Assembly (NCBI GenBank): GCA_004172935.1
Contig: SDZD01000025.1
Span: 1-64,000 of the forward strand
Source: a bacterium
Lineage (GTDB): Bacteria; Armatimonadota; Abditibacteriia; Abditibacteriales; Abditibacteriaceae
DNA: 64,000 bases
Reading direction: 5' to 3'
Shown: positions 1 to 64,000 of the stretch, in pieces
How positions within the stretch are numbered: position 1 is the stretch's first letter
How the letters are laid out: each line of letters opens with the position of its first letter
The notes under the pieces: generated by a model
The model's database searches: none
Told to the model about the DNA's origin: nothing
The model's input: only the letters and a program-made list of their open reading frames with translations
Position numbers and translations under genes: made by a program

Positions 1-439
1 ATACGAAGGCGGCGACGTTTTGATTGATGGAGTCGGGCGAAGCCGCGCCAGTGATGGGCGTCAGGGTGGGGGCGTTGTATTGGGTCTGCTCGTCGGGGGC
101 GTTCAAATCCCAAATCCAGCTGGCGATGGCGCGCGCTCTGGTGGCGGGGGTGTCGACGATGGTGGAGATAGTTTTGGAGGTCGGTTTGCCATCGGCGAAG
201 AGGATGCGGCGCCACTTGGCTTTATCGGTGAGAGCGGCGACGTAGCGCGCGTTCGATTCGATGGCGTACTGGTTGTATTCGGGGTTGGGACCACCAGAAA
301 CAATGAGCGCGCGGCTCCATTTGGAGGAAGGGAAGGGCACTGTTTGCGCGCGTGAGATGGTGCATGAAACCACTCCCATCGCGACTATGCCAAGCAATAT
401 CGAACCGGTGAATTTGACGGGAGCAAAAGGCGTTCTCAT
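1..439 (-). CDS. Exported protein, N-terminal part (cut by the window edge), possibly C13/caspase-like peptidase
   Basis: Reading the minus strand from the ATG at 437-439 gives an open frame of 146 codons that runs off the left edge. The N-terminus (MRTPFAPVKFTGSILLGIVA) is a typical export signal. It reaches VVSC near residue 25, which fits a loose lipobox, and a signal peptidase I site after SRA is also possible. The mature part begins with a strand followed by VSGGPNPEYNQY and a second strand, RRILFADG, a layout seen in C13/caspase-like clan CD peptidases. The catalytic His and Cys would lie outside the window, so the family call is tentative. The gene is separated from its upstream neighbour by a terminator at 468-507. 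Confidence 0.5.
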   Translation of the reverse strand, partial: MRTPFAPVKFTGSILLGIVAMGVVSCTISRAQTVPFPSSKWSRALIVSGGPNPEYNQYAIESNARYVAALTDKAKWRRILFADGKPTSKTISTIVDTPATRARAIASWIWDLNAPDEQTQYNAPTLTPITGAASPDSINQNVAAFV

Positions 440-467
440 TGGTGTAAGTTTGAGAGCAAAAGATGGC

Positions 468-507
468 AAAAAGAGCGCCCTATTTTCGAAAATAGGGCGC
501 TCTTTTT
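468..507. terminator. Perfect 40-bp palindromic bidirectional terminator
   Basis: Positions 468-487 are the exact reverse complement of 488-507, with an A5 run on one side and a T5 run on the other. The stem contains GAGCGCCCTATTTTC. It begins 15 nt after the stop of the minus-strand gene ending at 522 and most likely terminates that transcript. Confidence 0.85.
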
Positions 508-521
508 ATGAGAAAACACGT

Positions 522-1967
522 TTAAGACGACGAGGCCGAAGGATTGGGCGATGAGGAGCGCGGTTTGACTCTGGAACGGCCCTGTCCGATGAGCGAATCG
601 GCGTTCAAAACACCGCTATTGGTGGACGGCGCGGCGATGGTGGTATCACCGGAGAAGGAGCCAACAGCAGCGCGGGTGCTGCGGAGCGAGACTGCCGCTG
701 TGCTACGAGTGGCGGGCAATGGGGTAGCGACGATAGAGGCATCGGGACGGGGAGCGCCAGCGGCTGTGATGCTGGTGGTTTCGGTTTGTTTGATGCTCCG
801 AGTGCTGCGGGTGCTGAAGGTGGTGCGGTTCGACATGTTGACCCAATCGACGACTCGCCATGCACTACCCGTCCATTCGTTGAGGATGAAAGCGGTGTAG
901 TAGGTGCTGCCCGATGGGAAGGTGGCGCTCAGAGTGGGACGAAGGTTGGTGTATTGGTAGCCGGGACGCAGGTAAGCCAAATCGACGTTCGCCATGTTGA
1001 CGCCACTGTTGGAGCCGCCTGTGTAGGGCGCTTGCAAAGCCCATAGCGAAAGGCGCAGTGAACCAGAGGTGATGCTCGAACTGGTGTTGAGGATTTTGGC
1101 GATGTTGATGGAGACGGTGTTGCCCGACATAGTCCACGAGGCAGGCGCCTGCAAGTCGAGGTAGACGGCGTTCGTGCGCTTCCAATGCTCCATCTGGTAG
1201 GTCACGGCTTTGGGAATATTTGATTCGTTAATGAAGACCAAATAATAGGTGCCGACAGGAAGGGTGATTTCGCTGAGGCCGGGCAATTCGGCGCCGCTGC
1301 CGGAATAGGCGGGGTAATAGCTGAAGGTGCGGCCACTGAGGACGTTGTTGAGTTGACCGGGGGCAACGATGTAGGTTTCGAGGCCGGAGTTGCAACCATC
1401 AAGGAAAGTGCGCTCGGTGGAGGTGGTGTTGAAAGCGTGGTAGAAAACGCCACCTCTGGCGGGCACATAGCGGGAGCCAGAAATGCCCCAACGACCGAAG
1501 GAGTAGGTGCCGTTATTATCGGGGGCGAGAGAGGTGAGGGCGTAATCGAGTTCGCAGGAGAAATCGTTGCGGGCATAGACCTCGTTGCGAACGGCAAGAT
1601 AGTAGTTGCCGGGCGCCAGAGTGAAACGACGGGTGCCATAACGGTTATCGAAGCCATCGTAGTAGCGGTAGGTGCCGCCCGAAATGAAGGAGTTGAGGTA
1701 GCCGGGGGCGAGAACCACACAATCGGCGGCGTAGTCGGACGCGAAACGCAAATCGAGGGTCGTAGTTCGATTAAGACTGAAAGACTGATAGTAATAATCG
1801 TCGATGTCAGTCAGGCTATCTCCTGTATTGGAAAGGAAGGAGGTATTCTGAGCGTGGGCAGAGGGCGCAAAAGCCGTCATCAATGCACAGCAGAAAACGA
1901 GCAGCAGAGATAGCCACAGCGAGTGCAGACGGGCGGTTGGGGCCAAGGGATGGAAGTTGGGTTTCAT
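522..1967 (-). CDS. Secreted protein with two repeated beta-rich domains, function unknown
   Basis: A protein of 481 residues. I place the start at ATG 1965-1967 (MKPNFHPLAPTARLHSLWLS), because an AAAGGTG ribosome site precedes it; an ATG eight codons upstream is less likely. The signal peptide ends near AHAQ. The mature protein has two related domains marked by PGYLNSFISGGTYRYY and PGQLNNVLSGRTFSYY. Each is followed by an APGNYYLAV or PVGTYYLVF strand, reminiscent of pre-peptidase C-terminal beta-sandwich domains. The last roughly 100 residues are rich in Ser, Thr and Arg and look disordered. No catalytic motif is visible. It probably acts outside the cytoplasm, in adhesion or as a surface component. 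Confidence 0.7.
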   Translation of the reverse strand: MKPNFHPLAPTARLHSLWLSLLLVFCCALMTAFAPSAHAQNTSFLSNTGDSLTDIDDYYYQSFSLNRTTTLDLRFASDYAADCVVLAPGYLNSFISGGTYRYYDGFDNRYGTRRFTLAPGNYYLAVRNEVYARNDFSCELDYALTSLAPDNNGTYSFGRWGISGSRYVPARGGVFYHAFNTTSTERTFLDGCNSGLETYIVAPGQLNNVLSGRTFSYYPAYSGSGAELPGLSEITLPVGTYYLVFINESNIPKAVTYQMEHWKRTNAVYLDLQAPASWTMSGNTVSINIAKILNTSSSITSGSLRLSLWALQAPYTGGSNSGVNMANVDLAYLRPGYQYTNLRPTLSATFPSGSTYYTAFILNEWTGSAWRVVDWVNMSNRTTFSTRSTRSIKQTETTSITAAGAPRPDASIVATPLPATRSTAAVSLRSTRAAVGSFSGDTTIAAPSTNSGVLNADSLIGQGRSRVKPRSSSPNPSASSS

Positions 1968-2099
1968 GGGACACCTTTCGAACCGCGCCAATGAGAATTG
2001 TGCGCAATTCGTTCGTGCCCCTATCGAACGCGAATTGTTAGTAATTGTTCACACAAATTTTGATTATGCGTCGTAATTTTGTGACCGGACAATGGCATT

Positions 2100-3170
2100 T
2101 CAGGAAGACGAGTTGAGGTTCAGCCACTCATCTTGATCGGCATCGGGGAGTTTGGAGAGGAGCCAGTCGCGCAAAAACAGGCGCGCTTCCATTTGCTCGT
2201 GCTGCGAGGGCGGATAGGAAAATGGGAGTGGAACATCGAGTTCGAAAACGGGAGTTTCGCACCACCAGTTTTCACGGATTTCGGGGTCACCATTGCCGTT
2301 GTAATGCCAGGTTAAGCCGACAGCATAATTGTGCTGAATCATGAGTTCGGCCCAAGGACGTCCAATTTCAGACATGAGATCACAATGATGGGCCAAACCA
2401 GTACCTCTCCACAAAGTTGAGGGTAAGAAAGAGAAATCACTACTTGTGGCTGTGTTCCACGCCCATGCTCTAACACGCTTGTCGCCTGTTGCGCCGTATT
2501 CGTAATTCCATTGTTCGAGATGGTTATTGACTTTAAGAGCAGCTTCAGGGAAGGAACAAAAATAGGCGAGTATCAGGCAGCTGAGTTCTTCGCGAGAACC
2601 ACACACCCAATGGATCGGTATATTCTGGCGTTCAGCGTCGCTGAAAGGGCGACTCATAATAGCTGGCCAGATAACGTCATCCATAATATTTGATGGTATG
2701 TCTGGATTCCATCGGTCATGCCAAATTGAGTATTCGAATAATGCATGGGAAGGTGGCTCACTCTCCCAAGCAACCCAATCGCCGCCGCACCACTCACGCG
2801 CCCATCCTGTTTGCTTCGAACCATTTTCGTTCATGAGCCACAGTAGCGAGGTTTGGCCCTGGATTTTGTGCGTATATTCGCAGACCGCAAAGCGGGCGAT
2901 CTGCTTTTGGGCGATGGCGTCGTGGAAAAATTGCTCGGCGTGCCGAATGTTGCTCAGGAAGGGAATGGTAACAGCGAAGGTGGCTTCGCGGTGCCCCACA
3001 GGCCAATCAGTGAAGCGGAAGAAAAGCCGATTAGCCTTTGCCTTGAGCAGAACAGTTCGGTTCGAGCCAGCGAAGTGTAGATGAGTGATGGCATCGGGGC
3101 GAGGGTCGAAAGTGGCGCCCCGATGTTCCCACGGGAGGAGGATAAATTCAAAGTCGTCGCGCGAAGGCAT
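2100..3170 (-). CDS. Protein of unknown function, co-transcribed with an AAA+ ATPase; member of a local multicopy family
   Basis: A soluble protein of 356 residues with no recognised domain, rich in Trp, Phe and His (for example WAREWCGGDWVAWESEPPSH). It starts 2 nt after the stop of the AAA+ gene, so the two are almost certainly translated from one message. The N-terminus has a LLPWEHRG segment. The C-terminus has PPSQHEQMEARLFLRDWL. Similar segments (LLAPWEYEG and PPSYHEQLEARLELREW) occur in the plus-strand gene at 4448-5395, and the tail also occurs in the remnant at 4262-4426. I therefore infer a small paralogous family. No signal peptide or transmembrane segment is seen. Its role, perhaps as the substrate or partner of the ATPase, is inference from position only. 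Confidence 0.7.
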   Translation of the reverse strand: MPSRDDFEFILLPWEHRGATFDPRPDAITHLHFAGSNRTVLLKAKANRLFFRFTDWPVGHREATFAVTIPFLSNIRHAEQFFHDAIAQKQIARFAVCEYTHKIQGQTSLLWLMNENGSKQTGWAREWCGGDWVAWESEPPSHALFEYSIWHDRWNPDIPSNIMDDVIWPAIMSRPFSDAERQNIPIHWVCGSREELSCLILAYFCSFPEAALKVNNHLEQWNYEYGATGDKRVRAWAWNTATSSDFSFLPSTLWRGTGLAHHCDLMSEIGRPWAELMIQHNYAVGLTWHYNGNGDPEIRENWWCETPVFELDVPLPFSYPPSQHEQMEARLFLRDWLLSKLPDADQDEWLNLNSSS

Positions 3171-3172
3171 GA

Positions 3173-4246
3173 CTACAATTCGACGATTTCTTTGGCTTTT
3201 TTGCGATAGGCGCCGTATTCGGGTGTATCGCCGAGTTGGAAGAGAAGGCCGAGTTTTCCGGCTTTTTCGAGAAGGAGTTCCATCGCCAGAGCCTGAACTT
3301 CGGCGCGCGGGAGTTCATCATCGACGGTACTCATAGCTTCGAGAATGCGAATAGCTTTCTGGAAGTCACGCAATTCGGAGCAAAAGCCCGCCAACGAGTA
3401 GGTGAGGCCGTACAAGCCCGACAGGGTTTGCGGCAGCATCTTCGCCAGTTTCTTCTCGTCTTCGACGTTTTCGAAGAGTTGGTCCATTGGCGGTAGGTCT
3501 TTGAGTTCCTCGACGACGTGGAAGAACTCGGCGGCGGCGGCTTCACCAACGATCCCAGCAACGAGAAATTCGCGGGCATCGCGCGATTTCTCCTGGGTAA
3601 TGACGCGCGAAACACGCTCCCATGAGCGGGGAGTTGGGCCGATGAGTTGGCCCGCCGCCTGTTGCATCTGGTTCGATTCGAGGAAGTCGGGTTTGACCTG
3701 AATGAAGGTGAGAACTTCGGGCGCGATGCCGTTGTTTTGGCCCCAGCGAATCCATTCTTTGGGTTCGGGAACGACTTTGAAATGCACCAAACGGTCGGCC
3801 AGAGCGCTGCCCATGTCGTAGGCGACTGCGCCATCGTCGGGGGCGTTACCCGCGCCGACGACCCACCAACCATCGGGCAAACGGTATTCGCCGATGCGAC
3901 GGTCGAGAATGAGCTGATAGGCAGCAACCTGAAGGCGCGGTTCAGCGCCAGTCAGCTCGTCGAGGAAGAGGATGCCCTGCCCTTCGGTGGGCAGAAATTC
4001 GGGACGATACCAGACGGTGGTCTGGGTTTTATGGTCGAGCGCAGGTAGGCCGCGCAGGTCGGCGGCTTCGATTTGCGACAGCAAAACGATTTTGAGGTCA
4101 AGCCCTTTCGAATCGGCGAACTCGCGGATAAGGCTGGATTTGCCGATACCGGGGGCACCATGTAAGAAGGCGGGCAGACGTAATTTCCACAGGGGTTCAA
4201 GACAAGAGAGAACCCGGTTGGGGGTGACGGGGACTGTGTTAATCAT
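3173..4246 (-). CDS. MoxR-type AAA+ ATPase
   Basis: A protein of 357 residues. Walker A is GAPGIGKS at about 30-37, Walker B is ILFLDE at about 92-97, and a sensor-1 Asn lies in GAGNAP at about 131-136. The PxFLHG start and the RLPDGWWVVGAGN segment are typical of the MoxR/dynein-related AAA_5 group. Such ATPases usually remodel a partner carrying a VWA domain, but here the gene downstream is an unrelated 356-residue protein and no VWA gene is adjacent. The C-terminal 100 residues are helical. The gene faces away from the plus-strand remnant at 4262-4426, which sits in its 5' region. The ATPase call is firm; the biological role is unknown. Confidence 0.85.
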   Translation of the reverse strand: MINTVPVTPNRVLSCLEPLWKLRLPAFLHGAPGIGKSSLIREFADSKGLDLKIVLLSQIEAADLRGLPALDHKTQTTVWYRPEFLPTEGQGILFLDELTGAEPRLQVAAYQLILDRRIGEYRLPDGWWVVGAGNAPDDGAVAYDMGSALADRLVHFKVVPEPKEWIRWGQNNGIAPEVLTFIQVKPDFLESNQMQQAAGQLIGPTPRSWERVSRVITQEKSRDAREFLVAGIVGEAAAAEFFHVVEELKDLPPMDQLFENVEDEKKLAKMLPQTLSGLYGLTYSLAGFCSELRDFQKAIRILEAMSTVDDELPRAEVQALAMELLLEKAGKLGLLFQLGDTPEYGAYRKKAKEIVEL

Positions 4247-4261
4247 GAATTAAAAGCCGAT

Positions 4262-4426
4262 TTTGGACGATTAAAGAAAGCCTCAGGCACCGAAAAGTTT
4301 CTTTCGCAACAAAAGGCGGCTCCCAGTTATCACGAACAACTCGAAGCGCGTTTCACTTTGCATGAGTGGGCGCGCGAGCATTTGCCAGCGGATGTTTTGA
4401 CGGAGATCGAGCGCACCGAAGCGTAA
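4262..4426 (+). pseudogene. Truncated C-terminal remnant of the local paralogous family
   Basis: This plus-strand frame, without its own start codon, reads into the tail APSYHEQLEARFTLHEWARE, then HLPADVLTEIERTEA and a stop at 4424-4426. The tail closely matches the C-terminus of the gene ending at 5395 (PPSYHEQLEARLELREWAQA, HVPSEVFDEMERFGF) in both protein and DNA sequence, and more weakly the protein ending at 2100. Recognisable homology starts near 4319, and everything upstream is missing. It lies between the divergent AAA+ start (4246) and the next gene copy (4448), as expected for the stub of a deleted or replaced copy. Confidence 0.65.
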
Positions 4427-4447
4427 TGCCCAAAGGAAACGGGGGTT

Positions 4448-5395
4448 ATGCCCGATTCGCAGTTACTGGCGCCGTGGGAATATGAAGGAAAGATGCCCCA
4501 GGTGACTGTGGCGGGCGACGTTCTTTTTCAAGGCGAAGTGGTGCGGTTCGAGCTGTTGTGGGAAACAGAGCCGAATGAACATACCGAGCGCGAGGTGCGC
4601 AATGCCAACCGACTTGTGTTTCGGCGTGGAGACGATGATGGGAGTTGGACAATCCCACTGTACAAGGGGCGACTTCAGGCGAAGAACGTTATGGCGCGTT
4701 TGATATGGGGATTGGAACACGATGAAGGAGTGCGTGATTTTTGGTTCGGCGTCGAGAGGGCACGCATTTCTCCCAATGGGATTGGGCAGTGGGGGTACGA
4801 TATGATCTCATCTCACGGGGCGTACTTTTCGTTGGGACGGCGCATCTCGAAAATGACCTCTTCGCGAACCCATGCGTGGCTCGAAGAGTTGCTGTCCCGA
4901 TATTCCTCCGCCCTGTACTTTACGCGCGCCTTCTGGAAAGGCGACAGCGGCGAACAATGGAGGCAGGCGTACGGCTTTGACAGCTCGGAAGCAATCAATG
5001 CCGCCCATGATGAGATGCGAGGATTGTGTCGGTGCGTTCTGCATTCGGATAGGGACTTATAGGAAGGGGAGCAGAAAATCAACTGGAATTTCGCGTACCT
5101 ACCGAGGCAACACAGCCCTAATTTTCGCCTTATCAGCCCACTGAAAGGCCGCCGCGAAATCAGTGCCCGCATCGTGCTGTGGGCCAAGGTATTGGGCCAA
5201 TTTGGGCCATTGCAACCAAAGACCGAACGCCTGTGTTTGCGCGAGTGGTTCAAATCTTATCCGGTGTTGGGCATGGGAAAACTACATCCGCCCAGCTACC
5301 ACGAACAACTCGAAGCGAGACTCGAACTGCGCGAGTGGGCACAAGCCCACGTTCCCTCCGAGGTTTTCGATGAAATGGAGCGATTCGGGTTCTAA
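4448..5395 (+). pseudogene. Paralogous-family gene interrupted by one in-frame amber codon
   Basis: From ATG 4448 an open frame runs 204 codons to TAG at 5060-5062. It then continues in the same frame for another 110 sense codons to TAA at 5393-5395. The first half contains LLAPWEYEG and NANRLVFR, resembling LLPWEHRG and KANRLFFR near the N-terminus of the 356-residue protein at 2100-3170. The second half ends in the family tail PPSYHEQLEARLELREW. Start, end and length (316 codons) all fit a single gene with one nonsense codon and no frameshift. It may be a recent pseudogene, a sequencing error or a readthrough gene; the sequence cannot decide. The TA pair starts 9 nt downstream. No function is known. 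Confidence 0.7.
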
Positions 5396-5404
5396 ACTCT
5401 ATTC

Positions 5405-5689
5405 ATGAGCATTTTACAGGTAGAAATTTCCGAGGAGACGATGCGCCAAATAGAGTCCCGCGCGGCGGCCCGCAACCTCGATTTACAGTCGTGGCTACGC
5501 GAACAAATCGAGACAGCCCTGCTTCAAGAAAGCAATACAGAATGGGAAGAAAAAAAGCTTCTCGAAGCTCTTGATTCGCCAGTGGTTGAGGCAACACCAG
5601 AATGGTGGGAAAGCACTATCGCAGACCTTAACCGCGAAGCTAACTCGCGACGCGACAAACAAGATGGAGAATTGAAACACGCAGCATGA
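5405..5689 (+). CDS. Antitoxin of a ParD/ParE-like toxin-antitoxin pair
   Basis: A protein of 94 residues. The N-terminus MSILQVEISEETMRQIESRA and the following LDLQSWLREQIETAL have the strand-helix-helix pattern of ribbon-helix-helix (CopG/ParD-like) antitoxins. The charged C-terminal part would wrap the toxin. The stop overlaps the start of the ParE-like gene by 4 nt (ATGA), which is typical translational coupling of TA modules. Autoregulation of its own promoter is expected for the family, but no operator was identified with certainty in the 9-nt gap after the preceding gene. Confidence 0.75.
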   Translation: MSILQVEISEETMRQIESRAAARNLDLQSWLREQIETALLQESNTEWEEKKLLEALDSPVVEATPEWWESTIADLNREANSRRDKQDGELKHAA

Positions 5690-6024
5690 CACCTATCCCA
5701 GGTGTGCAATTGCATCGACAGGCAGTGGAGGATTTGCGCGAGATATTCTTATTTTTGGCACAAACAAATCAAGAACGCGCCAATCTTTTTGCTCGCAATG
5801 TGCAAAGCTCCATAGAGCTTTTGATTCATTCCCCTAAGCTCGGCTCTCCTCGTTCCTATGCAGACTCGCGCCTACATTCTTTGCGGCGCTGGCCTCTCAA
5901 GGATTTTAAGCAATACGGAATTTTTTATCGTCCCTTCGCTTCTGGTAATGGTATCGAGGTGTTTCGAGTTCTGCATTCGTCGCGGGAATCACAAACACAC
6001 TTGCAAGAATCGCTGAATTCGTGA
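5686..6024 (+). CDS. ParE/RelE-superfamily toxin
   Basis: A protein of 112 residues. The pattern LHRQAVEDLREIFLFLAQTN, then a helix, then PKLGSPRSY, RRWPLKDFKQYGIFY and IEVFRVLHSSRE, is that of the RelE/ParE fold: N-terminal helical hairpin, a central YADSRLHSLRRWPL-type strand and a final vLhssR strand. ParE members poison gyrase, whereas RelE members cut ribosome-bound mRNA. The residues here fit the ParE side better (no clear RelE Lys/Arg/Tyr triad). It overlaps its antitoxin by 4 nt. A hairpin terminator follows at 6038. Confidence 0.8.
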   Translation: MTPIPGVQLHRQAVEDLREIFLFLAQTNQERANLFARNVQSSIELLIHSPKLGSPRSYADSRLHSLRRWPLKDFKQYGIFYRPFASGNGIEVFRVLHSSRESQTHLQESLNS

Positions 6025-6037
6025 AAACACGGCACCT

Positions 6038-6073
6038 AAAACGCCCTCAGGCATCCGTTTGAGGGCGTTTTTA
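6038..6073 (+). terminator. Rho-independent terminator after the TA pair
   Basis: AAAACGCCCTCA at 6038-6049 pairs with TGAGGGCGTTTT at 6060-6071, with a 10-nt loop and a T run. It closes the toxin-antitoxin transcript just before uvrA. Confidence 0.85.
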
Positions 6074-6101
6074 TTCGCCTCGTTGAAATCATACACACCT
6101 C

Positions 6102-9100
6102 ATGCCGACTAAAAAAGCTGACGAGACTTCCGAAGCCAAGCCCAAATCGCCCCGCAAGGCGGCCACAGCTAAGGCATCTGCCGGGAAGGCGGCACCCGCT
6201 CCGGCGGTTTTTGCGCCAGAGAACCCTTCGCCCGATAAATACATCATCGTGAAAGGGGCACGGCAACACAACCTGAAAAATATTGATCTGGTGTTGCCGC
6301 GCCACGAACTCATCACCATCACGGGCCTGAGCGGTTCGGGGAAGTCGTCGCTGGCGTTCGATACCATCTATGCCGAGGGACAGCGGCGCTATGTCGAATC
6401 GCTGAGCGCCTACGCGCGCCAGTTTCTGGGGCAGATGGACAAACCAGATGTGGACTTCGTGGAAGGCCTAAGTCCGGCGATTTCGATTGACCAGAAAACG
6501 GCGTCGCGCAACCCGCGCTCGACTGTAGCGACCGTCACCGAGATTTACGACTACTTGCGTCTGTTGTTCGCGCGTGCTGGGACTCCTCACTGCCCGCAGT
6601 GTGGTCGTGTGGTGTCGAAGCAATCGGTCGACCAGATCGTTGATAAGGTTCTGGGGCTGGGCGATGGGGTGCGTCTGCACATTCTGGCGCCACTCGTGCG
6701 TGGGCGTAAAGGCGAATATAAGAAGGTATTCGAGGATGCGCGCAAGAAGGGCTTCGCTCGTGTTCGTGTGAACGGCATCGTCTACAACATCGACGAAACC
6801 GACGATTTGAAATTGGAGCGCTACGAGAAGCACGACATTGAAATCGTTGTTGACCGTGCGGTAGTGCGCGAATCGGAGCGCAGCCGCATCGCCGATTCTG
6901 TACAGACGGCGCTGAAGATGTCGGAAGGCGTGATTATGGTGGAGATCGTCACTCGCGACGGCGAGGACGTGCCCGCCGAGCCAGTTCTGACCTTCAGCGA
7001 AGCGTTCGCTTGTCCGTTCGATGGCCTCTCGTTCGAGGAATTGGAGCCGCGCACCTTCTCGTTCAACTCGCCGTATGGCGCTTGCCCTGAGTGTTCGGGA
7101 TTAGGTTCGCATCAGGAGTTCGACCCGCAGTTGGTCGTGCCCGATGAGCGAGTGAGCATCGACGATGGAGCCATTGCGGCTTGGAAACGCTCGTCGTCGA
7201 ATTATAAGAAAGAGATGATGCGCTCGCTGGCCAAGGAGTACGGTTTCAAGCTGGACGTGCCGTGGCGCGACCTGCCCGAAAAAGCCAAAGACGTGGTGCT
7301 GAACGGCTCAAAGGGCAAAGAGATTTCGGTTTCTTACGTCAACATGCATGGTCGGCGCCGCAACTACAAAGTCGAGTGGGAAGGTGTGCTGGCGAGTTTG
7401 AAGCGCGAGTACACCGAGTTCGGCGACCAGTACAAAGAAGAGCTGCAAAAGTACATGAGTGACCGCCCTTGTCCAGTGTGTCAGGGGGCGCGTTTGAAAC
7501 CGTGGCCGCTGATGACGACAGTTTCGGGGCGCAACGTGGGCGCGGTTACGCAAATGGGCGTGGGCGAGGTGGCGCAATGGTTCCGCGCGCTTCGCGACAT
7601 TTCGGACAAAACGGTCCCATTTGCCGAAAAGGATGAAACAGCGGCGCTTATGCAAGTAAGCGAAGAAGCGGCGGGACTGAATGGCAACGCCAAGATGTCG
7701 GCAGACGAGGTGCGAGTCCCAACCGGGCAACCGATTATCGACCTGGGAATCAAGCCACAACTTTCGCAGCGAGAAGCGACGATTTCGCGGCCTATTGTGA
7801 AAGAAATTCAGGAGCGCTTGCAATTTCTGGTGGACGTGGGTCTGGACTACCTGACTCTCGACCGCGCGGCGGCGACACTTTCGGGTGGCGAGGCGCAACG
7901 TATTCGACTGGCAACGCAAATCGGTTCTGGATTGGTCGGCGTGCTGTACGTGTTGGACGAACCTTCGATTGGTTTGCACCAACGCGACAACGAAAAGCTG
8001 ATTCAGACACTATTGCGATTGAAGCGGCTGGGCAACACGGTGATCGTCGTGGAACACGACGAAGACACCATGCGCGCTTCGGACCATATCGTGGACATTG
8101 GGCCACGGGCGGGCGAGCATGGTGGGCGCATAGTGGCTCAGGGCACTTTAGACCAGATATTAGCGTGCGAAGATAGCGCGACAGGACGCTTCTTGAGCGG
8201 CAAAGAGAAGATGCCGATACGCGATGTGCGCCGCGAACCAACGGGTTGGATCGAGGTTAAAAACGCGCGCGAACACAACCTGAAGAACATCGACGTGAAA
8301 GTGCCATTGGGCTGTCTGGTGTGCGTGACGGGTGTTTCGGGTTCGGGCAAATCGACACTGGTCGAGGATATTCTGTATCCGCGCATGGCCTATGAGTTGT
8401 CGAAGCAGAGCGTGTTATGGGGCAAACACGATGAGATTAGCGGGCTGGAGCAGATCGACAAAATCATCAACATCGACCAAAGCCCAATTGGACGCACGCC
8501 ACGCTCGAACCCGGCGACTTATACCGGAGCGTTCACACCGCTTCGCGAACTGTTCACCCAAACACGCGAAGCGAAACTGCGCGGCTACGGGCCGGGGCGC
8601 TTCAGCTTCAACGTGAAGGGCGGACGGTGCGAAAACTGTCAGGGCGATGGCATCATCAAAATCGAGATGCACTTTTTGCCCGACGTTTATGTGCCGTGCG
8701 AGGTGTGCAGCGGCAAGCGCTACAACCGCGAAACGCTCGAAGTGAAGTACAAAGGGCACTCCATCGCCGACATTTTGGATATGACGGTGTCGGAGGCGCT
8801 GGAAACCTTCGAGGCAATTCCAGGCTTGCAGCGCAAACTAGGCACGATTTGCGACGTGGGATTGGGCTACATCCGCATGGGCCAACCCGCAACGACGCTT
8901 TCGGGCGGCGAAGCGCAACGTGTGAAACTGGCAACAGAGCTTTCGCGGCGCGGAACCGGGCACACGATGTATATCCTTGATGAGCCAAGCGTGGGCCTAC
9001 ACATGGCCGATGTGAAGGTACTCATCGAAGTGCTGCAACGCCTGACCGATCAAGGCAACACCATCTTGGTTATCGAGCATAACCTTGACCTGATTGCGTG

Positions 9101-9248
9101 CGCCGACTACCTGATTGATTTGGGACCGGAAGGCGGACGAGGCGGCGGCCAAGTCATCGCGCACGGCACTCCCGAAGAAGTCATGAAGAACAAAAATTCC
9201 CATACGGGCCAGTTCTTGAAGCTCCACATGGACCGCTTGAAGAAATAG
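6102..9248 (+). CDS. uvrA: UvrA, excinuclease ABC subunit A
   Basis: The 1048-residue DNA damage-recognition ATPase of nucleotide excision repair; it works as a dimer with UvrB. Two ABC modules are present. The first Walker A is GLSGSGKSS near residue 75, and both signature motifs read LSGGEAQR. Walker B regions are [17 protein letters not shown] and [12 protein letters not shown]. Zinc-binding Cys clusters are CPQCG, CPECSG/CPVCQG and CENCQG/CEVCSG. Unusual is a roughly 45-residue N-terminal extension rich in Lys, Ala and Pro ahead of the conserved [15 protein letters not shown]. No strong Shine-Dalgarno precedes the ATG, so a slightly later start cannot be excluded. Transcribed alone between two hairpins. 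Confidence 0.97.
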
Positions 9249-9254
9249 GGATAT

Positions 9255-9292
9255 AAAAAGTGCGTGCTCCCAATTGGGAGCACGCACTTTTT
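9255..9292. terminator. Perfect 38-bp palindromic bidirectional terminator
   Basis: Positions 9255-9273 are the exact reverse complement of 9274-9292 (A5-GTGCGTGCTCCCAA and its mirror). It sits between the convergent ends of uvrA (stop 9248) and the minus-strand gene ending at 9296, serving both. Confidence 0.88.
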
Positions 9293-9295
9293 ACA

Positions 9296-10942
9296 TCAGG
9301 TAGAAGTGGATGTTTTTAGGCGAACACTGGGGTGCGGTCGCGCCAGATGGGATGTTAGTGAACCTGGCGGACGAGTTCTATTCTGGCAAACGAACTTTAT
9401 CCAGTCATTCGGCCAGTCAATATAGATGGAGGCCGGACTCATTTCCGAAGCATACGATTTTTTATATGCATCGGGGCTAAGACTGTTATCGGTGGAACTC
9501 GTCGGGGAAACTCCCCAAAAGTACGGTGAGGCGGCCTGGAGTGTGTTAGCGCTGCAATAGTAGTTGTGCTTCGTATGGTTTCCGCCAACCTGCATCAAAA
9601 CACTTCTCGTTGAAGGTGTGTCTGTAAACGATCCCCATTGGTAATCGCGAGTGACACTCACCTGAACATCGGTTGAAGCCTGAACCTGATTGGATTGGTT
9701 CAAACCATTCGAGTCGTTGGTACCGAATACGGCCTGTACCAATGTCCCCCAAGCCGCTTGCAGTGTTGAGGTGAGCGACGAGTTGGAAGCACCATTGACT
9801 GTGCTGTTGGGAGTTTCAGATACGTTCGACCAATCAGATGCATTGAGGTCGGCGCTTGTGGGGGACATGCTTACAATAGCACTGTTAGTTGGAGTTGGAG
9901 TCGGAGTCGGGGTGTTCGTTGGGGTGGGAGTTGGCGTACTTGTAGGTGTGGGAGTTGGCGTCGGCTCAACGGGTGTACTTGTGGGAGTCGGAGTGAATGT
10001 CGGAGTTGGCTCGACTGCTGTATTCGTTGGGGTTGGCGTATACGTCGGAGTTGGCTCGACTGCTGTATTCGTGGGAGTCGGTGTATACGTCGGGGTCGGC
10101 GCAATCGACGTATTTGTAGGTGTGGGTGTGTTCGTTGGAGTTGATGTATTCGTGGGTGTTGGGGTGAGCGTTGGTATCGGCGTGTTTGTCGCCGTAGGAG
10201 TCGGTGTGGGTGTGTTCGTTGGCAGAGGTGTCGCGGTAGGAACAAATGTGCCCACTATGACAGCGACTTCTGCCGAGTTGAGTCCTTCTCCAATGCTGTT
10301 GATGGCGCGTACCACGTAATAGTAGCGTGTGCCCGTAGCCTGAGTTGTGAAAGTGGAGGTGGTGGTGACGGTTTTCTCTTGAGCGTTTGTATAGTCGCCG
10401 CTCACAGTGGTACGCAGCAATTTGTAGCTGGTCGCACCCGAAACGGCGCTCCAAGACGCATTGACGCGCGTTCCACTCGATGCTGCCGAAGCCACAAAAT
10501 TGGCTGGTGGCGCCGGAGCGCCGGGAGTGACGCCAATCTCTACCGAATTCGCGCTTTCGCCCTCACTATTTACGGCGCGCACCACGTAATAGTAGCGTGT
10601 ACCGATGGTCTGAGTTGTGAAAGTGGAGGTGGTGGTAGCGGTTTTCATCTGGGCACTGCTGTAATCGCCACTCACAGTAGTCCGCAGCAGTTTGTAACTG
10701 GTTGCTCCAGTAACTGCGCTCCACGATAGATAGACGCGCGTTCCGCTCGTCGAGATTGTAAAGTCGGCTGGGACCGACGGGCCAGAGGTTCGTGCTTGTA
10801 CGAACCAAGGCAACAACAGCAAACACATGGCACAAAATGTCAGGCACGCGCGCAGTGTGACGGCACCGTTTCGCCGCGTTTGTTGCCAAAGGGCAAACAC
10901 AAACGGCAGAGTGCCTTTCGAAGACCGAAAGAAATTGGACAT
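9296..10942 (-). CDS. Exported protein with two near-identical FN3 domains and a Thr-Pro stalk
   Basis: A protein of 548 residues. A basic N-region and a hydrophobic stretch ([15 protein letters not shown]) form a signal peptide or anchor. Two fibronectin type III domains follow (about 59-140 and 141-232). They share long exact stretches such as [14 protein letters not shown] and [10 protein letters not shown], so they arose by recent internal duplication. Residues about 234-362 are a low-complexity linker of [10 protein letters not shown]-type units. The C-terminal 180 residues contain Asn/Ser-rich strands ([13 protein letters not shown]) of unknown fold. The last 25 residues are unusually basic and could come from a frameshift, which I cannot test. 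Probably a surface or envelope protein. Confidence 0.75.
9880..10245. repeat. Low-complexity repeat tract encoding Thr/Pro units
   Basis: On the plus strand the tract is a degenerate array of GGAGTTGGCGT / GTATTCGTTGGG-like units. Read on the minus strand it encodes [10 protein letters not shown]-type linker, including two adjacent copies of a [15 protein letters not shown] block. Such tracts vary in length by slippage or recombination. Confidence 0.8.
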
Positions 10943-11155
10943 GGCACTTCAAAGAGACAAATCGAAATGCGGACGGTCAGAACTGCAACAGCTGCATCAC
11001 ATTTGGCCCTATAAAAACGGATTTTATCAAAAAAACTTATCAATCTCAGCATAATTCTTAATTTTTTCTAAAAAATCGAGAGGGTTTTGAGGATTGAGTT
11101 GTGTTTTTGTGTCCGTAGTGGATAGCCTTCGAAGACTAATCGGGGATTTGACGCT

Positions 11156-13264
11156 TTAAGGCTGTTTTAGGGCGAGGGCTTTACGGTCGGTGCCTGCCTC
11201 GTCCCATAGTCCTGCTTGAATGCGCCATGCGGATAAAACGGCTTCGGGGGCGCCTGTCTCTTTGGCGGCGCGTAGGGCGATGGTGCGCTCGATGGAACAG
11301 GGGACGCCGCGCGTTTCGGCTTTGTCGCAGGAGTTCCACAGAGTCAGAGCGGCATTAGTGGGTTTGGTGGCTCCGAATTGGGGGGCCGAGGGCATGTGGA
11401 AGCGCGGCGAAAGCCAGTCGGGTTTGGTGGGGAAGGCGCCTAAGCGGTCGATGAAGAAGCCTTGCAAGATGGTGCCTTTAGAGCGGTCGCGGGCAATGCG
11501 GACTCGAAAGCGCGATGGGCCACGCACAGCAAAGGAGGCGTATTCGCCGTTCCAACCACTCCAGAAGCGGGCTTTAGCCATTGGTTCGCGACGAAGACAT
11601 TCGGAAGAGGTGAGGTTGCCGGGAAAGAGTTCGATGCGGTGGTCGCGCATTCGGTTATCGCCGGAGTGGGAATCTTTGTTGAACCAGTAGAAGGCGATGC
11701 GATGCAGACCTTCGGGGACGGAGAGGTTAGTCCACAAGTCGGGGCCTTCGAAGGAATAGGGGTATTTGCGGCTCTGCCATGTGCCGTCATTGATTTCGCT
11801 CTGGCGCCGCAGAGCCTGTTTCGGCATCTGCACGACGTTGGGGTTATCGGACTCCGACCAGTGGGTGTAGACGTAGCAGTCGGCGTCTTCGCCCGCGCGG
11901 TGCGGGCCGGTACTGATATTCAAGCCGAAGGAGGGGGCGATGAAATCAGACTCCTCATCGTACATGCCTGTCAATCGACCGCCCTCGTTGCCGTAGCGCA
12001 GCGGCCAATCGCCGCGTGTTTCGCGGTCGAGGCTGTAGAATGCCCCCTCACCAACATTCAGCGGAGTTCGGCCATCGACGTTGCGGGCGAGTTCGGCGAG
12101 CAGTTGCGGCGAGAATTTCGCGTTTTCGGGTAGCGGAGGATTGGGCCAAATACGCTCGGCATCGAGCGTGGGCAAATTAAGGCCAAAAAGAGAACCAAGC
12201 CCGCCACCATAGCGGGCGAAGGCCGCGTTATCGTTGCCGAGGGGAACTATCGCGGTCGTCCAGTCGCCGCCGAATGAAGGTTGCGTGGCCGATTTGGGGT
12301 CGTCGCGAGTGGAAACGAGCAGTTCGAGCGTGCGGCAGTCGCGCTCTTCGGCGCCTTTTTGTCTAAAGCCAAGCCACATTTTGCCGTCGCGAGTGGGGGT
12401 TAACGTCGTCACCCAATCTTCGGGCAGAAGGTCTTCGGGCGCCTTCGCGGCGCCAATGGTGAGCGGGACGGCGCTGCCATTGACGTTGGCTTGCCAGTCG
12501 GCGCCGCGCAGGAATTGCCATGTCGCGCCCGCGTTTTTGCTGACCGAAACGCCATAACGCGAGGCACACCAAATCTGGCCGAGGCCATCGAGCGCGACAT
12601 CATGGACTGGGCCGGGAAGGAAGCCTACCCCCTGCGGCAACGGTGGCTGGGTTCTGGAAGTGGCACGACCAATAGGAGTGATACGAGGTTCGCCACCCAC
12701 AAGCGCGATGCGATTAAGGCCATCGTCGGTGGCGGCAAGGACACTAGCGGGTGCCTCGAAGTCGATAGCATAAACGGGGCGACGAGCCGCCTCTCGCGTG
12801 GGCGCGTCGAGGGCGAAGATTCCGGGATATTGCCAGCCGTCTTTATCGTTCCAGCGGAACAAACCTGCATCGGTGGCGCCCCACACAGTCCCAGCCGAAT
12901 CGACTTTGAGGTCGTTGATACGATTCGAAAGCGGGCCATTCCAAACGCCATAGCGCTTCCATGTGGCCTCGTCATAAACCGCGACGCCCGCACTGGCGGT
13001 GCCGACCCAAACGCGATGGGCGGGGTCAACGACAATGCAGGTTATGTTGCTATCGCCGAGTTGTTTGCTGTTAGCGACTTTAACCCAGTTGCCGAAAGCA
13101 TCGCGGTGGAAAAGCCCTTCGTCATCGGCGCCAGCCCACCAGTCGCCATGATCACCTTGAGCCAGAGCGGTGGTGAAAACGCCGGACTGTGGGTTGTTCC
13201 ATATTTGGGCTTGAGCAGGAAGGGAAAATATAAAAGGAGAAAACAGGAGAAAGAGACGCTTCAT
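11156..13264 (-). CDS. Exported beta-propeller protein (two-component-regulator-propeller-like repeats)
   Basis: A protein of 702 residues beginning with a clean signal peptide (MKRLFLLFSPFIFSLPAQAQ). The first 300 residues carry repeated propeller blades: TCIVVDPAHRVWVGTASAGV, INDLKVDSAGTVWGATDAGL and VHDVALDGLGQIWCASRYGV. This is the Reg_prop pattern seen in hybrid sensor kinases and free-standing exported proteins. The remainder has beta-sandwich-like segments (LYSLDRETRG, GLHRIAFYWFNKDSHSG) and a C-terminal helical part. No kinase or TM segment follows. It is the last gene of a minus-strand set with the VWA protein and the 302-residue membrane protein; the 58-nt gap suggests co-transcription. 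Confidence 0.75.
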   Translation of the reverse strand: MKRLFLLFSPFIFSLPAQAQIWNNPQSGVFTTALAQGDHGDWWAGADDEGLFHRDAFGNWVKVANSKQLGDSNITCIVVDPAHRVWVGTASAGVAVYDEATWKRYGVWNGPLSNRINDLKVDSAGTVWGATDAGLFRWNDKDGWQYPGIFALDAPTREAARRPVYAIDFEAPASVLAATDDGLNRIALVGGEPRITPIGRATSRTQPPLPQGVGFLPGPVHDVALDGLGQIWCASRYGVSVSKNAGATWQFLRGADWQANVNGSAVPLTIGAAKAPEDLLPEDWVTTLTPTRDGKMWLGFRQKGAEERDCRTLELLVSTRDDPKSATQPSFGGDWTTAIVPLGNDNAAFARYGGGLGSLFGLNLPTLDAERIWPNPPLPENAKFSPQLLAELARNVDGRTPLNVGEGAFYSLDRETRGDWPLRYGNEGGRLTGMYDEESDFIAPSFGLNISTGPHRAGEDADCYVYTHWSESDNPNVVQMPKQALRRQSEINDGTWQSRKYPYSFEGPDLWTNLSVPEGLHRIAFYWFNKDSHSGDNRMRDHRIELFPGNLTSSECLRREPMAKARFWSGWNGEYASFAVRGPSRFRVRIARDRSKGTILQGFFIDRLGAFPTKPDWLSPRFHMPSAPQFGATKPTNAALTLWNSCDKAETRGVPCSIERTIALRAAKETGAPEAVLSAWRIQAGLWDEAGTDRKALALKQP

Positions 13265-13322
13265 ATATTTGAGGCTGGGGCGAGGCGACGCTCAAATCGC
13301 GGGGATTGTTCAAGAAAAGTTA

Positions 13323-14231
13323 CTAACTCAGGGGTGCGAGTTCGCCGTCATGGTGAGTTGGCACTGAAGCATCGCGGGCGAAGCGGTAGGGAATGAATTT
13401 CCACAGCGGAGTCGCTTTGAGCCTTTTGACTATGAGAGCGGAAGTCACGCGCCCTGCTGCGTAGATCAGCAACGGCAATTCATCGCGAAACAGAGGTTTT
13501 TTGAGTCGGGCTTCGATGAGCTTGCTGCGCTCAAGGTGGGCGTGCCAAATATCGGCGGCGGATGAGTTCTGGGGCAAGCGTGCCCCAATCACACGGGGCT
13601 GGCGAAACAGCGGAGAATAGCGGTTGGGGGCATGGTTGTGGGTGATGAGCAGCCACAGAGGCAACTCATCGACTTCGGGCGCGGGCGCCGCTGTGGAGGC
13701 GGATGAAGGCGAGGCTAAAGGCGCTGTTGAGTCGGTTATTTCATCCAGACGCTGCGCCAATTGCTCGACATGAGTACGAACCTCCGGGTCTCCCCACAGC
13801 GATGTCACCGATGAACTCAACGGGAGAGCTTTGGCCCCTAGAAACTGCTGGGTGAGTTCAACCACAGCCGCTTCACTTCCATGCTCGAACAAACGAGTGA
13901 AGGAATTCTGGGCGTCGTTACCATCAGTAAATTCGCCGCACTGAACGAAGCCGAGTGCTTCCCACTGTCGCGTCAGGCGTTCGAGTTCGGGACTATCAAG
14001 AAATTTGAACTCGTCAGCGCGTGCGGCGCGGCGATTCCGCGAAGACAGCGCCGAAATCAACAGCCGTTTCAAACGGAAGGCATAAACCACCAACCCAATA
14101 AGAAGGCCAACTACTATAGCCGCAGGAAACAATTGGTAGAGGAGCCTGGCATCGCCCATGCCAACGGTCAAGGCACACGCGCCGACCACAAGCATACACA
14201 AGCCCCAAAAGAGGCGTCTGCCATTACTCAT
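13323..14231 (-). CDS. Membrane protein of unknown function downstream of a BatA-type VWA protein
   Basis: A protein of 302 residues. Two N-terminal transmembrane helices (LFWGLCMLVVGACALTVGM and LFPAAIVVGLLIGLVVYAF) anchor a soluble C-terminal part with an Ala/Ser/Pro-rich linker at about 165-185. I do not recognise the soluble domain. Motifs such as TRQWEALGFVQCGEF and LPLWLLITHN look like a compact alpha/beta fold. The gene begins 6 nt after the VWA gene ends, so the two are probably one transcriptional unit. Confidence 0.65.
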   Translation of the reverse strand: MSNGRRLFWGLCMLVVGACALTVGMGDARLLYQLFPAAIVVGLLIGLVVYAFRLKRLLISALSSRNRRAARADEFKFLDSPELERLTRQWEALGFVQCGEFTDGNDAQNSFTRLFEHGSEAAVVELTQQFLGAKALPLSSSVTSLWGDPEVRTHVEQLAQRLDEITDSTAPLASPSSASTAAPAPEVDELPLWLLITHNHAPNRYSPLFRQPRVIGARLPQNSSAADIWHAHLERSKLIEARLKKPLFRDELPLLIYAAGRVTSALIVKRLKATPLWKFIPYRFARDASVPTHHDGELAPLS

Positions 14232-14237
14232 TGTGGC

Positions 14238-16127
14238 CTACACCCCACGGTGGAAAACCCACCATTCGATGCCAAGGATACAAAGGCCGAAAAGGACTAA
14301 ATAACCCCACAACTCGCGGTTGGTGCGGGCGCGGTTTTCGGCTTGAATCGGCTTTTTATCGGCGATTTGCAGGTTGGCGCGCGGGGAGATGTCGGACTCG
14401 GATTTATTGAGCAGTGATACCGAAAAGGTTTGCTTCCAGTTGCCACCCGACGCGGTGTAGGTGCCGACCTTCTGGGCACCATCGAAGGTGATGGCGCCAT
14501 CATCGCCCGTGCTGTCGCGCGTTTCTTCGAGTTTGGAGCCATCGGGAAGAGCGATGCTCACTTGCTTCACAGCGGGCGGCGCCAACAGGGAAACAGCCTC
14601 GCCAGTGCGTAGCGGGGCGCCATCGGCGGTTTCGTTGGAGCCACGCGGCGCAGATAGCCAACGCACGGCGTTGGTGACGAAAATGGGGAAGGCGACGCGC
14701 AAAGGCAAGTCGGTGTCGCGCAAATCGAAGCCGCACCACACCACACGCTGCCCACCTTTTTCGCCCGCAACCACGAGTGGAGTACGCTCGGCTTCGACAA
14801 CGGCCTGGCCCCAATCCTTGACGGTGACAGCCATTGACTGAGCGAATTTGATGTCGTTCCACGGCGCGTAGCGGGTGACGGGACTCTGGCGGTCGTAGTC
14901 GGCGACGGCAGGTTGGGGAGCAGTGCCGACGACCTCGACGGGACACAGCGGCGTGGTGGCATTGAAGATGAACTGATTAGCACCGCCCAGATTCTTGGGC
15001 ACGGTGCCGTCGCAAACCACGACATCGAAGTCGCGCCCGCCCGAATCGGCGCCAACAAAGATGCGGGTGTTGGTATCGACGTTGAGAGCTTTTTCGAGAA
15101 AGACGTTATCGGAGGCAAGCCACACATTAACAATGCGCGGGGCATCGAGGCTGGCATAAGCAACGTTGTCAGAAGCGAGGTCATCCTTGAAGTTATCGCC
15201 GCTCAAACGCGCGATGAACTGCCCATCGTTGAAGCGCAAATCGTCGAATAGTTCGGCATGGCTACCGGGCAGAATGCTACCATCCGCAGCCTTTTTGGCG
15301 GCGGGAACAGAGATGGGGCGTACTTCGATGAGGTCTTCACCACGAGCGAGTTCGAGGTTCACGCTGCGCGTCTGGTCGGAGTAGTTGGAAACCGTCGTGA
15401 ATACCTGTGCGCTGCCGCCCGCATACCCGCGCCGCGCATCGAGAGCGGTGATAGCGACGTTGTTGCTTGAACTACCAACCCGCACGAACTGTAAACCGAC
15501 ATCTTGCACATCCAAATCCTGTACGGCAGGCACGGCACCATCGGAGATGACGTAAATCTGCGCGGTGTTGGAGTTCTTCTGTTTGTCCTTGAGTAGCGAG
15601 GCCGCCAGAGTAATGGCGCCGCGCAAATCGCAACCGGTATCGGCGTTGCTGGCGTTGGAGAGGGCGCGTTTGAGAGCGCCTTTATCGCTGGAAAGTGGGG
15701 CCAACACGCGCGTTTGAGGGCCAGCCCACAAAATGGTGGCCGAGTCAGAGGAAGAAAGCGCGTTAATTAACTGGGTCGCCTGATTTTTGGCGGCATCGAA
15801 ACGCGAAGACGAAACATCGGTGGCCCCCATCGAGGCAGAGGCGTCGAGGATAATCGCGACGCTTTGCCCACCGCGCGACAACACGCGAAGAGCGGGGCGC
15901 ACAAGGGCCAAAACCGCGAGAGCCACGAACGCCAGTTGCAGCCACATGAGCAAGCTGGAACGCAGCTTTTGCCAGGGCGCGTTCGCTTGCAAATCGCGGA
16001 TGGCGCTTTGCCACAACATGTTGGAGGGCACGACCCGCTCTTTGCGTTTGAGGCGCAAAATATAGAGCAAAACGATGGCACCCAGAAGTCCAGCGAAGAG
16101 GAAGTTGAGCGGGGCGATAAAACTCAT
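14238..16127 (-). CDS. BatA-type membrane protein with von Willebrand A domain
   Basis: A protein of 629 residues. The N-terminus (FLFAGLLGAIVLLYILRLKR) and a second helix (LLMWLQLAFVALAVLALV) match the BatA N-terminal membrane domain. A VWA domain follows, with the MIDAS motif DASAS at 95-99. A single helix, LWGYLVLFGLCILGIEWWVF, ends the protein. Family members are usually encoded with a MoxR ATPase and a DUF58 protein; neither is adjacent here. It heads an operon with a two-TM protein and a propeller protein, and diverges from the plus-strand hydrolase pair. A role in envelope or aerotolerance-type complexes is inferred from family only. Confidence 0.82.
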   Translation of the reverse strand: MSFIAPLNFLFAGLLGAIVLLYILRLKRKERVVPSNMLWQSAIRDLQANAPWQKLRSSLLMWLQLAFVALAVLALVRPALRVLSRGGQSVAIILDASASMGATDVSSSRFDAAKNQATQLINALSSSDSATILWAGPQTRVLAPLSSDKGALKRALSNASNADTGCDLRGAITLAASLLKDKQKNSNTAQIYVISDGAVPAVQDLDVQDVGLQFVRVGSSSNNVAITALDARRGYAGGSAQVFTTVSNYSDQTRSVNLELARGEDLIEVRPISVPAAKKAADGSILPGSHAELFDDLRFNDGQFIARLSGDNFKDDLASDNVAYASLDAPRIVNVWLASDNVFLEKALNVDTNTRIFVGADSGGRDFDVVVCDGTVPKNLGGANQFIFNATTPLCPVEVVGTAPQPAVADYDRQSPVTRYAPWNDIKFAQSMAVTVKDWGQAVVEAERTPLVVAGEKGGQRVVWCGFDLRDTDLPLRVAFPIFVTNAVRWLSAPRGSNETADGAPLRTGEAVSLLAPPAVKQVSIALPDGSKLEETRDSTGDDGAITFDGAQKVGTYTASGGNWKQTFSVSLLNKSESDISPRANLQIADKKPIQAENRARTNRELWGYLVLFGLCILGIEWWVFHRGV

Positions 16128-16205
16128 GCGCCGCCAAGTTTAGAACGCTTTGGGAAAGAAAACTTGTATGGATTTGGGGCACCGAACATGCGAATAAAAA
16201 TCACG

Positions 16206-17030
16206 ATGAATTTCATTTTGCGCGCGGCACTTTTAGCAGCATTCATGACGTTTCCAGCTGCGTCTGCGCTGGCTTTGCCTAATCCAGCAGAAATAATCGC
16301 CGCCAAGGATGGCTCCATAAAAATCACGCCGATTTTTCATGCCGCCCTGCAAATCGAATACAACGACCTTGTATTTCAAATCGACCCATTTGGCTCAGGA
16401 GACTACACCGGAGCCAGGAAGGCGGACTACATTCTTGTAACCCACACTCACCCCGATCACCTCGACGCCAAGACCATCAGAAAACTCATTAATGTCGAGT
16501 CATTCGGAACCACCATTTTTTGCCCCAAAGCTGTAGCGATTCAACTCAAACCTCTGGAAGCTGAATTCGATGATCAAGTTAAGGTGCAAATAATTAAAGA
16601 CGAGGACGGATTTTGGGCTGGCAATCATGGCGGTGTCGATTGGGAGCTAACGGGCGTACCTTCCTACAACATAGTACGCGGCCCCAAACCGGATCAAAAA
16701 TTCCATCCTAAAGGGCAGTTCAACGGCTACATCCTCGAACTGGGCGGCAAACGCATTTACATCGCGGGCGACACAGAAGCAACTCCCGAAATGAAGGCGC
16801 TCGAAAATATCGACATCGCCTTCTTACCGATGAACCTGCCCTATACCATGACGCCAACCGAAGCGGCGGACGCTGCCAAGGCATTCAAGCCGAAGATCGT
16901 TTATCCATACCACTATCGCTATCCATTCGATAAAACCAACGATAACCCGCAGGTCTTCCAGAAGGCGCTGACAGGAAGCGGGATTCAAGTTCGTCTTCGT
17001 GGCTGGTACGCCCATCCGGCACCGAAATGA
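16206..17030 (+). CDS. Exported metallo-beta-lactamase-fold hydrolase (copy 1)
   Basis: A protein of 274 residues. The start at ATG 16206 (MNFILRAALLAAFMTF) is preferred over ATG 16188, because the second copy has a stop codon in the equivalent upstream frame and starts at the matching ATG. A signal peptide ends near ALA. The metal-binding motif THTHPDHLD, a GDTEATPEM loop and a late YPYHYRYPF segment identify the UPF0173-like branch of the fold. The substrate is unknown. Unlike typical cytoplasmic members, it carries an export signal. It is followed 49 nt later by a close paralogue. Confidence 0.85.
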   Translation: MNFILRAALLAAFMTFPAASALALPNPAEIIAAKDGSIKITPIFHAALQIEYNDLVFQIDPFGSGDYTGARKADYILVTHTHPDHLDAKTIRKLINVESFGTTIFCPKAVAIQLKPLEAEFDDQVKVQIIKDEDGFWAGNHGGVDWELTGVPSYNIVRGPKPDQKFHPKGQFNGYILELGGKRIYIAGDTEATPEMKALENIDIAFLPMNLPYTMTPTEAADAAKAFKPKIVYPYHYRYPFDKTNDNPQVFQKALTGSGIQVRLRGWYAHPAPK

Positions 17031-17079
17031 AGCTGGATGCTGAAAATCCGAGGCACCAAACATGCGATAGGAAAGGCCG

Positions 17080-17874
17080 ATGAACTTCATTCTACGCGCG
17101 GCGCCTTTAGCCGCATTGGTCGCATTTTCGGCGACTTCAGCGTGGGCATTGCCCAACCCGCCAGAAATTATCCCTGCCAATGGTGGCCCCATCAAAATCA
17201 CGCCGATTTTTCATGCCTCCATGCAAATCGAATATCGGGGCAAGGTCATCCAAATCGACCCGTTTTCGGCGGGCGATTACAGCGGAGCGAAGAAAGCCGA
17301 CTACATTTTCATCACTCATACACACCCTGACCATCTCGATATGAACGCGATGTCGAGAGTGGCGGGCAATAATCTGACGATTGTGGCCCCTCCGTCGGTC
17401 ATGGAGCAACTGGGACGCTTTCGGGCAAGGCCCAAGGGACGACTATTGGAAATGAAGAACGGCGAAGTGAAAATCGAGCCGTTGATGAGGATTCAGGCAG
17501 TGCCGTCTTACAACGTGGTGCGTGGCCCGAAACCCGGCCAAAAATTCCATCCCAAGGGAGAGTTCGACGGCTATGTGCTGACGCTGGGTGGCAAGCGTAT
17601 CTACATCGCGGGCGATACCGAAGCGACTCCCGAAATGAAGATGCTCAAAAATATCGACATCGCCTTTTTGCCGATGAACTTGCCCTTCACCATGACACCA
17701 ACCGAAGCGGCTGCTGGGGCGAAGGCATTCAGGCCGAAGGTGGTTTATCCGTATCACTACCGCTATCCGTTCGATAAGCCCAACAACAACCCGCAAACGT
17801 TCGAAAAGGCACTGGCGGGCACAGGGATTCAAGTTCGTATGCGCGGCTGGTACGCCCATCCGGCCCCCAAATAA
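17080..17874 (+). CDS. Exported metallo-beta-lactamase-fold hydrolase (copy 2)
   Basis: A protein of 264 residues, preceded by an AGGAAAGG ribosome site. The signal peptide is MNFILRAAPLAALVAFSATS. It shares THTHPDHLD, YNVVRGPKPGQKFHPKGEFD, GKRIYIAGDTEATPEMK and the YPYHYRYPFDK ending with copy 1; the two differ mostly in the middle (about residues 85-125), where copy 1 is longer. Similarity continues into the 5' flank (GGCACC-AACATGCG), so the pair is a tandem duplication that included the leader. The divergence of the middle loop suggests the two may differ in substrate. Confidence 0.85.
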   Translation: MNFILRAAPLAALVAFSATSAWALPNPPEIIPANGGPIKITPIFHASMQIEYRGKVIQIDPFSAGDYSGAKKADYIFITHTHPDHLDMNAMSRVAGNNLTIVAPPSVMEQLGRFRARPKGRLLEMKNGEVKIEPLMRIQAVPSYNVVRGPKPGQKFHPKGEFDGYVLTLGGKRIYIAGDTEATPEMKMLKNIDIAFLPMNLPFTMTPTEAAAGAKAFRPKVVYPYHYRYPFDKPNNNPQTFEKALAGTGIQVRMRGWYAHPAPK

Positions 17875-17881
17875 GACAAAC

Positions 17882-17914
17882 AAAAACGCCACTTTCATTT
17901 GAAAGTGGCGTTTT
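17882..17914. terminator. Bidirectional hairpin terminator, copy 1 of a repeated element
   Basis: AAAACGCCACTTTC at 17883-17896 pairs exactly with 17901-17914 across an ATTT loop. It lies between convergent genes ending at 17874 and 17928. The same hairpin, differing by one loop base, recurs at 19956-19989. Confidence 0.85.
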
Positions 17915-17927
17915 CGGGTTAGCTGAT

Positions 17928-19547
17928 TCAGGCACTGCCAGCGCTCGTGGTCGAGGCGACAATAGTAAATTCGTGCGTTACCGACACGGTGTTACCGAGC
18001 GAATCGGTGGCTGTCGCGGTCACGCTATAGTTGCCCGCCACCAGAACTGGCCATTCGGTACGCGCCCATTCGCCGCTATCGCTTAGCTCGACACCCAACG
18101 GCGTGGCGCGCGCCCACTCGTGACCATTCCAATACTTGCCGTCACTGGCGCGTTTCAGGAACACAACGACCGAGGACGAACCGTTCGCATCGGAAACAGT
18201 GCCTGATGCTCGCATCAAAGCCTTCAATCGCGCACCCGCCATAGGCTGGGAGAGGGTGAGGCTCGGCGGTAGCGCATCGACACTCACCTGCACGGATGCA
18301 CGCCCGGTGTTACCAGCGCCATCAGTGGCGACCGCCGTTATCAAATAGAAATCGCTGCCCAAATTGGCGGGCGTCGGATTGCCTTGAGAGCGTGTCCAAA
18401 CGTTGCCCGCCAGAGAAGTTTCTAATGCGACTTGCCGCGAAACCCATTCGGTCCCACTCCAATATTTGCGGTCGCTGAGGCGATAAATGAACAGATCGAC
18501 ACGCGCCAATCGCGAACCGCCTTCATCTCTGGCAGTCCCGGTGATCGTGTTCAGATTCGAGACAGTGCTGTTGGCCACAGGACTGGTAATGGTGACCTGA
18601 GGAGCTATGGTGTCGATGTCGCCAGTTTCGTTGTCCAGAATAGACAAAATCGCTGTTTGACGCGACGGCGCGATGGTGCCATTGCCGACCAGATCGTAGA
18701 GGCGCAAGAACACGGTTTCGGTGGGTTCGCGCGTGGCATCGTCGGTGATGGGAACACGGAAGGTTTTGACACTGCCATCGCCAGCAGCCCATAAAAGCGT
18801 GCCAGTGACGACAGAATAGTCACTGCCCGCCGTCGCAGTCCCTCCGGTCGTCGTCTGATATTTCACAGTCACGGCGCCAGCAGTGCCAACACCGTTTTGA
18901 ACGACACGCCGCACAGAAATGAGCGCAGTCCCCGCATCTTCGCGTACCGAGAATTGAGGCTCTATGAAAGCAATCGAGCCAGGCGCGGGTGTCGGAGCCA
19001 ATGTTGGGCGAGGCGTGGGCGTTGGTGTGCGAGTTGGCTCCGGTTTTGAAGTCGGTGTCGGAGTCCGCGTCGGTTCCGGCTTGCGGGTAGGCTCCGGCGT
19101 TTTCGTCGGCTCTGGTTTCGAAGTCGGTGTTGGAGTGCGAGTTGGCTCCGGCTTCTTGGTCGGTGTTGGAGTGCGAGTTGGCTCCGGCTTCTTGGTCGGC
19201 TCCGGTGTGCGAGTCGGCTCTGGTTTCTTAGTCGGCTCCGGTGTGCGAGTGGGTTCGGGTTTCTTAGTCGGCTCCGGTGTTTTAGTAGGTTCCGGTTTCT
19301 TAGTTGGTTCCGGTTTCTTAGTTGGTTCGGGAGTCCGGGTGGGTTCCGGTTTTGAAGTCGGCGTCGGAGTGCGAGTCGGCTCCGGTTTCTTAGTTGGCTC
19401 AGGTGTTTTGGTGGGTTCGGGAGTCCGAGTTGGCTCCGAGTTGGGGCTTTGTGGTGTCGCTCCCACAGCACAAAAGACACCTGAAAGCAGCACACCGGCC
19501 AGCAGAACCGTCAGATGTTGGGCACGCACAGGAAAGTGTTTGAACAT
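17928..19547 (-). CDS. Exported stalked protein with Calx-beta and Ig-like domains
   Basis: A protein of 539 residues from ATG 19547 (MFKHFPVRAQHLTVLLAGVL), which gives a clean signal peptide; the frame stays open 51 codons further upstream, but that part is not protein-like. After the signal comes a roughly 150-residue Pro/Thr/Glu/Lys stalk of PEPTKKPEPTRTP units. A Calx-beta domain follows (DYSVVTGTLLWAAGDGS, ETVFLRLYDLVG), then two Ig-like domains of the Big type (VTITSPVANSTVSNLNTITG and LTLSQPMAGARLKALMRASG). Calx-beta domains bind calcium and are common in adhesins. It is probably a surface protein held away from the envelope by the stalk; no sorting signal is seen. Confidence 0.78.
   Translation of the reverse strand: MFKHFPVRAQHLTVLLAGVLLSGVFCAVGATPQSPNSEPTRTPEPTKTPEPTKKPEPTRTPTPTSKPEPTRTPEPTKKPEPTKKPEPTKTPEPTKKPEPTRTPEPTKKPEPTRTPEPTKKPEPTRTPTPTKKPEPTRTPTPTSKPEPTKTPEPTRKPEPTRTPTPTSKPEPTRTPTPTPRPTLAPTPAPGSIAFIEPQFSVREDAGTALISVRRVVQNGVGTAGAVTVKYQTTTGGTATAGSDYSVVTGTLLWAAGDGSVKTFRVPITDDATREPTETVFLRLYDLVGNGTIAPSRQTAILSILDNETGDIDTIAPQVTITSPVANSTVSNLNTITGTARDEGGSRLARVDLFIYRLSDRKYWSGTEWVSRQVALETSLAGNVWTRSQGNPTPANLGSDFYLITAVATDGAGNTGRASVQVSVDALPPSLTLSQPMAGARLKALMRASGTVSDANGSSSVVVFLKRASDGKYWNGHEWARATPLGVELSDSGEWARTEWPVLVAGNYSVTATATDSLGNTVSVTHEFTIVASTTSAGSA
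18990..19450. repeat. Repeat tract encoding a Pro-Glu-Pro-Thr stalk
   Basis: A dense array of GTTGGCTCCGGTTTC / TTAGTCGGCTCCGG-like units of 12-24 nt. Read on the minus strand it encodes PEPTKKPEPTRTPEPTKKP-type units with TSKPEPT variants. Several neighbouring units are identical at the DNA level, indicating recent expansion. Confidence 0.8.
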
Positions 19548-19955
19548 ACGAAATGGTGGAAAAACAAACGCTTGTCTTTTCCTAAAATCATGGAAATATC
19601 CGTCTTGAATAACTGTTATAACACAAGGAAATTTCACAATCACCACTTGCCATCTCTCTCTGGGAATAATCTTATTTATGTTATTTTTTTGTAAATTCAC
19701 AGCATTGTGGTTACATAGAAAAACCTGTCTATCGAAGGGAAGATTTAAACACTAAAATGCTTCTTGTGGATATGAAAATAATGGAATTTAGTTGTCTCAA
19801 GCGGGCAAAAGTAGCTATTGTAGATTTTTCCTAAGAGGTACTCTAAAGAGCGTTGTTTCCTTAATCTTGCAATAGTCCCCCCACCCCACGGGAGTACCTG
19901 AACAGGAGGAAAGGCATTCATGTCCCTACCTACACGTCCCCTAAAATGCCAAATA
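19548..19955. other. Gene-free, AT-rich stretch upstream of the stalked protein
   Basis: About 400 nt with no convincing gene. The part adjoining 19547 (T-rich, TTATTTATGTTATTTTTTTGTAAA) probably holds the promoter of the minus-strand stalk gene. A plus-strand ATG at 19920 is preceded by AGGAGGAAAGG, but the frame ends after 23 codons inside the terminator, so I do not call it a gene. Confidence 0.5.
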
Positions 19956-19989
19956 AAAAACGCCACTTTCATTCGAAAGTGGCGTTTTT
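19956..19989. terminator. Hairpin terminator, copy 2 of a repeated element
   Basis: AAAAACGCCACTTTC at 19956-19970 pairs exactly with 19975-19989 around an ATTC loop. It differs from the hairpin at 17882-17914 only in one loop base and in length of the A/T tails. It terminates the minus-strand HTH gene ending at 20028. Confidence 0.85.
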
Positions 19990-20027
19990 AGGTTGGCTAG
20001 TCGCTGAGGGGGAAAGGCCCCTGGCGA

Positions 20028-20420
20028 CTAGCGGCGCATTTTGAGCTGGCGGTAGAACTGCTCAATATCGCGCAAGTAGAAACGACGCTGGCCCCCTGGT
20101 GTACGCAAACATTGAAGTCGGCCCGCATCGGCGTAGCGGCGCACAGTGGCACGGCTGACACGCAGCAGAATAGAGGCTTCGTGCAACGATAGTTGCGGAT
20201 TGCGAAGACGCTCCAACAACTGGTCGCGCGACTCAGGTTTGAGACGAACGCGCTTTTGCTTGACGGGCGATCCCGCAGATGCAGCAGCGGTGTTTTTTTC
20301 AATTTTGGAGGCCGCGCCGGAGGTGACGCCGGAACGCGCACTCGTGCGTAGTAAGCTGGCGCTTCGGCTACGAGGCTCGGTCAGGGCGCCACCAGGGGCG
20401 ACGGTTTGGCTTGTTTTCAT
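20028..20420 (-). CDS. MerR/excisionase-type helix-turn-helix protein (BldC-like)
   Basis: A protein of 130 residues. The C-terminal 65 residues are a complete small winged HTH: LSLHEASILLRVSRATVRRY followed by ADAGRLQCLRTPGGQRRF. This is the excisionase/BldC signature, with the GG-RRF wing. The N-terminal 60 residues are rich in Ser, Ala and Arg and probably disordered. No dimerisation or effector domain is present, so it is likely a small DNA-binding regulator rather than a true phage excisionase; no integrase or att site is nearby. GAGGG lies just upstream of the ATG. Confidence 0.8.
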   Translation of the reverse strand: MKTSQTVAPGGALTEPRSRSASLLRTSARSGVTSGAASKIEKNTAAASAGSPVKQKRVRLKPESRDQLLERLRNPQLSLHEASILLRVSRATVRRYADAGRLQCLRTPGGQRRFYLRDIEQFYRQLKMRR

Positions 20421-20494
20421 AGACCCTCACTTTTATTTTCTGCTCGCGCCCATGCAAAAATGCGTTCGTGACGAACACCCGATCATCGAGGGGG

Positions 20495-21604
20495 CTATTC
20501 GATGAACATGGCGTCGCCCCACGAGAAAAAACGGTAACGATTCGAGATCGCTTCCCGATACGCGGCGCGGACAAGCGTTAGCCCCCGTGAAATAGAACCG
20601 TTTTCGCCATTTGACCCTGCAGTCTTCTCTGGGGAGTCCTCGACAAAGGCAGCAACTAAAGCTAACAGGGTGGAACGAGGCAAATGAAAGTTGGTGAGAA
20701 GCGCGTCGATAACGTGGAAATGAGCGCCAGGACGCAAGAATAAGCGCGTCTCGCCCCACCCACCGCGCACCTTGCCATCCTCATCCACAGAGCTTTCTAA
20801 CGTGCGTACTGTCGTGGTTCCCACCGCAACGATACGACCACCACTGGCCTTATGCGCGTTAATCTTTTCGGCGACTTCGGGCGCGATGTGAAAACGCTCG
20901 GAGTGCATGGGATGGTCGTTCAAATTTTCGACCTTGATAGGGGCGAAAGTTCCGGTTCCGACCGCCAGAGTCACGAAGGCACGCTCGATGCCGCGCGCTT
21001 CGATTTGCTGAAGCAGTTCGGGAGTGAAATGGAGACCAGCTGTTGGTGCCGCCGCCGAATCGAAGGCGCGGCCTTCGATATGCGGATCAGTGCGGGCATA
21101 GGTGGTCTGGTAGTCCTCCTCGTTATCGTCAGCCGAGGCGTGAATGTAGGGTGGCAACGGCACGTGGCCGATTTGCGGCAGCAGCTCGCGTGCATCGACT
21201 TCGCACTGGAACTCGATAGTCCACTGCGCGCCTTCGCGTTCGAGCAAACGGGCTTCGACGAGGTTTGGCTCGTCGCCAAAGAAAATAGAGGAGCCGACCT
21301 GTAAACGTGCCGAGGGCTTCAGCAAAGTGCGCCACAAATTGCGCTTCAATTCTTCGAGCAGCAATGCCTCGACGCGGCCCCCGCTAGGTTTATGGCCCAA
21401 AAGGCGCGCCCGTAGCACGCGGGTATCGTTGAAAACGAGCAGGTCGGTGGGGCGCAGGAACTCTGGAAAGTCGCGCATGGTGGCGTGACTGGTTTCGCCA
21501 GTCGCACGATTCAGTCGCAGCAGACGCGCCGATTCGCGCGGATTTGCGGGCGCTTGTGCAATTAGCGAAGCGGGCAAATCAAAGTCGAGATCGGAGAGTA
21601 GCAT
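20495..21604 (-). CDS. queA: QueA, S-adenosylmethionine:tRNA ribosyltransferase-isomerase
   Basis: A protein of 369 residues from ATG 21604 (MLLSDLDFDLPASLIAQAPA). A longer frame exists upstream but adds ten atypical residues. QueA transfers and isomerises the ribose of AdoMet onto preQ1 in tRNA to form epoxyqueuosine. Conserved segments visible: RESARLLRLNR, DLLVFNDTRVLRARL, GRVEALLLEE, the Tyr/His-rich IGHVPLPPYIHASADDNEEDYQTTYA, SAAAPTAGLHFTPELL, HLAV-like FVTLAVGTGTF and LLTNFHLPRSTLLALV. Length and motif order are normal. No other queuosine gene lies in the window. Confidence 0.96.
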   Translation of the reverse strand: MLLSDLDFDLPASLIAQAPANPRESARLLRLNRATGETSHATMRDFPEFLRPTDLLVFNDTRVLRARLLGHKPSGGRVEALLLEELKRNLWRTLLKPSARLQVGSSIFFGDEPNLVEARLLEREGAQWTIEFQCEVDARELLPQIGHVPLPPYIHASADDNEEDYQTTYARTDPHIEGRAFDSAAAPTAGLHFTPELLQQIEARGIERAFVTLAVGTGTFAPIKVENLNDHPMHSERFHIAPEVAEKINAHKASGGRIVAVGTTTVRTLESSVDEDGKVRGGWGETRLFLRPGAHFHVIDALLTNFHLPRSTLLALVAAFVEDSPEKTAGSNGENGSISRGLTLVRAAYREAISNRYRFFSWGDAMFIE

Positions 21605-21873
21605 GTGGATATTAGCGCAAGAATCGCAGCCCAACGTTCAAAACGGTGGTAGCGATGCTGGATAGAACAGTGGAAGACACAATCGGGAAATAGCCCGCTG
21701 TGTTTCCTCGCGTAGAGGTGGTGCTGCTGGGAACGCCGCCCGGAAACAGGCGAAAACCCAAAGCGAAAACGTGGGCGCAACAATAAGGTGTAGGCCGCTC
21801 CCGATTAAAAAATTGGCTGACGCGAATATTTTATCCGCGTCGCGAATTGCGTTCCCATGTTGAAAAAGCGGGC

Positions 21874-22203
21874 TTAACGCCCACGTTTTACGACGGTGTA
21901 GCGAACGGGGCCATGCCCGCGACGAAGCGAGCCATAGAGGGCTTTGAAGGAGCCAGTAGACAAATCGAGAACGCGATTGCCGTTGTAAGGGCCGCGACCA
22001 GTGACGCGCACGGTGATGGTTTTACCGGTTTGTGGATTGGTGACGCGCAAGATAGAACCGACGGGTTCATAGCGCGAGCATGTCGTCATAGAACGCGACG
22101 ACATGTGGTAAGCGGCACGTCCACCACGTGATTGGGCGAAAGCAGTAGTTGAAAGAGAGGCAAGCACTAACAACGGCAAAAAACGAACTGTCGTGGTCAT
22201 CAT
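21874..22203 (-). CDS. RlpA-like exported double-psi beta-barrel protein
   Basis: A protein of 109 residues from ATG 22203 (MMTTTVRFLPLLVLASLSTT), with signal cleavage after AFA. The mature part contains GRAAYHMSSRSMTTCSRYEP, ILRVTNPQTGKTITVRVTGR and GPYNGNRVLDLSTGSFKAL. This is the RlpA DPBB core, with the conserved Asp in the DLS motif. There is no SPOR domain. Family members act on, or bind, peptidoglycan; full-length RlpA is a lytic transglycosylase of naked glycan. The canonical catalytic His is not evident at its usual place (here YHMSSRS), so activity is uncertain. Confidence 0.8.
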   Translation of the reverse strand: MMTTTVRFLPLLVLASLSTTAFAQSRGGRAAYHMSSRSMTTCSRYEPVGSILRVTNPQTGKTITVRVTGRGPYNGNRVLDLSTGSFKALYGSLRRGHGPVRYTVVKRGR

Positions 22204-22233
22204 AGGCAAATTATGCCCCCAAGTTTGACACAG

Positions 22234-22267
22234 AAAGGGCGCCCCACGACTTGTGGGGCGCCCTTTT
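22234..22267. terminator. Hairpin terminator after the TPR gene
   Basis: AAAGGGCGCCCCAC pairs with GTGGGGCGCCCTTT around a short loop (22234-22267), with T runs on the minus-strand side. It lies 16 nt after the stop of the gene ending at 22283 and upstream of the RlpA-like gene. Confidence 0.85.
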
Positions 22268-22282
22268 GCTGCAATACGACGC

Positions 22283-24328
22283 TTATTTCGCGTTGCGCGC
22301 CATGTTGAGTTGGGCCACTGCCTGACGGTAAAGTTCGGCAGCGCGGCCACGGTAAAGAACCTGTCCGGTATCGAGGAAGGTCTGGTGCGCTTCGAGCGCT
22401 TGGTTCATTAGCGTCGCGGCGAACTGACGCGCGGTGGCGGCAGTAGCAGAAAAGCCCGTTGGCACAATGAGCGTCGAGATGGTGTCTTCAGCATCGCTCA
22501 TATCCTCTTTGAGGCGAGCGAGTTGTAAGAATGCCGATTCGCGCGCAATCGAGCCAGTCGCCACACCGTCGGAAAGCAAGCGCGCCGACTTGCCCAGAGC
22601 GAAGACATGCTCATCGAAGCCCTCGACAAGAGCCGCATAGGAGACGGGGTCGACCTGAGGAGTTGTATTCGCCGACAGCTTCCAGAGCTTCGAGTAGGCG
22701 CTGAATGTCGCCTCTTTGCGGTCACCTAAAGACATCAATGCTTGAGCGTATTGGCCCTGCAAGTCAATATCTTTGGGGAACAGCGGCATAACGCGGTCAA
22801 GGGTTTGAACCGCTTCGGTTACTCTGCCACTGGACATGAGCGAACGCGCCAATAGACGCAGTGCATCGGGGTTATCAGGCGACAGTTGCAAAGCGCGGTC
22901 GAGTTGAATTTGCGCTTCGGCTTCGGCATCATCGGCCCGGTAACCGAGGTTGACATTACGGCGAAAGACATCGGCACGTCCGAAATAGGCACGGGCCATC
23001 GCGATGCGTAGGCTCGCAGTATCGGTGCCCGCCGCCAATGCTTTTTTGCCCGCTTCGAGCGTACGTGTCCAATCAGGAGTGGGCGCATTCGCATAAGCGA
23101 CAGCCATTTTCTCGTAGGTCTTACCGTCTTTGGAATTGAGATCGACGGCTCGTTTATAGGCCGCTGCTGCACCGATTAAGTCGGTGGGAGCGAGAAAATC
23201 GCCGAGCAGGATGTAGGCATCGGTACGCGAAGAATCGAGTGCAAGAGCACGAGTAACTTCGTCACGAACTACATCCAAGTTACCTGCCGTGCCCGCAGCG
23301 CGTGCCCTTTCGATGTGAACATCGGCCAGAGGGCGTAACGAAGCAGGTGCGGCGGGCCACATCTCAAGCGATTTGTTAAGCAAAGCAGCACCAGAAGTGG
23401 CGCCGGTTTCGCGGGCAGCGGCTTCGTTTGCGGCGGTTTCGCTCCACAGCAATGGTTCGCCAGTTTCGTTAGCACTATCGCCTAAAACAACGGCATAAGG
23501 CGAAGTTCCATCAGCAAAAGAGCCGACATAAAGAGCCACTACGGCGCGGTAGCCGGTTGCTTGACCGACGGCGGCGGCGGCGTTGGCAGCCCGCTTGGTC
23601 GCGACATTAATCGAGGTTTTGCGGAGTGCCTCTGGCAGCTTGGTCGCGCCTTGCAACGACTTCAGAGAGTCGCGCAGTGTCGCAAGAGTGCTGAGTGGCA
23701 ATCGCCTTTCACCCAGAGCACGTGTAATGGGGCCTCCATCGGGCGCTGTGGCTTGCACATCGGCATAACCGAGCGCCGTTAAAGCGTGAGCCAATGGAAG
23801 AGCGGCCAACATCGCGCGTCCAGTTGGAGTGAACGAGCGAGGCGGAAGCGGCAAAGGCACTGGAGGCATATTATCCAGTGGATTTACACCTCCTCCTACC
23901 TGAGCGGGTGGGGAATTCCGGCCACCACTGACAAGCGGTGCGGTAGAAGGCGGGGCAGGAATCGCAAAAAAGCGCGCGTCGGGTGTTGGCGTCGGCTTTG
24001 GTTTCTTGGCGGCATAAGCCCGCCATTCGGGGATCATCCCATTGAAACGCGCGGGCGTAATCGCGGTAAGTGGAATATCCGGCGCGATGGGCGGCGCCGC
24101 TGTCAGAGGAGGGCCATCCCCTGAGGGCACGCTTTGAGGAATCGTGGTTTCATCATCGAGAGCCACGATGAGGACATTTACTGTGCGCACCGGAGCAGCG
24201 GGACGCGCAACCGGAGCCAGAACGGGTTCTGGGACCGGAGCAGTGAGAGGCAGTTTTTGCGCCTCTGCCGTACGGGATAGAAGCGGCCAACTCGCGGCGA
24301 CCGTCAAAAGGAAAAATACCCCTTTCAT
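22283..24328 (-). CDS. Exported TPR-repeat protein
   Basis: From ATG 24328 the protein has 681 residues, beginning with a signal peptide MKGVFFLLTVAASWPLLSRT and AEAQ cleavage. The frame is open to 24412, and starts at 24388 or 24412 are also possible. After a Pro/Ala-rich stretch (about 30-180) the C-terminal two thirds consist of helical tetratricopeptide-like units: RTDAYILLGDFLAPTDLIGA, GKTYEKMAVAYANAPT, LSPDNPDALRLLARSLMSSG and DLQGQYAQALMSLGDRKEA. A GYADVQATAPDGG segment suggests a small N-terminal domain. Probably a periplasmic or surface scaffold; no enzymatic motif is seen. Confidence 0.75.
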   Translation of the reverse strand: MKGVFFLLTVAASWPLLSRTAEAQKLPLTAPVPEPVLAPVARPAAPVRTVNVLIVALDDETTIPQSVPSGDGPPLTAAPPIAPDIPLTAITPARFNGMIPEWRAYAAKKPKPTPTPDARFFAIPAPPSTAPLVSGGRNSPPAQVGGGVNPLDNMPPVPLPLPPRSFTPTGRAMLAALPLAHALTALGYADVQATAPDGGPITRALGERRLPLSTLATLRDSLKSLQGATKLPEALRKTSINVATKRAANAAAAVGQATGYRAVVALYVGSFADGTSPYAVVLGDSANETGEPLLWSETAANEAAARETGATSGAALLNKSLEMWPAAPASLRPLADVHIERARAAGTAGNLDVVRDEVTRALALDSSRTDAYILLGDFLAPTDLIGAAAAYKRAVDLNSKDGKTYEKMAVAYANAPTPDWTRTLEAGKKALAAGTDTASLRIAMARAYFGRADVFRRNVNLGYRADDAEAEAQIQLDRALQLSPDNPDALRLLARSLMSSGRVTEAVQTLDRVMPLFPKDIDLQGQYAQALMSLGDRKEATFSAYSKLWKLSANTTPQVDPVSYAALVEGFDEHVFALGKSARLLSDGVATGSIARESAFLQLARLKEDMSDAEDTISTLIVPTGFSATAATARQFAATLMNQALEAHQTFLDTGQVLYRGRAAELYRQAVAQLNMARNAK

Positions 24329-24526
24329 CCCTTGGGCGCCCGCAGCGCGACAAGAAGAAAGAGAGGTACGAAAGATGGGATTTCGCATTACAGCAACTCG
24401 CGCCCGACACATAGCGCCAGAATTCTGGCACTTTGCATTTGTATCAGAAAAACCGCGCCACTAAAAGTTTGACACGCTCCCCTTCTTTTCGTTCTTTGAC
24501 AGAAAAGAAAGGCAAAAAGCACAAAA

Positions 24527-24551
24527 GCCCCCTCCAAATATCGGAGGGGGC
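24527..24551 (-). terminator. Hairpin terminator after the Amt gene
   Basis: On the minus strand GCCCCCTCC (24551-24543) pairs with GGAGGGGGC (24535-24527), followed by TTTTGTGC. It lies 23 nt after the stop of the ammonium transporter gene. Confidence 0.8.
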
Positions 24552-24573
24552 GTTTGGAAAAGCGAGCTACTGA

Positions 24574-26013
24574 TTAGCCCATTTCGGTCGCGTAAGCTTC
24601 TTCGCCGTGCAGCGAGATGTCCAGACCGCGCTCTTCGGACTCGTCCGAAACACGCAGGCCCATGACCATCTTGAGAACGGTGCAGATGATGAAGCTCATC
24701 ACGAAGGTATAGACAGCAACCGCAGTTGTCGCCAGGATTTGGTACATGAAGATTTGGGTGCCGCCTTCCAACAAACCGGGGATGGCCAGGGTGTTGGTTT
24801 TGTCAGCAGCCAAAGCGCCCCACGAGAAGATGCCCGTCAGGACAGCACCTGTGAAGCCGCCAACGCCGTGAACGGCGAAAGCATCGAGAGAGTCATCGAC
24901 AGGGCCTTTAGCACGCAACGTCGCCATGACGTAGCAAACACAGGAGGTGATAACACCAACGAGAAGAGCGCCCATTGGCGAAACGAAGCCGCAAGCGGGA
25001 GTGATGCCGACCAAGCCAGCGACCGCACCTGTGCCAGCGCCGAGCGCCGTCATTTCTTTGCGGGTGATCTGATCGAGAAGCATCCAAGCCAGCATAGCGC
25101 CAGCAGCACCGATTTGCGTGTTGGTGAAGGCCAAGACGCCCAAACCATTGGCCGAAAGAGCCGAACCACCGTTGAAACCGAACCAACCGAACCAGAGAAG
25201 GCCAACGCCCAACAAGCACAAAGGCAAGGAGTGTGGGAGCATCGGACGGGTGCCATAGCCTTTGCGTGGCTTGAGAACCAAGCACGCAGCCAATGCAGCA
25301 AAGCCCGCGTTGACGTGAACCACAGCGCCACCGGCGAAGTCCATAACACCCAGGTCGCCAATCCAGCCGCCGCCCCAAACCCAGTGAGCAACAGGGCAGT
25401 AAACAAGAAGGCCCCAGACCGCCATGTAGATGAAGAAGGTGGTGAACTTCATGCGCTCGACCAACGAACCCGAAATGAGCGCGGGAGTGATGATGAAGAA
25501 CATGCCCTGGAAGATGGCGAACAACATGTGCGGGATGGTGTGAGCATCAGCATATTTGTTGTTGTAACCAACGCCATTGAAGAAGAAGTATTCGGTGCCA
25601 CCAATGAAGTTGTGAATGCCATCGCCGCCACCGCCAAAAGCCAATGAATAGCCGCACAAAATCCACAAGACGCCCAGAATCGCCATGGCGCCATAGGACA
25701 TCATGATGGTGTTGAGGATGTTTTTGCCACGCACCAAACCACCGTAGAAGAACGCGAGGCCAGGTGTCATCAACAGAACGAGCGCACACGACACCAGCAT
25801 CCATGCGGAGTCGCCCAGATCGAACGTAGGTGCTTCGGCTGCGGGGGCAGCGCCGGATTGGGCGAATGCCGTAGAGGTCAGCAGCGACAAAACTGCCGTC
25901 AGGAGAAAGGGCGCGCACAACCGCGTAAGCGATTGGGGAGCTGTCCGCGTCGCTGACGCGGGAGCCGGGGTTTTCGCGCGCAGCGAAGAACAAAGAGTGG
26001 AAAATTGGGTCAC
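24574..26013 (-). CDS. amt: Amt-family ammonium transporter with a cleavable N-terminal leader
   Basis: A protein of 479 residues. The transmembrane part starts near residue 65 (SAWMLVSCALVLLMTPGLAF) and carries the Amt hallmarks FFYGGLVRGKN, the first pore His in CPVAHWVWGGGW, DFAGGAVVHVNAGFAALAA and the second His in DAFAVHGVGG. It ends with a cytoplasmic tail, DISLHGEEAYATEMG. The N-terminus has about 50 extra residues, including a hydrophobic stretch ending in TAFAQ, as in Amt proteins made with a signal peptide. No PII (glnK) gene is adjacent, which is unusual. It is monocistronic, with a terminator at 24527. Confidence 0.95.
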   Translation of the reverse strand: MTQFSTLCSSLRAKTPAPASATRTAPQSLTRLCAPFLLTAVLSLLTSTAFAQSGAAPAAEAPTFDLGDSAWMLVSCALVLLMTPGLAFFYGGLVRGKNILNTIMMSYGAMAILGVLWILCGYSLAFGGGGDGIHNFIGGTEYFFFNGVGYNNKYADAHTIPHMLFAIFQGMFFIITPALISGSLVERMKFTTFFIYMAVWGLLVYCPVAHWVWGGGWIGDLGVMDFAGGAVVHVNAGFAALAACLVLKPRKGYGTRPMLPHSLPLCLLGVGLLWFGWFGFNGGSALSANGLGVLAFTNTQIGAAGAMLAWMLLDQITRKEMTALGAGTGAVAGLVGITPACGFVSPMGALLVGVITSCVCYVMATLRAKGPVDDSLDAFAVHGVGGFTGAVLTGIFSWGALAADKTNTLAIPGLLEGGTQIFMYQILATTAVAVYTFVMSFIICTVLKMVMGLRVSDESEERGLDISLHGEEAYATEMG

Positions 26014-26312
26014 TAATAAGCTCCGAAGAGGAGCCGGAGGCTGTCAAAAAAGAGCTGTTCGGAAGAAAATTCACGTCCATCTCATTCCCGACCAAATAAG
26101 GTTCCGGCCCAAAAAGTCGCGTTCATTATATGCGTGACCCATTGCTCGGCCTTTTCTCCCTTGTTAATTCCATGTTTCGTATTTCAGGATATGCGCGTTT
26201 CAACTTTCCCGAAAAGACGTTTTGGGGCCAAAAAGTGGCTTTTTAGGGTAAAAATGAGGGTATAGTGGGCCTTTTCCCAGAATTTGGTCTTAAAACCAGT
26301 ATCTGTTCTGTT
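26014..26312. other. Intergenic region upstream of amt
   Basis: About 300 nt between two minus-strand genes: downstream of amt's start and holding its promoter, and following the stop of nothing on the plus strand. I see no gene, riboswitch or clear hairpin. A nitrogen-regulated promoter would be expected on the minus strand near 26040-26110, but no defined operator could be assigned. Confidence 0.4.
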
Positions 26313-27923
26313 TCAGCGAAGAGAAGGTTGGGGAGCGATGAACAACATCGTTGAGCCATTATGAGCGACGTTTGTCCATTTTTCGCGCTTTAGTTCACTC
26401 ACTAATCCTTCCTGCGTTTCAATATCGACAAGAGCCTGCGTGTAGCCTTCTTGAAGTAGCTTTGCCCCTGCCCCCTTCGGCCCAGAGGAAAGCTTCACAT
26501 AGTCCTCCCAGAAGGATTCGGGAAACAATTCTATACGGGGATCGCATAATGGAAGAACCGCCTTATCGCCTTCGAGTTGAGGGCGCGTCGACCATGTCAT
26601 AAAGGAGCCACACACCATATCCGTCCACACCTTGGCATCAGCCTGTTCAGGATTCTTGTGCCACCACTCGACGGCGGATGTCGCGGAGGTTCGTTCCAGC
26701 AACAAATCGGGGTCGCCAGAAAAAATGTGTTGTGGTGTGCGCGCGAAACGGCTTTTAAAGGAATCGGGCCACGGCAGGTCTACTTTCACCTGAGGCAAGA
26801 AGAGCAGAGGCGACACACATAGGAACACCAATAGAACGGCGTTGATGAGTTGGGCGGCGCGCGGCACGGGCGCGGGTTTGGGAGCCGGAATGATATGTGC
26901 CAGCAACAGGCTCAATAAAGGAGCGGTGAAGAGCGCGAACCAGATCATAGCTCGTTGGTCGCGAGCGCCCATAACCCAGGTAAGGGCGATTGGGGCGAGC
27001 CAGGGGAAACAGGTTTTCGCGGGTTTGGCGATGCGCCATGAAACGGCGAGAATTAGCGGCGACACCCAGAAGAGAATGCTGTGCCACTCATCGAAACCAG
27101 GAGAGCGCCATTCCTGAATGTACTTTTGGCTGATGGCATCGTTCGAGAGAGAACTCAGATAGATATAAAGTTTGATGCCATGAGGATTAACGAGCGTTAC
27201 AACACTGGCGGCAACCGCAGTGACTCCCAATGCAAAGGCCCTGGTGCGCCCGAAGAATAATTGGGCAAAGCTAAGTACCGCAATTGAAGCCGGAGCCAGT
27301 ACGAAAGCCCCATGTGTGTTGGCCCAAAGCCCAGAAACTGCGCATAAGGCGATTCCCGGACCTATCCTGGGGTTCTTCCAGAAATCGAGAAGCAACCAAA
27401 CCCAGAGAGCGCACAAAATGACGGAAAAAGTCTGAGGACGCAAATCAATGTTGTTGGACAACAGCAGAAATGCCCACAAACAGCCCAGCATAGTGGCTCG
27501 CGCGCTGGACGAAGACGCCAAATCTTCGTGCTTCGTCCAACGCAGCGCCGAACTGATGGAAAACACGAAAGCGGCCAACAAGACAAAGGCGCGCAACAAC
27601 TGGAGTCCGCTTAAGCCAAATTTCGTAACCGTGAGGTACAACGCAATTTCTGACAGCCATGACTGATAGTAGAATGGCTTATCCAACGGGACGCCCGTCG
27701 ACATCATATTAGTGGTGGGCAACTTTCCGGCGAGAACAGCTAATTCGCCAGCTCGAACGTGGTACCACAGATCGTTGGGCGCCAGGGCCTGCAAAAGCGC
27801 AAAAATCAGAGCAACCAGAGGCACGAACAACAACCACAGCGTCTCGATGCGCGCCCAGAAAGGCAGCACTGGCGCACGGGGAGCCGGATTGATGGGGCAT
27901 GGTGTACTCAAAGGCGAAATCAC
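26313..27923 (-). CDS. Polytopic membrane protein, GT-C glycosyltransferase-like
   Basis: A protein of 536 residues with about ten predicted transmembrane helices (LLFVPLVALIFALLQALAP, LLRAFVLLAAFVFSISSAL, TMLGCLWAFLLLSNN and others), followed by a soluble 150-residue C-terminal domain. The first loop contains APNDLWYHVRAGELA. An Asp-containing first loop followed by a multi-helix core and C-terminal globule is the architecture of lipid-sugar-dependent GT-C enzymes, but I cannot match a named family. The final domain (VWTDMVCGSFMTWSTRP, LCDPRIELFPESFWEDY) may bind the acceptor. It stands alone, with divergent intergenic space on its 5' side. Confidence 0.65.
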   Translation of the reverse strand: MISPLSTPCPINPAPRAPVLPFWARIETLWLLFVPLVALIFALLQALAPNDLWYHVRAGELAVLAGKLPTTNMMSTGVPLDKPFYYQSWLSEIALYLTVTKFGLSGLQLLRAFVLLAAFVFSISSALRWTKHEDLASSSSARATMLGCLWAFLLLSNNIDLRPQTFSVILCALWVWLLLDFWKNPRIGPGIALCAVSGLWANTHGAFVLAPASIAVLSFAQLFFGRTRAFALGVTAVAASVVTLVNPHGIKLYIYLSSLSNDAISQKYIQEWRSPGFDEWHSILFWVSPLILAVSWRIAKPAKTCFPWLAPIALTWVMGARDQRAMIWFALFTAPLLSLLLAHIIPAPKPAPVPRAAQLINAVLLVFLCVSPLLFLPQVKVDLPWPDSFKSRFARTPQHIFSGDPDLLLERTSATSAVEWWHKNPEQADAKVWTDMVCGSFMTWSTRPQLEGDKAVLPLCDPRIELFPESFWEDYVKLSSGPKGAGAKLLQEGYTQALVDIETQEGLVSELKREKWTNVAHNGSTMLFIAPQPSLR

Positions 27924-28252
27924 ACCCTCGTTTTGCGAGAGTTTTGCCTTTAAATCTATTGTCTCTTAATTTTCGGCTTTTGGCCCTACCAACCAAACTA
28001 CCCACGCAGCAAATCAGCGATTTCGAGTCGCAGTCTCGATGGGCCAACGTCTTTTGGCCAATTAGTTAAAAGGTGTCAACTAGCCGAACTTGATAATGAA
28101 TCGAGGACTGATACCGTTTTAGAATGCGACTTCAGTTATTAAATACATTTCCAAATATCATTTAAAAACCGGAACAAAGTGGTTATCAAGCGCGACTAAT
28201 TTAATTCTGAGTCTTCTAAGCAAGTAAAGAATTCTTTTCGCCGTCTTTCGTT
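27924..28252. other. Divergent intergenic region
   Basis: About 330 nt between the start of the minus-strand membrane protein (27923) and the plus-strand barrel-like protein (28253). It is markedly AT-rich from 28080 to 28230 and should hold both promoters. No coding frame, terminator or riboswitch was recognised. Confidence 0.45.
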
Positions 28253-30031
28253 ATGTCTCGTTCTCGTTTGTGGATTTACCCGTTTTTACTGGCCTTGCCC
28301 ACTTTGGCAAGCGCCGATGAAACGCCGGCTCCTCTAAATGCCGCGACTGGGACGCCAACTTTTTGGCGCGAAAATACGCTGACAACCCCAGCGATGCCCG
28401 GTGTCTCGGCCACTCCCCAGCCAGTGACACGCGCGCAATTCTTTAATGCCGCCTCCTCACAATTCAGCCTTATTGGCGAGTTGAAGAACTGGCGCGACAC
28501 ATTGCGAGGCAGTGGCATGGCGCCGCGCCGCGATCTGTGGAAGAAGTCGTTGGCAGGGGGGAACAAAGTAGCGCTGGGTCTTGGCAACGTGAACGCCCCC
28601 AATCTTGCGGGCTTCACCAGCGGTGCGGGCACATCATTCATGTGGCAGGGCGCATCGGGAGCCAGCTTCGAAGCAGGAAGTACAACACGCCCGCTCTGGC
28701 TCGACCAAGTGGCGCAGCGCTTCGATAAAGAAACCAGCGACGACCAGAAGCCTCTGGCCGCGCTCGACCGCAACAGCGTGACGTGGCTGCGCGCCAAACC
28801 CGTTTCGACCAAACAGGGCGAAATCGACGCCATCTTCATGCGAGCCGCCCGCGATGGCAAAGTCGGAGAAGGCGAAGATTGGACGAGCGGCAACTTTGGC
28901 AGCGTGAACACTCGCCTGTCGCTCCCGGCGCGCTGGTCGCTGCGCAGCTCGTGGGCAAGCGCCCAGCTCGAAGATCGCGATACCACCACGAGTTGGAACG
29001 CCTCGGCCAACGGGCCGCTCTCGCACGCATGGGGCGAAGCCGACCTCGCATTCAACTATCGAACCACCGACGCAGGTTATGAAACCTTCGCCGGGAAAAA
29101 TGTCGCCGGAGAGCGCGCGGGCGATGCGCAGATCACACAGAAGATTCAGACCCCCATCATTTCGGGGCAACTGACCGCCAACGCTTCGACAACGGAACGC
29201 ATCTCGTTGGAAGGCGCTGGCACAGGAACGGAGATGGCTCGCGAAGCCGCGCGTGCCAACGCCGATTTGAAGGTGCAGGTATTGCCTACCGTTTCGTTGA
29301 AGGCGCAGGGCAATGTGTCAAGCACCCAAATCGAGCGCCTCACTGCCGTACCTCCCGCTGAAACGGCAGCGATTCCCACCGCCCACGAGAATCAAATCGG
29401 CGCGGGCGGCGACTTGGGAGTCGAAGTGAAAGTTTCCAAAGCGCTTTCGATGGAAGCCGCCGCAGGATTGACTCAGGGCACCGTAGTCGTGGACGCGGGC
29501 ACACCACTTCAAAATGTGGAAAGCCGCGCCACCTTCCGCCTCAAGCATAAAACAGGCGGCGGCTCGTGGGGAGCCAGTTTCCAGGCGCGCGACCGCGTGG
29601 CCGATACAGCGAGCGAGACATCTTCGCCGTGGACTCACGTAGCGAACGTCGGCCTAGAAGGTGAGCGCCGCTTAATCGGCGATTTCCGCCTGAAGGCCAA
29701 CGTGAACTGGCTAATTGACCGTGATGCAGAAGAAGGCGACAACAATGGAGTGGCACGCATCGTGACGACGCAGCTCACGTTCGCCAAAGCCGCCCGCCTC
29801 GACTTGCGCTATCGCGATGGCGCCGCCCTACCCGGCACCATCAGCAGCGACCCTCTGGGCAGCTTGTTCTCATCCTCCTCGTTCGCAGCCGGCAACCGCG
29901 AGATTGCGACCCGCATCAACCTTGGCAGTGCCGCCAACGGCAATGGACTGGGCATGGCCTTCGAGTGGGCGCGTCAGGGAGCGACCAGCTCGCCCAACGA
30001 CTCGTGGAAGATTGGGCTGACGTACAAGTAA
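28253..30031 (+). CDS. Exported outer-membrane beta-barrel-like protein
   Basis: A protein of 592 residues with a signal peptide (MSRSRLWIYPFLLALPTLAS, cleaved near ASA). The mature part alternates short amphipathic strands with Gly/Asn turns: RWSLRSSWASAQLEDRD, TSWNASANGPLSHAWGEADL, GSWGASFQARDRVAD, FRLKANVNWLIDRDAEEGD and a final SWKIGLTYK strand. This looks like a 14- to 18-stranded barrel of the outer membrane, but no family was identified. If right, it supports a two-membrane envelope. It has its own terminator at 30047. Confidence 0.65.
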   Translation: MSRSRLWIYPFLLALPTLASADETPAPLNAATGTPTFWRENTLTTPAMPGVSATPQPVTRAQFFNAASSQFSLIGELKNWRDTLRGSGMAPRRDLWKKSLAGGNKVALGLGNVNAPNLAGFTSGAGTSFMWQGASGASFEAGSTTRPLWLDQVAQRFDKETSDDQKPLAALDRNSVTWLRAKPVSTKQGEIDAIFMRAARDGKVGEGEDWTSGNFGSVNTRLSLPARWSLRSSWASAQLEDRDTTTSWNASANGPLSHAWGEADLAFNYRTTDAGYETFAGKNVAGERAGDAQITQKIQTPIISGQLTANASTTERISLEGAGTGTEMAREAARANADLKVQVLPTVSLKAQGNVSSTQIERLTAVPPAETAAIPTAHENQIGAGGDLGVEVKVSKALSMEAAAGLTQGTVVVDAGTPLQNVESRATFRLKHKTGGGSWGASFQARDRVADTASETSSPWTHVANVGLEGERRLIGDFRLKANVNWLIDRDAEEGDNNGVARIVTTQLTFAKAARLDLRYRDGAALPGTISSDPLGSLFSSSSFAAGNREIATRINLGSAANGNGLGMAFEWARQGATSSPNDSWKIGLTYK

Positions 30032-30046
30032 GAAGCGATATTTTTG

Positions 30047-30091
30047 CAAGAAGGGACCGGGACATTTGGAATGTTCGGTCCCTTCTTGTTT
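30047..30091 (+). terminator. Rho-independent terminator
   Basis: CAAGAAGGGACCG at 30047-30059 pairs with the complementary run ending at 30088, followed by TTTTT. It ends the transcript of the barrel-like protein. Confidence 0.85.
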
Positions 30092-30251
30092 TTATAGGCG
30101 CCACGCGGTGTCTAACAGCTTCGCCAGAAAAACAAAGGGATAAACATTACTTGATAGTTACGCCACAGATACAAATAGAAAGCATCTAAAGGAGACCAGT
30201 AATGGTCATACCCGACCATGTGGCAAAGCAACGAGCAAATCGGTGAATTCT

Positions 30252-30824
30252 ATGTGGCAACGCTTTACGGAAGCATCGCGCAAGGCTATTGTGAGGGCAG
30301 AACTCGAAGCCATACAAGGGCGTAGCGAACAAGTCGAGGCACAACACTTGTTACTGGCCCTGTTGAACGCCCCGGAGTGCGCTGGCGCGCAGATTTTGCT
30401 AAAAATGGGCGTCACGCCGGGAAAAGTACGCACCGTTCTAGCTCTCGATCCACAGGCGACATCGTTCGATCAGAAAATGTACAGCAAAGAAATCGAAAAG
30501 CTGAGTACCGAATTTCAGGTCGATCCCGAATTGATTCGCAGAATCGAAAGGCAACTCATCGCCAAAATGAAAGATCAATTCAAGAAGCCAGAATTGAAAC
30601 TTTCCGACCGCATGAGAAGGATTCTGGAATTATCCTCCGAAGAGGCGCGGCAAACACAGGCCATTGTCGAACATGCCAACATCATTGGCACCACCCATTT
30701 GCTGTTGGGTCTTTTGCGCGACAACGACAATCCGGCAGCAAGTGCCCTTCAGAAATTGGGTCTAAATCTGGACTTAGCGCGCCTGGAAGTCATCGAATAT
30801 TTGCGCACTAAAGGCGAAGAGTAG
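30252..30824 (+). CDS. Stand-alone Clp N-terminal domain protein
   Basis: A protein of 190 residues from ATG 30252 (a GTG at 30243 in frame is the alternative). MWQRFTEASRKAIVRAELEA matches the start of ClpC/ClpB N-domains (MFERFTERARKVI type), and VEAQHLLLALLNAPECAGAQ is the first Clp-N repeat. The second repeat is at the C-terminus: HANIIGTTHLLLGLLRDNDN followed by PAASALQKLGLN. Between them lies a charged linker of about 60 residues. There is no AAA+ module. Such proteins can act as adaptors or decoys for ClpC-type unfoldases, or as ClpS-like binders; that role is inference. A glycosyltransferase gene follows by 105 nt. Confidence 0.82.
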   Translation: MWQRFTEASRKAIVRAELEAIQGRSEQVEAQHLLLALLNAPECAGAQILLKMGVTPGKVRTVLALDPQATSFDQKMYSKEIEKLSTEFQVDPELIRRIERQLIAKMKDQFKKPELKLSDRMRRILELSSEEARQTQAIVEHANIIGTTHLLLGLLRDNDNPAASALQKLGLNLDLARLEVIEYLRTKGEE

Positions 30825-30929
30825 CGGTCAGCGCCACAAAAATACGCATTTTTTGTTTTCCTTTTGTTGAAATTGCACGATGGCGCTACCAATGCGGTTA
30901 CAGGGCGTCAAAAATCGCTCGTTGCCTTT

Positions 30930-32156
30930 ATGCCGCCCCCATTGGAATCCCCATTTCGTATAGCGCGCATTTCGACGCGGCCCGCAGTCGGGGGCGCGGC
31001 GGCCCATGTAGCCCTGCTGGTCAAACATTTTCAGGCTCCCGACTATCCCACGCTGTTTCTTTCGGGTTGCCCCGAACGGGGTGAGGGCGATTTCTATGAT
31101 TTGCGCGCCCCCACCGAACGCCGCCCAACCATAATCCGCTCGCTTCGCCGCGAACCCGATCTGGGTCGCGATGCGCGCGCCCTGCGCACTCTGGTACGCC
31201 ACTTCCGCAGCTTCAAACCACATCTGGTCGATACCCACCTTTCCAAAGCGGGCATTCTGGGCCGCCTAGCTGCTCGTCTGACACGTGTACCTGTGGTGAT
31301 GCACACCTTCCACGTCAATATCTTCGAGGGCTACAATTGGGACTCACCGCAGCGCTCGCTGTACCTGAAACTGGAACGAGCCTGTGCGCGCTGGACCGAC
31401 CGCCTTATCTGCCTCTCCGATGACCTCGGCGAAGAGTTGTTGGGGCTGGGCATCGGGCAAGCCTCGCAGTGGCAAACCATTCGACTGGGTCTGGAACTCG
31501 ATAATTTCGAGGGCACAGCGCAGCAACACCATATCGACCGCGAGCAATTGCGCCGCGAACTTGGCTTGCCCACAAACACACCCGTCGTCGGAGTGGTGGC
31601 GCGTCTGGCTCCCGTCAAGGGCCTCAAGTTTCTGCTCGATGCGGCGCCACAAATTTTAAGCGGCGTGCCAGATGCTCATTTCGTGATAGCAGGCGACGGT
31701 CCCTCGCGCCAAAGACTCGAAGAACAAGCGCGCCAGATGAAGTTAGCGAATCGCGTTCATTTTCTGGGAATGCGCGCCGATGTCGCCGCATTGTATCGTG
31801 CCTTTGACTGCCTGACGCTGCCTTCGCTGCAAGAGGGCACACCGATTTCGCTCATCGAAGCCCTCGCGGCGCAGGCTCCCATCGTCGCCAGCGATGTAGG
31901 CGGGGTTTCGATGCTGGTGCAGCACGAACGGACGGGGCTATTAGTACCAGCGCGCAATTCGGGTGCGCTGGCGCGCTCGGTGGTGCGAGTGCTGAAATCA
32001 CCGGACGAGGCGCGCCGTCTCGGCGAAACCGGCCACCAGCAAATGCGCCACGAGTGGAGTGCCACCCGCTTAGTAGAAGACCATCGCGCGCTATACGCGC
32101 GGCTATGGCAGGAAAGTCAGGCCAACCCGATTCGGTCTTCGGCCCAGGTGGCTTGA
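30930..32156 (+). CDS. Glycosyltransferase, GT4 family (GT-B fold)
   Basis: A protein of 408 residues, starting at ATG 30930 (MPPPLESPFRIARISTRPAV); an upstream TTG in frame gives a non-typical extension. The N-terminal Gly-rich loop is PAVGGAAAHVALL. The nucleotide-sugar half shows VGVVARLAPVKGLKFLLDAA, VIAGDGPSRQRLEEQA and the E-X7-E region EGTPISLIEALAAQAPIVAS. It transfers a sugar from a nucleotide donor; the acceptor is unknown but probably lipid-linked or cell-surface glycan. It lies 52 nt ahead of folD on the same strand. Confidence 0.9.
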   Translation: MPPPLESPFRIARISTRPAVGGAAAHVALLVKHFQAPDYPTLFLSGCPERGEGDFYDLRAPTERRPTIIRSLRREPDLGRDARALRTLVRHFRSFKPHLVDTHLSKAGILGRLAARLTRVPVVMHTFHVNIFEGYNWDSPQRSLYLKLERACARWTDRLICLSDDLGEELLGLGIGQASQWQTIRLGLELDNFEGTAQQHHIDREQLRRELGLPTNTPVVGVVARLAPVKGLKFLLDAAPQILSGVPDAHFVIAGDGPSRQRLEEQARQMKLANRVHFLGMRADVAALYRAFDCLTLPSLQEGTPISLIEALAAQAPIVASDVGGVSMLVQHERTGLLVPARNSGALARSVVRVLKSPDEARRLGETGHQQMRHEWSATRLVEDHRALYARLWQESQANPIRSSAQVA

Positions 32157-32208
32157 TTGTAGTGCGTAGCCGACCTTGGCGGGAAAAAGGCAGTCAGACT
32201 AAATACAG

Positions 32209-33063
32209 ATGATTCTTCTGGACGGGAAAGCGACCGCCGAACGGGTGCGGGCGCGCGTAAAAACTGAAGTCGAAGTGCTCAAAGCCAAGGGCAAAAGCGT
32301 TGGACTAGGCACGGTTCTGGTCGGCGACGACCCAGCGAGCGCGGTGTATATCGGCGCCAAAATCAAGGCGTGCGAAGAAGCGGGCATCGACTCGATTCAC
32401 GCCCACTTACCCTCAACCGCGACACAAGAGGAAGTTGAACAACAAATCAAAGCGTTCAACGAAGACCCGCGCGTTTCGGCCTTCATCGTTCAACTGCCGC
32501 TCCCCAAAGGCTTGAACGAAGAGAGGGCGCTACTCGCCATCAGCCCAGACAAAGACGCCGACGGTTTGCACCCTGTCAACCTAGGACGCCTGGTGATGGG
32601 CGCCAATGGCCCCCTGCCCTGCACTCCCGCCGGAATTGTCGAGTTGCTACGCGAACATGATGTCCCGGTCGAGGGTAAGCGCGTGGTCATCGTCGGGCGC
32701 GGCCTCACCATCGGACGCCCTCTGGCGCTATTGCTGGCCCTCAAGCGCCCCGGATGCAATGCGGCGGTCACAGTAGTCCACACCGGAGTCAAGGATTTGG
32801 CGAGCTACACCCGCGAAGCCGACATCGTCATCGCGGCGGCAGGTAGCCCCAACCTCATCAAAGCCGATTGGATCAAAGAAGGCGCAGCCGTAGTTGGCGG
32901 CGGGCTAACGCGCGGCGAAGGCAAAAAAATTCTGTCCGATGTCGATGATTCGGTGGCCGAAGTCGCTGGCTGGATGACCCCGCGCGTCGGCGGAGTCGGC
33001 CCCATGACCGTCGCTATGCTGCTCAAAAACACAGTCGAAGCCGCCCAAAAACAAAGCGCCTGA
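32209..33063 (+). CDS. folD: FolD, methylenetetrahydrofolate dehydrogenase / cyclohydrolase
   Basis: A 284-residue bifunctional enzyme interconverting 5,10-methylene- and 10-formyl-tetrahydrofolate with NADP. Conserved features: the catalytic Tyr-Lys pair in ASAVYIGAKIKACEEAGI (Y47, K51), VQLPLPKGLNEERALLAISP, DKDADGLHPVNLGRL, the PCTPAGIVELL loop, the nucleotide site VVIVGRGLTIGRPLALLL and the C-terminal TPRVGGVGPMTVAMLLKNT. Length is normal. A hairpin terminator follows at 33089. Confidence 0.97.
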   Translation: MILLDGKATAERVRARVKTEVEVLKAKGKSVGLGTVLVGDDPASAVYIGAKIKACEEAGIDSIHAHLPSTATQEEVEQQIKAFNEDPRVSAFIVQLPLPKGLNEERALLAISPDKDADGLHPVNLGRLVMGANGPLPCTPAGIVELLREHDVPVEGKRVVIVGRGLTIGRPLALLLALKRPGCNAAVTVVHTGVKDLASYTREADIVIAAAGSPNLIKADWIKEGAAVVGGGLTRGEGKKILSDVDDSVAEVAGWMTPRVGGVGPMTVAMLLKNTVEAAQKQSA

Positions 33064-33088
33064 GAAGTGGGATAGGGCAAAAGGAGAG

Positions 33089-33118
33089 TGACGCGCCATA
33101 GTACCACGGCGCGTCTTT
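33089..33118 (+). terminator. Hairpin terminator after folD
   Basis: GACGCGCC (33090-33097) pairs with GGCGCGTC (33108-33115) around a 10-nt loop, followed by TTTCACTT. The T run is weak, so efficiency is uncertain. Confidence 0.6.
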
Positions 33119-33211
33119 CACTTCTCAATTCCTCACCACTTCCGCAAAAGGTGTAGCGCTTTACTGGCACAAGATTCCCCACTAAAGCAGGTCGCACCGC
33201 AATAGTGCCCT

Positions 33212-33484
33212 CTAATAACTCAGCACGTCGCGTGCTTCGGGGTGGCGTTGGAAGTAGGCGACCATGAACGAGCAAACCGGGGTGATCTTGCCCTGTTTTT
33301 CGCGCGCATGTTCGACGATACCCGCCGCCAAACGCGAGGCGACTCCGCCGCCGCGTAGCTCGTTTGGCACTTCGACGTGGGTGACAACCCATTCATCGGG
33401 ACGCACGATGCAGTCGGCGATGGCCAGTTTTCCATCGACTTCCAATTCAAAACGCTCTCGCTTGGGATTCCATTGAACGCTCAT
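33212..33484 (-). CDS. Small GNAT-type N-acetyltransferase (YjdJ-like)
   Basis: A protein of 90 residues from ATG 33484 (MSVQWNPKRERFELEVDGKL). The acetyl-CoA loop is visible as VPNELRGGGVASRLAAGIVE (R/Q-x-x-G-x-A/G pattern), and the C-terminal KITPVCSFMVAYFQRHPEAR is the signature of the short GNAT group with YjdJ-like proteins (PF14542). These lack the usual N-terminal half of GNAT enzymes. The substrate is unknown. It lies alone on the minus strand between two plus-strand operons; its 5' end faces dapB with a 53-nt gap. Confidence 0.85.
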   Translation of the reverse strand: MSVQWNPKRERFELEVDGKLAIADCIVRPDEWVVTHVEVPNELRGGGVASRLAAGIVEHAREKQGKITPVCSFMVAYFQRHPEARDVLSY

Positions 33485-33537
33485 TTGAAGCGGAATTGCA
33501 CGCAAAGCACGCGCCGCGTTTTAAAATAAAGAGCCGC

Positions 33538-34332
33538 ATGATAGAGGTTTGTTTGATTGGCGCAGGTGGGCGCATGGGTCTGGAAATCGTCCGCGCCTTA
33601 AACACGGACGGCGAAACACAGTTGCAAAGCGCCCTTGGGCGCTCGCACGCAGGAAAAGATGTCGGCGACATGGCGGGCACTGGCGCCAACGGCGTATTAC
33701 TCTCGACCGATTTAGCCGCGACCCTCAGCGAGAAATCGCCGGACGTGGTTCTTGATGTCTCGGTGCCAGCCGCTGTCATGGCGAATGCACGCGAGGCCAT
33801 CAAAGCACATTTGCCGCTTATCATCGGCGCGACCGGACTTTCCGAAAGCGACTTAGCTGTATTAGATGCCCTCGCACGCGAGGCACAGGTTCCGGTTCTC
33901 ATCGCTCCCAACTTCGCTATTGGCGCGATTTTGATGATGCGCTTTGCCGCCGAAGCCGCCAAATATTTCGACAACGCCGAGATTTTGGAATTTCACCATC
34001 CCAAGAAGTTGGACGCTCCTTCGGGTACAGCATTTAAGACCGCATTGCTGATGCGCGAGGCACGCGGCGAAGATTTCGAGCATATCGGTGGCGACGATGC
34101 CAACGCACCGGGCGCGCGAGGCGGACAAATTGGGGGAATCGCGCTGCATTCCATTCGTCAACCCGGTTTCTTGGCCCACCAGGAAGTCATTCTTGGTATG
34201 ACGGGTCAGACTTTACATATCCGCCACGACGCCATTACGCGCGACTGCTATATGCCCGGTGTATTGCTTGCCATTAAAAAGGTGCGCGATTTGTCGGCGG
34301 GCGTCCATTTTGGACTTGAACACGTGATGTAA
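33538..34332 (+). CDS. dapB: DapB, 4-hydroxy-tetrahydrodipicolinate reductase
   Basis: A protein of 264 residues from ATG 33538, preceded by AAAGAG; a longer frame to 33496 adds non-conserved residues. It reduces hydroxy-tetrahydrodipicolinate in the lysine/meso-diaminopimelate pathway. The Rossmann loop GAGGRMG is at 8-14. GATGLSESDLAVLDALAREA, the catalytic EILEFHHPKKLDAPSGTA (His-His and Lys) and the C-terminal FGLEHVM are also present. It heads a run with asd and dapA. Confidence 0.96.
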   Translation: MIEVCLIGAGGRMGLEIVRALNTDGETQLQSALGRSHAGKDVGDMAGTGANGVLLSTDLAATLSEKSPDVVLDVSVPAAVMANAREAIKAHLPLIIGATGLSESDLAVLDALAREAQVPVLIAPNFAIGAILMMRFAAEAAKYFDNAEILEFHHPKKLDAPSGTAFKTALLMREARGEDFEHIGGDDANAPGARGGQIGGIALHSIRQPGFLAHQEVILGMTGQTLHIRHDAITRDCYMPGVLLAIKKVRDLSAGVHFGLEHVM

Positions 34333-34347
34333 TCACGCCGAATAGAT

Positions 34348-35424
34348 ATGACCAAGAAGAAAGTCGCCGTTATCGGCGCGACCGGCATCGCTGGTCAGCA
34401 ATTTTTAGCCGCGCTCCCCAATCACCCGGAGTTTGAAGTTGTCGCTCTCGCCGCTTCGAGCCGCAGCGCGGGCAAATCGTATCTCGACGCCATCCGCGAG
34501 CCTTCGGGCATGGTCGGCTGGTGGTGCGACGAAGCGCTCCACCCCGAATACGCGAAAATGCAGGTACAGGACGCGCTCAAATTCGACGCGACCACTGTGG
34601 ACTGCGTGTTCACGGCAGTCGAAAGCGACGCCGCCAAAGAGTTGGAGCCGCTGTATGCGCTCACCACGCCCGTCGTTTCGACGGCCAGCGCCTACCGCTA
34701 TTTCGATGACACGCCGATTTTTGTGCCCGGCGTCAACAACTCACATATCGAGTTGCTGAATCGTCAGCAGAAAGAGCGCGGCTGGAAGGGCTTCGTGACT
34801 CCGGTCCCCAACTGCACCACCACTGGCCTTGCCATGACGCTCAAACCCATTCAGGATGCTTTTGGCATCAAGGGCGTCATTCTTACCTCGATGCAAGCGA
34901 TGAGCGGCGCTGGTCGGCGCGGCGGCGTGTTGGGCCTGGATGCGCTCGACAATATCATCCCTTACATTTCGGGCGAAGAAGAAAAAGTGCAAAAGGAAAC
35001 ACAGAAAATTCTCGGTTCGCTCAGCGATGGTGCCATCGTTCCGGCCAGCTTCGGCGTTTCGGCGACTTGCACACGTGCCAACGTTTCGGATGGACATACC
35101 GAAGCCGTGTTCGTGGCCACCGAAAAGCCATGCTCGGTCGAGGATGCCATTGCAGCGATGCGCGACTTCAAGGGCGGTTTGGAGGGATTGACCTCGACAC
35201 CAGAACACCTGATTTACGTGCATGACGACCCATTCCGTCCGCAACCCCGCCGCGACCGCGACATGGGCGGCGGCATGACAACAGTTGTGGGCCGCGTGCG
35301 CCCCGAAACGGTACTAGGGCAAAGCGGCATCAAATATGTGCTGGTTTCGCACAACACCAAGATGGGCGCCGCCAAAGGCGCGATTCTGGTAGCGGAACTG
35401 TTGGTGCGCGAGGGACGCATTTAA
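34348..35424 (+). CDS. asd: Aspartate-semialdehyde dehydrogenase (archaeal/fungal type)
   Basis: A 358-residue enzyme that reduces aspartyl phosphate to the semialdehyde feeding lysine/diaminopimelate, threonine and methionine synthesis. The NADP loop GATGIAGQQFLAAL is at the N-terminus. The catalytic Cys is C156 in VPNCTTTGLAMTLKP, and MSGAGRRGGVLGLDALDNII follows. Its length and insert pattern (for example GMVGWWCDEALHPEYAKMQV) match the archaeal/fungal branch, not the E. coli type. It starts 15 nt after dapB. Confidence 0.95.
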   Translation: MTKKKVAVIGATGIAGQQFLAALPNHPEFEVVALAASSRSAGKSYLDAIREPSGMVGWWCDEALHPEYAKMQVQDALKFDATTVDCVFTAVESDAAKELEPLYALTTPVVSTASAYRYFDDTPIFVPGVNNSHIELLNRQQKERGWKGFVTPVPNCTTTGLAMTLKPIQDAFGIKGVILTSMQAMSGAGRRGGVLGLDALDNIIPYISGEEEKVQKETQKILGSLSDGAIVPASFGVSATCTRANVSDGHTEAVFVATEKPCSVEDAIAAMRDFKGGLEGLTSTPEHLIYVHDDPFRPQPRRDRDMGGGMTTVVGRVRPETVLGQSGIKYVLVSHNTKMGAAKGAILVAELLVREGRI

Positions 35425-35436
35425 GAGTGGGGATTT

Positions 35437-35479
35437 GAAGAGTGATGAGTGACGAATCATTCAACACTCATCACTCTTC
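35437..35479. repeat. 15-bp inverted repeat between asd and the next gene
   Basis: GAAGAGTGATGAGTG at 35437-35451 is the exact reverse complement of 35465-35479, with a 13-nt loop. No T run follows, so it is not a standard terminator. It could attenuate or stabilise the message inside the lysine cluster, or be a copy of a dispersed intergenic repeat. Confidence 0.7.
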
Positions 35480-35495
35480 GCTCAACACTTGAGAC

Positions 35496-36512
35496 ATGAT
35501 TTACGACGAAGGCGAACTGCAACGGTCCATCGAAGCGGGCGAACGCCGTCTGGCGGCGCTCAAACAGGCGAATCGCCGCCGCAAACGCTTACAGTCGACG
35601 GGTCTCGTGATTTTTGCGCTGGCCGCCGTGTTGGGCACAGCGGCCTTCATCGCGTCCAAACGAGTGCCCAGCACGCCGCATTTCGTGGTGACATGGCCTA
35701 AGAGCAAAACCCAGCAAAGCGTGGCATCGGGACAAAGCATTCTGGCACGCGAGGGTCAACCGTTCGATGTCGCGATTTCTGAGGCTCCGAAGTGGAATGT
35801 GACATGGAATTCGAGCGAGACACAGGCAACAGGCGAAAGTTTTTCGTGGCTCCCGCAGAAAAACGGCGAAACCTTGCGCGCTCGCTGCAAAGCCAAGAAC
35901 ACCGACTGGACGGCGTATTTTTCGTCGGTCGTGCCGTCGCGCGATCTGTCGCTTGGGGCAGTCGTCGCCGAACTCGATGAACAGTACCGCATGACGGTAT
36001 CGCTGCCCAGTGGAAGCGCGTGGGTGTACTCTCATGTACAAGCGGTTGGCAACGTCAGTTGGGACGAACGGGTGCTCCCCATGCTCAGCGACGCCACTTC
36101 GGTCATCCCCGAAGCAGCCCTTTCTCAGAAGTTGGAGGCCATTAACGAAACTCCTGCTCCTGCGCTGTGGCAAGTGGTATCCGATTTCGATTCGACAGTT
36201 CAGGCTCCTGCCAGCGACAGGGCCACCTACGCCGCCCTTCATGCCAATAACCTGGAAAGCATCATGCCACAGGTCGGCGCCCGTCTGGCTGAGTTGGCCC
36301 CCAAAGCCAGCATCAAATGGGTGCTGCGTTTGGATAAAGACACTCCCGAAGGCATCGTCCGCATGGTTTTCGATAACAAAGCCGAGCGCGGCGCCTGGGT
36401 CAAACGCAAAGGCGATGTAGCCGGAACCCCGATCACGGGCTGGGAAAAAGGACAGTGGATTGGCTCAATCGCTCCTGAACTCCCAAATACAACAGCAACC
36501 ACGGCTCCTTAA
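35496..36512 (+). CDS. Single-pass membrane protein of unknown function in the lysine cluster
   Basis: A protein of 338 residues. A charged N-terminal helix (DEGELQRSIEAGERRLAALK) precedes one transmembrane helix, LQSTGLVIFALAAVLGTAAF. The rest is predicted outside the membrane, with beta-rich segments PHFVVTWPKSKTQQ and WNVTWNSSETQATGESFSWL. No domain was recognised. It lies between asd and dapA on the same strand, but nothing ties it to lysine synthesis, and an envelope role is as likely. Confidence 0.6.
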   Translation: MIYDEGELQRSIEAGERRLAALKQANRRRKRLQSTGLVIFALAAVLGTAAFIASKRVPSTPHFVVTWPKSKTQQSVASGQSILAREGQPFDVAISEAPKWNVTWNSSETQATGESFSWLPQKNGETLRARCKAKNTDWTAYFSSVVPSRDLSLGAVVAELDEQYRMTVSLPSGSAWVYSHVQAVGNVSWDERVLPMLSDATSVIPEAALSQKLEAINETPAPALWQVVSDFDSTVQAPASDRATYAALHANNLESIMPQVGARLAELAPKASIKWVLRLDKDTPEGIVRMVFDNKAERGAWVKRKGDVAGTPITGWEKGQWIGSIAPELPNTTATTAP

Positions 36513-36528
36513 TTTTTAACTGTGAGTT

Positions 36529-36735
36529 ATGGCTCATCGCCCAACCTGCTTTCAGGCACTTTTCACCGTGATAAGTGCTTTGCTGGCAACGCTGGGTGTG
36601 CGCCTTCTAATAGATGGGGCATGGTCGCCCCAAAGCACACTGTTTCGTCCGATGTTGGCTTGCTTCGGTTGCGCACTACTCATCTTCGGATTGGGTATCG
36701 CGGCACTACTTTATGAGAATTGGCCCCGTAAGTAG
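36529..36735 (+). CDS. Small two-helix membrane protein
   Basis: A protein of 68 residues with two hydrophobic helices, ALFTVISALLATLGVRLLID and LACFGCALLIFGLGIAALLY, joined by a short loop and ending in NWPRK. It sits 16 nt after the preceding membrane protein and 38 nt before dapA, so it is probably co-transcribed. Function unknown. Confidence 0.55.
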   Translation: MAHRPTCFQALFTVISALLATLGVRLLIDGAWSPQSTLFRPMLACFGCALLIFGLGIAALLYENWPRK

Positions 36736-36773
36736 CCGACACCCTCGAACAGTTCGCTAACCTTATCTTATTC

Positions 36774-37673
36774 ATGTCGAATGCTCCGTATGCGCCTTTT
36801 GGCCCGCTTTTGACCGCGATGGTGACACCATTTAATGCCGACTTTTCCGTTGACTACGAAAAAGCCGAGCAAGTGGCTGTCCATCTTTTGGAGAATGGCT
36901 CGTCGGGCCTGATTGTTTCGGGAACGACTGGCGAAAGCCCAACGCTCACTCCCGAAGAAAAGCTAGAACTCTTCCGTCGCGTCAAAAAGGTCGCGGGCAA
37001 CGCCCCCATCGTGGCCAACACAGGCGACAACGAAACGGCATTTTCGGTCGAGTTCACCAAGCAAGCCGCCCAGACAGGCGTCGATGCCATCTTGATGGTC
37101 GTGCCCTATTACAACAAGCCCTCGCAGGAAGGTTTGTTCCGCCACTTCTCGGCGATTGCCGCATCTGTTGAGTTGCCCTGCTTGCTGTACAACGTGCCAG
37201 GCCGCACCGGACGCAACATGAGCGCCGCGACTCAGGCCCGCCTTTCGGCAGTGCCCAACATCATCGGCACCAAGGAAGCGAGCGGCGATATGATTCAAAC
37301 CGCCCACATCCGCGCCCTCACCGACGAGAAGTTCGCCATCTATTCAGGCGATGATGCCGCCACCCTGCCGATGCTGCCGTTGGGTTGCTGCGGCTGCATT
37401 TCGGTGGTTGCCCACATCGCGGGTAAGCCATTCCGCGAAATGCTGGAAGCCTTCTGGAGCGGCGACATCGCCAAGGCTCGCCAACTCCACCTGCGCTTGC
37501 TACCCGTCATTGAAGCTATTTTCCCGGCCAACACGCCATCGCCCGCTCCGATCAAAGCAGCGCTGAAGATGCAGGGACTCGACACTGGCCCGCTCCGCTT
37601 GCCACTCGTCGAAGCCGAAGCGACGGAGTTGCCCGCGTTGAAGAGGGCACTGGAAACAGCCGGACTGCTCTAA
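36774..37673 (+). CDS. dapA: DapA, 4-hydroxy-tetrahydrodipicolinate synthase
   Basis: A 299-residue class I aldolase-type enzyme condensing pyruvate with aspartate semialdehyde. SGTTGESPTLTPEEK, the catalytic Tyr139 in LLYNVPGRTGRNMS and the Schiff-base Lys167 in IIGTKEASGD are all present. VVPYYNKPSQEGLFRHF completes the signature. It closes the dapB-asd-dapA cluster, so three consecutive steps of the diaminopimelate branch are encoded within 4.2 kb. Confidence 0.97.
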   Translation: MSNAPYAPFGPLLTAMVTPFNADFSVDYEKAEQVAVHLLENGSSGLIVSGTTGESPTLTPEEKLELFRRVKKVAGNAPIVANTGDNETAFSVEFTKQAAQTGVDAILMVVPYYNKPSQEGLFRHFSAIAASVELPCLLYNVPGRTGRNMSAATQARLSAVPNIIGTKEASGDMIQTAHIRALTDEKFAIYSGDDAATLPMLPLGCCGCISVVAHIAGKPFREMLEAFWSGDIAKARQLHLRLLPVIEAIFPANTPSPAPIKAALKMQGLDTGPLRLPLVEAEATELPALKRALETAGLL

Positions 37674-37687
37674 CAACCATCGAGTCT

Positions 37688-38197
37688 TTAATTGATTTGG
37701 CGATCTAAATAATCGCGCGACTCAGTTAATACGAACGAATCTCCGATGTATTTGGGGGGCGCGTACCAACGCGCCCCCCTATCTTTTTCTCCCCATATCC
37801 CAACACGCAGATCAGCCAGCTTCTTTTCGTCCGAACAAAATTCTAAAGCCGTGCAGGTGGACCTTGTACTTGGAATATCAACAATAGGCTCCCACATGTC
37901 ATTTTTGAAATGCAATGCTCGCACGAGGCGGGCAGCTTTTGCTCCACTCAACACAAATACAGGTTTTCGGATGGGAGGGATTCGAGTTCCCGGTTTCCCC
38001 GCTTCGATGATACGAAACACGTTGATGTGAGTAACGCCCCGAATGGCCTCGCGAAATTTGAGAGTGGCGCCGTTTGGTTTTCGCGCCATCAGTTCGGCCT
38101 CACGGTCGCTGCGAACTTTGGCGACGAGCATCGGAATCAATAGTAAGCCAACTGCAGCGATACTAGCCCCAATTACCACTTTGGTTTCGCGCTTCAT
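37688..38197 (-). CDS. Membrane-anchored protein of unknown function
   Basis: A protein of 169 residues from ATG 38197 (MKRETKVVIGASIAAVGLLL); a start at 38248 is possible. One N-terminal transmembrane helix is followed by a 130-residue extracytoplasmic domain with ITHINVFRIIEAGKPGTRIP-like strands and two Cys (TCTALEFCSDEK) that could form a disulfide. No known domain was recognised. It diverges from the plus-strand gene at 38212 with only 14 nt between the starts. Confidence 0.55.
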   Translation of the reverse strand: MKRETKVVIGASIAAVGLLLIPMLVAKVRSDREAELMARKPNGATLKFREAIRGVTHINVFRIIEAGKPGTRIPPIRKPVFVLSGAKAARLVRALHFKNDMWEPIVDIPSTRSTCTALEFCSDEKKLADLRVGIWGEKDRGARWYAPPKYIGDSFVLTESRDYLDRQIN

Positions 38198-38211
38198 GCC
38201 GTGAAGGAAAT

Positions 38212-38550
38212 ATGAAAGTCCGCACTCTGGCAAGTCGGCACCGGGCATTTGGCCTTATTTCCCATATTACTCCTGTCGCAGTGCCGATTTTTCTGGGCCT
38301 GTTTTATGTGCCGATACTTGCGGCGCCATTGCGAGCTTCGGGCTGGAATCTGGGGGCTGCATTAGGTGTGAGCTTGCTACTATTCGTGCTATGGATGGGT
38401 CTGGGAACAGCAAGTATCGCCATCATTCCCTCGCGCTTTGTGAAACTGAGCTTTGCGCTTCAATTTTTGCTGTTTGGCCTTCCCCTATTTGGTGTTTTTG
38501 GCATAATGGTGTGGATAATCATTCGCACGCTCTGGCACATGATGCGTTGA
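38212..38550 (+). CDS. Small polytopic membrane protein
   Basis: A protein of 112 residues with a good ribosome site (AAGGAAAT before the ATG). Three hydrophobic helices: ITPVAVPIFLGLFYVPILAA, LGAALGVSLLLFVLWMGLGT and LQFLLFGLPLFGVFGIMVWI. It resembles small DUF4870-like membrane proteins in layout but no firm family could be set. The uracil-DNA glycosylase gene starts 3 nt after its stop, so the two are translationally linked. Confidence 0.55.
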   Translation: MKVRTLASRHRAFGLISHITPVAVPIFLGLFYVPILAAPLRASGWNLGAALGVSLLLFVLWMGLGTASIAIIPSRFVKLSFALQFLLFGLPLFGVFGIMVWIIIRTLWHMMR

Positions 38551-38553
38551 GAT

Positions 38554-39213
38554 ATGGATAGAATCGAACTGCTTTCCGCCATGGCCGACGAAATTCGCGT
38601 GTGCCAACTTTGTCGTCTGGCCGACACGCGCACGCACGCCGTTCCGGGCGAAGGCAATCCTCAGGCATCAATTATGTTCGTGGGCGAAGGCCCTGGCGAA
38701 CAGGAAGACCAAAGCGGACGCCCTTTCGTGGGCCGCAGCGGAAAATTGCTCACTCAGGAAATGGTGAAAATCGGCATCCGGCGCGAACAGATTTTCATCA
38801 CCAACATCGTCAAATGCCGCCCCCCAGGCAACCGCGACCCACTGGGCGACGAAATCGTGGCTTGCAACGACTGGCTGAGCGCCCAAATCGCCCTCATCGA
38901 CCCTAAATTCATCGTTCCCGTCGGCGGCCCCTCGCTCAAAACGCTGGTTTCGCCCAAGCTCGGCATCATGAAAGCTCGTTCGAAGGTCTATCGCAAAGAC
39001 GGAATCTTGTTCATCCCGATTCTGCACCCAGCGGCGGCACTCCGTAGCCCGAACACCATGCAGCAGTTTCTGGAAGACCTGACAAATTTGAAGGACTACC
39101 TGAATCGCGAAATCGAGGACGCAGAAATCACCCCCATCGAAGAGCCGAGGCCCATTGCTCCCCCTCCAATCGCCAACTATGAGGAAGATGGCGGCACTCT
39201 CAGCCTGTTCTAA
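38554..39213 (+). CDS. Family-4 uracil-DNA glycosylase with a clamp-binding-like C-terminus
   Basis: A 219-residue iron-sulfur uracil-DNA glycosylase that removes deaminated cytosine. Four cluster Cys fit the family: C17 and C20 (VCQLCRL), C88 (IVKCRPPGNRDP) and C104 (VACNDW). Motif 1 is GEGPGEQED (44-52), and the second catalytic motif is ILHPAAALRSP. After the core, a Pro/Glu-rich linker of about 40 residues ends in GGTLSLF. This resembles the QLSLF-type beta-clamp motif and would tether repair to replication. It is translated right after a small membrane protein. Confidence 0.92.
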   Translation: MDRIELLSAMADEIRVCQLCRLADTRTHAVPGEGNPQASIMFVGEGPGEQEDQSGRPFVGRSGKLLTQEMVKIGIRREQIFITNIVKCRPPGNRDPLGDEIVACNDWLSAQIALIDPKFIVPVGGPSLKTLVSPKLGIMKARSKVYRKDGILFIPILHPAAALRSPNTMQQFLEDLTNLKDYLNREIEDAEITPIEEPRPIAPPPIANYEEDGGTLSLF

Positions 39214-39277
39214 AACGCTCTTTATTTAGCGCGCCTCCCAAATTGGCCCATCAACTTGAATCAGTTGCTCCCCTGTA

Positions 39278-39300
39278 GGGTGCGAACCTTGTGTTCGCCC
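39278..39300. repeat. Short hairpin resembling a dispersed intergenic repeat
   Basis: GGGTGCGAACCTTGTGTTCGCCC forms an imperfect hairpin (GGGYGCGAAC with GTTCGCCC). Similar GGGCGAACCTTGTGTTCGCCC-type elements recur in the intergenic DNA of many bacteria. It lies in a 200-nt gene-free stretch between 39213 and 39417. Confidence 0.45.
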
Positions 39301-39416
39301 TCAAGCAGTTCTCCACCACGAACAAACGTGTCCACCAAATCCCTGTAGAGCCTAAAATCATCCCCTCCCCGGTGAGAAACAAAATCATTCCCCCACAAGT
39401 CGGGATATAAAGAAAT

Positions 39417-40181
39417 ATGAAACGTTTTCTTCTTCTGGTAGCGCTTGGGTTAGCCCCGCATTTTGCTCTTGCTCAACCACAACCTCCTGCTCCGAATACG
39501 CCTAAATTCAAAATTTCGCCGGAGAATATGCGCAGCGTGGCGCTCATTGGCGCTTTCTACAACAACATCCAACGCGCCAAAAGCTACAACGGCCATCTCG
39601 TGATGAGGAAGACCCAAACCGTCGATGACAAAGTCGTGCTCGAAAAAATCGTGGACTGCAAATCGGCTTGGCTCGCTAAAGGCGATGGATATGTCGATAA
39701 GCGGCGAGTCGAAGCCTTGTACACCGAAACTGCTGAGGGTAAAAAGTCCTCCAAAGATGTGCTCATTGTGGACGATGGCGAAACCACCCATCACTTTCTG
39801 AAAATGCGCAACGTGTGGAGCAAACAACCTCACGACAAGGAAGATTCCGACATCGTGCAGATCGTCAGTTTCGCCATGTGGACGACGTTGCTCCTCGCCT
39901 TCGATCAAGGCGCTGAATTCACTACACAGCATCGTACTCTCGATGACAAATCGACTCAACTGGTGGTGAGTTCGGGTAAAGGCATCGTCTTTGTGCTGGA
40001 TGAAAAGACTGGCTTATTGCAAAATTGGAGGATAGAGAATAACAACGGCGAGACGACGGAAATTCGCTTTAATTACCTCGACATCAACCTTCCAGTTCCA
40101 GCCGCAGCCTTCGTTTGGAAGCAGCCAGAGGACGCAAAACAAGTCGGGCCAGAAGAAACCGAGCAAAAAGTTGAGTTCTGA
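39417..40181 (+). CDS. Exported LolA-like fold protein
   Basis: A protein of 254 residues with a clear signal peptide (MKRFLLLVALGLAPHFALAQ). The mature part has the strand order of the LolA/DUF2092 group: NIQRAKSYNGHLVMRKTQTV, KSAWLAKGDGYVDKRRVEAL, DVLIVDDGETTHHFLKM and, near the end, GETTEIRFNYLDINLPVPAA followed by AFVWKQPED. That last segment is the most telling. Such proteins bind lipids or lipoproteins in the periplasm. No lipoprotein-transport genes are nearby, so the ligand is unknown. Confidence 0.7.
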   Translation: MKRFLLLVALGLAPHFALAQPQPPAPNTPKFKISPENMRSVALIGAFYNNIQRAKSYNGHLVMRKTQTVDDKVVLEKIVDCKSAWLAKGDGYVDKRRVEALYTETAEGKKSSKDVLIVDDGETTHHFLKMRNVWSKQPHDKEDSDIVQIVSFAMWTTLLLAFDQGAEFTTQHRTLDDKSTQLVVSSGKGIVFVLDEKTGLLQNWRIENNNGETTEIRFNYLDINLPVPAAAFVWKQPEDAKQVGPEETEQKVEF

Positions 40182-40319
40182 GCGCTTAACATCTTAAGAA
40201 TTGCACGGAAACAACTTTGTGTTCAGGCGTCAGTAGGGGTATAGAACCAGTTTTCCCGCCGCGCGGCGACTCAGTCCGTGCGGCTCTTTTTTGTCATCTA
40301 AGGGACGAAAAATAGCACT

Positions 40320-41981
40320 ATGAAAGATAAAATCAAGATCATCCCGCTGGGCGGAGCAGCCGAAATCGGCAAAAACATGATGCTTTACGAATATGACGAC
40401 AAAATTCTTGTCGTCGATTGCGGCGTTATGTTCCCGGACGAAGAGCATCCCGGCGTTGACCTTATCATCCCCGATTTTACTTACCTCAAAGAAAATCGTA
40501 AAAAAATCGTCGGCCTCTGCCTCACACACGGCCACGAAGACCACGTCGGCGCCATGGGTTACTTCCTGGCCGAATTTACCGATGTCAAGGTGTACGGCAC
40601 ACCGCTCACTCTGGGCATCATGGGCATCCGCCTTCGCGAAGCTCCCGTCGATCCCAAGCAGATCAAAACGCAAGTGGTCCAAGCGGGCGAGTCTGCCCAA
40701 ATCGGCCCCTTCAACGTCGAATGGATGCGTGTTTCGCACTCCATTCCCGATGCTTGCGGTCTGGCAATCACAACCGATCTGGGCACAATCGTCCAATCGG
40801 GCGACTTCAAATGGGACCAGAACCCTGTTGACGGCAAAACCCCGATGATTTCCCGCTTCGCCCACTACGGCGAACAGGGCGTTCTGGCGCTTTTGTCCGA
40901 CACCACCAACGCGACCCGCGCTGGTTCATGCGAATCGGAATCGAGTGTGCGCCCCGCCCTGGAGCGCATCTTCGCCGACGCACCGGGCCGCGTGTTCGTA
41001 GCCACCTTCGGCTCGAACGTACACCGCGTTCAACAGGTTCTCGACATCGCCCATCTCTATGGCCGTCGCGTCGCCTACACGGGCCGCTCGATGCTGCAAA
41101 TCTGCCAGGTCGCGACCGAATTGGGCTACTTGAAACCGCCCGCACCAGTCGTCGATGTCGAGAAGATCGACGAATTCGCCGACGATAAAGTCTGCGTCAT
41201 CATGACGGGTTCGCAGGGCGAACCGATGGCGGCGCTCTCGAAAATCGCGCGTGGCAACAACCGCTTCGTGGCGCTTCGCGAAAACGACACCGTCGTTTTG
41301 AGTTCGACCCCGATTCCCGGCAACGAAGGCGCGATCTATAAGGTCATCAACAACCTGTGCATGGCAGGCGCCCACGTCTTCCGCGCACCACACGACCACG
41401 TTCACGTTTCGGGTCACGGCAACCGCGAGGACTTGAAGCTGTTGCTCAACCTCACCAAGCCCAAATACGCTATCCCCTATCACGGCGAACCCCGCCATGC
41501 TCTGGCTTACGCCGACTTGTGCGAGGAATTGGGCTATTCGCGTGACCAAATCCCGTTCATGCAAATTGGCGACGTAGTCGAAGTCAGCCCCAGCGGCATT
41601 TCGATGGTCGATCAGGTCGCAGCGGGCGAAGTGCTGGTCGACGGCCTCACCATCGGCGACGTTGGTTACTCGGTGTTGCGCGACCGCAAGCACCTCAGCG
41701 ACGACGGCGTCGTGGTAGCAAGCGTTATCATCGACAAAAAATCGGGGGCAATCCTGAATGGCCCCGACATCACCCAGCGCGGCTTCTTGCACCAACCCAA
41801 CAACGAAGAGTTCTTGAAAGGTGCAGGGCAAAAGCTGACCGAGCGCATTAAAAGCGTCAAAGGCGGAGCAGGTGGCGACCTCAACGGCCTCAACCGCTTG
41901 ATTCGCGAAACACTGAGCGATCATTTCTGGGCACAACTCAAACGGCGCCCAATGATTCTTCCAGTAGTCATGGAAGTCTAG
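40320..41981 (+). CDS. rnj: Ribonuclease J
   Basis: A 553-residue metallo-beta-lactamase/beta-CASP ribonuclease, with 5'-to-3' exo- and endonuclease activity in mRNA decay and rRNA maturation. The zinc site is HGHEDH at 70-75. It begins with the typical IKIIPLGGAAEIGKNMMLYE, has the beta-CASP MTGSQGEPMAALSKIARG segment and VSGHGNREDLKLLLNLTKPK (HxHG-type), and ends in a C-terminal dimerisation domain. Presence of RNase J fits a Terrabacteria-type RNA decay system. It is monocistronic, followed by a strong terminator. Confidence 0.96.
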   Translation: MKDKIKIIPLGGAAEIGKNMMLYEYDDKILVVDCGVMFPDEEHPGVDLIIPDFTYLKENRKKIVGLCLTHGHEDHVGAMGYFLAEFTDVKVYGTPLTLGIMGIRLREAPVDPKQIKTQVVQAGESAQIGPFNVEWMRVSHSIPDACGLAITTDLGTIVQSGDFKWDQNPVDGKTPMISRFAHYGEQGVLALLSDTTNATRAGSCESESSVRPALERIFADAPGRVFVATFGSNVHRVQQVLDIAHLYGRRVAYTGRSMLQICQVATELGYLKPPAPVVDVEKIDEFADDKVCVIMTGSQGEPMAALSKIARGNNRFVALRENDTVVLSSTPIPGNEGAIYKVINNLCMAGAHVFRAPHDHVHVSGHGNREDLKLLLNLTKPKYAIPYHGEPRHALAYADLCEELGYSRDQIPFMQIGDVVEVSPSGISMVDQVAAGEVLVDGLTIGDVGYSVLRDRKHLSDDGVVVASVIIDKKSGAILNGPDITQRGFLHQPNNEEFLKGAGQKLTERIKSVKGGAGGDLNGLNRLIRETLSDHFWAQLKRRPMILPVVMEV

Positions 41982-41987
41982 AAACCC

Positions 41988-42020
41988 AAAAGCCCGCCTC
42001 AATTCGAGGCGGGCTTTTTT
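41988..42020 (+). terminator. Rho-independent terminator after RNase J
   Basis: GCCCGCCTC (41992-42000) pairs with GAGGCGGGC (42006-42014) around AATTC, followed by T6. It starts 11 nt after the stop. Confidence 0.9.
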
Positions 42021-42270
42021 ATTCCCCTAAATCTCACCCCGATTCCAACTCCGTCGAATCCGACGAAAAAATGCCCACCCTCAAGCCCCTTGCCTGTGGG
42101 GTCTATTATTTATCGGCCATTACAGTGAGATAGCTTGAATGGTGCCGAATTTGCGTGATTTATATGCGGTGATTGTCCGCCAAAAACGATTTTTATCTCC
42201 AAACATTTCACGCTGTAACGATGCATGGCATCGCGATACCGACTACTTAGTGAGATTCATAACTTAAGCC

Positions 42271-43770
42271 GTGAGGATCGTCTCCCAACTCTTTCCACGC
42301 TTCGAGCCTTCTCTTGAACAAGAATTCCAGGCGAATTACTACGAGAGAATCAAGCCTACCTTGCGTGTGCTATCGCTGCTCCTGAGTCTAATGTTCGGAG
42401 CCTATGCCCTACGCGATTTCTCGGATGCGAAATCGCTGTCTCTCGCGATGCAGAAAGATGGGGTGCCAGCGCTCTTTTTACTCCTCATTGCCGCTCTAAC
42501 GTGGGCACGAATATTTGAACGTATCTGGCAACCCGTGGGCGTTATCGGAGGCGTTTTGGTCGCGATGCTCTCACTCCATAACATGTCGGTGTTCATAGCG
42601 AACAATCATCTCTCACCCATAGTGGGAACACATTCGACGACTGCCGATTCTCTCGTGTTCGGACAGCAGATGCGGGTGCTAATGATCTGCCTGGGGCTTT
42701 TGCGCTTTCAGCTACGTTGGGCACTTCCGCTCCAAATGGGCGTTCTGATTGCGGGCACCACAGCGTTCGCCAGAACGATGATGGTCACAAACCCCTCTTT
42801 CAATGACCTTTCACGATTTTTGCTACCCACGGTGGCAATTCTGGTCGCGGTTCTTCTGGGGGCATTTGTCGAAGAACAACTGGCAAGGCGTGCGTTTTGG
42901 GCCAACTACCAGTTAGAACAGGAACGCAACGACGAGCGCCACATGCGCGAACAGACCGAGGGTAAATTACAGGTTCTGGCACAGGCGATTGGCGGCATCG
43001 TCCACGACTTGGGCGGGCCGCTTACTTCGGTTCAAATGGGCGCCGAGACGCTGGATATGTTCCTCGACGAAGACGTTGATAAAGAAACGCTACACGAGTT
43101 CACCGGCAACATCATCGACAGCGTGCAGATGCTCAACTTCCTGCGCCTTTCCCTTATCGAACAAACCCGCGTCCTCGAAGGCAAACCAACGCCGGTGAAC
43201 ATCAAGCCCGTGGCGCTGTGCGCGATTATCGAAGCGGGCCGTCGTTTCCAAAAGCCCTTCACACTGGCCCGTCGCACAGTCCATATCGAATGCGATGACG
43301 TGCAGATTTTCGCAGACGAAATGAAGATGGTCACTGTGTTCATGAACCTCATCGGCAACGCCCTCAAATATTCCGATGGCGATGTCAGCGTGGTGTGGCG
43401 TGCATTTGACCAAGTCGATGGCACCAAAATGCTGCTGATAGCCGTTCTGGATAAGGGCACCAACGGCAAAGGTATTACCCGCGCACAGGCCCAAAAGCTG
43501 TTCATGGCCTTCGGACGCCTGGAAGCCCACTCACAAATCGAAGGCACTGGCCTTGGCCTCCTCTCGGTTCAAAAAATCGCCTTTGCCCACAGTGGCGAAG
43601 CATTCCTAGAGGGCTACGAAGACGGCACCCCCGACTCCCCTCTATTTACAACTTCCAAAACCGAATACCCCACCATGATCGAAGGCGACTTCCGCACCGC
43701 CTTCGTCATCACCTGCCTCCTGGCCTCCCAAAACCCAGTAGCCCCCAAAGCAACCGCTATTCTGCGCTAA
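42271..43770 (+). CDS. Orphan membrane sensor histidine kinase with a degenerate ATP lid
   Basis: A protein of 499 residues starting at GTG 42271. Five or six transmembrane helices lie in residues 30-200 (LSLLLSLMFGAYALRDF, FLLPTVAILVAVLLGAFV), and a coiled coil connects them to the kinase. The H-box is AIGGIVHDLGGPLTSVQ with H245; the N-box is NLIGNALKYSDG; the G2 box is GTGLGLLSV. The G1 box reads LDKGTNGKGI instead of the usual D-x-G-x-G, a notable change. No response regulator gene is adjacent, so the partner is unknown. The last 60 residues are divergent from standard kinases. Confidence 0.85.
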   Translation: MRIVSQLFPRFEPSLEQEFQANYYERIKPTLRVLSLLLSLMFGAYALRDFSDAKSLSLAMQKDGVPALFLLLIAALTWARIFERIWQPVGVIGGVLVAMLSLHNMSVFIANNHLSPIVGTHSTTADSLVFGQQMRVLMICLGLLRFQLRWALPLQMGVLIAGTTAFARTMMVTNPSFNDLSRFLLPTVAILVAVLLGAFVEEQLARRAFWANYQLEQERNDERHMREQTEGKLQVLAQAIGGIVHDLGGPLTSVQMGAETLDMFLDEDVDKETLHEFTGNIIDSVQMLNFLRLSLIEQTRVLEGKPTPVNIKPVALCAIIEAGRRFQKPFTLARRTVHIECDDVQIFADEMKMVTVFMNLIGNALKYSDGDVSVVWRAFDQVDGTKMLLIAVLDKGTNGKGITRAQAQKLFMAFGRLEAHSQIEGTGLGLLSVQKIAFAHSGEAFLEGYEDGTPDSPLFTTSKTEYPTMIEGDFRTAFVITCLLASQNPVAPKATAILR

Positions 43771-43773
43771 AAC

Positions 43774-44082
43774 TCACCCGCCGCAACCGAGGATTTCCCA
43801 GCGGGCGGGGCCGACTTCGGTTTTCTCCTCATTGGGGCGGTCATTCCAACCAAAGGCCAACAACTCGACGCTTTGAAACCCTAGTTTCTCCAGTTCGATT
43901 TTTGTTTCCAGGGCATGGGCGTCGCCCTGTGCCGCTCCATAGACCTGAAGAGTGGCGCTCTTGTCGGTCAGTTCACGCTCAGCCCACACCAACACAGCGT
44001 CGGGAGCCAGAGAAACGGCGTTGGCGAGGTGGCCGCGCTCGAAATCGCTTTCGGGGCGGGCGTCAACACGTTGAATTTTCAT
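43774..44082 (-). CDS. Rhodanese-fold protein lacking the catalytic cysteine
   Basis: A protein of 102 residues from ATG 44082 (MKIQRVDARPESDFERGHLA). The N-terminal VDARPESDFERGHLANAVSL is the rhodanese CH2A-like motif. The active-site loop, normally V-V-Y-C-x-x-G-x-R-S, reads LQVYGAAQGDAHA, so Gly replaces the catalytic Cys. It may bind but cannot transfer sulfane sulfur; non-catalytic rhodaneses often have regulatory roles. Its stop lies 3 nt from the convergent kinase stop. Confidence 0.75.
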   Translation of the reverse strand: MKIQRVDARPESDFERGHLANAVSLAPDAVLVWAERELTDKSATLQVYGAAQGDAHALETKIELEKLGFQSVELLAFGWNDRPNEEKTEVGPARWEILGCGG

Positions 44083-44177
44083 CGTTTGATTAACGAATGA
44101 GCGAGAAATAGGTGGCATCGGCCAAATTGGTTCACCTCAGGGCTTAAACTTCGCATGTTCGTCGCTTGCGATTTGCC

Positions 44178-45629
44178 ATGTCTGAACCGCATCCACCACC
44201 CGCCCGTCCACGTGGCACCAGCCGCATTGGTGATGCGCTCGCCGTTATGAAACGCCACCGCTTTTTACTTTTCGTTCTTCTCGCCGCCTCGGCGGGTGTG
44301 GCTCTTTCGCTGCGCGCTCAGACCAACAATCCCAATAAATCCAGCGACCCACTTGCCAGCGATAAGCCCACAACTCCGGTCAAACCGGCGATTTATGAGC
44401 CAGCAAATAAAGGCGTCTATTTAGGAGCCGCGCTCGACACCTCGCAATTGCGCGGCGACGCAACCCAGTGGCTCACCACCCAGATGGCCGACTTCAACAA
44501 GTTGGCGGGCAAAAAACAGGCGCTCTATCTGCATTTCATGCAGTTCCCCAACGAGAAAGGAGTCTTTGGCAACTGGAATCGTGACGCGAACGGCTGGGTA
44601 TCGGCGGCAACGTTTTCCAACGCCTGTGACCGCATGGGCGCCGTGCCCATTTTGACTCTAGAGCCGATGCAGCCCAGAGCGCTACTCGATTGGCGCCCCG
44701 GCTCGCCCTCTTACGAAGCGACCAAGGCCTTCGCACAGGGGGCGGGAGCATGGAACAAACCCGTCTTTATTCGCTTTGGGCACGAAATGAATGGCAGTTG
44801 GTATCCGTGGGGCGAATGGATAGATAAAAACGAGAACCAGGTCTTCGACCCCGAAGAAGCAACCAACTTCTCCGGCGCCAACTATATCACCGCTTACCGC
44901 AACGTGGCCTCCATGTTCCGCCAGTACGCGCCCAAAGCGGCGCTGATGTGGTGCCCGAACTCCGGCTTAGTTGGTGGTGGAAGGCGCGACCCGTTCCGCC
45001 GCTGGTATCCCGGCGACGACGTGGTCGATTGGGTGGGCCTTGATGTCTACGAGCGCGGCTTCTTCCTGCCCCCAGCCACCGCGCACCTGTGGGGCGGCCA
45101 GTTCGCCTACAACCTGACGCACGATGCCGCCGATGATCCCAACACCCCCAACAACGAGAGCGTTGGGTTCTACAGCATCTATGCAAGCGTGAAGCGAAAG
45201 CCCATCATGATTTGCGAAACGGGGGCAACTCAGTCATTCCGCGCCGATTTGACTCTGCCACAACGCACCCAAATGACGCGCGACTGGAAAATTGGCTATT
45301 GGAACGACAACGAATACGGCTGGATGCAAAACGTCTACGGCACCTCGTTCTACAAAGGCCAGAAGTTTCTGCACCCACTCGACGTAGAATTTCCCATGAT
45401 CAAAGCTGTCCTTTGGTTCCAAATCGCCAAACGCGAGGACGTATCGGGCCGCACACCCGGCCAACCGATTGTGCGCTTCAAAAATGCATGGCTCGACTAC
45501 CGCATCAGTGGCGGTGCCAACCCCGATGATCGCAGCCTGAACACCCGCCAGGAAGCCGACGTTTTCCGCGCCCTAACAGCCAATCCCTACTTTTTAAGCG
45601 ACGTACAACCAACAAACCTAAACCGTTAA
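44178..45629 (+). CDS. Exported GH26-like glycoside hydrolase
   Basis: From ATG 44178 the protein has 483 residues. An ATG at 44247 (MKRHRFLLFVLLAASAGVAL) would give a simpler signal peptide, so the true start is uncertain. The catalytic TIM barrel shows VFIRFGHEMNGSWYPWGEWI, in which the HEMNG Glu is the acid/base typical of GH26 mannanases and related enzymes. The segment KPIMICETGATQS carries the likely nucleophile Glu. WCPNSGLVGGGRRDPFRRWY and DWVGLDVYERGFF lie between. Likely acts on beta-mannan or a similar glycan outside the cell. Substrate is not proven. Confidence 0.85.
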   Translation: MSEPHPPPARPRGTSRIGDALAVMKRHRFLLFVLLAASAGVALSLRAQTNNPNKSSDPLASDKPTTPVKPAIYEPANKGVYLGAALDTSQLRGDATQWLTTQMADFNKLAGKKQALYLHFMQFPNEKGVFGNWNRDANGWVSAATFSNACDRMGAVPILTLEPMQPRALLDWRPGSPSYEATKAFAQGAGAWNKPVFIRFGHEMNGSWYPWGEWIDKNENQVFDPEEATNFSGANYITAYRNVASMFRQYAPKAALMWCPNSGLVGGGRRDPFRRWYPGDDVVDWVGLDVYERGFFLPPATAHLWGGQFAYNLTHDAADDPNTPNNESVGFYSIYASVKRKPIMICETGATQSFRADLTLPQRTQMTRDWKIGYWNDNEYGWMQNVYGTSFYKGQKFLHPLDVEFPMIKAVLWFQIAKREDVSGRTPGQPIVRFKNAWLDYRISGGANPDDRSLNTRQEADVFRALTANPYFLSDVQPTNLNR

Positions 45630-45689
45630 CGAAGACATTCCCCACCCCCGCGAGAGGATGCTGCGCAGGAGTAGACAATCTGCCACTCC

Positions 45690-45968
45690 CTACTCCTCAA
45701 CTCGTTCGAGATGGTGAACGCGCAGCCGTTTGACTTCGAGTTCTTCGATAGAAAGCCGCTTGATGCTCATGCGACCGACTGTGAACGAACCGATGGCAAG
45801 GGCGCCAATTGCCAGAGCGCCGACGGCGAACGCTCCAATCGCCAGACTCCCGATAGCAAAAGCGCCAACGGCGGTCGCACCAGTGGCACTGGCTCCGGTG
45901 GCTTCAGCCCCGGTCGCGCGGGCGCCAGTCGATTCGGTGGATGTGGATGTTGAATTTTCGTCTTTCAT
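45690..45968 (-). CDS. Small protein with tandem A-x-G-A/S-L/F repeats
   Basis: A protein of 92 residues (ATG 45968, 2 nt after the phosphatase stop; a TTG two codons upstream is the alternative). The middle is a run of five-residue units: TGAxA, then AVGAFAIGSLAIGAFAVGAL and AIGSFTVGRM. This is a five-residue coil-forming solenoid, akin to pentapeptide-like repeats. It ends in a charged LSIEELEVKRLRVHHLERVE helix or strand run. It is translationally coupled to the phosphatase. Function unknown. Confidence 0.65.
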   Translation of the reverse strand: MKDENSTSTSTESTGARATGAEATGASATGATAVGAFAIGSLAIGAFAVGALAIGALAIGSFTVGRMSIKRLSIEELEVKRLRVHHLERVEE

Positions 45969-45970
45969 AA

Positions 45971-46693
45971 TCAACTCGATTGCTTGCCTAATTGCTTCAA
46001 AGTACCGCTGCGAGTCTCCCCGCGCTGGTTCGCTTGAAACACCTCATCGCTATTGACTTCGAGTGCCGTTAGCCAGTTGCCGCCATAAGCATGGGTGTCA
46101 ATGCATACGGCGAAACCTCGGTCGAGAGGTCGCCCGTTTTTCTGGCTGGTATGGCCGCAAATAACTCGCTTTCCGCTTGGATGCGGCTCGATATTATAAA
46201 TACGACTCCACAACAGCCAGTGTTCGCCCGTCGTTTCGAGCGGCCCCTGCCCACTCGCGCCATGAACGAAGATATGCGTATCGGTTTCATAAAAGAGGCG
46301 GGTTCTCTCGATAAACAACCAGTGAGATTCGGGAATATCGCTTATGTCTTGGCTCCCATAAGAGGCGAGCGTTTCGAGCCCTCCCACCTCCAACCACGAT
46401 TGGAACATCGAAAAGTTGATGCCCCCACTCATCATCCACGACTCATGGTTACCGCGCAAAAAGATGTGCTCCCCCTCTCGTTCGAGTTCAAGCAAACGTT
46501 CGATCACACCACGCGAGTCAGGGCCTCGGTCGATGTAGTCGCCCAACAACACCAACTGGTCTTGCGGACGCAGTTGCAGCGACTCAAGCAATACATCAAG
46601 AGCAGTAAGGCAACCATGAATATCGCCGATGGCAAAAAGCCGAGGCGCTTCTGGCGCAGACGATGGCGATAAAGGCGAGGGAGACTGAAACAT
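45971..46693 (-). CDS. Serine/threonine-type metallophosphatase (PPP-like)
   Basis: From ATG 46693 the protein has 240 residues; a TTG at 46717 would add eight. Metal-binding motifs of the PPP family are all present: GDIHG, GDYIDRGPDSRG, RGNHE (FLRGNHESWMM) and later FVHGASGQG and ICGHTSQKNG. The presence of GDYIDRGPDSRG and the short length fit bacterial diadenosine-tetraphosphatase or protein-phosphatase-like enzymes. The substrate cannot be told. The following 92-residue repeat protein starts 2 nt after its stop. Confidence 0.88.
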   Translation of the reverse strand: MFQSPSPLSPSSAPEAPRLFAIGDIHGCLTALDVLLESLQLRPQDQLVLLGDYIDRGPDSRGVIERLLELEREGEHIFLRGNHESWMMSGGINFSMFQSWLEVGGLETLASYGSQDISDIPESHWLFIERTRLFYETDTHIFVHGASGQGPLETTGEHWLLWSRIYNIEPHPSGKRVICGHTSQKNGRPLDRGFAVCIDTHAYGGNWLTALEVNSDEVFQANQRGETRSGTLKQLGKQSS

Positions 46694-47110
46694 TGAACTG
46701 AGAATGGATAGGCGCAATACCGTTGCCTAACAGAATGAGTGTGTCAAGTTGGAACGATTCGACTCGATTCTGTTGGTAACCGGCGCTCCAAAACGTCAAG
46801 GAACGCGCCATTTCACGAGAGGCAGTAGCCCGCACTTTCTAACGGATAAGCAGTAACTCGCCAATACCGAAACCGGGAGCAATGAATGGGCCGCAACTCC
46901 CCACTTAAATTCCTTTATTTGCGGACTTGAAGCATGAGGCTTAACACGTTTTCCCATACAATCGGAGGCACACAACCAGTAACGGGCATTAAACAAATGC
47001 CCGTTACTGGTTGAAGGGGAGATAAGAATATCGTTGGGAATGTGCCAAGCTATGTGCGGTTTTCTCATTTGCCTGTTTTATTATTGATAGGAGGCAATTA
47101 AACTTAATAA
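46694..47110. other. Gene-free stretch with a 17-bp hairpin
   Basis: About 420 nt between the divergent phosphatase (46693) and protease (47111). No coding frame here looks protein-like. The main feature is an inverted repeat: AACCAGTAACGGGCATT (46974-46990) and its exact complement 46996-47012, with a 5-nt loop. No T run follows on either strand. A promoter for the protease should lie near 47060-47100. Confidence 0.6.
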
Positions 47111-48589
47111 GTGCGTTTTCCTGTTCTGGCTGTTTGTTTGGGCCTTAGCACGTTGCCTGCCTTCGCGCAGGTTTCTCCCCCACCCGTCTCCACACCCGCG
47201 CTACTCGCCGTTCAAAACGATGTTACGCAGGTAGTAGCACGCGCTAAAGCATCCGTTGTAACCGTCGTTTGCGAAAAGCCAAGTAGCGCGGCTAAAAACA
47301 CAGAGGACGATGATGGGCCAGCGATGCCCCCCACCGATCCCTCAGCACCCGTTTCGAGTCTTGGCACCGGATGGGTATTTCGCGCCGACGGCTTGATACT
47401 GACTAATTACCACGTCATACGGGATGCTATTTCGATTCGCGTGCTATTCAACGCCGATTCGGAAGCGGTCGAGCGCGTATCTGCCCGCGTTATCGGTTAC
47501 GACCCGGACTCCGACCTCGCCATCCTGAAAGTGAATCGAGCCAATTTGCCGATTTTGGAAATGGCCGATTCCGATACAGCACAAACCGGCCAGTGGGCCA
47601 TCGCCGTAGGAGCACCCTTTGAACAGCCACAAAGCGTGACTTTGGGAGTGCTGTCGGCAACAGGGCGACACATCGACAAAAATGGCGCCCAGTCAACGAT
47701 TGGCTACTTGCAAACCGATGCCTCCATCAACCCCGGCAATTCGGGCGGGCCATTGCTTGACTTGAATGGGCGAGTTATCGGACTCAACACCGCGATATTG
47801 TCACCGTCACGGGGCAGCGCAGGTATCGGCTTCTCGATTCCGACCAACACAATCAAACGACTGCTGCCAACCCTGATCGCCGGTAAACAGGTGAAGCGCG
47901 GCTTTGTTGGCGTGCAGTACAGCCGCCTGACTCCCGCAGTAGCCCGCGAGTTCGGACTGGAAGGCGGACTCCAAATTGGTGCGTTAGCCCAAAAGAAGGG
48001 CACATCCATTGGCCCGGCAAATGACGCAGGAGTAAAGGCTGGCGACATCATTTTCGCAGTCGATGGTCGCGGTGTCTCCACAACCGAAGAATTTCGTGGA
48101 TTGATCGGAACGAAAGCGCCGGGAGACAAAATCACGCTCAACATCGCACGCCCCGACTTTACAGGCACAGCGAATATCCAGAAGCTAACCCTTCCCATCG
48201 TGTTGAGCGAGCGCGCTTTAGTGATGGAGGAAGATGGCGTCAATACCTTCTCTATCCCGACCGATACTCCCATTGTGGGAACGGGACTCACAGTGACCGA
48301 CGCCAAAGCGCTCGACGCCCAGCAGAAAGCCAAATTGAAACTCAAGGGCAGCGAAAGCGGCGCAGTTGTAACCAACATTTTGGATGCCTCCCCAGCGGAC
48401 GAAGCCGATTTAATCGAAGGGCTGCGTATTGTGCGTGCCCGGCAGAACGGCAAGTGGACGGATATTAATTCGGCCAACGATTGGAAGGCCTATGAGAAGG
48501 CAGCAACACCGGGCACGCATCTACTCTTACAAGTGCGCGACCCCAACGATGTTTCTGTGTTCCGCTTGCTGGTATTGCCTGCAAAGTAA
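47111..48589 (+). CDS. HtrA/DegP-type serine protease with PDZ domains
   Basis: A protein of 492 residues with a GTG start at 47111 and a signal peptide (MRFPVLAVCLGLSTLPAFAQ). The catalytic triad is H101 in LTNYHVI, D135 in YDPDSDLAIL and S211 in NPGNSGGPLLD. A PDZ domain follows at about 265-365 (GIGFSIPTNTIKRLLPTLIA leads into it; AGVKAGDIIFAVDGRGVSTT lies within). A second, more divergent PDZ-like part with GAVVTNILDASPADEADLIE lies at about 415-490. Periplasmic quality control of misfolded proteins is the family role. An Asp/Glu/Pro insert occurs before the first strand. Confidence 0.92.
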   Translation: MRFPVLAVCLGLSTLPAFAQVSPPPVSTPALLAVQNDVTQVVARAKASVVTVVCEKPSSAAKNTEDDDGPAMPPTDPSAPVSSLGTGWVFRADGLILTNYHVIRDAISIRVLFNADSEAVERVSARVIGYDPDSDLAILKVNRANLPILEMADSDTAQTGQWAIAVGAPFEQPQSVTLGVLSATGRHIDKNGAQSTIGYLQTDASINPGNSGGPLLDLNGRVIGLNTAILSPSRGSAGIGFSIPTNTIKRLLPTLIAGKQVKRGFVGVQYSRLTPAVAREFGLEGGLQIGALAQKKGTSIGPANDAGVKAGDIIFAVDGRGVSTTEEFRGLIGTKAPGDKITLNIARPDFTGTANIQKLTLPIVLSERALVMEEDGVNTFSIPTDTPIVGTGLTVTDAKALDAQQKAKLKLKGSESGAVVTNILDASPADEADLIEGLRIVRARQNGKWTDINSANDWKAYEKAATPGTHLLLQVRDPNDVSVFRLLVLPAK

Positions 48590-48626
48590 AGGCGCTGTTG
48601 GCGCAGCAATTGAACGTGCCAGCCAC

Positions 48627-49190
48627 ATGCAACGATTTTTAGTGTTGGGAGCGACCACTTTGTTGGTCGGACTGGGAGCGCACGCTGCGGATTCGTATTC
48701 GACGTACCGCAACGTGCGCTTTGGCTATGCGGTTTTATACCCCTCGAATCTCGTGTCACCGCGTCCCGAAGCGCCCAATGGCGATGGGCGAGTTTTCAAA
48801 TCGGGCGATGGACACACGACACTCACGGTATGGGGCGAAAATAATGTTTTTGACCGGAGTTTGAAGACACAGATGAATGTTGCCCGCCGTGATTGGGGCA
48901 AGGACAAAGGCCACATCACCTACTGGAAAATGGGTAGCGGGTTTTACGTATTATCGGGAACGACAGGGCAAGAGATTTTTTACGAGAAAACCATCCCCGT
49001 CGATGGCGGGTTCGCGACGATGTTGTGGCAATATCCCAAAAGCCAGAAGACAAAATTCGATGCCGCCGTCACACGCACAACGAAGGCTTTTGGAGCGGGG
49101 CGCCGCGTCTCGAAGGCCAGACAACACAGTGCCCCGAAGGCGCCGCGCGTAGCGCTGGACACCCCCAATAACAACGTCATGGGATATTAA
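48627..49190 (+). CDS. Exported protein of unknown function downstream of HtrA
   Basis: A protein of 187 residues from ATG 48627 (MQRFLVLGATTLLVGLGAHA), a clear signal peptide. The frame is open far upstream but overlaps the protease gene. The mature domain contains FGYAVLYPSNLVSPRPEAPN, VFKSGDGHTTLTVWGENNVF and GFYVLSGTTGQEIFYEKTIP, resembling the PsbP/DUF1795-like alpha-beta fold that begins with a stretch like GYAVLYP. It lies 37 nt after the HtrA-like gene and probably shares its transcript. Terminator at 49193. Confidence 0.65.
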   Translation: MQRFLVLGATTLLVGLGAHAADSYSTYRNVRFGYAVLYPSNLVSPRPEAPNGDGRVFKSGDGHTTLTVWGENNVFDRSLKTQMNVARRDWGKDKGHITYWKMGSGFYVLSGTTGQEIFYEKTIPVDGGFATMLWQYPKSQKTKFDAAVTRTTKAFGAGRRVSKARQHSAPKAPRVALDTPNNNVMGY

Positions 49191-49192
49191 AT

Positions 49193-49232
49193 GATAAGGG
49201 CAGGGCTTGTAACCACAAGCTCTGCCCTTATC
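49193..49232. terminator. Bidirectional hairpin terminator
   Basis: GATAAGGGCAGGGCTTGT (49193-49210) pairs with the 3' half ending at 49232, with one mismatch, around AACC. It serves the convergent genes ending at 49190 and 49244. Confidence 0.85.
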
Positions 49233-49243
49233 TATAAGTCAGA

Positions 49244-50023
49244 TTATTTGAGGCGTCCGACGATTGTAGTCGCGAACGCTTTCCGAATTTTTTCCGAAGC
49301 CGCATCGCTCGATCCCATCGAAAGCCCTAAATTCGGCGATAGGAATTTGGAAAGGTTGTCGGCCTGGGCATTGGCATCGCCGGGGCTGGGTGCGACTCGC
49401 TCCAATTCGATTGCCAGTTGCAGAGCTTTCTGCTCGTCGTGTCCCGATTGGATGAAGGAAACTTTGCCGGTTTTATCCAGCACGAACAGCGTGGGATAAG
49501 TTACGCCCTCTCTGAAATTGCCCTGGAACCACTTGCTTTTGGCATCGAAGCCAACAGGCCACGAATAGCCCTCGGCTTTGACCCATCCCTGTACCCCCGT
49601 CCAATTGGATTCAGGGTTGTTTAAATCCTTCAAATCGCCAGGAGATTGGAGTCCAACGAAAGCCACACCGCGCGGTCCGTAACGTTCGTGCAAGTGGACA
49701 AGATAGGGGGCAGCCTCCTGACAGTGCGAACAGCCGATACGAAAAACTTCAATCAGCGCTGGTTTGCCCTTCAAAGACTCCAAAGTTGGTGGGGTGGGAG
49801 CATTGACCCACTGAGTAATATTAGGCCAGGATGGAATGACACTCCCCTTGTATTTTGCGAATACAGTCGGCGGAGCTGGCTGAGTTTTAAAGCTCGCAGG
49901 ACTGTTGGCAGGAGCAGGAGTGTTGGTTGGATCGTTGCCGCCGGTTTGCCCATTGGTCAACATGCCAAAGCTAATAAAGCCAATGCCCAGTGCCGCTATC
50001 ACGGCGATTTTCCAAGGTTCCAT
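49244..50023 (-). CDS. TlpA-like membrane-anchored thioredoxin
   Basis: From ATG 50023 the protein has 259 residues (MEPWKIAVIAALGIGFISFG, a transmembrane anchor); ATG 50062 and an upstream TTG at 50083 are alternatives. After a Pro/Thr/Ala linker the thioredoxin domain begins (TLESLKGKPALIEVFRIGCS), and the redox centre is CSHC. The cis-Pro loop is VTYPTLFVLDKTGKVSFIQS, as in TlpA/ResA. It probably reduces or oxidises periplasmic disulfides, for example in cytochrome maturation; no cytochrome gene is nearby. It follows the large TPR gene by 84 nt. Confidence 0.85.
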   Translation of the reverse strand: MEPWKIAVIAALGIGFISFGMLTNGQTGGNDPTNTPAPANSPASFKTQPAPPTVFAKYKGSVIPSWPNITQWVNAPTPPTLESLKGKPALIEVFRIGCSHCQEAAPYLVHLHERYGPRGVAFVGLQSPGDLKDLNNPESNWTGVQGWVKAEGYSWPVGFDAKSKWFQGNFREGVTYPTLFVLDKTGKVSFIQSGHDEQKALQLAIELERVAPSPGDANAQADNLSKFLSPNLGLSMGSSDAASEKIRKAFATTIVGRLK

Positions 50024-50107
50024 TTGAAGCAAAAAGACGAACGCGCTTAGTTTAAGCCGCATTTTCGCGGCTACCAAGCGCAAGACTCTGTTAAGTAATC
50101 CTAGTGC

Positions 50108-52444
50108 CTAGGGATGTTTTAAGGTCATCCAGCCCAACAGACGCCGCGAAGCCTCAAGTTGACGCTTTTTATCAACGAAATCGGCCAACTTAGAGTCGGT
50201 GAGTACGAGACGGAAAAGGTCGGGGCCAAGCGAAGGCGTCAGACGGGTGTGCGAGCGAGGCAAAACCGGAGCGATACCAATAACACGGCTCTTCCAGTTG
50301 AGCGGGCGCAGTTGCACTATCGAATCGTCGAAAGAGCGCTGTTGCTCTTCTTCACGCGCGGCGGCGTAGGCTCTGTCGAGTTGCGACACGACGCGCCAGT
50401 GTTCCAAAGCCCTCTCAATTGCGTTGGAGAGGTAGTAAGCGAGGCCAATGTTGGAGTGAACAATAGGCGAGCGCGGATTGAGTTGGATGGACTGCTCCAA
50501 CGCCGCGATTGCCTGAGGAAACATGCGACGGCGTGCAAACGCCAATCCCAAACAGGCCAAAATGAGTGGCTGTGTCGGCTCAAGGCGGTGTGCCTTGACG
50601 TAAGCCTCGCATGAACCTACGAAATCGCCGGTACGGTACAGCAAAGCACCAGTGTTGATGTGAACATCAATGTTCTGCGGCTCCAATTGTGCGGCGATTT
50701 TCCAGGCGGCGAGCGCTTCTTTGTGGCGAAGCGCCATCGCATGGCCTAAACCGATGAGATAATAGGCCGGGCCAATCGAAGGATCGCGCTTAATGGCGGC
50801 ATCAAGTAGCTTGGAGGCCGTGTCACGGAACCCCATCATGAACTGGGATAACGCCGAATTATAAAGTGCCGAAGTCATTTCGGGGCGCGCAGCGCGCGCG
50901 GCCTCGAAACGTTGTGCAGCTCCCGCCCAATAGGTTTCAGCATCGTCTACCCCATCAAGCGAGTTCAATAGGACAAGGCCCGCTAGAAAACTGGGTTCAG
51001 CACTATTAGGGAAGACATTCAGCGCCTGTTTGAGCAACGGACGCGCGGCGTCTTTGTTGCCGATTTCCAGTAGCGTCAAGACCAAATCGGCGACGCTAGA
51101 GCGGTGCTGAGGGTCGATTTGGACGGCCCGTTTTAAGTGTTTGAGAGCTTCGGAGTAAAGGTTGGTACGTCCCGAAAAGAGGTAGGCCGCTCCCAGAACA
51201 GTGTGGAGGTCGGGGTTATTCGGCTCGATGAGAAACGCCTGACGCAGATAAGGTACGCCCATATCGGAGCGTCCATGTTCGATCAAAGCACGGCCCAGAT
51301 TATAGAAAACCTCGAACTCCGAATGCTCGGCAGCACCAGCACGCTGGAAGGAAGTCAAGCTTTCGTCCATGCGCCCCATCACCGAAAGCATAACGCCCAT
51401 GTGGTTATTAGTGATGGGGTTAGGCTGACCAAGAAATTCTTCGATACCATACGCCACTTCGAGCGCATGGTGGGCAGCTTTAATATTGCCGCCGCGATAG
51501 GCGAGAACGGCGATATTATTTAGAACGACGCCATTATCCGGCTCCAAACGCAAAGCGGCACGGAGGCGCCCCTGCGCCCGGTCGAGTTCACCCATTTCGG
51601 CTTCGGCGATGGCGAGGTTATTGAGAGCGCTGGCCTGTGCGCCCTTACCTTCGAGGATGGTCTCGTCGGCTTCATCGCTATCAGCACCGTGATATTGGCT
51701 CAGGTCATCATTTGAACCATGACTGTTAGATTCGCTTGATTTGAGGTTAACGGCGTGGCGAGCGGCGGCATTGAGTTGGTTCCATGCCTCGCGCGGCTTT
51801 TTATCGAGAAGGAATGCAAGGCCACGCACCGTGACGGCATCATCGTGGAAATCGCTGGCGATTTCTGGGTTTTGAAGCCACAGTTGCTCAAGGGCATCGA
51901 CGGCCTCAAAAACCAATTTGGGTCGGCGGGCTTGCAGAGCAATTAATGCCAGATTGAGCCACACCAACGGTGAGCGAGAATGTTTTTGCCGCTCTTCGAC
52001 GAGGAGGGTTAGCGCAGGTTGCCACTGACCGCGACGGGCCAGAACGATGGCATAGTTGACAGCGCTTTCGAGGTCGTCGGGAGAGAGTTTGTGAGCGCGT
52101 TCGAGAAGGGCGGCAGCACGCGCAAGGTGATTTTCGAGATAAGCGATGATGCCCAACGTGCGTAAGACCTGGAAATTATCGGGGTCTTTTTCAAGGGACT
52201 TTTCGAGTTCATCGTTGTACTTTTGCAGCTTGTCCTCGTAGCTGTGCTGCAAATGTGAGCTACGGCTTTCCTGACGGCGGCGCGCCAACATACCCGCCCC
52301 AGCAGGTAAATCAAAACCAAAAATCTCACCCGCCGAAGTGGCTTCAGGACGATCTACAAAGATGGCCCAGCGGTCTTGCGGACAAAAAGTTGAATTCTCG
52401 GCAGTGGGTTTACCGCAACGACCACAGATTAAGCGTGCCAGCAG
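50108..52444 (-). CDS. Large TPR protein with a zinc-ribbon-like N-terminus; probable CTG start
   Basis: From the first ATG (52291) the protein has 727 residues. The frame is open for 51 more codons upstream, and these look like protein: CGRCGKPTAENSTFCPQDRW is a zinc-ribbon-like segment. No ATG, GTG or TTG exists in that stretch. An AGGAG ribosome site at 52449-52453 sits 4 nt before CTG 52444, or 7 nt before CTG 52441. I therefore infer a CTG start and 778 residues. The rest is about 15 TPR units (PDNFQVLRTLGIIAYLENHL, ALNNLAIAEAEMGELDRAQG, PEFVFYNLGRALIEHGRSDM-like). The last 60 residues are divergent. Confidence 0.8.
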   Translation of the reverse strand: MLARLICGRCGKPTAENSTFCPQDRWAIFVDRPEATSAGEIFGFDLPAGAGMLARRRQESRSSHLQHSYEDKLQKYNDELEKSLEKDPDNFQVLRTLGIIAYLENHLARAAALLERAHKLSPDDLESAVNYAIVLARRGQWQPALTLLVEERQKHSRSPLVWLNLALIALQARRPKLVFEAVDALEQLWLQNPEIASDFHDDAVTVRGLAFLLDKKPREAWNQLNAAARHAVNLKSSESNSHGSNDDLSQYHGADSDEADETILEGKGAQASALNNLAIAEAEMGELDRAQGRLRAALRLEPDNGVVLNNIAVLAYRGGNIKAAHHALEVAYGIEEFLGQPNPITNNHMGVMLSVMGRMDESLTSFQRAGAAEHSEFEVFYNLGRALIEHGRSDMGVPYLRQAFLIEPNNPDLHTVLGAAYLFSGRTNLYSEALKHLKRAVQIDPQHRSSVADLVLTLLEIGNKDAARPLLKQALNVFPNSAEPSFLAGLVLLNSLDGVDDAETYWAGAAQRFEAARAARPEMTSALYNSALSQFMMGFRDTASKLLDAAIKRDPSIGPAYYLIGLGHAMALRHKEALAAWKIAAQLEPQNIDVHINTGALLYRTGDFVGSCEAYVKAHRLEPTQPLILACLGLAFARRRMFPQAIAALEQSIQLNPRSPIVHSNIGLAYYLSNAIERALEHWRVVSQLDRAYAAAREEEQQRSFDDSIVQLRPLNWKSRVIGIAPVLPRSHTRLTPSLGPDLFRLVLTDSKLADFVDKKRQLEASRRLLGWMTLKHP

Positions 52445-52544
52445 ATGTCTCCTCTAAACATGAAGTTCAGCAATTGAACCAATTTGGCCCAGTGATACGG
52501 TTTAATTTGACAGAAAGAGGAGGGGGAAGAAGCTGATAGATTTC

Positions 52545-53519
52545 TTATCTGCGCGAAAAGAAGATGATCATGGCTCCAATACCGACAACGACACGCCAGA
52601 TAAAGAAGGGCGCCATGCCGCGCGTGGACAGGTAGCGAAGTAGGAACGAGATCGCCCAGAACCCCGAAACTGCCGCCGCTGTGACGCCTAAAATGGCTTC
52701 GAGTGGCCCGGCTCCCAGACTCCCAGCTTTGACCAGACCGCGCGCCTCGTAGACGACGGCTCCGATGGAAATCGGGAGCGACATCAGGAAAGAGAAACGA
52801 GCGGCGTCTTCGCGCTTGAGGCCCAGAAACAGGCCCGCCATAATGGTGGAGCCGGAACGCGAGAAACCGGGAATGAGCGCAAGAGCCTGTGAGGCGCCAA
52901 TGATGAGAGCGTCGCCGTTTTTGATGTTGGACATCGGGCGCTTTTTGGAGCCAACACGGTCGGCGACGAAGAGGAGCGCACCGCCGATGATGAGCCACAG
53001 GCCGTTATAGAAAGGCGAGTAGAGATATTTGGAGGTGTCTTCCCAATGGCGAATGGGCGAAAAGGCGGCAACAAGAACGGCGGGGACACAGGCGAGCAAC
53101 ACCATGTAGAGCAACCACTTTTGGCGAGGGTCGGTGAGAAGTCCCTTCCAATCGCGGAAGAAGTACCAGGCGAGAGCGACAATGGTTCCAACGGAGAGGA
53201 AGACATCGAAGGGCAACTGGCGCGAGTTCTGGCCGAGGAGGTAGTGGGTGATGTTGAGGTGGGCGGAGGACGAAACAGGGATAAATTCGGTGAGTCCCTG
53301 CACCAAGCCTAAGATGATCGCCTGCCACCATGTGACATCGGCTACTTTTTCGACAGGGGCCGTGGCGGCCTTAGTGGCTGTTTGTGCGAAGGCGAGAGGT
53401 GCAGCGGCAACAAGGGTTGCGGCGCCGACGGCCAAACGAGTTACGGACGAGGAAACGAGCGAGCAGGTGAAGCGGGCGACACGACGAGCGCCCTCCAGTA
53501 AACGAGACGGATTAAGCAT
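52545..53519 (-). CDS. uppP: UppP, undecaprenyl-diphosphatase, with an N-terminal extension
   Basis: A protein of 324 residues. It dephosphorylates undecaprenyl diphosphate to recycle the lipid carrier for peptidoglycan and surface glycans. Motifs: LGLVQGLTEFIPVSSSAHL (Glu-rich first motif) and the PGFSRSGSTI second motif with its Arg and Ser. Several hydrophobic helices follow. Unusual is an N-terminal extension of about 60 residues that contains a signal-peptide-like stretch (LAVGAATLVAAAPLAFAQ) before the first conserved helix. It lies in a minus-strand block with the AI-2E-family permease upstream and the TPR protein downstream. Confidence 0.95.
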   Translation of the reverse strand: MLNPSRLLEGARRVARFTCSLVSSSVTRLAVGAATLVAAAPLAFAQTATKAATAPVEKVADVTWWQAIILGLVQGLTEFIPVSSSAHLNITHYLLGQNSRQLPFDVFLSVGTIVALAWYFFRDWKGLLTDPRQKWLLYMVLLACVPAVLVAAFSPIRHWEDTSKYLYSPFYNGLWLIIGGALLFVADRVGSKKRPMSNIKNGDALIIGASQALALIPGFSRSGSTIMAGLFLGLKREDAARFSFLMSLPISIGAVVYEARGLVKAGSLGAGPLEAILGVTAAAVSGFWAISFLLRYLSTRGMAPFFIWRVVVGIGAMIIFFSRR

Positions 53520-53626
53520 CGAAAATAAGTGCGGCGAAAACAGCGGGCGCCGACACGGCGCGACTCACAAACGTTTTTGGCGCCCAAAGTTTGGCGGCTT
53601 AGAGTGAATCGCGCCGGAGAGTTATG

Positions 53627-54841
53627 TCAGGAAACCGAACCGAACTCTTCTTCGCGGGCAGCGACCAAATCGCGCAGGTCGTTCTGGGCGGTGGTGTTGC
53701 CGTTTTGAGCAGCCAGAAAGAGTTTCCTTTCCTGAGTATCGTGGTATTCGGTTAGCAAGACCTTAAGCATGGCCGCGATGGGAACGGCCAGCACAACCCC
53801 CATGGCACCGAAGAATTCCATGCCGATGAGAAGCGCCATGATAACAGTGACGGGGTGCAGGTCGACGTGGTGGCCGACGATTTTGGGGAGCAGCACTTTC
53901 GATTCGAGAAAGTGCATCAAAGTGAAAGCCGCCAGCAACAATCCAGTGGTCTGCATCGACTGGGTGTAGAACAAGCACGCCACCAACAGGGGAATGCCTC
54001 CCAACAGCGGGCCGATGACGGGGATGGCGCGTGTGATTCCGGCGATCATGCCCAACGTGAAGGCGTGGGGAACCTTCAAGATAAGGAGCATAATGGTGAC
54101 TAGCACCCAGGCGATGATGCACATCCACAACTGACCACGCACATAACCATCGAGGATGTGATCGAACTGGTGGCCCATGCGGCTGAGGCGGGGACGCCAA
54201 CTAATGGGGAACAGCAGACGGGCTTCGCGGCGTAGCGAGGCACCATCGCTGAGGAAGTAGAAGGCGAGAACGGGGATGAGCAGAAGCTCGACGACGAAAC
54301 CGAGATGCGCGGTTTGATGGCCCAGCCACGAGGTGATGTGGCGCATCAGGGGGCCAATTTGCCCAGTGATGAACTTGGTAGGGTCGTCTATGGCATCGGC
54401 AGGGATGAGGCCACGATAAGGAACGAGGGCGGTTTGCAGAGCGATTTGCCACTGTTCCATGAGCTGTGCCCGTGCCTGAGGGTTACGTGGCCAGAAGCGC
54501 GTCACCAATTCGCGAACATCGTTTTGAACGGGCTTGAAGCCGACAAGAAAGAAGATGTAGCAGACGGCAAAGAGGATGACAAAAGAGATAAGGGTGGCGA
54601 AGACACGCGCATGGGGGCCTTTGCCACAGCCTTTTTCGAGGGCACGCACTACGGGGCGCAGCACGTAGAACATGGAAAGCGCGAGTGTGAGAGCGACGAG
54701 AAGTTCGCCCGCCCGCGAGGAAATGTATTCGGCTTCCTGGGGGATGTGCCACACGAGCGACACAACGAGAGTTGCCAACGCGATAAAAACGAGCAGACGC
54801 TTCTCGTCCCATTCGTTTGAGGGTTTCAAAAAGGAAAACAT
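53627..54841 (-). CDS. AI-2E-family (PerM-like) membrane permease
   Basis: A protein of 404 residues from ATG 54841 (MFSFLKPSNEWDEKRLLVFI). Eight or so hydrophobic helices have the family layout: an N-terminal pair, a helical segment (TSWLGHQTAHLGFVVELLLI), then LDGYVRGQLWMCIIAWVLVT, IAGITRAIPVIGPLLGGIPL and LESKVLLPKIVGHHVDLHPV. The V-P-x-x-G-P/I and LEPK-like segments are diagnostic. Members are often annotated as autoinducer-2 exporters but mostly are uncharacterised permeases or Na+/H+ antiporters. It is immediately upstream of uppP by about 110 nt. Confidence 0.9.
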   Translation of the reverse strand: MFSFLKPSNEWDEKRLLVFIALATLVVSLVWHIPQEAEYISSRAGELLVALTLALSMFYVLRPVVRALEKGCGKGPHARVFATLISFVILFAVCYIFFLVGFKPVQNDVRELVTRFWPRNPQARAQLMEQWQIALQTALVPYRGLIPADAIDDPTKFITGQIGPLMRHITSWLGHQTAHLGFVVELLLIPVLAFYFLSDGASLRREARLLFPISWRPRLSRMGHQFDHILDGYVRGQLWMCIIAWVLVTIMLLILKVPHAFTLGMIAGITRAIPVIGPLLGGIPLLVACLFYTQSMQTTGLLLAAFTLMHFLESKVLLPKIVGHHVDLHPVTVIMALLIGMEFFGAMGVVLAVPIAAMLKVLLTEYHDTQERKLFLAAQNGNTTAQNDLRDLVAAREEEFGSVS

Positions 54842-55006
54842 AGCTGTGTTGGCGCCTTTCCTACTTCGCAATTTCAATTAGCGCGATTTGGAGAGAGGTG
54901 GAAGATAAAACACTTTCGTAGCAGATGGAGAGGGATTTTACGGGTTTTGACGAAAAGGTGAGAAGCGAGTGTGTGAAGTAAAGAGACGGAGTGTTTTTTG
55001 GCGTGG

Positions 55007-55040
55007 GCAGGGCGACGAAATGCTAACATCATCGCCCTGC
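55007..55040 (-). terminator. Hairpin downstream of wecB
   Basis: GCAGGGCGA (55007-55015) pairs with TCGCCCTGC (55032-55040), with a 16-nt loop. On the minus strand it begins 12 nt after the wecB stop; a short T run is absent but a CACGCC-A6 stretch follows, so it may be a weak terminator. Confidence 0.5.
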
Positions 55041-55051
55041 TTTGGCGCGGA

Positions 55052-56194
55052 CTACTGCTGGTAGTCGAAATCGTCGGGGCGCTCGGCGCGTCCCGCCCAG
55101 TGCAGAATGGCCTGTGCGATACGGTCGCCCGCTTTGCCATCACCGTAAGGATTGGCGGCGTGGCTCATACGCTCATAGGCGGCTTCATCGCCCAACAGTT
55201 CCGAGGCGGCGTTGACAATATCGACGCGGTCGGTGCCAATGAGGGTCGAGGTTCCGGCATCGACGCCTTCTGGGCGCTCGGTGGTGCGGCGCAAGACCAA
55301 CACAGGAATGCCGAGAGCGGGGGCCTCTTCCTGAACGCCACCGGAGTCGGTGAGGATGAGATGGGCCTGTTCCATGAGGGCAACAAACTCCAAGTAATCG
55401 GGCGGCTCGATGAGCTGGACGCGCGGGTTGGAGCCGAGAATACGCTGGAGCGGTTCGCGCACGACGGGGTTCTTGTGCATGGGTAGCACCAAGTTTGTGT
55501 CGGGGAAACGTTCGAGGATTTCGCTGAAGGCGAGGGCGATCTGTTCGAGTGGCTCGCCCCAGTTTTCGCGGCGATGGGTAGTCGCGAGAATCATGCGTCC
55601 TTCAGCGGCGACTTCGGCGCCCTTACGGCGCTTGGTGACTTGCAGGAGGGCGTCGATGACGGTGTTGCCCGTGAGATAAATAGCTTCGGGCTTGACACCT
55701 TCGCGGAGCAGGTTCTGACGCGATTGCTCGGTGGGCGCGAAGTGCAAATCGGAGATTTGCGTGGTGAGGCGCCGGTTGAGTTCTTCGGGGAACGGGTCGA
55801 ATTTGTTGTCGGTGCGCAGGCCAGCTTCGACGTGGCCGAAAGCTACCTTCTGGTAGGCTGCCGCGAGCGAGGCGGCGAGAACCGTGGTGGTATCGCCTTG
55901 AGCGAGAACGATGTCGGGTTGCTGAGCCTCGATGATGGGCTGCAGGCCTCCGAGAGCGCGCGTCGTGATCTGGGTGAGCGTCTGGCCCTGCGACATGATG
56001 CTGAGGTCATGGTCGTAGGTTTCGATACCGAATGACTTCATGACGGCATCGAGCATTTCACGATGCTGTCCGGTGGTACACAGGAATACATCAAATTCAT
56101 CGGGGCGCGCGCGAAGCAGATTAACGAGCGGCGCCATTTTGACACCTTCGGGCCGCGTGCCGACGACGACGAAGACCTTCAATGGGACGGGCAT
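55052..56194 (-). CDS. wecB: WecB, UDP-N-acetylglucosamine 2-epimerase
   Basis: A 380-residue non-hydrolysing epimerase making UDP-N-acetylmannosamine for surface polysaccharides or wall teichoic-type polymers. Motifs: VGTRPEGVKMAPLVNLLRAR, LAQGDTTTVLAASLAAAYQK, FGHVEAGLRTDNKFDPFPEE, ATTHRRENWGEPLEQIALAF and the UDP-binding SGGVQEEAPALGIPVLVLR. Length is normal. No wecC, wecG or tagA homologue is in the window. It is monocistronic on the minus strand. Confidence 0.96.
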   Translation of the reverse strand: MPVPLKVFVVVGTRPEGVKMAPLVNLLRARPDEFDVFLCTTGQHREMLDAVMKSFGIETYDHDLSIMSQGQTLTQITTRALGGLQPIIEAQQPDIVLAQGDTTTVLAASLAAAYQKVAFGHVEAGLRTDNKFDPFPEELNRRLTTQISDLHFAPTEQSRQNLLREGVKPEAIYLTGNTVIDALLQVTKRRKGAEVAAEGRMILATTHRRENWGEPLEQIALAFSEILERFPDTNLVLPMHKNPVVREPLQRILGSNPRVQLIEPPDYLEFVALMEQAHLILTDSGGVQEEAPALGIPVLVLRRTTERPEGVDAGTSTLIGTDRVDIVNAASELLGDEAAYERMSHAANPYGDGKAGDRIAQAILHWAGRAERPDDFDYQQ

Positions 56195-56282
56195 AGCTTC
56201 AAGTTTAAGAAGGCGTATGAGAGGGTGCCTAAGAATCTATACCCAATATGTAGTTTCAGCGGGGGAGACAAGTGAACCGAGA

Positions 56283-56311
56283 TTAGTCCCCCCCATTAAA
56301 ATGGGGGGGCT
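56283..56311. repeat. GC-rich hairpin overlapping the end of the DUF4291 gene
   Basis: TAGTCCCCCCATT and AATGGGGGGGCTA form a strong inverted repeat at 56283-56311, abutting the stop of the gene ending at 56310. On the minus strand it is followed by ATCTCGG with no T run. It may act as an mRNA 3' stabiliser or be a short dispersed repeat. Confidence 0.55.
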
Positions 56312-56978
56312 ACAAGTCGCTGCGCGACAACTGTTCCTCTTCGCGAACATGCTCAGTCACACCTAAACGGCGTTGCGCTTCGGGGTTGCGGATTTCATAG
56401 ACCTGTTCGCTGGGCGTCATTAGAGGTGTCCAGTCGTCGGTTTGGACGATTTTGTGTTGCTGTTGGACGAAATCGGTGATGTCGTCGATGGAGATGGGAG
56501 TGGTGGCGAAGCGGCGTAGGATGGAACCGCGCAGGCCGAGTTGGACGGCGCGGCGGGCCAGTGCGCCGCCTCGTGGCGAGTGGTCGGGGTCCCACTGCAA
56601 GCGGACTTCGCTTTGGGATACGTCGGCTTTCCACTGTTTTTCGGACTCATAGAGTTCGGGAACATAGGAAGATGGAACTGCTTGAGAGAGGATTTCTTCC
56701 CAAAGGTCGAGGGAGATGCGGATGGCTAGAACGCAAGTTTGATTGGGTTTGGTAGCCCAGCCGGAACGGTACATCATCCAAAGGAAGTTGGGTTTTATCC
56801 AACTCATGCGGTCGAAGGAAAAGTCGACGCGGAAATAGCCGTTTTGAGCGGCGAAGTGGCCGGCTCCCTCGTTATAGGCTTGGTAGACAACAACGGATTG
56901 CTCGTTGAATTGGGCCAGAATGTGGCGTCCTTTCACGGGCCATCGGGCGGTTTGTTCGAGGTAGGGAGATAGATTCAT
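56310..56978 (-). CDS. DUF4291-family protein
   Basis: A protein of 222 residues from ATG 56978 (MNLSPYLEQTARWPVKGRHI); an upstream ATG at 57008 is also open. Core DUF4291 features: HILAQFNEQSVVVYQAYNEG, FSFDRMSWIKPNFLWMMYRS, GWATKPNQTCVLAIRISLDL and VRLQWDPDHSPRGGALARRA with VQLGLRGSILRRF. The conserved Tyr, Arg, Trp and Lys suggest an enzyme, but no activity is established. It is widely scattered in bacteria and fungi. It has its own promoter region (56979-57392) with unusual AT-rich repeats. Confidence 0.88.
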   Translation of the reverse strand: MNLSPYLEQTARWPVKGRHILAQFNEQSVVVYQAYNEGAGHFAAQNGYFRVDFSFDRMSWIKPNFLWMMYRSGWATKPNQTCVLAIRISLDLWEEILSQAVPSSYVPELYESEKQWKADVSQSEVRLQWDPDHSPRGGALARRAVQLGLRGSILRRFATTPISIDDITDFVQQQHKIVQTDDWTPLMTPSEQVYEIRNPEAQRRLGVTEHVREEEQLSRSDL

Positions 56979-57392
56979 AGGGGGAATTGAATAAGGGCTG
57001 AAAATCAATCTTTTTCAGGTTTTTTTCAATTATTTTGTGGTCTTAATCAATATTTTTGGCACCAAAAGATTGATTAGAAGGGGAACGTTTTTGGATTTGA
57101 GCGTGAAATAGGGGAAAAGATTGATTAATCAATTTTTATTCAATCTTTGTTCAATTCACCACAGAGACACGGAGGCACAGAGGGGTTCCAAAAGAGGCGA
57201 GAAGTAATGAAGGAGAAGTCATGATTTTGACCTGATGGGATGGGAGGGGGATTCAATTGCCTTATGAATCCGCGTTACTTAGGATAAGTGAAACCGATGT
57301 AACATTGTAAGTTACAAAACAGAATTTTTTCGTTACTTTGCTATGGGGATTGGAGAGATGAAGTATCTAGAGAGAGAGGAGTTGCGCAAAAG
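56979..57392. promoter_or_regulatory. AT-rich intergenic region with repeated AAAGATTG motifs
   Basis: About 410 nt upstream of the DUF4291 gene, much more AT-rich than the rest of the window. AAAGATTGATT occurs at 57003-57013 (inverted), 57065-57075 and 57116-57126, and the motif half CAATCTTTG lies near 57141. A perfect palindrome TTGATTAATCAA is at 57121-57132. These repeats look like regulator binding sites. A CACCACAGAGACACGGAGG stretch at 57157-57175 resembles a dispersed CACAGAGACACAGAG repeat found in many genomes. No coding frame is convincing. Confidence 0.5.
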
Positions 57393-58130
57393 TTAGAACG
57401 AGCGGCCTGATTGCACTATTTGGCGCCAGCGTTCGGCTAACATAGGCGCATACAGATGGGGAGCGAGGCCATAGCAACCGAGGGAGTAGGCGTCGTTGAC
57501 TTCGACGAGGATGGTTTCGCCGGATTGGGTGAGTGCCCAGTCCATTGAGCAGGCGATGGGACGGTTCTGCCATTGACTCAGGGCAGAATCGAGACGAGCG
57601 AAGTCGAGGTGGCAGCGAAAATCGCCGAAATAATGGCGCAAACCAACCAATTCGCCGCGCAGGACGAAGGCGCGAAACTCGCCGCGTAGTTCGAGGGCAT
57701 CAGACCACCAAACAGTGGTTTCGTCGGGGATATGGGCGGTTTGTATCAGATCGCGAAAGCGGGCGACTACGTGGCCGTTGAAGAGTTTGGCGTCGGCAGT
57801 GCGCGGTTTTATGAAAACGGGCGGCCCTTCCTGTGCGATACGGACGCGGATTTCGTGGAGAGGGCATTCGCCAAATTGGCGCCCGGCGAAGGCTTCCAGA
57901 CCATTGGGAATGGCGGGGAGAGCATCGACTTCGACACCCAGTTTTCGGAGAGCACGCCACGTTGGGGGAATGCCCGCGATGAGCGGGGTATCGGCATCAA
58001 GGGGCAAATCTTCGGCTTCTTCGGGAGAACAAAAATGGGTTTCGTAACCCATAGCCTCAAGCCCCTGCCATGCGGTGAAGATATTGATGTTGCGGAACTG
58101 GCCGTTAACTTGTTCGATCCACGCTTGCAT
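57393..58130 (-). CDS. R2K-clade ATP-grasp protein (DUF4343-like)
   Basis: A protein of 245 residues. The start is ATG 58130, which has a perfect AAAGGAGG site; the frame is open further upstream but that part is the shadow of the flippase gene. Features of the R2K ATP-grasp group: FIKPRTADAKLFNGHVVARF (Lys residues), LRGEFRAFVLRGELVGLRHY (conserved Arg) and the metal site ILVEVNDAYSLGCYGL. R2K enzymes are ATP-dependent ligases of unknown substrate, seen in phages and bacterial conflict loci. Here it overlaps a flippase-like gene by 26 nt, so it is co-expressed with envelope genes. Confidence 0.82.
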   Translation of the reverse strand: MQAWIEQVNGQFRNINIFTAWQGLEAMGYETHFCSPEEAEDLPLDADTPLIAGIPPTWRALRKLGVEVDALPAIPNGLEAFAGRQFGECPLHEIRVRIAQEGPPVFIKPRTADAKLFNGHVVARFRDLIQTAHIPDETTVWWSDALELRGEFRAFVLRGELVGLRHYFGDFRCHLDFARLDSALSQWQNRPIACSMDWALTQSGETILVEVNDAYSLGCYGLAPHLYAPMLAERWRQIVQSGRSF

Positions 58131-59037
58131 CGTGTCCTCCTTTGAGAAAGAAGAGGCCGGGGAGACTAGCGCCCCAGACGGTGGCTTGCCAAAGCAGCGA
58201 CCATGCGACGGCTTCGCCGCGCTCGACGCCGAAACGACCAAGCAGGGCGACGGCAGCGACTTCACGGGTGCCCAAACCACCAATACCGAGGGGGAGCAAA
58301 CCCGACAGCGACAAGAGTGGGCCAATCCAACCCATTTCGAGGGGACTGACAGGGAGGCCCAGAGCGCGGGCCAAGCCGAAGTTGAGGGCGACCTGCGAGA
58401 CCTGAAATATGAGGCTGAGCAGCAGGGCAATCGCGAGGTCGGTGCGGTGTTTGGCGTAAGCGGTGATGGCTTCGCCAACTCGTTTGACCTTGGGGTGTTT
58501 GACGCGGGGCAGCAGGAATAGAGCGCCCGTTACGACACAGAGCAGAACCAGAGAAATAGCGACTAAGGGCCACTGTCCGCGCGCCGCGCCGCTGCTTAAC
58601 AGACCCACAAAAGCGAGGAGAATGAGGGCGGCGAAGCCGGTGAGGCGGTCGATAAGAACGGAGGCGAAGGCATCGGAGGTGCCGATTTGGGAATCGCGCG
58701 CCAGTTGGGAGACGCGCAGGGCATCGCCGCCGATGTTGGTGGGGAGCCAGAGGTTGGCGAACATGCCCGACAGGTAGATAGAGCAGCAACGCCAGAGGGA
58801 AAAATTGAAGCCGCGAGCGCGCAGCAGCAGTTGCCACTTCCAGGCGCAGAGCGCCTGACCGAGCAGATAGAAGGCGACGGCAGCCCCGAACACCCAGAAC
58901 GGAGTGTTGGAAAGGGTTTGCAACAAACGCTCGACGGTGCCACGTTGCAACAGCAACAGGGCCACGACGAATACGCCCGAAAGCAGACGGAGCGACCACT
59001 TAAGCACTGCTTTGTTTGAGGACTTAGAGGGGGTCAT
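58105..59037 (-). CDS. Flippase-like LPG_synthase_TM-family membrane protein
   Basis: A protein of 310 residues with about eight hydrophobic helices. The family (UPF0104 / lysylphosphatidylglycerol synthetase TM region) motifs are visible: YLLGQALCAWKWQLLLRARG, NLWLPTNIGGDALRVSQLAR, RLTGFAALILLAFVGLL and LSLSGLLPLGIGGLGTREVA. Related proteins act as lipid or lipid-sugar flippases or aminoacyl-lipid enzymes; this one lacks a soluble catalytic domain. It overlaps the GT39 gene by 4 nt upstream and the ATP-grasp gene by 26 nt downstream. Confidence 0.88.
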   Translation of the reverse strand: MTPSKSSNKAVLKWSLRLLSGVFVVALLLLQRGTVERLLQTLSNTPFWVFGAAVAFYLLGQALCAWKWQLLLRARGFNFSLWRCCSIYLSGMFANLWLPTNIGGDALRVSQLARDSQIGTSDAFASVLIDRLTGFAALILLAFVGLLSSGAARGQWPLVAISLVLLCVVTGALFLLPRVKHPKVKRVGEAITAYAKHRTDLAIALLLSLIFQVSQVALNFGLARALGLPVSPLEMGWIGPLLSLSGLLPLGIGGLGTREVAAVALLGRFGVERGEAVAWSLLWQATVWGASLPGLFFLKGGHDASVDRTS

Positions 59038-60866
59038 TGATTGGAGCCGGGGAGGTCTTCTGAGCCGGGGACATAGTCGGCGGATGGGACGCGCACTCGT
59101 TTAGTGGGAGCGACGAGATCGAGCGAGAAATTGGCGGGTTTAACGCGGGTAGCGTACAGGAAGAAATCGTTATTGCGGCCCCACAGGTGAAGACGGGCGG
59201 CGGGGCCGGGTTCGAGCGGGCCTTTGATGATGAGGATAGCGCCTGTCTTTTGTTCGGGCAGGTCGAGCCAATCGACCAGTTTTTCGGCACTGGTGAGAAC
59301 CGGAAAATTAGGACTGACTTTGAGTTCGCGCGGGTCGAGGCCGGAGGTGTTTTTGAAGTTGGCGTAGACGACGGGGCGCCCGGTTTGAACGACGGCGGAA
59401 GGCAGGAAAGAACGGAAGGTGACGAGCTTTTCGTTGGGTTTGAGTTCGGGATTCGCTGCAGCGACGAGGGCAGAACCATCTTCATAAGTGACAATTTGAC
59501 CTGCCAATTGAAGCATGACGACCACCAATAATCCCGAACTGCCCGCGCTGATAACAGCGAAGGTGCGCGTATCGGGGCGGCGCAGACAGATGAGCCAACC
59601 CGCGCTTTGCAGGGCCAAAGTGGCACTGAGAATCCAGACCCAACGCACGCCTTCTTCGCGCGGCCATATGCGGTCGTCGAGCAACACACCGGGGGCCATT
59701 TCCCATTGTTTCGCGACTAAATCTTTTTGGAAAATGGTGGTGCGTTTGGGGATAGCGGTGATGAGACAGACCACCACAAGATTCAAAAGAAGGGCGATGG
59801 AGACAGCCGCAACACGGAGGCGGGGCGAGAGTTTGGGCCAATCGGCCAGAGCGGCGCCCATAAGCAGGGCCAAAGGTGCGAAGCCGGGTAGCACGTAGGA
59901 AACGAGCTTTGTTTTGGAAAGCGAGAAAAATACGATGATGCCGAGCGACCAAATCCATAGGAAGAGGCGCGCGCGGCGCGCGCGACCATCGGTGTTGGGA
60001 TGGAAGAACGCGGTGAGGATAAACGCCGTCCAGGGCAACAAGCCCACCAATACAACGGGGAGATAGTAGAGGGGCGATGTTTTATCGTGGAAATTCTCGC
60101 CGCCGCTAAAACGTTTGAGGTTTTCGGCGAAGATGAAGTCGTGCAGGAATTCGGGTCGCTGTAGGTTGACCAACAAAAACCAGGGTGCCCCGATGAGAAG
60201 AGCGATGGCCAAGGCGATTGAGACGCGGGTGAATCGCTCGGAACTGACGCGCACACGCGCAAGCAAGGCGTAGAAAGCCAGGCCCACCAGTGGCAGAGCG
60301 ACGCCGACGGGGCCTTTAGAAAGCAGCGCGAGGCCCATTCCGACCGCGAGCGCTGCGGTGGCGATGGTGCGCCCGCGTTTGGAGCAGGCTTCGACCACCC
60401 AAAAGGCACCGAACGAGGCGAGGGCTATGGAAGCGGCCAACAGCATGTCGGTGTTGGCGACACGCCCCATCGCGGCGGGGAAAACAGCGGTGGCCCAGAT
60501 GAGGGCGCTCATGGCTCCAGCTCGGCGACCCCAGACGCGCGAGGCCCAAACCCACAAGATGACCAGAATGAGAAGCGAGGCAAAGGCCGAGGGCAAGCGT
60601 CCGACACCCGACGAGGCCCCAAAAAGTTTGAAGGCCGAGGCCGTCGCCCAATAGACAAGAGGAGGCTTATTGAGGCGGGCGATGCCGTTGAGATGGGGAA
60701 CTAGCCAGTCGGTGGGGCCGCCGTTTAACCCGAACGCCATTTCATAGGAAGCCGAGGCGTAGCGGCCCTCGTCGGGGTTGAGAAATGGCGCGTAGGCCAG
60801 ATTCCAAAACAAGAGTAGCGCTGCCACAACCGCTAACCACGAGGAGCGCGTCATCTTAATCGTCAT
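59034..60866 (-). CDS. GT39-family membrane glycosyltransferase (ArnT/PMT-like)
   Basis: From ATG 60866 the protein has 610 residues; a GTG at 60893 adds nine. The first periplasmic loop has the catalytic acidic motif NPDEGRYASASYEMAFG, with DWLVPHLNG and LNKPPLVYWATASAFKLFGA as in ArnT-type enzymes. The multi-helix core (LLSKGPVGVALPLVGLAFYA and others) is followed by a C-terminal soluble domain. It uses an isoprenoid-linked sugar to modify a lipid or protein acceptor. The stop overlaps the flippase-like start by 4 nt. Export machinery for the donor may be that neighbour. Confidence 0.9.
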   Translation of the reverse strand: MTIKMTRSSWLAVVAALLLFWNLAYAPFLNPDEGRYASASYEMAFGLNGGPTDWLVPHLNGIARLNKPPLVYWATASAFKLFGASSGVGRLPSAFASLLILVILWVWASRVWGRRAGAMSALIWATAVFPAAMGRVANTDMLLAASIALASFGAFWVVEACSKRGRTIATAALAVGMGLALLSKGPVGVALPLVGLAFYALLARVRVSSERFTRVSIALAIALLIGAPWFLLVNLQRPEFLHDFIFAENLKRFSGGENFHDKTSPLYYLPVVLVGLLPWTAFILTAFFHPNTDGRARRARLFLWIWSLGIIVFFSLSKTKLVSYVLPGFAPLALLMGAALADWPKLSPRLRVAAVSIALLLNLVVVCLITAIPKRTTIFQKDLVAKQWEMAPGVLLDDRIWPREEGVRWVWILSATLALQSAGWLICLRRPDTRTFAVISAGSSGLLVVVMLQLAGQIVTYEDGSALVAAANPELKPNEKLVTFRSFLPSAVVQTGRPVVYANFKNTSGLDPRELKVSPNFPVLTSAEKLVDWLDLPEQKTGAILIIKGPLEPGPAARLHLWGRNNDFFLYATRVKPANFSLDLVAPTKRVRVPSADYVPGSEDLPGSNQ

Positions 60867-60984
60867 AAAAAGTGGCGCGAGTATGAAAGGCACAGGCTCG
60901 CTTTACCTGAGAGTCGAAAGACAAGGATGGTGAATCAACGTCTCAAGGCGAAGCGATGTGTCTTACCTTGCATCTAATACCGCT

Positions 60985-61350
60985 ATGAAATTATTGCTTC
61001 CTCTGCTCACTCTTGTCGCTATTTCTGGTGCAGCCGTCGCTCAAGACACTCCGGCTCCCCAAGCGCCCGTAGCGCCTGTTATTCCCAGCACACCGATTTT
61101 CAAGGATGTGCCGCCTACCCACTGGGCGTTTGCCGCAGTGCAACGACTGGCGGCTGCGGGCATTATCGAGGGCTATCCTTCGACTGCCGCGCCTACCACT
61201 CAGGTATTAGCCAAGGTTGTTCCGGCGGCCCCCACAGCGGCCAAGGTTCCGGCTGCCAAAGTAGGCCCGGCTCAAGCGGTGAAGGTGGCGCCTAAGAGTG
61301 CAGCCAAAGTAGCGCCTAAAGCTGTTAGTAAGAGTAAGAAGGGGATTTAA
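60985..61350 (+). CDS. Small exported protein with one SLH domain and a Lys/Ala/Pro tail
   Basis: A protein of 121 residues from ATG 60985 (MKLLLPLLTLVAISGAAVAQ, signal peptide). FKDVPPTHWAFAAVQRLAAA followed by GIIEGYP is a complete S-layer homology motif. The C-terminal 60 residues are a basic repeat of KVxPKSAAKVAPKA units. SLH domains bind pyruvylated secondary cell-wall polymer or peptidoglycan; single-SLH proteins tether the outer membrane in several diderm Terrabacteria. The basic tail could bind acidic glycan or lipopolysaccharide-like lipid. Monocistronic. Confidence 0.85.
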   Translation: MKLLLPLLTLVAISGAAVAQDTPAPQAPVAPVIPSTPIFKDVPPTHWAFAAVQRLAAAGIIEGYPSTAAPTTQVLAKVVPAAPTAAKVPAAKVGPAQAVKVAPKSAAKVAPKAVSKSKKGI

Positions 61351-61539
61351 AAGGGCAGAGCAAGGTGCGCTTCGCGCGGCTGGATGGGTCGCAGGACTAA
61401 AGTCCGCGCTATTTGGCCTTCGGCCTCCTGTCCGCCTTCGCGGACACAGCAGGTGCGCTGCGCGCGCTGGGTAGGAAAGGGGTCTTCGGCAATTCAGCAT
61501 AGTTGCATCAAAAAGTGGGGTGTCTGCTAACAGCAGTTT
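61351..61539. repeat. Hairpin-rich intergenic region
   Basis: About 190 nt with a chain of short inverted repeats, such as GGACTAAAGTCC, TGGCCTTCGGCC and GTCCGCCTTCGCGGAC, and GC-rich runs. This texture is typical of degenerate dispersed intergenic repeats. No gene and no T-rich terminator are evident. Confidence 0.5.
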
Positions 61540-61848
61540 TTAGGCGGCGCCTGTGCCTGTGTTTTGGGTTTCGTAGTGCTTCATTTCCTGAATGGCGGCG
61601 AAGAATGGTTTTACTGCAGCTAAGAAGGCGGGGAACTCGGCGCTTTTGCGAAAGCCTTGCAGGTGGCGTTCGGTTGATTTCCAACGGATGATGACGGCGA
61701 AGTTTTCGGGTTCTTCTTCGCCGCGCAATATCTCGTAGTTGATGCATTCAGGGGAGCGGGCGAGGAAGGCACTCGCGTCTTGATAGGCTTGTAGAAATGC
61801 TTCTTCCTGTCCGCTTTCGATGCGGTAGCGAATAAGTTCGGTTGTCAT
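61540..61848 (-). CDS. Antibiotic biosynthesis monooxygenase (ABM) domain protein
   Basis: A protein of 102 residues from ATG 61848 (MTTELIRYRIESGQEEAFLQ). The ferredoxin-like ABM fold is visible as ELIRYRIESGQEEAFLQAYQ, SPECINYEILRGEEEPENFA and VIIRWKSTERHLQGFRKSAE. These small cofactor-free monooxygenases act on quinols and similar aromatic compounds. It is divergent from an HxlR regulator with about 100 nt between starts, a common arrangement in which the regulator senses electrophiles or quinones and controls the oxidase. Confidence 0.85.
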   Translation of the reverse strand: MTTELIRYRIESGQEEAFLQAYQDASAFLARSPECINYEILRGEEEPENFAVIIRWKSTERHLQGFRKSAEFPAFLAAVKPFFAAIQEMKHYETQNTGTGAA

Positions 61849-61920
61849 GTATTGATGCCACTTTCCCGGATGAAGGGGCATTAGAGGAGATTTTGGTGTC
61901 TTAGCAAGGTGACTTCAAGA

Positions 61921-61938
61921 ACTTACCGGAAAGTAAGT
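61921..61938. promoter_or_regulatory. Candidate HxlR operator
   Basis: ACTTAC-CGGAAA-GTAAGT is a perfect 6-bp inverted repeat with a 6-nt spacer, 9 nt before the HxlR start. Its TTAC-N-GTAA core matches the style of HxlR-family sites. It is well placed to regulate both divergent genes. Confidence 0.65.
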
Positions 61939-61947
61939 ACGCCTATT

Positions 61948-62304
61948 ATGAAAGATGAAAACGAACTGATTTTCAACTGTCCAGTCGAAGCGGCGCTTGA
62001 TGTGATGGGCGGCAAATGGAAACCGGTGATTCTGTGGCACCTAAGCCAGCGTGAACACCGGTTCGGCGAACTGCGGCGCGCCATTCCGCGCGTTAGCGAG
62101 AAGGTACTGATTGAGCAGTTGCGCCAATTAGAGAAAAGCGGCGTGGTGGCACGCGATGTGAAAGAGACGGTGCCCCCGACGGTGACTTACTCGCTGACAG
62201 AATACGGGCAAACGCTGAAACAGGCCATTACTTCGCTAAGCGAGTGGGGGTTGCATCATGCGGAACAGACAGGAGCGCGGATTTTAGTAGTCGAGGGAGA
62301 GTAG
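61948..62304 (+). CDS. HxlR-family transcriptional regulator
   Basis: A protein of 118 residues from ATG 61948 (MKDENELIFNCPVEAALDVM); the frame is open 13 codons earlier. The winged-HTH HxlR signature is complete: CPVEAALDVMGGKWKPVILW, FGELRRAIPRVSEKVLIEQL and VTYSLTEYGQTLKQAI. The N-terminal Cys in FNCP is the position of redox- or quinone-sensing Cys in YodB/CatR/HypR-type members. It is divergent from the ABM gene, so control of that gene is likely. Confidence 0.9.
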   Translation: MKDENELIFNCPVEAALDVMGGKWKPVILWHLSQREHRFGELRRAIPRVSEKVLIEQLRQLEKSGVVARDVKETVPPTVTYSLTEYGQTLKQAITSLSEWGLHHAEQTGARILVVEGE

Positions 62305-62317
62305 AAATGCCGCCAAG

Positions 62318-62866
62318 CTAAGTATCTTGGGCGGCTTGAAGGATTTTTAGAGTGGTATCGTAGAAGCGGGTAGTGATAGTGGCGTTTACACCGAAAGCTT
62401 TTTTCATGAAGGGGGCCAGGTTGCCCCATTTGCCGTCGATGAGACGGATGACGAGGTAGACCTCGCCTTCGGTGACTGCCACGATTTCCATGTCGGTTTT
62501 CGCGGAAACGATGGGGAGAGGCGTTGAGGGTTGAAGGGATTCGCGGGTGAAGACGACCATCAAGCGCGTATCAGGAGTGACCTCTACCTCATAAAAGGGG
62601 TCGAGTTGGAGGGAGGGTTCTAATTTGGCGGGGATACGGAGGAAGGTGGGGACTTCGTAGCCGAGGGATTGCAAAAGATGGGCTTCTATTTGGGCGGTGA
62701 GAACCTCGCAATCGGTTTCGGGGGATTCGAAGAAGACGTTGCCGGTTTGAATGTAGGTACGGACGTTAGAAAAGCCCAATTCGCGGAAGAGTTCGCGCAA
62801 TTTTTCCATTTTTACGCGGTGGCCGCCGACGTTGATGCCTCGAAGAAACGCGATGTAGAGCGTCAT
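62318..62866 (-). CDS. DUF1697-family protein
   Basis: A protein of 182 residues. MTLYIAFLRGINVGGHRVKM followed by EKLRELFRELGFSNVRTYIQ and TGNVFFES is the unmistakable start of the DUF1697 family. The rest has VTPDTRLMVVFTRES and ITTRFYDTTLKILQAA. No biochemical function is established for the family. It is convergent with the HxlR gene, with a 13-nt gap containing part of an imperfect GCCGCC-containing hairpin. Confidence 0.92.
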   Translation of the reverse strand: MTLYIAFLRGINVGGHRVKMEKLRELFRELGFSNVRTYIQTGNVFFESPETDCEVLTAQIEAHLLQSLGYEVPTFLRIPAKLEPSLQLDPFYEVEVTPDTRLMVVFTRESLQPSTPLPIVSAKTDMEIVAVTEGEVYLVIRLIDGKWGNLAPFMKKAFGVNATITTRFYDTTLKILQAAQDT

Positions 62867-62975
62867 GGGTTCGATATTTTATTTAAATTCAGGGAGACGG
62901 GGTTAAGAGGCTCTGGCACAGGGTTTGGGAGAAAATGCCCCGGTCAAACTTTGGCCGAATGAGAATGAAAGGGAT

Positions 62976-63374
62976 ATGAAACCATACATTAGCCTTGTAA
63001 CTCTGGGCGTTTCGGATTTGGCCCGCTCGACGGCGTTTTATCGCGATGGATTGGGGTGGCCGACTGAAGGCGACTACGAGGGAGTATCGTTTTTTAAGCT
63101 GCGGGGGACGTGGCTTTCGCTATTTCCACGCGAGAATTTGATAAAAGATGCCGCTTTACCAGAAGGGAGCGGAGGTTTTGGCGGCTTTACTCTGGCGCAC
63201 AACGTCGCTTCGGCGGAAGAGGTGGGTCAAGTGCTGGAAGTGGCCGAGGAAGCCGGGGCCAAAATACTGAAACCCGCGCAGGATGCGTTTTGGGGCGGAC
63301 ATCATGGGTACTTCGCTGACCCGGATGGCTTCGTGTGGGAAATCGCGTGGAATCCTGACATTGATTTGACTTGA
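62976..63374 (+). CDS. VOC-family (glyoxalase/dioxygenase superfamily) protein
   Basis: A protein of 132 residues from ATG 62976, preceded by AAAGGGAT; the frame is open to 62925. The two VOC half-domains are visible as ISLVTLGVSDLARSTAFYRD and, at the end, GGHHGYFADPDGFVWEIAWN. Metal-ligand positions are partly altered (the first half starts with Ser-Leu-Val rather than the usual His). The substrate is unknown. It may be an antibiotic-resistance or glyoxalase-like enzyme; context gives no more. Confidence 0.88.
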   Translation: MKPYISLVTLGVSDLARSTAFYRDGLGWPTEGDYEGVSFFKLRGTWLSLFPRENLIKDAALPEGSGGFGGFTLAHNVASAEEVGQVLEVAEEAGAKILKPAQDAFWGGHHGYFADPDGFVWEIAWNPDIDLT

Positions 63375-63453
63375 GCTGGCACTAAAAAAACTCTCTAATT
63401 ATTTTCACTGGGACCCATGAAAACCCCTTGACTCATGGCTTCGGATAGCCTAT

Positions 63454-63487
63454 ATTTAACCATATGGTTAAATAACCATGAAGGTTA
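63454..63487. promoter_or_regulatory. Two palindromic operators upstream of the ArsR gene
   Basis: ATTTAACCATATGGTTAAAT at 63454-63473 is a perfect 20-bp palindrome. A second, TAACC-ATGAA-GGTTA, overlaps it by one base at 63473-63487. Both share the TAACCAT half-site. They lie 4 nt upstream of the ArsR start, fitting autorepression. Confidence 0.75.
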
Positions 63488-63491
63488 GTTA

Positions 63492-63866
63492 ATGACGTCA
63501 GATCAGCTAGATGCCGTATTTGGTGCATTGGCCGATTCGACCCGACGCGCAATTTTAGCCCGTCTCGCCACTTCGGGAGAGCTGTCGGTTACCGAGTTGG
63601 CAGAACCATTCGCTATAAGCCTTCCTGCCGTCACCAAGCACTTAAAAGTGCTGGAAAAGGCGGGATTGATTACGCGAGGACGTGATGCACAATGGAGGCC
63701 GTGCCGCCTTGAGGCCAGCCCCCTTCAGGATGTGTTCGAGTGGGTAGAGCCGTATCGTCGCTTCTGGGAAGAAAGCTTCGACCGACTCGAAGAGTATTTG
63801 AAGGAATTGCAAGCACAGGAGCAAACCAATGAGCACAACATTAACTCCAAGCAGCCTGGCGATTGA
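63492..63866 (+). CDS. ArsR-family transcriptional regulator
   Basis: A protein of 124 residues. The winged HTH is MTSDQLDAVFGALADSTRRA, LARLATSGELSVTELAEPFA, ISLPAVTKHLKVLEKAGLIT and RGRDAQWRPCRLEASPLQDV. No metal-binding Cys pair of the classical ArsR type is seen. This branch (PAVTKHLKVLEKAGLI, RRFWEESFDRLEEYL) is typically encoded with an SRPBCC/AHSA1 protein, and such a gene overlaps its 3' end by 38 nt here. Palindromic operators precede it at 63454-63487. Confidence 0.92.
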   Translation: MTSDQLDAVFGALADSTRRAILARLATSGELSVTELAEPFAISLPAVTKHLKVLEKAGLITRGRDAQWRPCRLEASPLQDVFEWVEPYRRFWEESFDRLEEYLKELQAQEQTNEHNINSKQPGD

Positions 63867-64000
63867 ATCGCCCAGCCCAAAGAACGAATTGAAATTGACG
63901 TTGCCTTCCGACCTTGAAATCGTGGTGACGCGCGAATTCAATGCGCCGAACCGTTTGGTGTTCGCGGCATGGACACAGCCGGAACATATTCGGCGTTGGT
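63829..64000 (+). CDS. SRPBCC (AHSA1-like) domain protein, 5' part
   Basis: Begins at ATG 63829, overlapping the ArsR gene, and runs off the window after 57 codons. The reading SDLEIVVTREFNAPNRLVFA followed by AWTQPEHIRRW is the START/SRPBCC family opening. Members bind hydrophobic ligands in a deep cavity. The usual pairing with an ArsR regulator is present. Most of the protein lies outside the window, so nothing more can be said. Confidence 0.85.
   Translation, partial: MSTTLTPSSLAIESPSPKNELKLTLPSDLEIVVTREFNAPNRLVFAAWTQPEHIRRW

What the first reader, a model, noticed from the sequence alone, without database searches (positions are those of the whole stretch)
2100..6024. AAA+ ATPase island with multicopy unknown proteins and a TA pair
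A MoxR-type ATPase is coupled to a 356-residue protein of unknown function. Around it lie an interrupted paralogue and a truncated tail of the same family, next to a ParD/ParE-like pair. Repeated, decaying copies beside an ATPase and a TA module are typical of fast-evolving conflict or immunity loci. MoxR ATPases normally have a VWA partner, which is missing here, so the 356-residue protein may be a new partner type. Any defence role is inference.
Basis: partly seen in the sequence, partly recalled or inferred. Interest (0 to 1): 0.7.

Follow-up and report, generated by a model that had tools for sequence, protein, structure and literature searches.

The report
Fast-evolving 33-copy protein family, one genome
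The unknown protein beside the ATPase is not its new partner but one of about 33 very different copies of a family found almost only in this bacterium, scattered between ordinary genes and evolving fast, with a confidently predicted shape that matches no solved structure.

Summary
The genes are as described, but the pairing reading fails. The 357-aa ATPase is a MoxR/AAA_5 protein of the type that works with DUF2201 (metallopeptidase-like plus VWA) proteins. Its DUF2201 partner is not missing: an intact 424-aa one lies about 6.5 kb downstream on the same strand, across a contig break bridged by a split peptidase gene. The 356-aa protein belongs to a family (here FAM) with no Pfam, NCBIfam, PADLOC or PHROG match. 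The genome holds 33 full-length copies plus decayed ones, median identity 17%, Trp-rich (4.7% against 1.7%), lower in GC. FAM sits singly or in tandem among unrelated housekeeping genes. Only two FAM loci touch a MoxR gene, with different MoxR types and distant FAM branches. Syntenic sites in a same-genus genome are empty (gaps 67-122 bp). One outside relative (beside Hen1-Pnkp, 86-87% identical) is only 46% identical in FAM. Copies are constrained (dN/dS about 0.3, neighbours 0.07). A model (pLDDT 91.6) has no PDB or viral fold match. FAM is a new, fast-turning-over, lineage-specific family; a conflict or binding role is the best guess, unproven. The ParD/ParE pair is ordinary.

The parts
2100..3170 (-). 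FAM copy, 356 aa: N-terminal F-x-L-x-PWE motif and C-terminal PSQHEQMEARLFLRDWL motif
   Evidence: No Pfam match; profile member; Trp 5.9%, GC 52%
3173..4246 (-). MoxR-type AAA+ ATPase (AAA_5), 357 aa, of the kind paired with DUF2201
   Evidence: Pfam AAA_5 2.4e-6; relatives at 33-42% identity beside DUF2201 genes
4313..4426 (+). Truncated FAM tail (C-terminal motif only)
   Evidence: Profile match E 1.9e-4; 93% identical over 27 bp to the tail of the 4448-5395 copy
4448..5395 (+). FAM copy interrupted by one in-frame TAG (5060-5062)
   Evidence: Profile match 4766-5365, E 7.3e-15, one TAG inside; translation
5405..5689 (+). ParD-like antitoxin ORF, 94 aa, overlapping parE
   Evidence: Position and overlap; no significant Pfam match; named by context
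5686..6024 (+). ParE-family toxin of a type II TA pair, 112 aa
   Evidence: Pfam ParE_toxin 2.8e-13
2..439 (-). N-terminal part of a peptidase-like gene cut by the contig end; the rest starts contig C159, which carries the DUF2201 gene
   Evidence: Homologues in 6 relatives span both halves as one ORF; both reading frames shown

Best explanation
Two unrelated things lie side by side. (1) The ATPase is the AAA+ half of a MoxR-DUF2201 chaperone pair: the ATPase ring would remodel a client captured by the DUF2201 VWA/metallopeptidase-like protein, whose gene lies about 6.5 kb downstream on the same strand (pair inferred from homology; mechanism by analogy with NorQ-NorD and RavA-ViaA). (2) The 356-aa protein is one copy of FAM, a taxonomically restricted family with 33 full-length, very divergent paralogues in this genome. 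Shown: copies arise by local tandem duplication, lie in gaps between unrelated genes, are absent from the same sites in a same-genus genome, are constrained but evolve several-fold faster than neighbours, and some decay. One representative is confidently predicted as a single compact alpha/beta protein. Inferred: FAM are cytosolic, modestly expressed binding proteins kept for their diversity, most likely in conflict with mobile elements or rival bacteria (immunity- or sensor-like). Each copy would keep a common scaffold (Arg/Trp core plus the C-terminal PTxHExLEAxLxLRxWL helix) and vary elsewhere. That functional step is a minority-confidence guess of about 0.3; the anatomy is about 0.85.
For: 37 profile matches in the genome, 31 strong, plus two weaker full-length copies. 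No match at E<=0.01 in the same-genus, same-family, same-order or same-class relatives and one marginal partial match in 60 relatives; none in 290 other phylum genomes in a shallower scan. Median identity 17%; closest pairs are tandem neighbours, and most well-supported clades are tandem neighbours. Neighbours are ordinary: serS, infB, hisA, argD, carbonic anhydrase, transporters, ilvC, a tRNA cluster. Empty sites in the same-genus genome: gaps of 90, 118, 122 and 67 bp; argD-argF gap 15 bp in the same-family genome. L201: Hen1 87%, Pnkp 86%, FAM 46%. dN/dS 0.26-0.30 against 0.07. Trp 4.7% against 1.7%, GC 52% against 57%. Model pLDDT 91.6, pTM 0.85, no PDB or BFVD match below E 0.04. DUF2201 partner.
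Against: No toxin, phage or defence gene recurs beside FAM, and PADLOC gives no significant match, so a conflict role has no direct support. Conserved polar residues (R54, R100, H304, E305, E308 in C77-copy numbering) could equally be an active site. Absence in relatives could partly reflect loss, and L201 shows the family is older than this species. The contig join rests on a split gene, not on sequence across the gap. The genome is a 216-contig draft.
Confidence: 0.6

Rival explanations
1. The 356-aa protein is a true new partner (adaptor or client) of this MoxR ATPase, recruited from the FAM family.
For: 2-bp spacing and same strand; a second FAM pair lies 36 bp behind the MoxR gene of a MoxR-DUF58-TgpA operon on C189.
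Against: Most FAM copies have no AAA neighbour; the two MoxR-linked FAM loci are on distant FAM branches; the C189 site is empty in G001; the standard VWA partner is present nearby; tight spacing is common for FAM next to any gene.
Confidence: 0.1
2. FAM is a selfish mobile single gene whose product (for example a nuclease or recombinase) drives its own insertion between genes.
For: Scattered single copies in intergenic gaps with clean empty sites; decayed copies; lower GC and atypical codon use; conserved H/E/R residues.
Against: No near-identical dispersed copies: the closest pairs are tandem, 52% at most. No shared flanking motif, and at C202 there is no room for terminal repeats (15 bp upstream, overlap downstream). 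No nuclease or recombinase family match; fold unmatched.
Confidence: 0.15
3. FAM is a diverse gene pool acquired repeatedly by horizontal transfer (cassette-like), not expanded inside this genome.
For: Low identity between dispersed copies, low GC and codon adaptation; the star-like tree has long end branches.
Against: No donor seen in phages, plasmids, viral contigs or GTDB contigs at the sensitivity used; tandem clusters show in-genome duplication.
Confidence: 0.2
4. FAM has an unknown ordinary cellular function (regulation, metabolism, envelope) and expands by drift under weak constraint.
For: Purifying selection, heterogeneous neighbours, no defence-gene context.
Against: About 4-fold higher dN/dS than neighbours and 33 retained divergent copies are unusual for drift alone.
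Confidence: 0.25

Closest known systems
MoxR AAA_5 + DUF2201 (PF13203/PF09967) pairs
   Same: The window ATPase is 33-42% identical to ATPases directly beside DUF2201 genes in relatives; an intact DUF2201 protein with HEVLH and DTSGS motifs is on the adjoining contig
   Different: Here a FAM gene and several other genes lie between ATPase and DUF2201; normally the two genes touch or overlap
NorQ-NorD and RavA-ViaA MoxR/VWA chaperone pairs (PMC9976466, PMC10585395)
   Same: MoxR ATPase with a VWA-domain co-protein; mechanism assumed by analogy
   Different: DUF2201 carries an added metallopeptidase-like domain; client unknown
MoxR-vWA ternary conflict systems (VMAP, iSTAND, FtsH, beta-propeller; PMC7159879)
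   Same: MoxR plus VWA core
   Different: bpMoxR match far below cut-off; no third component found beside it; FAM is not one, as it does not co-occur with MoxR
Taxonomically restricted (ORFan) gene families
   Same: No match in family libraries, almost confined to one species-level lineage
   Different: 33 divergent paralogues dispersed through one genome, with purifying selection and a confident predicted fold

Membership tests
MoxR-type AAA+ ATPase (AAA_5) | AAA_5 domain over Pfam cut-off with Walker A and B | tested here: met
   28 bits against cut-off 22; GAPGIGKSS and ILFLDE present
MoxR-DUF2201 pair | A DUF2201 gene that pairs with the ATPase in the same gene neighbourhood | tested here: met
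   DUF2201 at C159:3295-4569, Pfam 1.5e-33 and 8.3e-23; contigs linked by a split gene; both proteins share G018:C4 as best match. Physical pairing not tested
MoxR-DUF2201 pair | ATPase and DUF2201 genes directly adjacent | tested here: not met
   About 6.5 kb plus an unknown gap, with several genes between
MoxR-vWA ternary conflict systems | A third component (VMAP, iSTAND, FtsH or beta-propeller) in the gene cluster | tested here: not met
   Pfam scan of the window cluster shows none; bpMoxR 12.1 bits against cut-off 27
Known defence family (for the 356-aa protein) | Match to a PADLOC model | tested here: not met
   Best of 30 copies: Csm3 at E 0.08, one copy only
Polymorphic-toxin immunity protein | Gene directly downstream of a toxin gene or in a polyimmunity array beside one | tested here: not met
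   Neighbours of the FAM loci are unrelated ordinary genes
Polymorphic-toxin immunity protein | Binds and neutralises a toxin | not testable with these tools
   Needs experiment
Type II TA (ParDE) | ParE toxin domain with an overlapping upstream antitoxin ORF | tested here: met
   ParE 2.8e-13; 4-bp overlap with the 94-aa ORF; the antitoxin itself gave no Pfam match

The most novel reading that the evidence does not exclude
FAM is a new protein fold and a new kind of lineage-private diversified system: some 33 constrained, very divergent variants of one scaffold, inserted as single genes or small tandem arrays between housekeeping genes, forming a genome-wide repertoire of recognition or immunity proteins in one bacterial lineage.
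Probability: 0.2. Interest if true: 0.85.

Novelty: new variant of a known kind. Interest (0 to 1): 0.52.

Why it matters
A family with a confident predicted structure, no solved relative, and 33 divergent but constrained copies in one genome and almost none elsewhere is a clean case for asking how bacterial genes arise, disperse and diversify. If the copies are a recognition repertoire it would be an undescribed one. The ATPase part corrects a plausible error: the VWA partner looked missing only because the contig ends.

Tried and rejected
Known family for FAM: Pfam, NCBIfam, PADLOC and PHROGs on 30 copies, and PDB by sequence, gave nothing significant. First model of the 356-aa copy was weak (pLDDT 63); the C77 copy gave pLDDT 91.6. 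Fold searches against PDB and viral models: nothing. FAM in viral contigs, phages, plasmids: nothing. Shared flanking motif or terminal repeat as a mobility mark: none above shuffles. tRNA association: only one cluster, plus a degraded tRNA-like piece between its two copies. Direct DNA overlap of contigs C131 and C159: none, so the link rests on the split gene. A search of genome contigs with the ATPase found nothing; alignments of all or eight FAM copies had no usable conserved stretch there. Papers: no description of this family found. Some script runs hung and were repeated.
Full report
OBSERVATION. The ATPase (3173-4246, minus strand, 357 aa) passes Pfam AAA_5. The 356-aa protein starts 2 bp after the ATPase stop and has no Pfam match even at E 1. 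On the plus strand lie a C-terminal tail of the same family (about 4313-4426), a nearly complete copy with one in-frame TAG (4448-5395), a 94-aa ParD-like ORF and a ParE toxin (Pfam 2.8e-13).

THE FAMILY IS GENOME-WIDE. A search with the single protein found distant copies elsewhere in the genome. A profile from 14 of them (A1) and then 30 (A2) gave 37 matches: 31 at E below 1e-29, weaker full-length ones on C180 and C156, and decayed pieces, including the two in the window. I call the family FAM. In 33 full-length copies the median pairwise identity is 17%; the closest pairs are tandem neighbours (52, 41, 37, 36%). In a maximum-likelihood tree, most of the well-supported forks group tandem neighbours; the rest is star-like with long branches. 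Copies share an N-terminal LxPWE-like motif, conserved R, W and F positions, and a C-terminal P-T-x-H-E-x-L-E-A-x-L-x-L-R-x-W-L helix (H 31/33, second E 30/33). FAM genes are Trp-rich (4.7% against 1.7%), lower in GC (52 against 57%) and in codon adaptation than 138 other genes of the same loci.

WHERE THE COPIES SIT. Neighbours are unrelated ordinary genes: seryl-tRNA synthetase, IF-2, HisA, arginine-pathway genes, HPP protein and carbonic anhydrase, ABC transporters, FGGY kinase, aminotransferases, a tRNA cluster, Hen1-Pnkp, and a MoxR-DUF58-TgpA operon. Taking orthologues of flanking genes in G001 (same genus, proteins typically 50-80% identical), the sites are empty: M15 peptidase-aminotransferase gap 90 bp (FAM at L022 in our genome), HisA-upstream gene gap 118 bp (L021), MoxR-amine oxidase 122 bp (L071), serS-upstream gene 67 bp (L018). 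In G002 (same family) argD and argF lie 15 bp apart where ours has FAM and a TnpB gene. No FAM match at E<=0.01 occurs in G001, G002 or the other same-order and same-class genomes with all candidates scored; of 60 relatives only one has a marginal partial match, E 0.004. A wider scan of 291 phylum genomes found only the own genome, but scored at most 8 candidates per genome. At C202 (L022) there is 15 bp before and an overlap after the gene, so no room for terminal repeats, and flanks share no motif beyond shuffles.

ONE OUTSIDE RELATIVE. The only confirmed hit in GTDB contigs is L201, a 3.8-kb contig filed under a Spirosoma MAG. It has the tail of one FAM gene, a second FAM gene with an in-frame TAA, then Hen1 and Pnkp, the order seen on our C77. 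Hen1 and Pnkp are 87 and 86% identical to ours; FAM is 46% (59% over the 44-residue tail). The contig is therefore probably a stray from a close relative of this organism (inference). FAM is older than this species but diverges far faster than its neighbours. dN/dS is 0.07-0.08 for Hen1 and Pnkp (dS about 1) and 0.26-0.30 for the youngest tandem FAM pair (dS about 1.2): constrained protein-coding genes, not junk, with about four times the relative rate. dS for other FAM pairs is saturated and not interpreted.

STRUCTURE. With 32 paralogues as alignment, the C77 copy gives mean pLDDT 91.6 and pTM 0.85: an N-terminal beta-meander, helix, more strands, a helical middle and a long C-terminal helix that carries the family motif. 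Foldseek finds no PDB match below E 0.13 and no viral match below 0.04, TM-scores normalised by query 0.16 or less. No library of cellular predicted structures was available, so 'new fold' is a lead, not a result.

THE ATPASE AND ITS PARTNER. Relatives of the ATPase in the own genome (C25) and in other genomes are followed by a 600-aa DUF2201 protein. The nearest relative, G018:C4 (39-42%), overlaps a DUF2201-like gene. The own genome has a second DUF2201 gene, C159:3295-4569, intact over both Pfam domains, with no ATPase gene found near it on C159. Contig C131 (the window) begins inside a peptidase-like gene and C159 begins inside the remainder: six relatives encode both halves as one protein. 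The two contigs are therefore very probably neighbours, and the DUF2201 gene lies about 3.2 + 3.3 kb (plus a small gap) downstream of the ATPase on the same strand. Its best match is again G018:C4. So the VWA partner is not missing; only the direct adjacency is lost, with FAM among the genes between.

WHY FAM IS NOT THE PARTNER. Only two FAM loci are beside MoxR genes; the two MoxR proteins belong to different types (AAA_5/DUF2201 type here; AAA_3 with AAA_lid_2 in a DUF58-TgpA operon at C189). Their FAM genes lie in distant parts of the tree, and G001 has the C189 operon without FAM. Tight spacing is common for FAM next to any gene.

FUNCTION. Not shown. Fast change on a kept scaffold, many retained variants, decay of some, lineage restriction and the absence of an enzyme-family match fit a diversified binding family in conflict; that is inference at about 0.3. 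Against it stand the absence of defence or toxin neighbours and the conserved polar residues, which could be catalytic. A selfish single gene, repeated acquisition from an unseen pool, or drift in an ordinary function remain open. The ParD/ParE pair is an ordinary type II module with no link to FAM beyond position.

Noticed in passing
window 2-439 (-) and L131 2-1072 (+): One peptidase-like gene is split over contigs C131 and C159; this joins two contigs of the draft assembly.
   Followed up: yes
L075 2992-9938 (G000:C77) and L201: FAM genes (three in tandem in our genome) lie just upstream of the Hen1-Pnkp RNA-repair genes in two organisms; in G022 (L087) a Hen1-like gene is next to a MoxR ATPase and a DUF2201-like gene instead.
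   Followed up: partly
L201 (JAQBNX010000772.1): Contig filed under a Spirosoma MAG whose genes are 86-87% identical to this genome: probably a mis-binned contig of a close relative.
   Followed up: partly
L079 6898-9643 (G000:C175): Two FAM genes sit inside a tRNA cluster (Ala, Glu, Trp, then Gly, Ser), with a degraded tRNA-like 3' end between them.
   Followed up: partly
L080 7210-9427 (G000:C66): An IS605-type TnpB gene and a FAM gene together separate argF and argD, which are adjacent in a same-family genome.
   Followed up: no
L017, L023, L072, L073, L075, L076, L077, L079: Many prepilin-type (FTLIELLVVIAI) proteins recur in the FAM loci; probably just abundant in this genome, but enrichment was not tested.
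   Followed up: no
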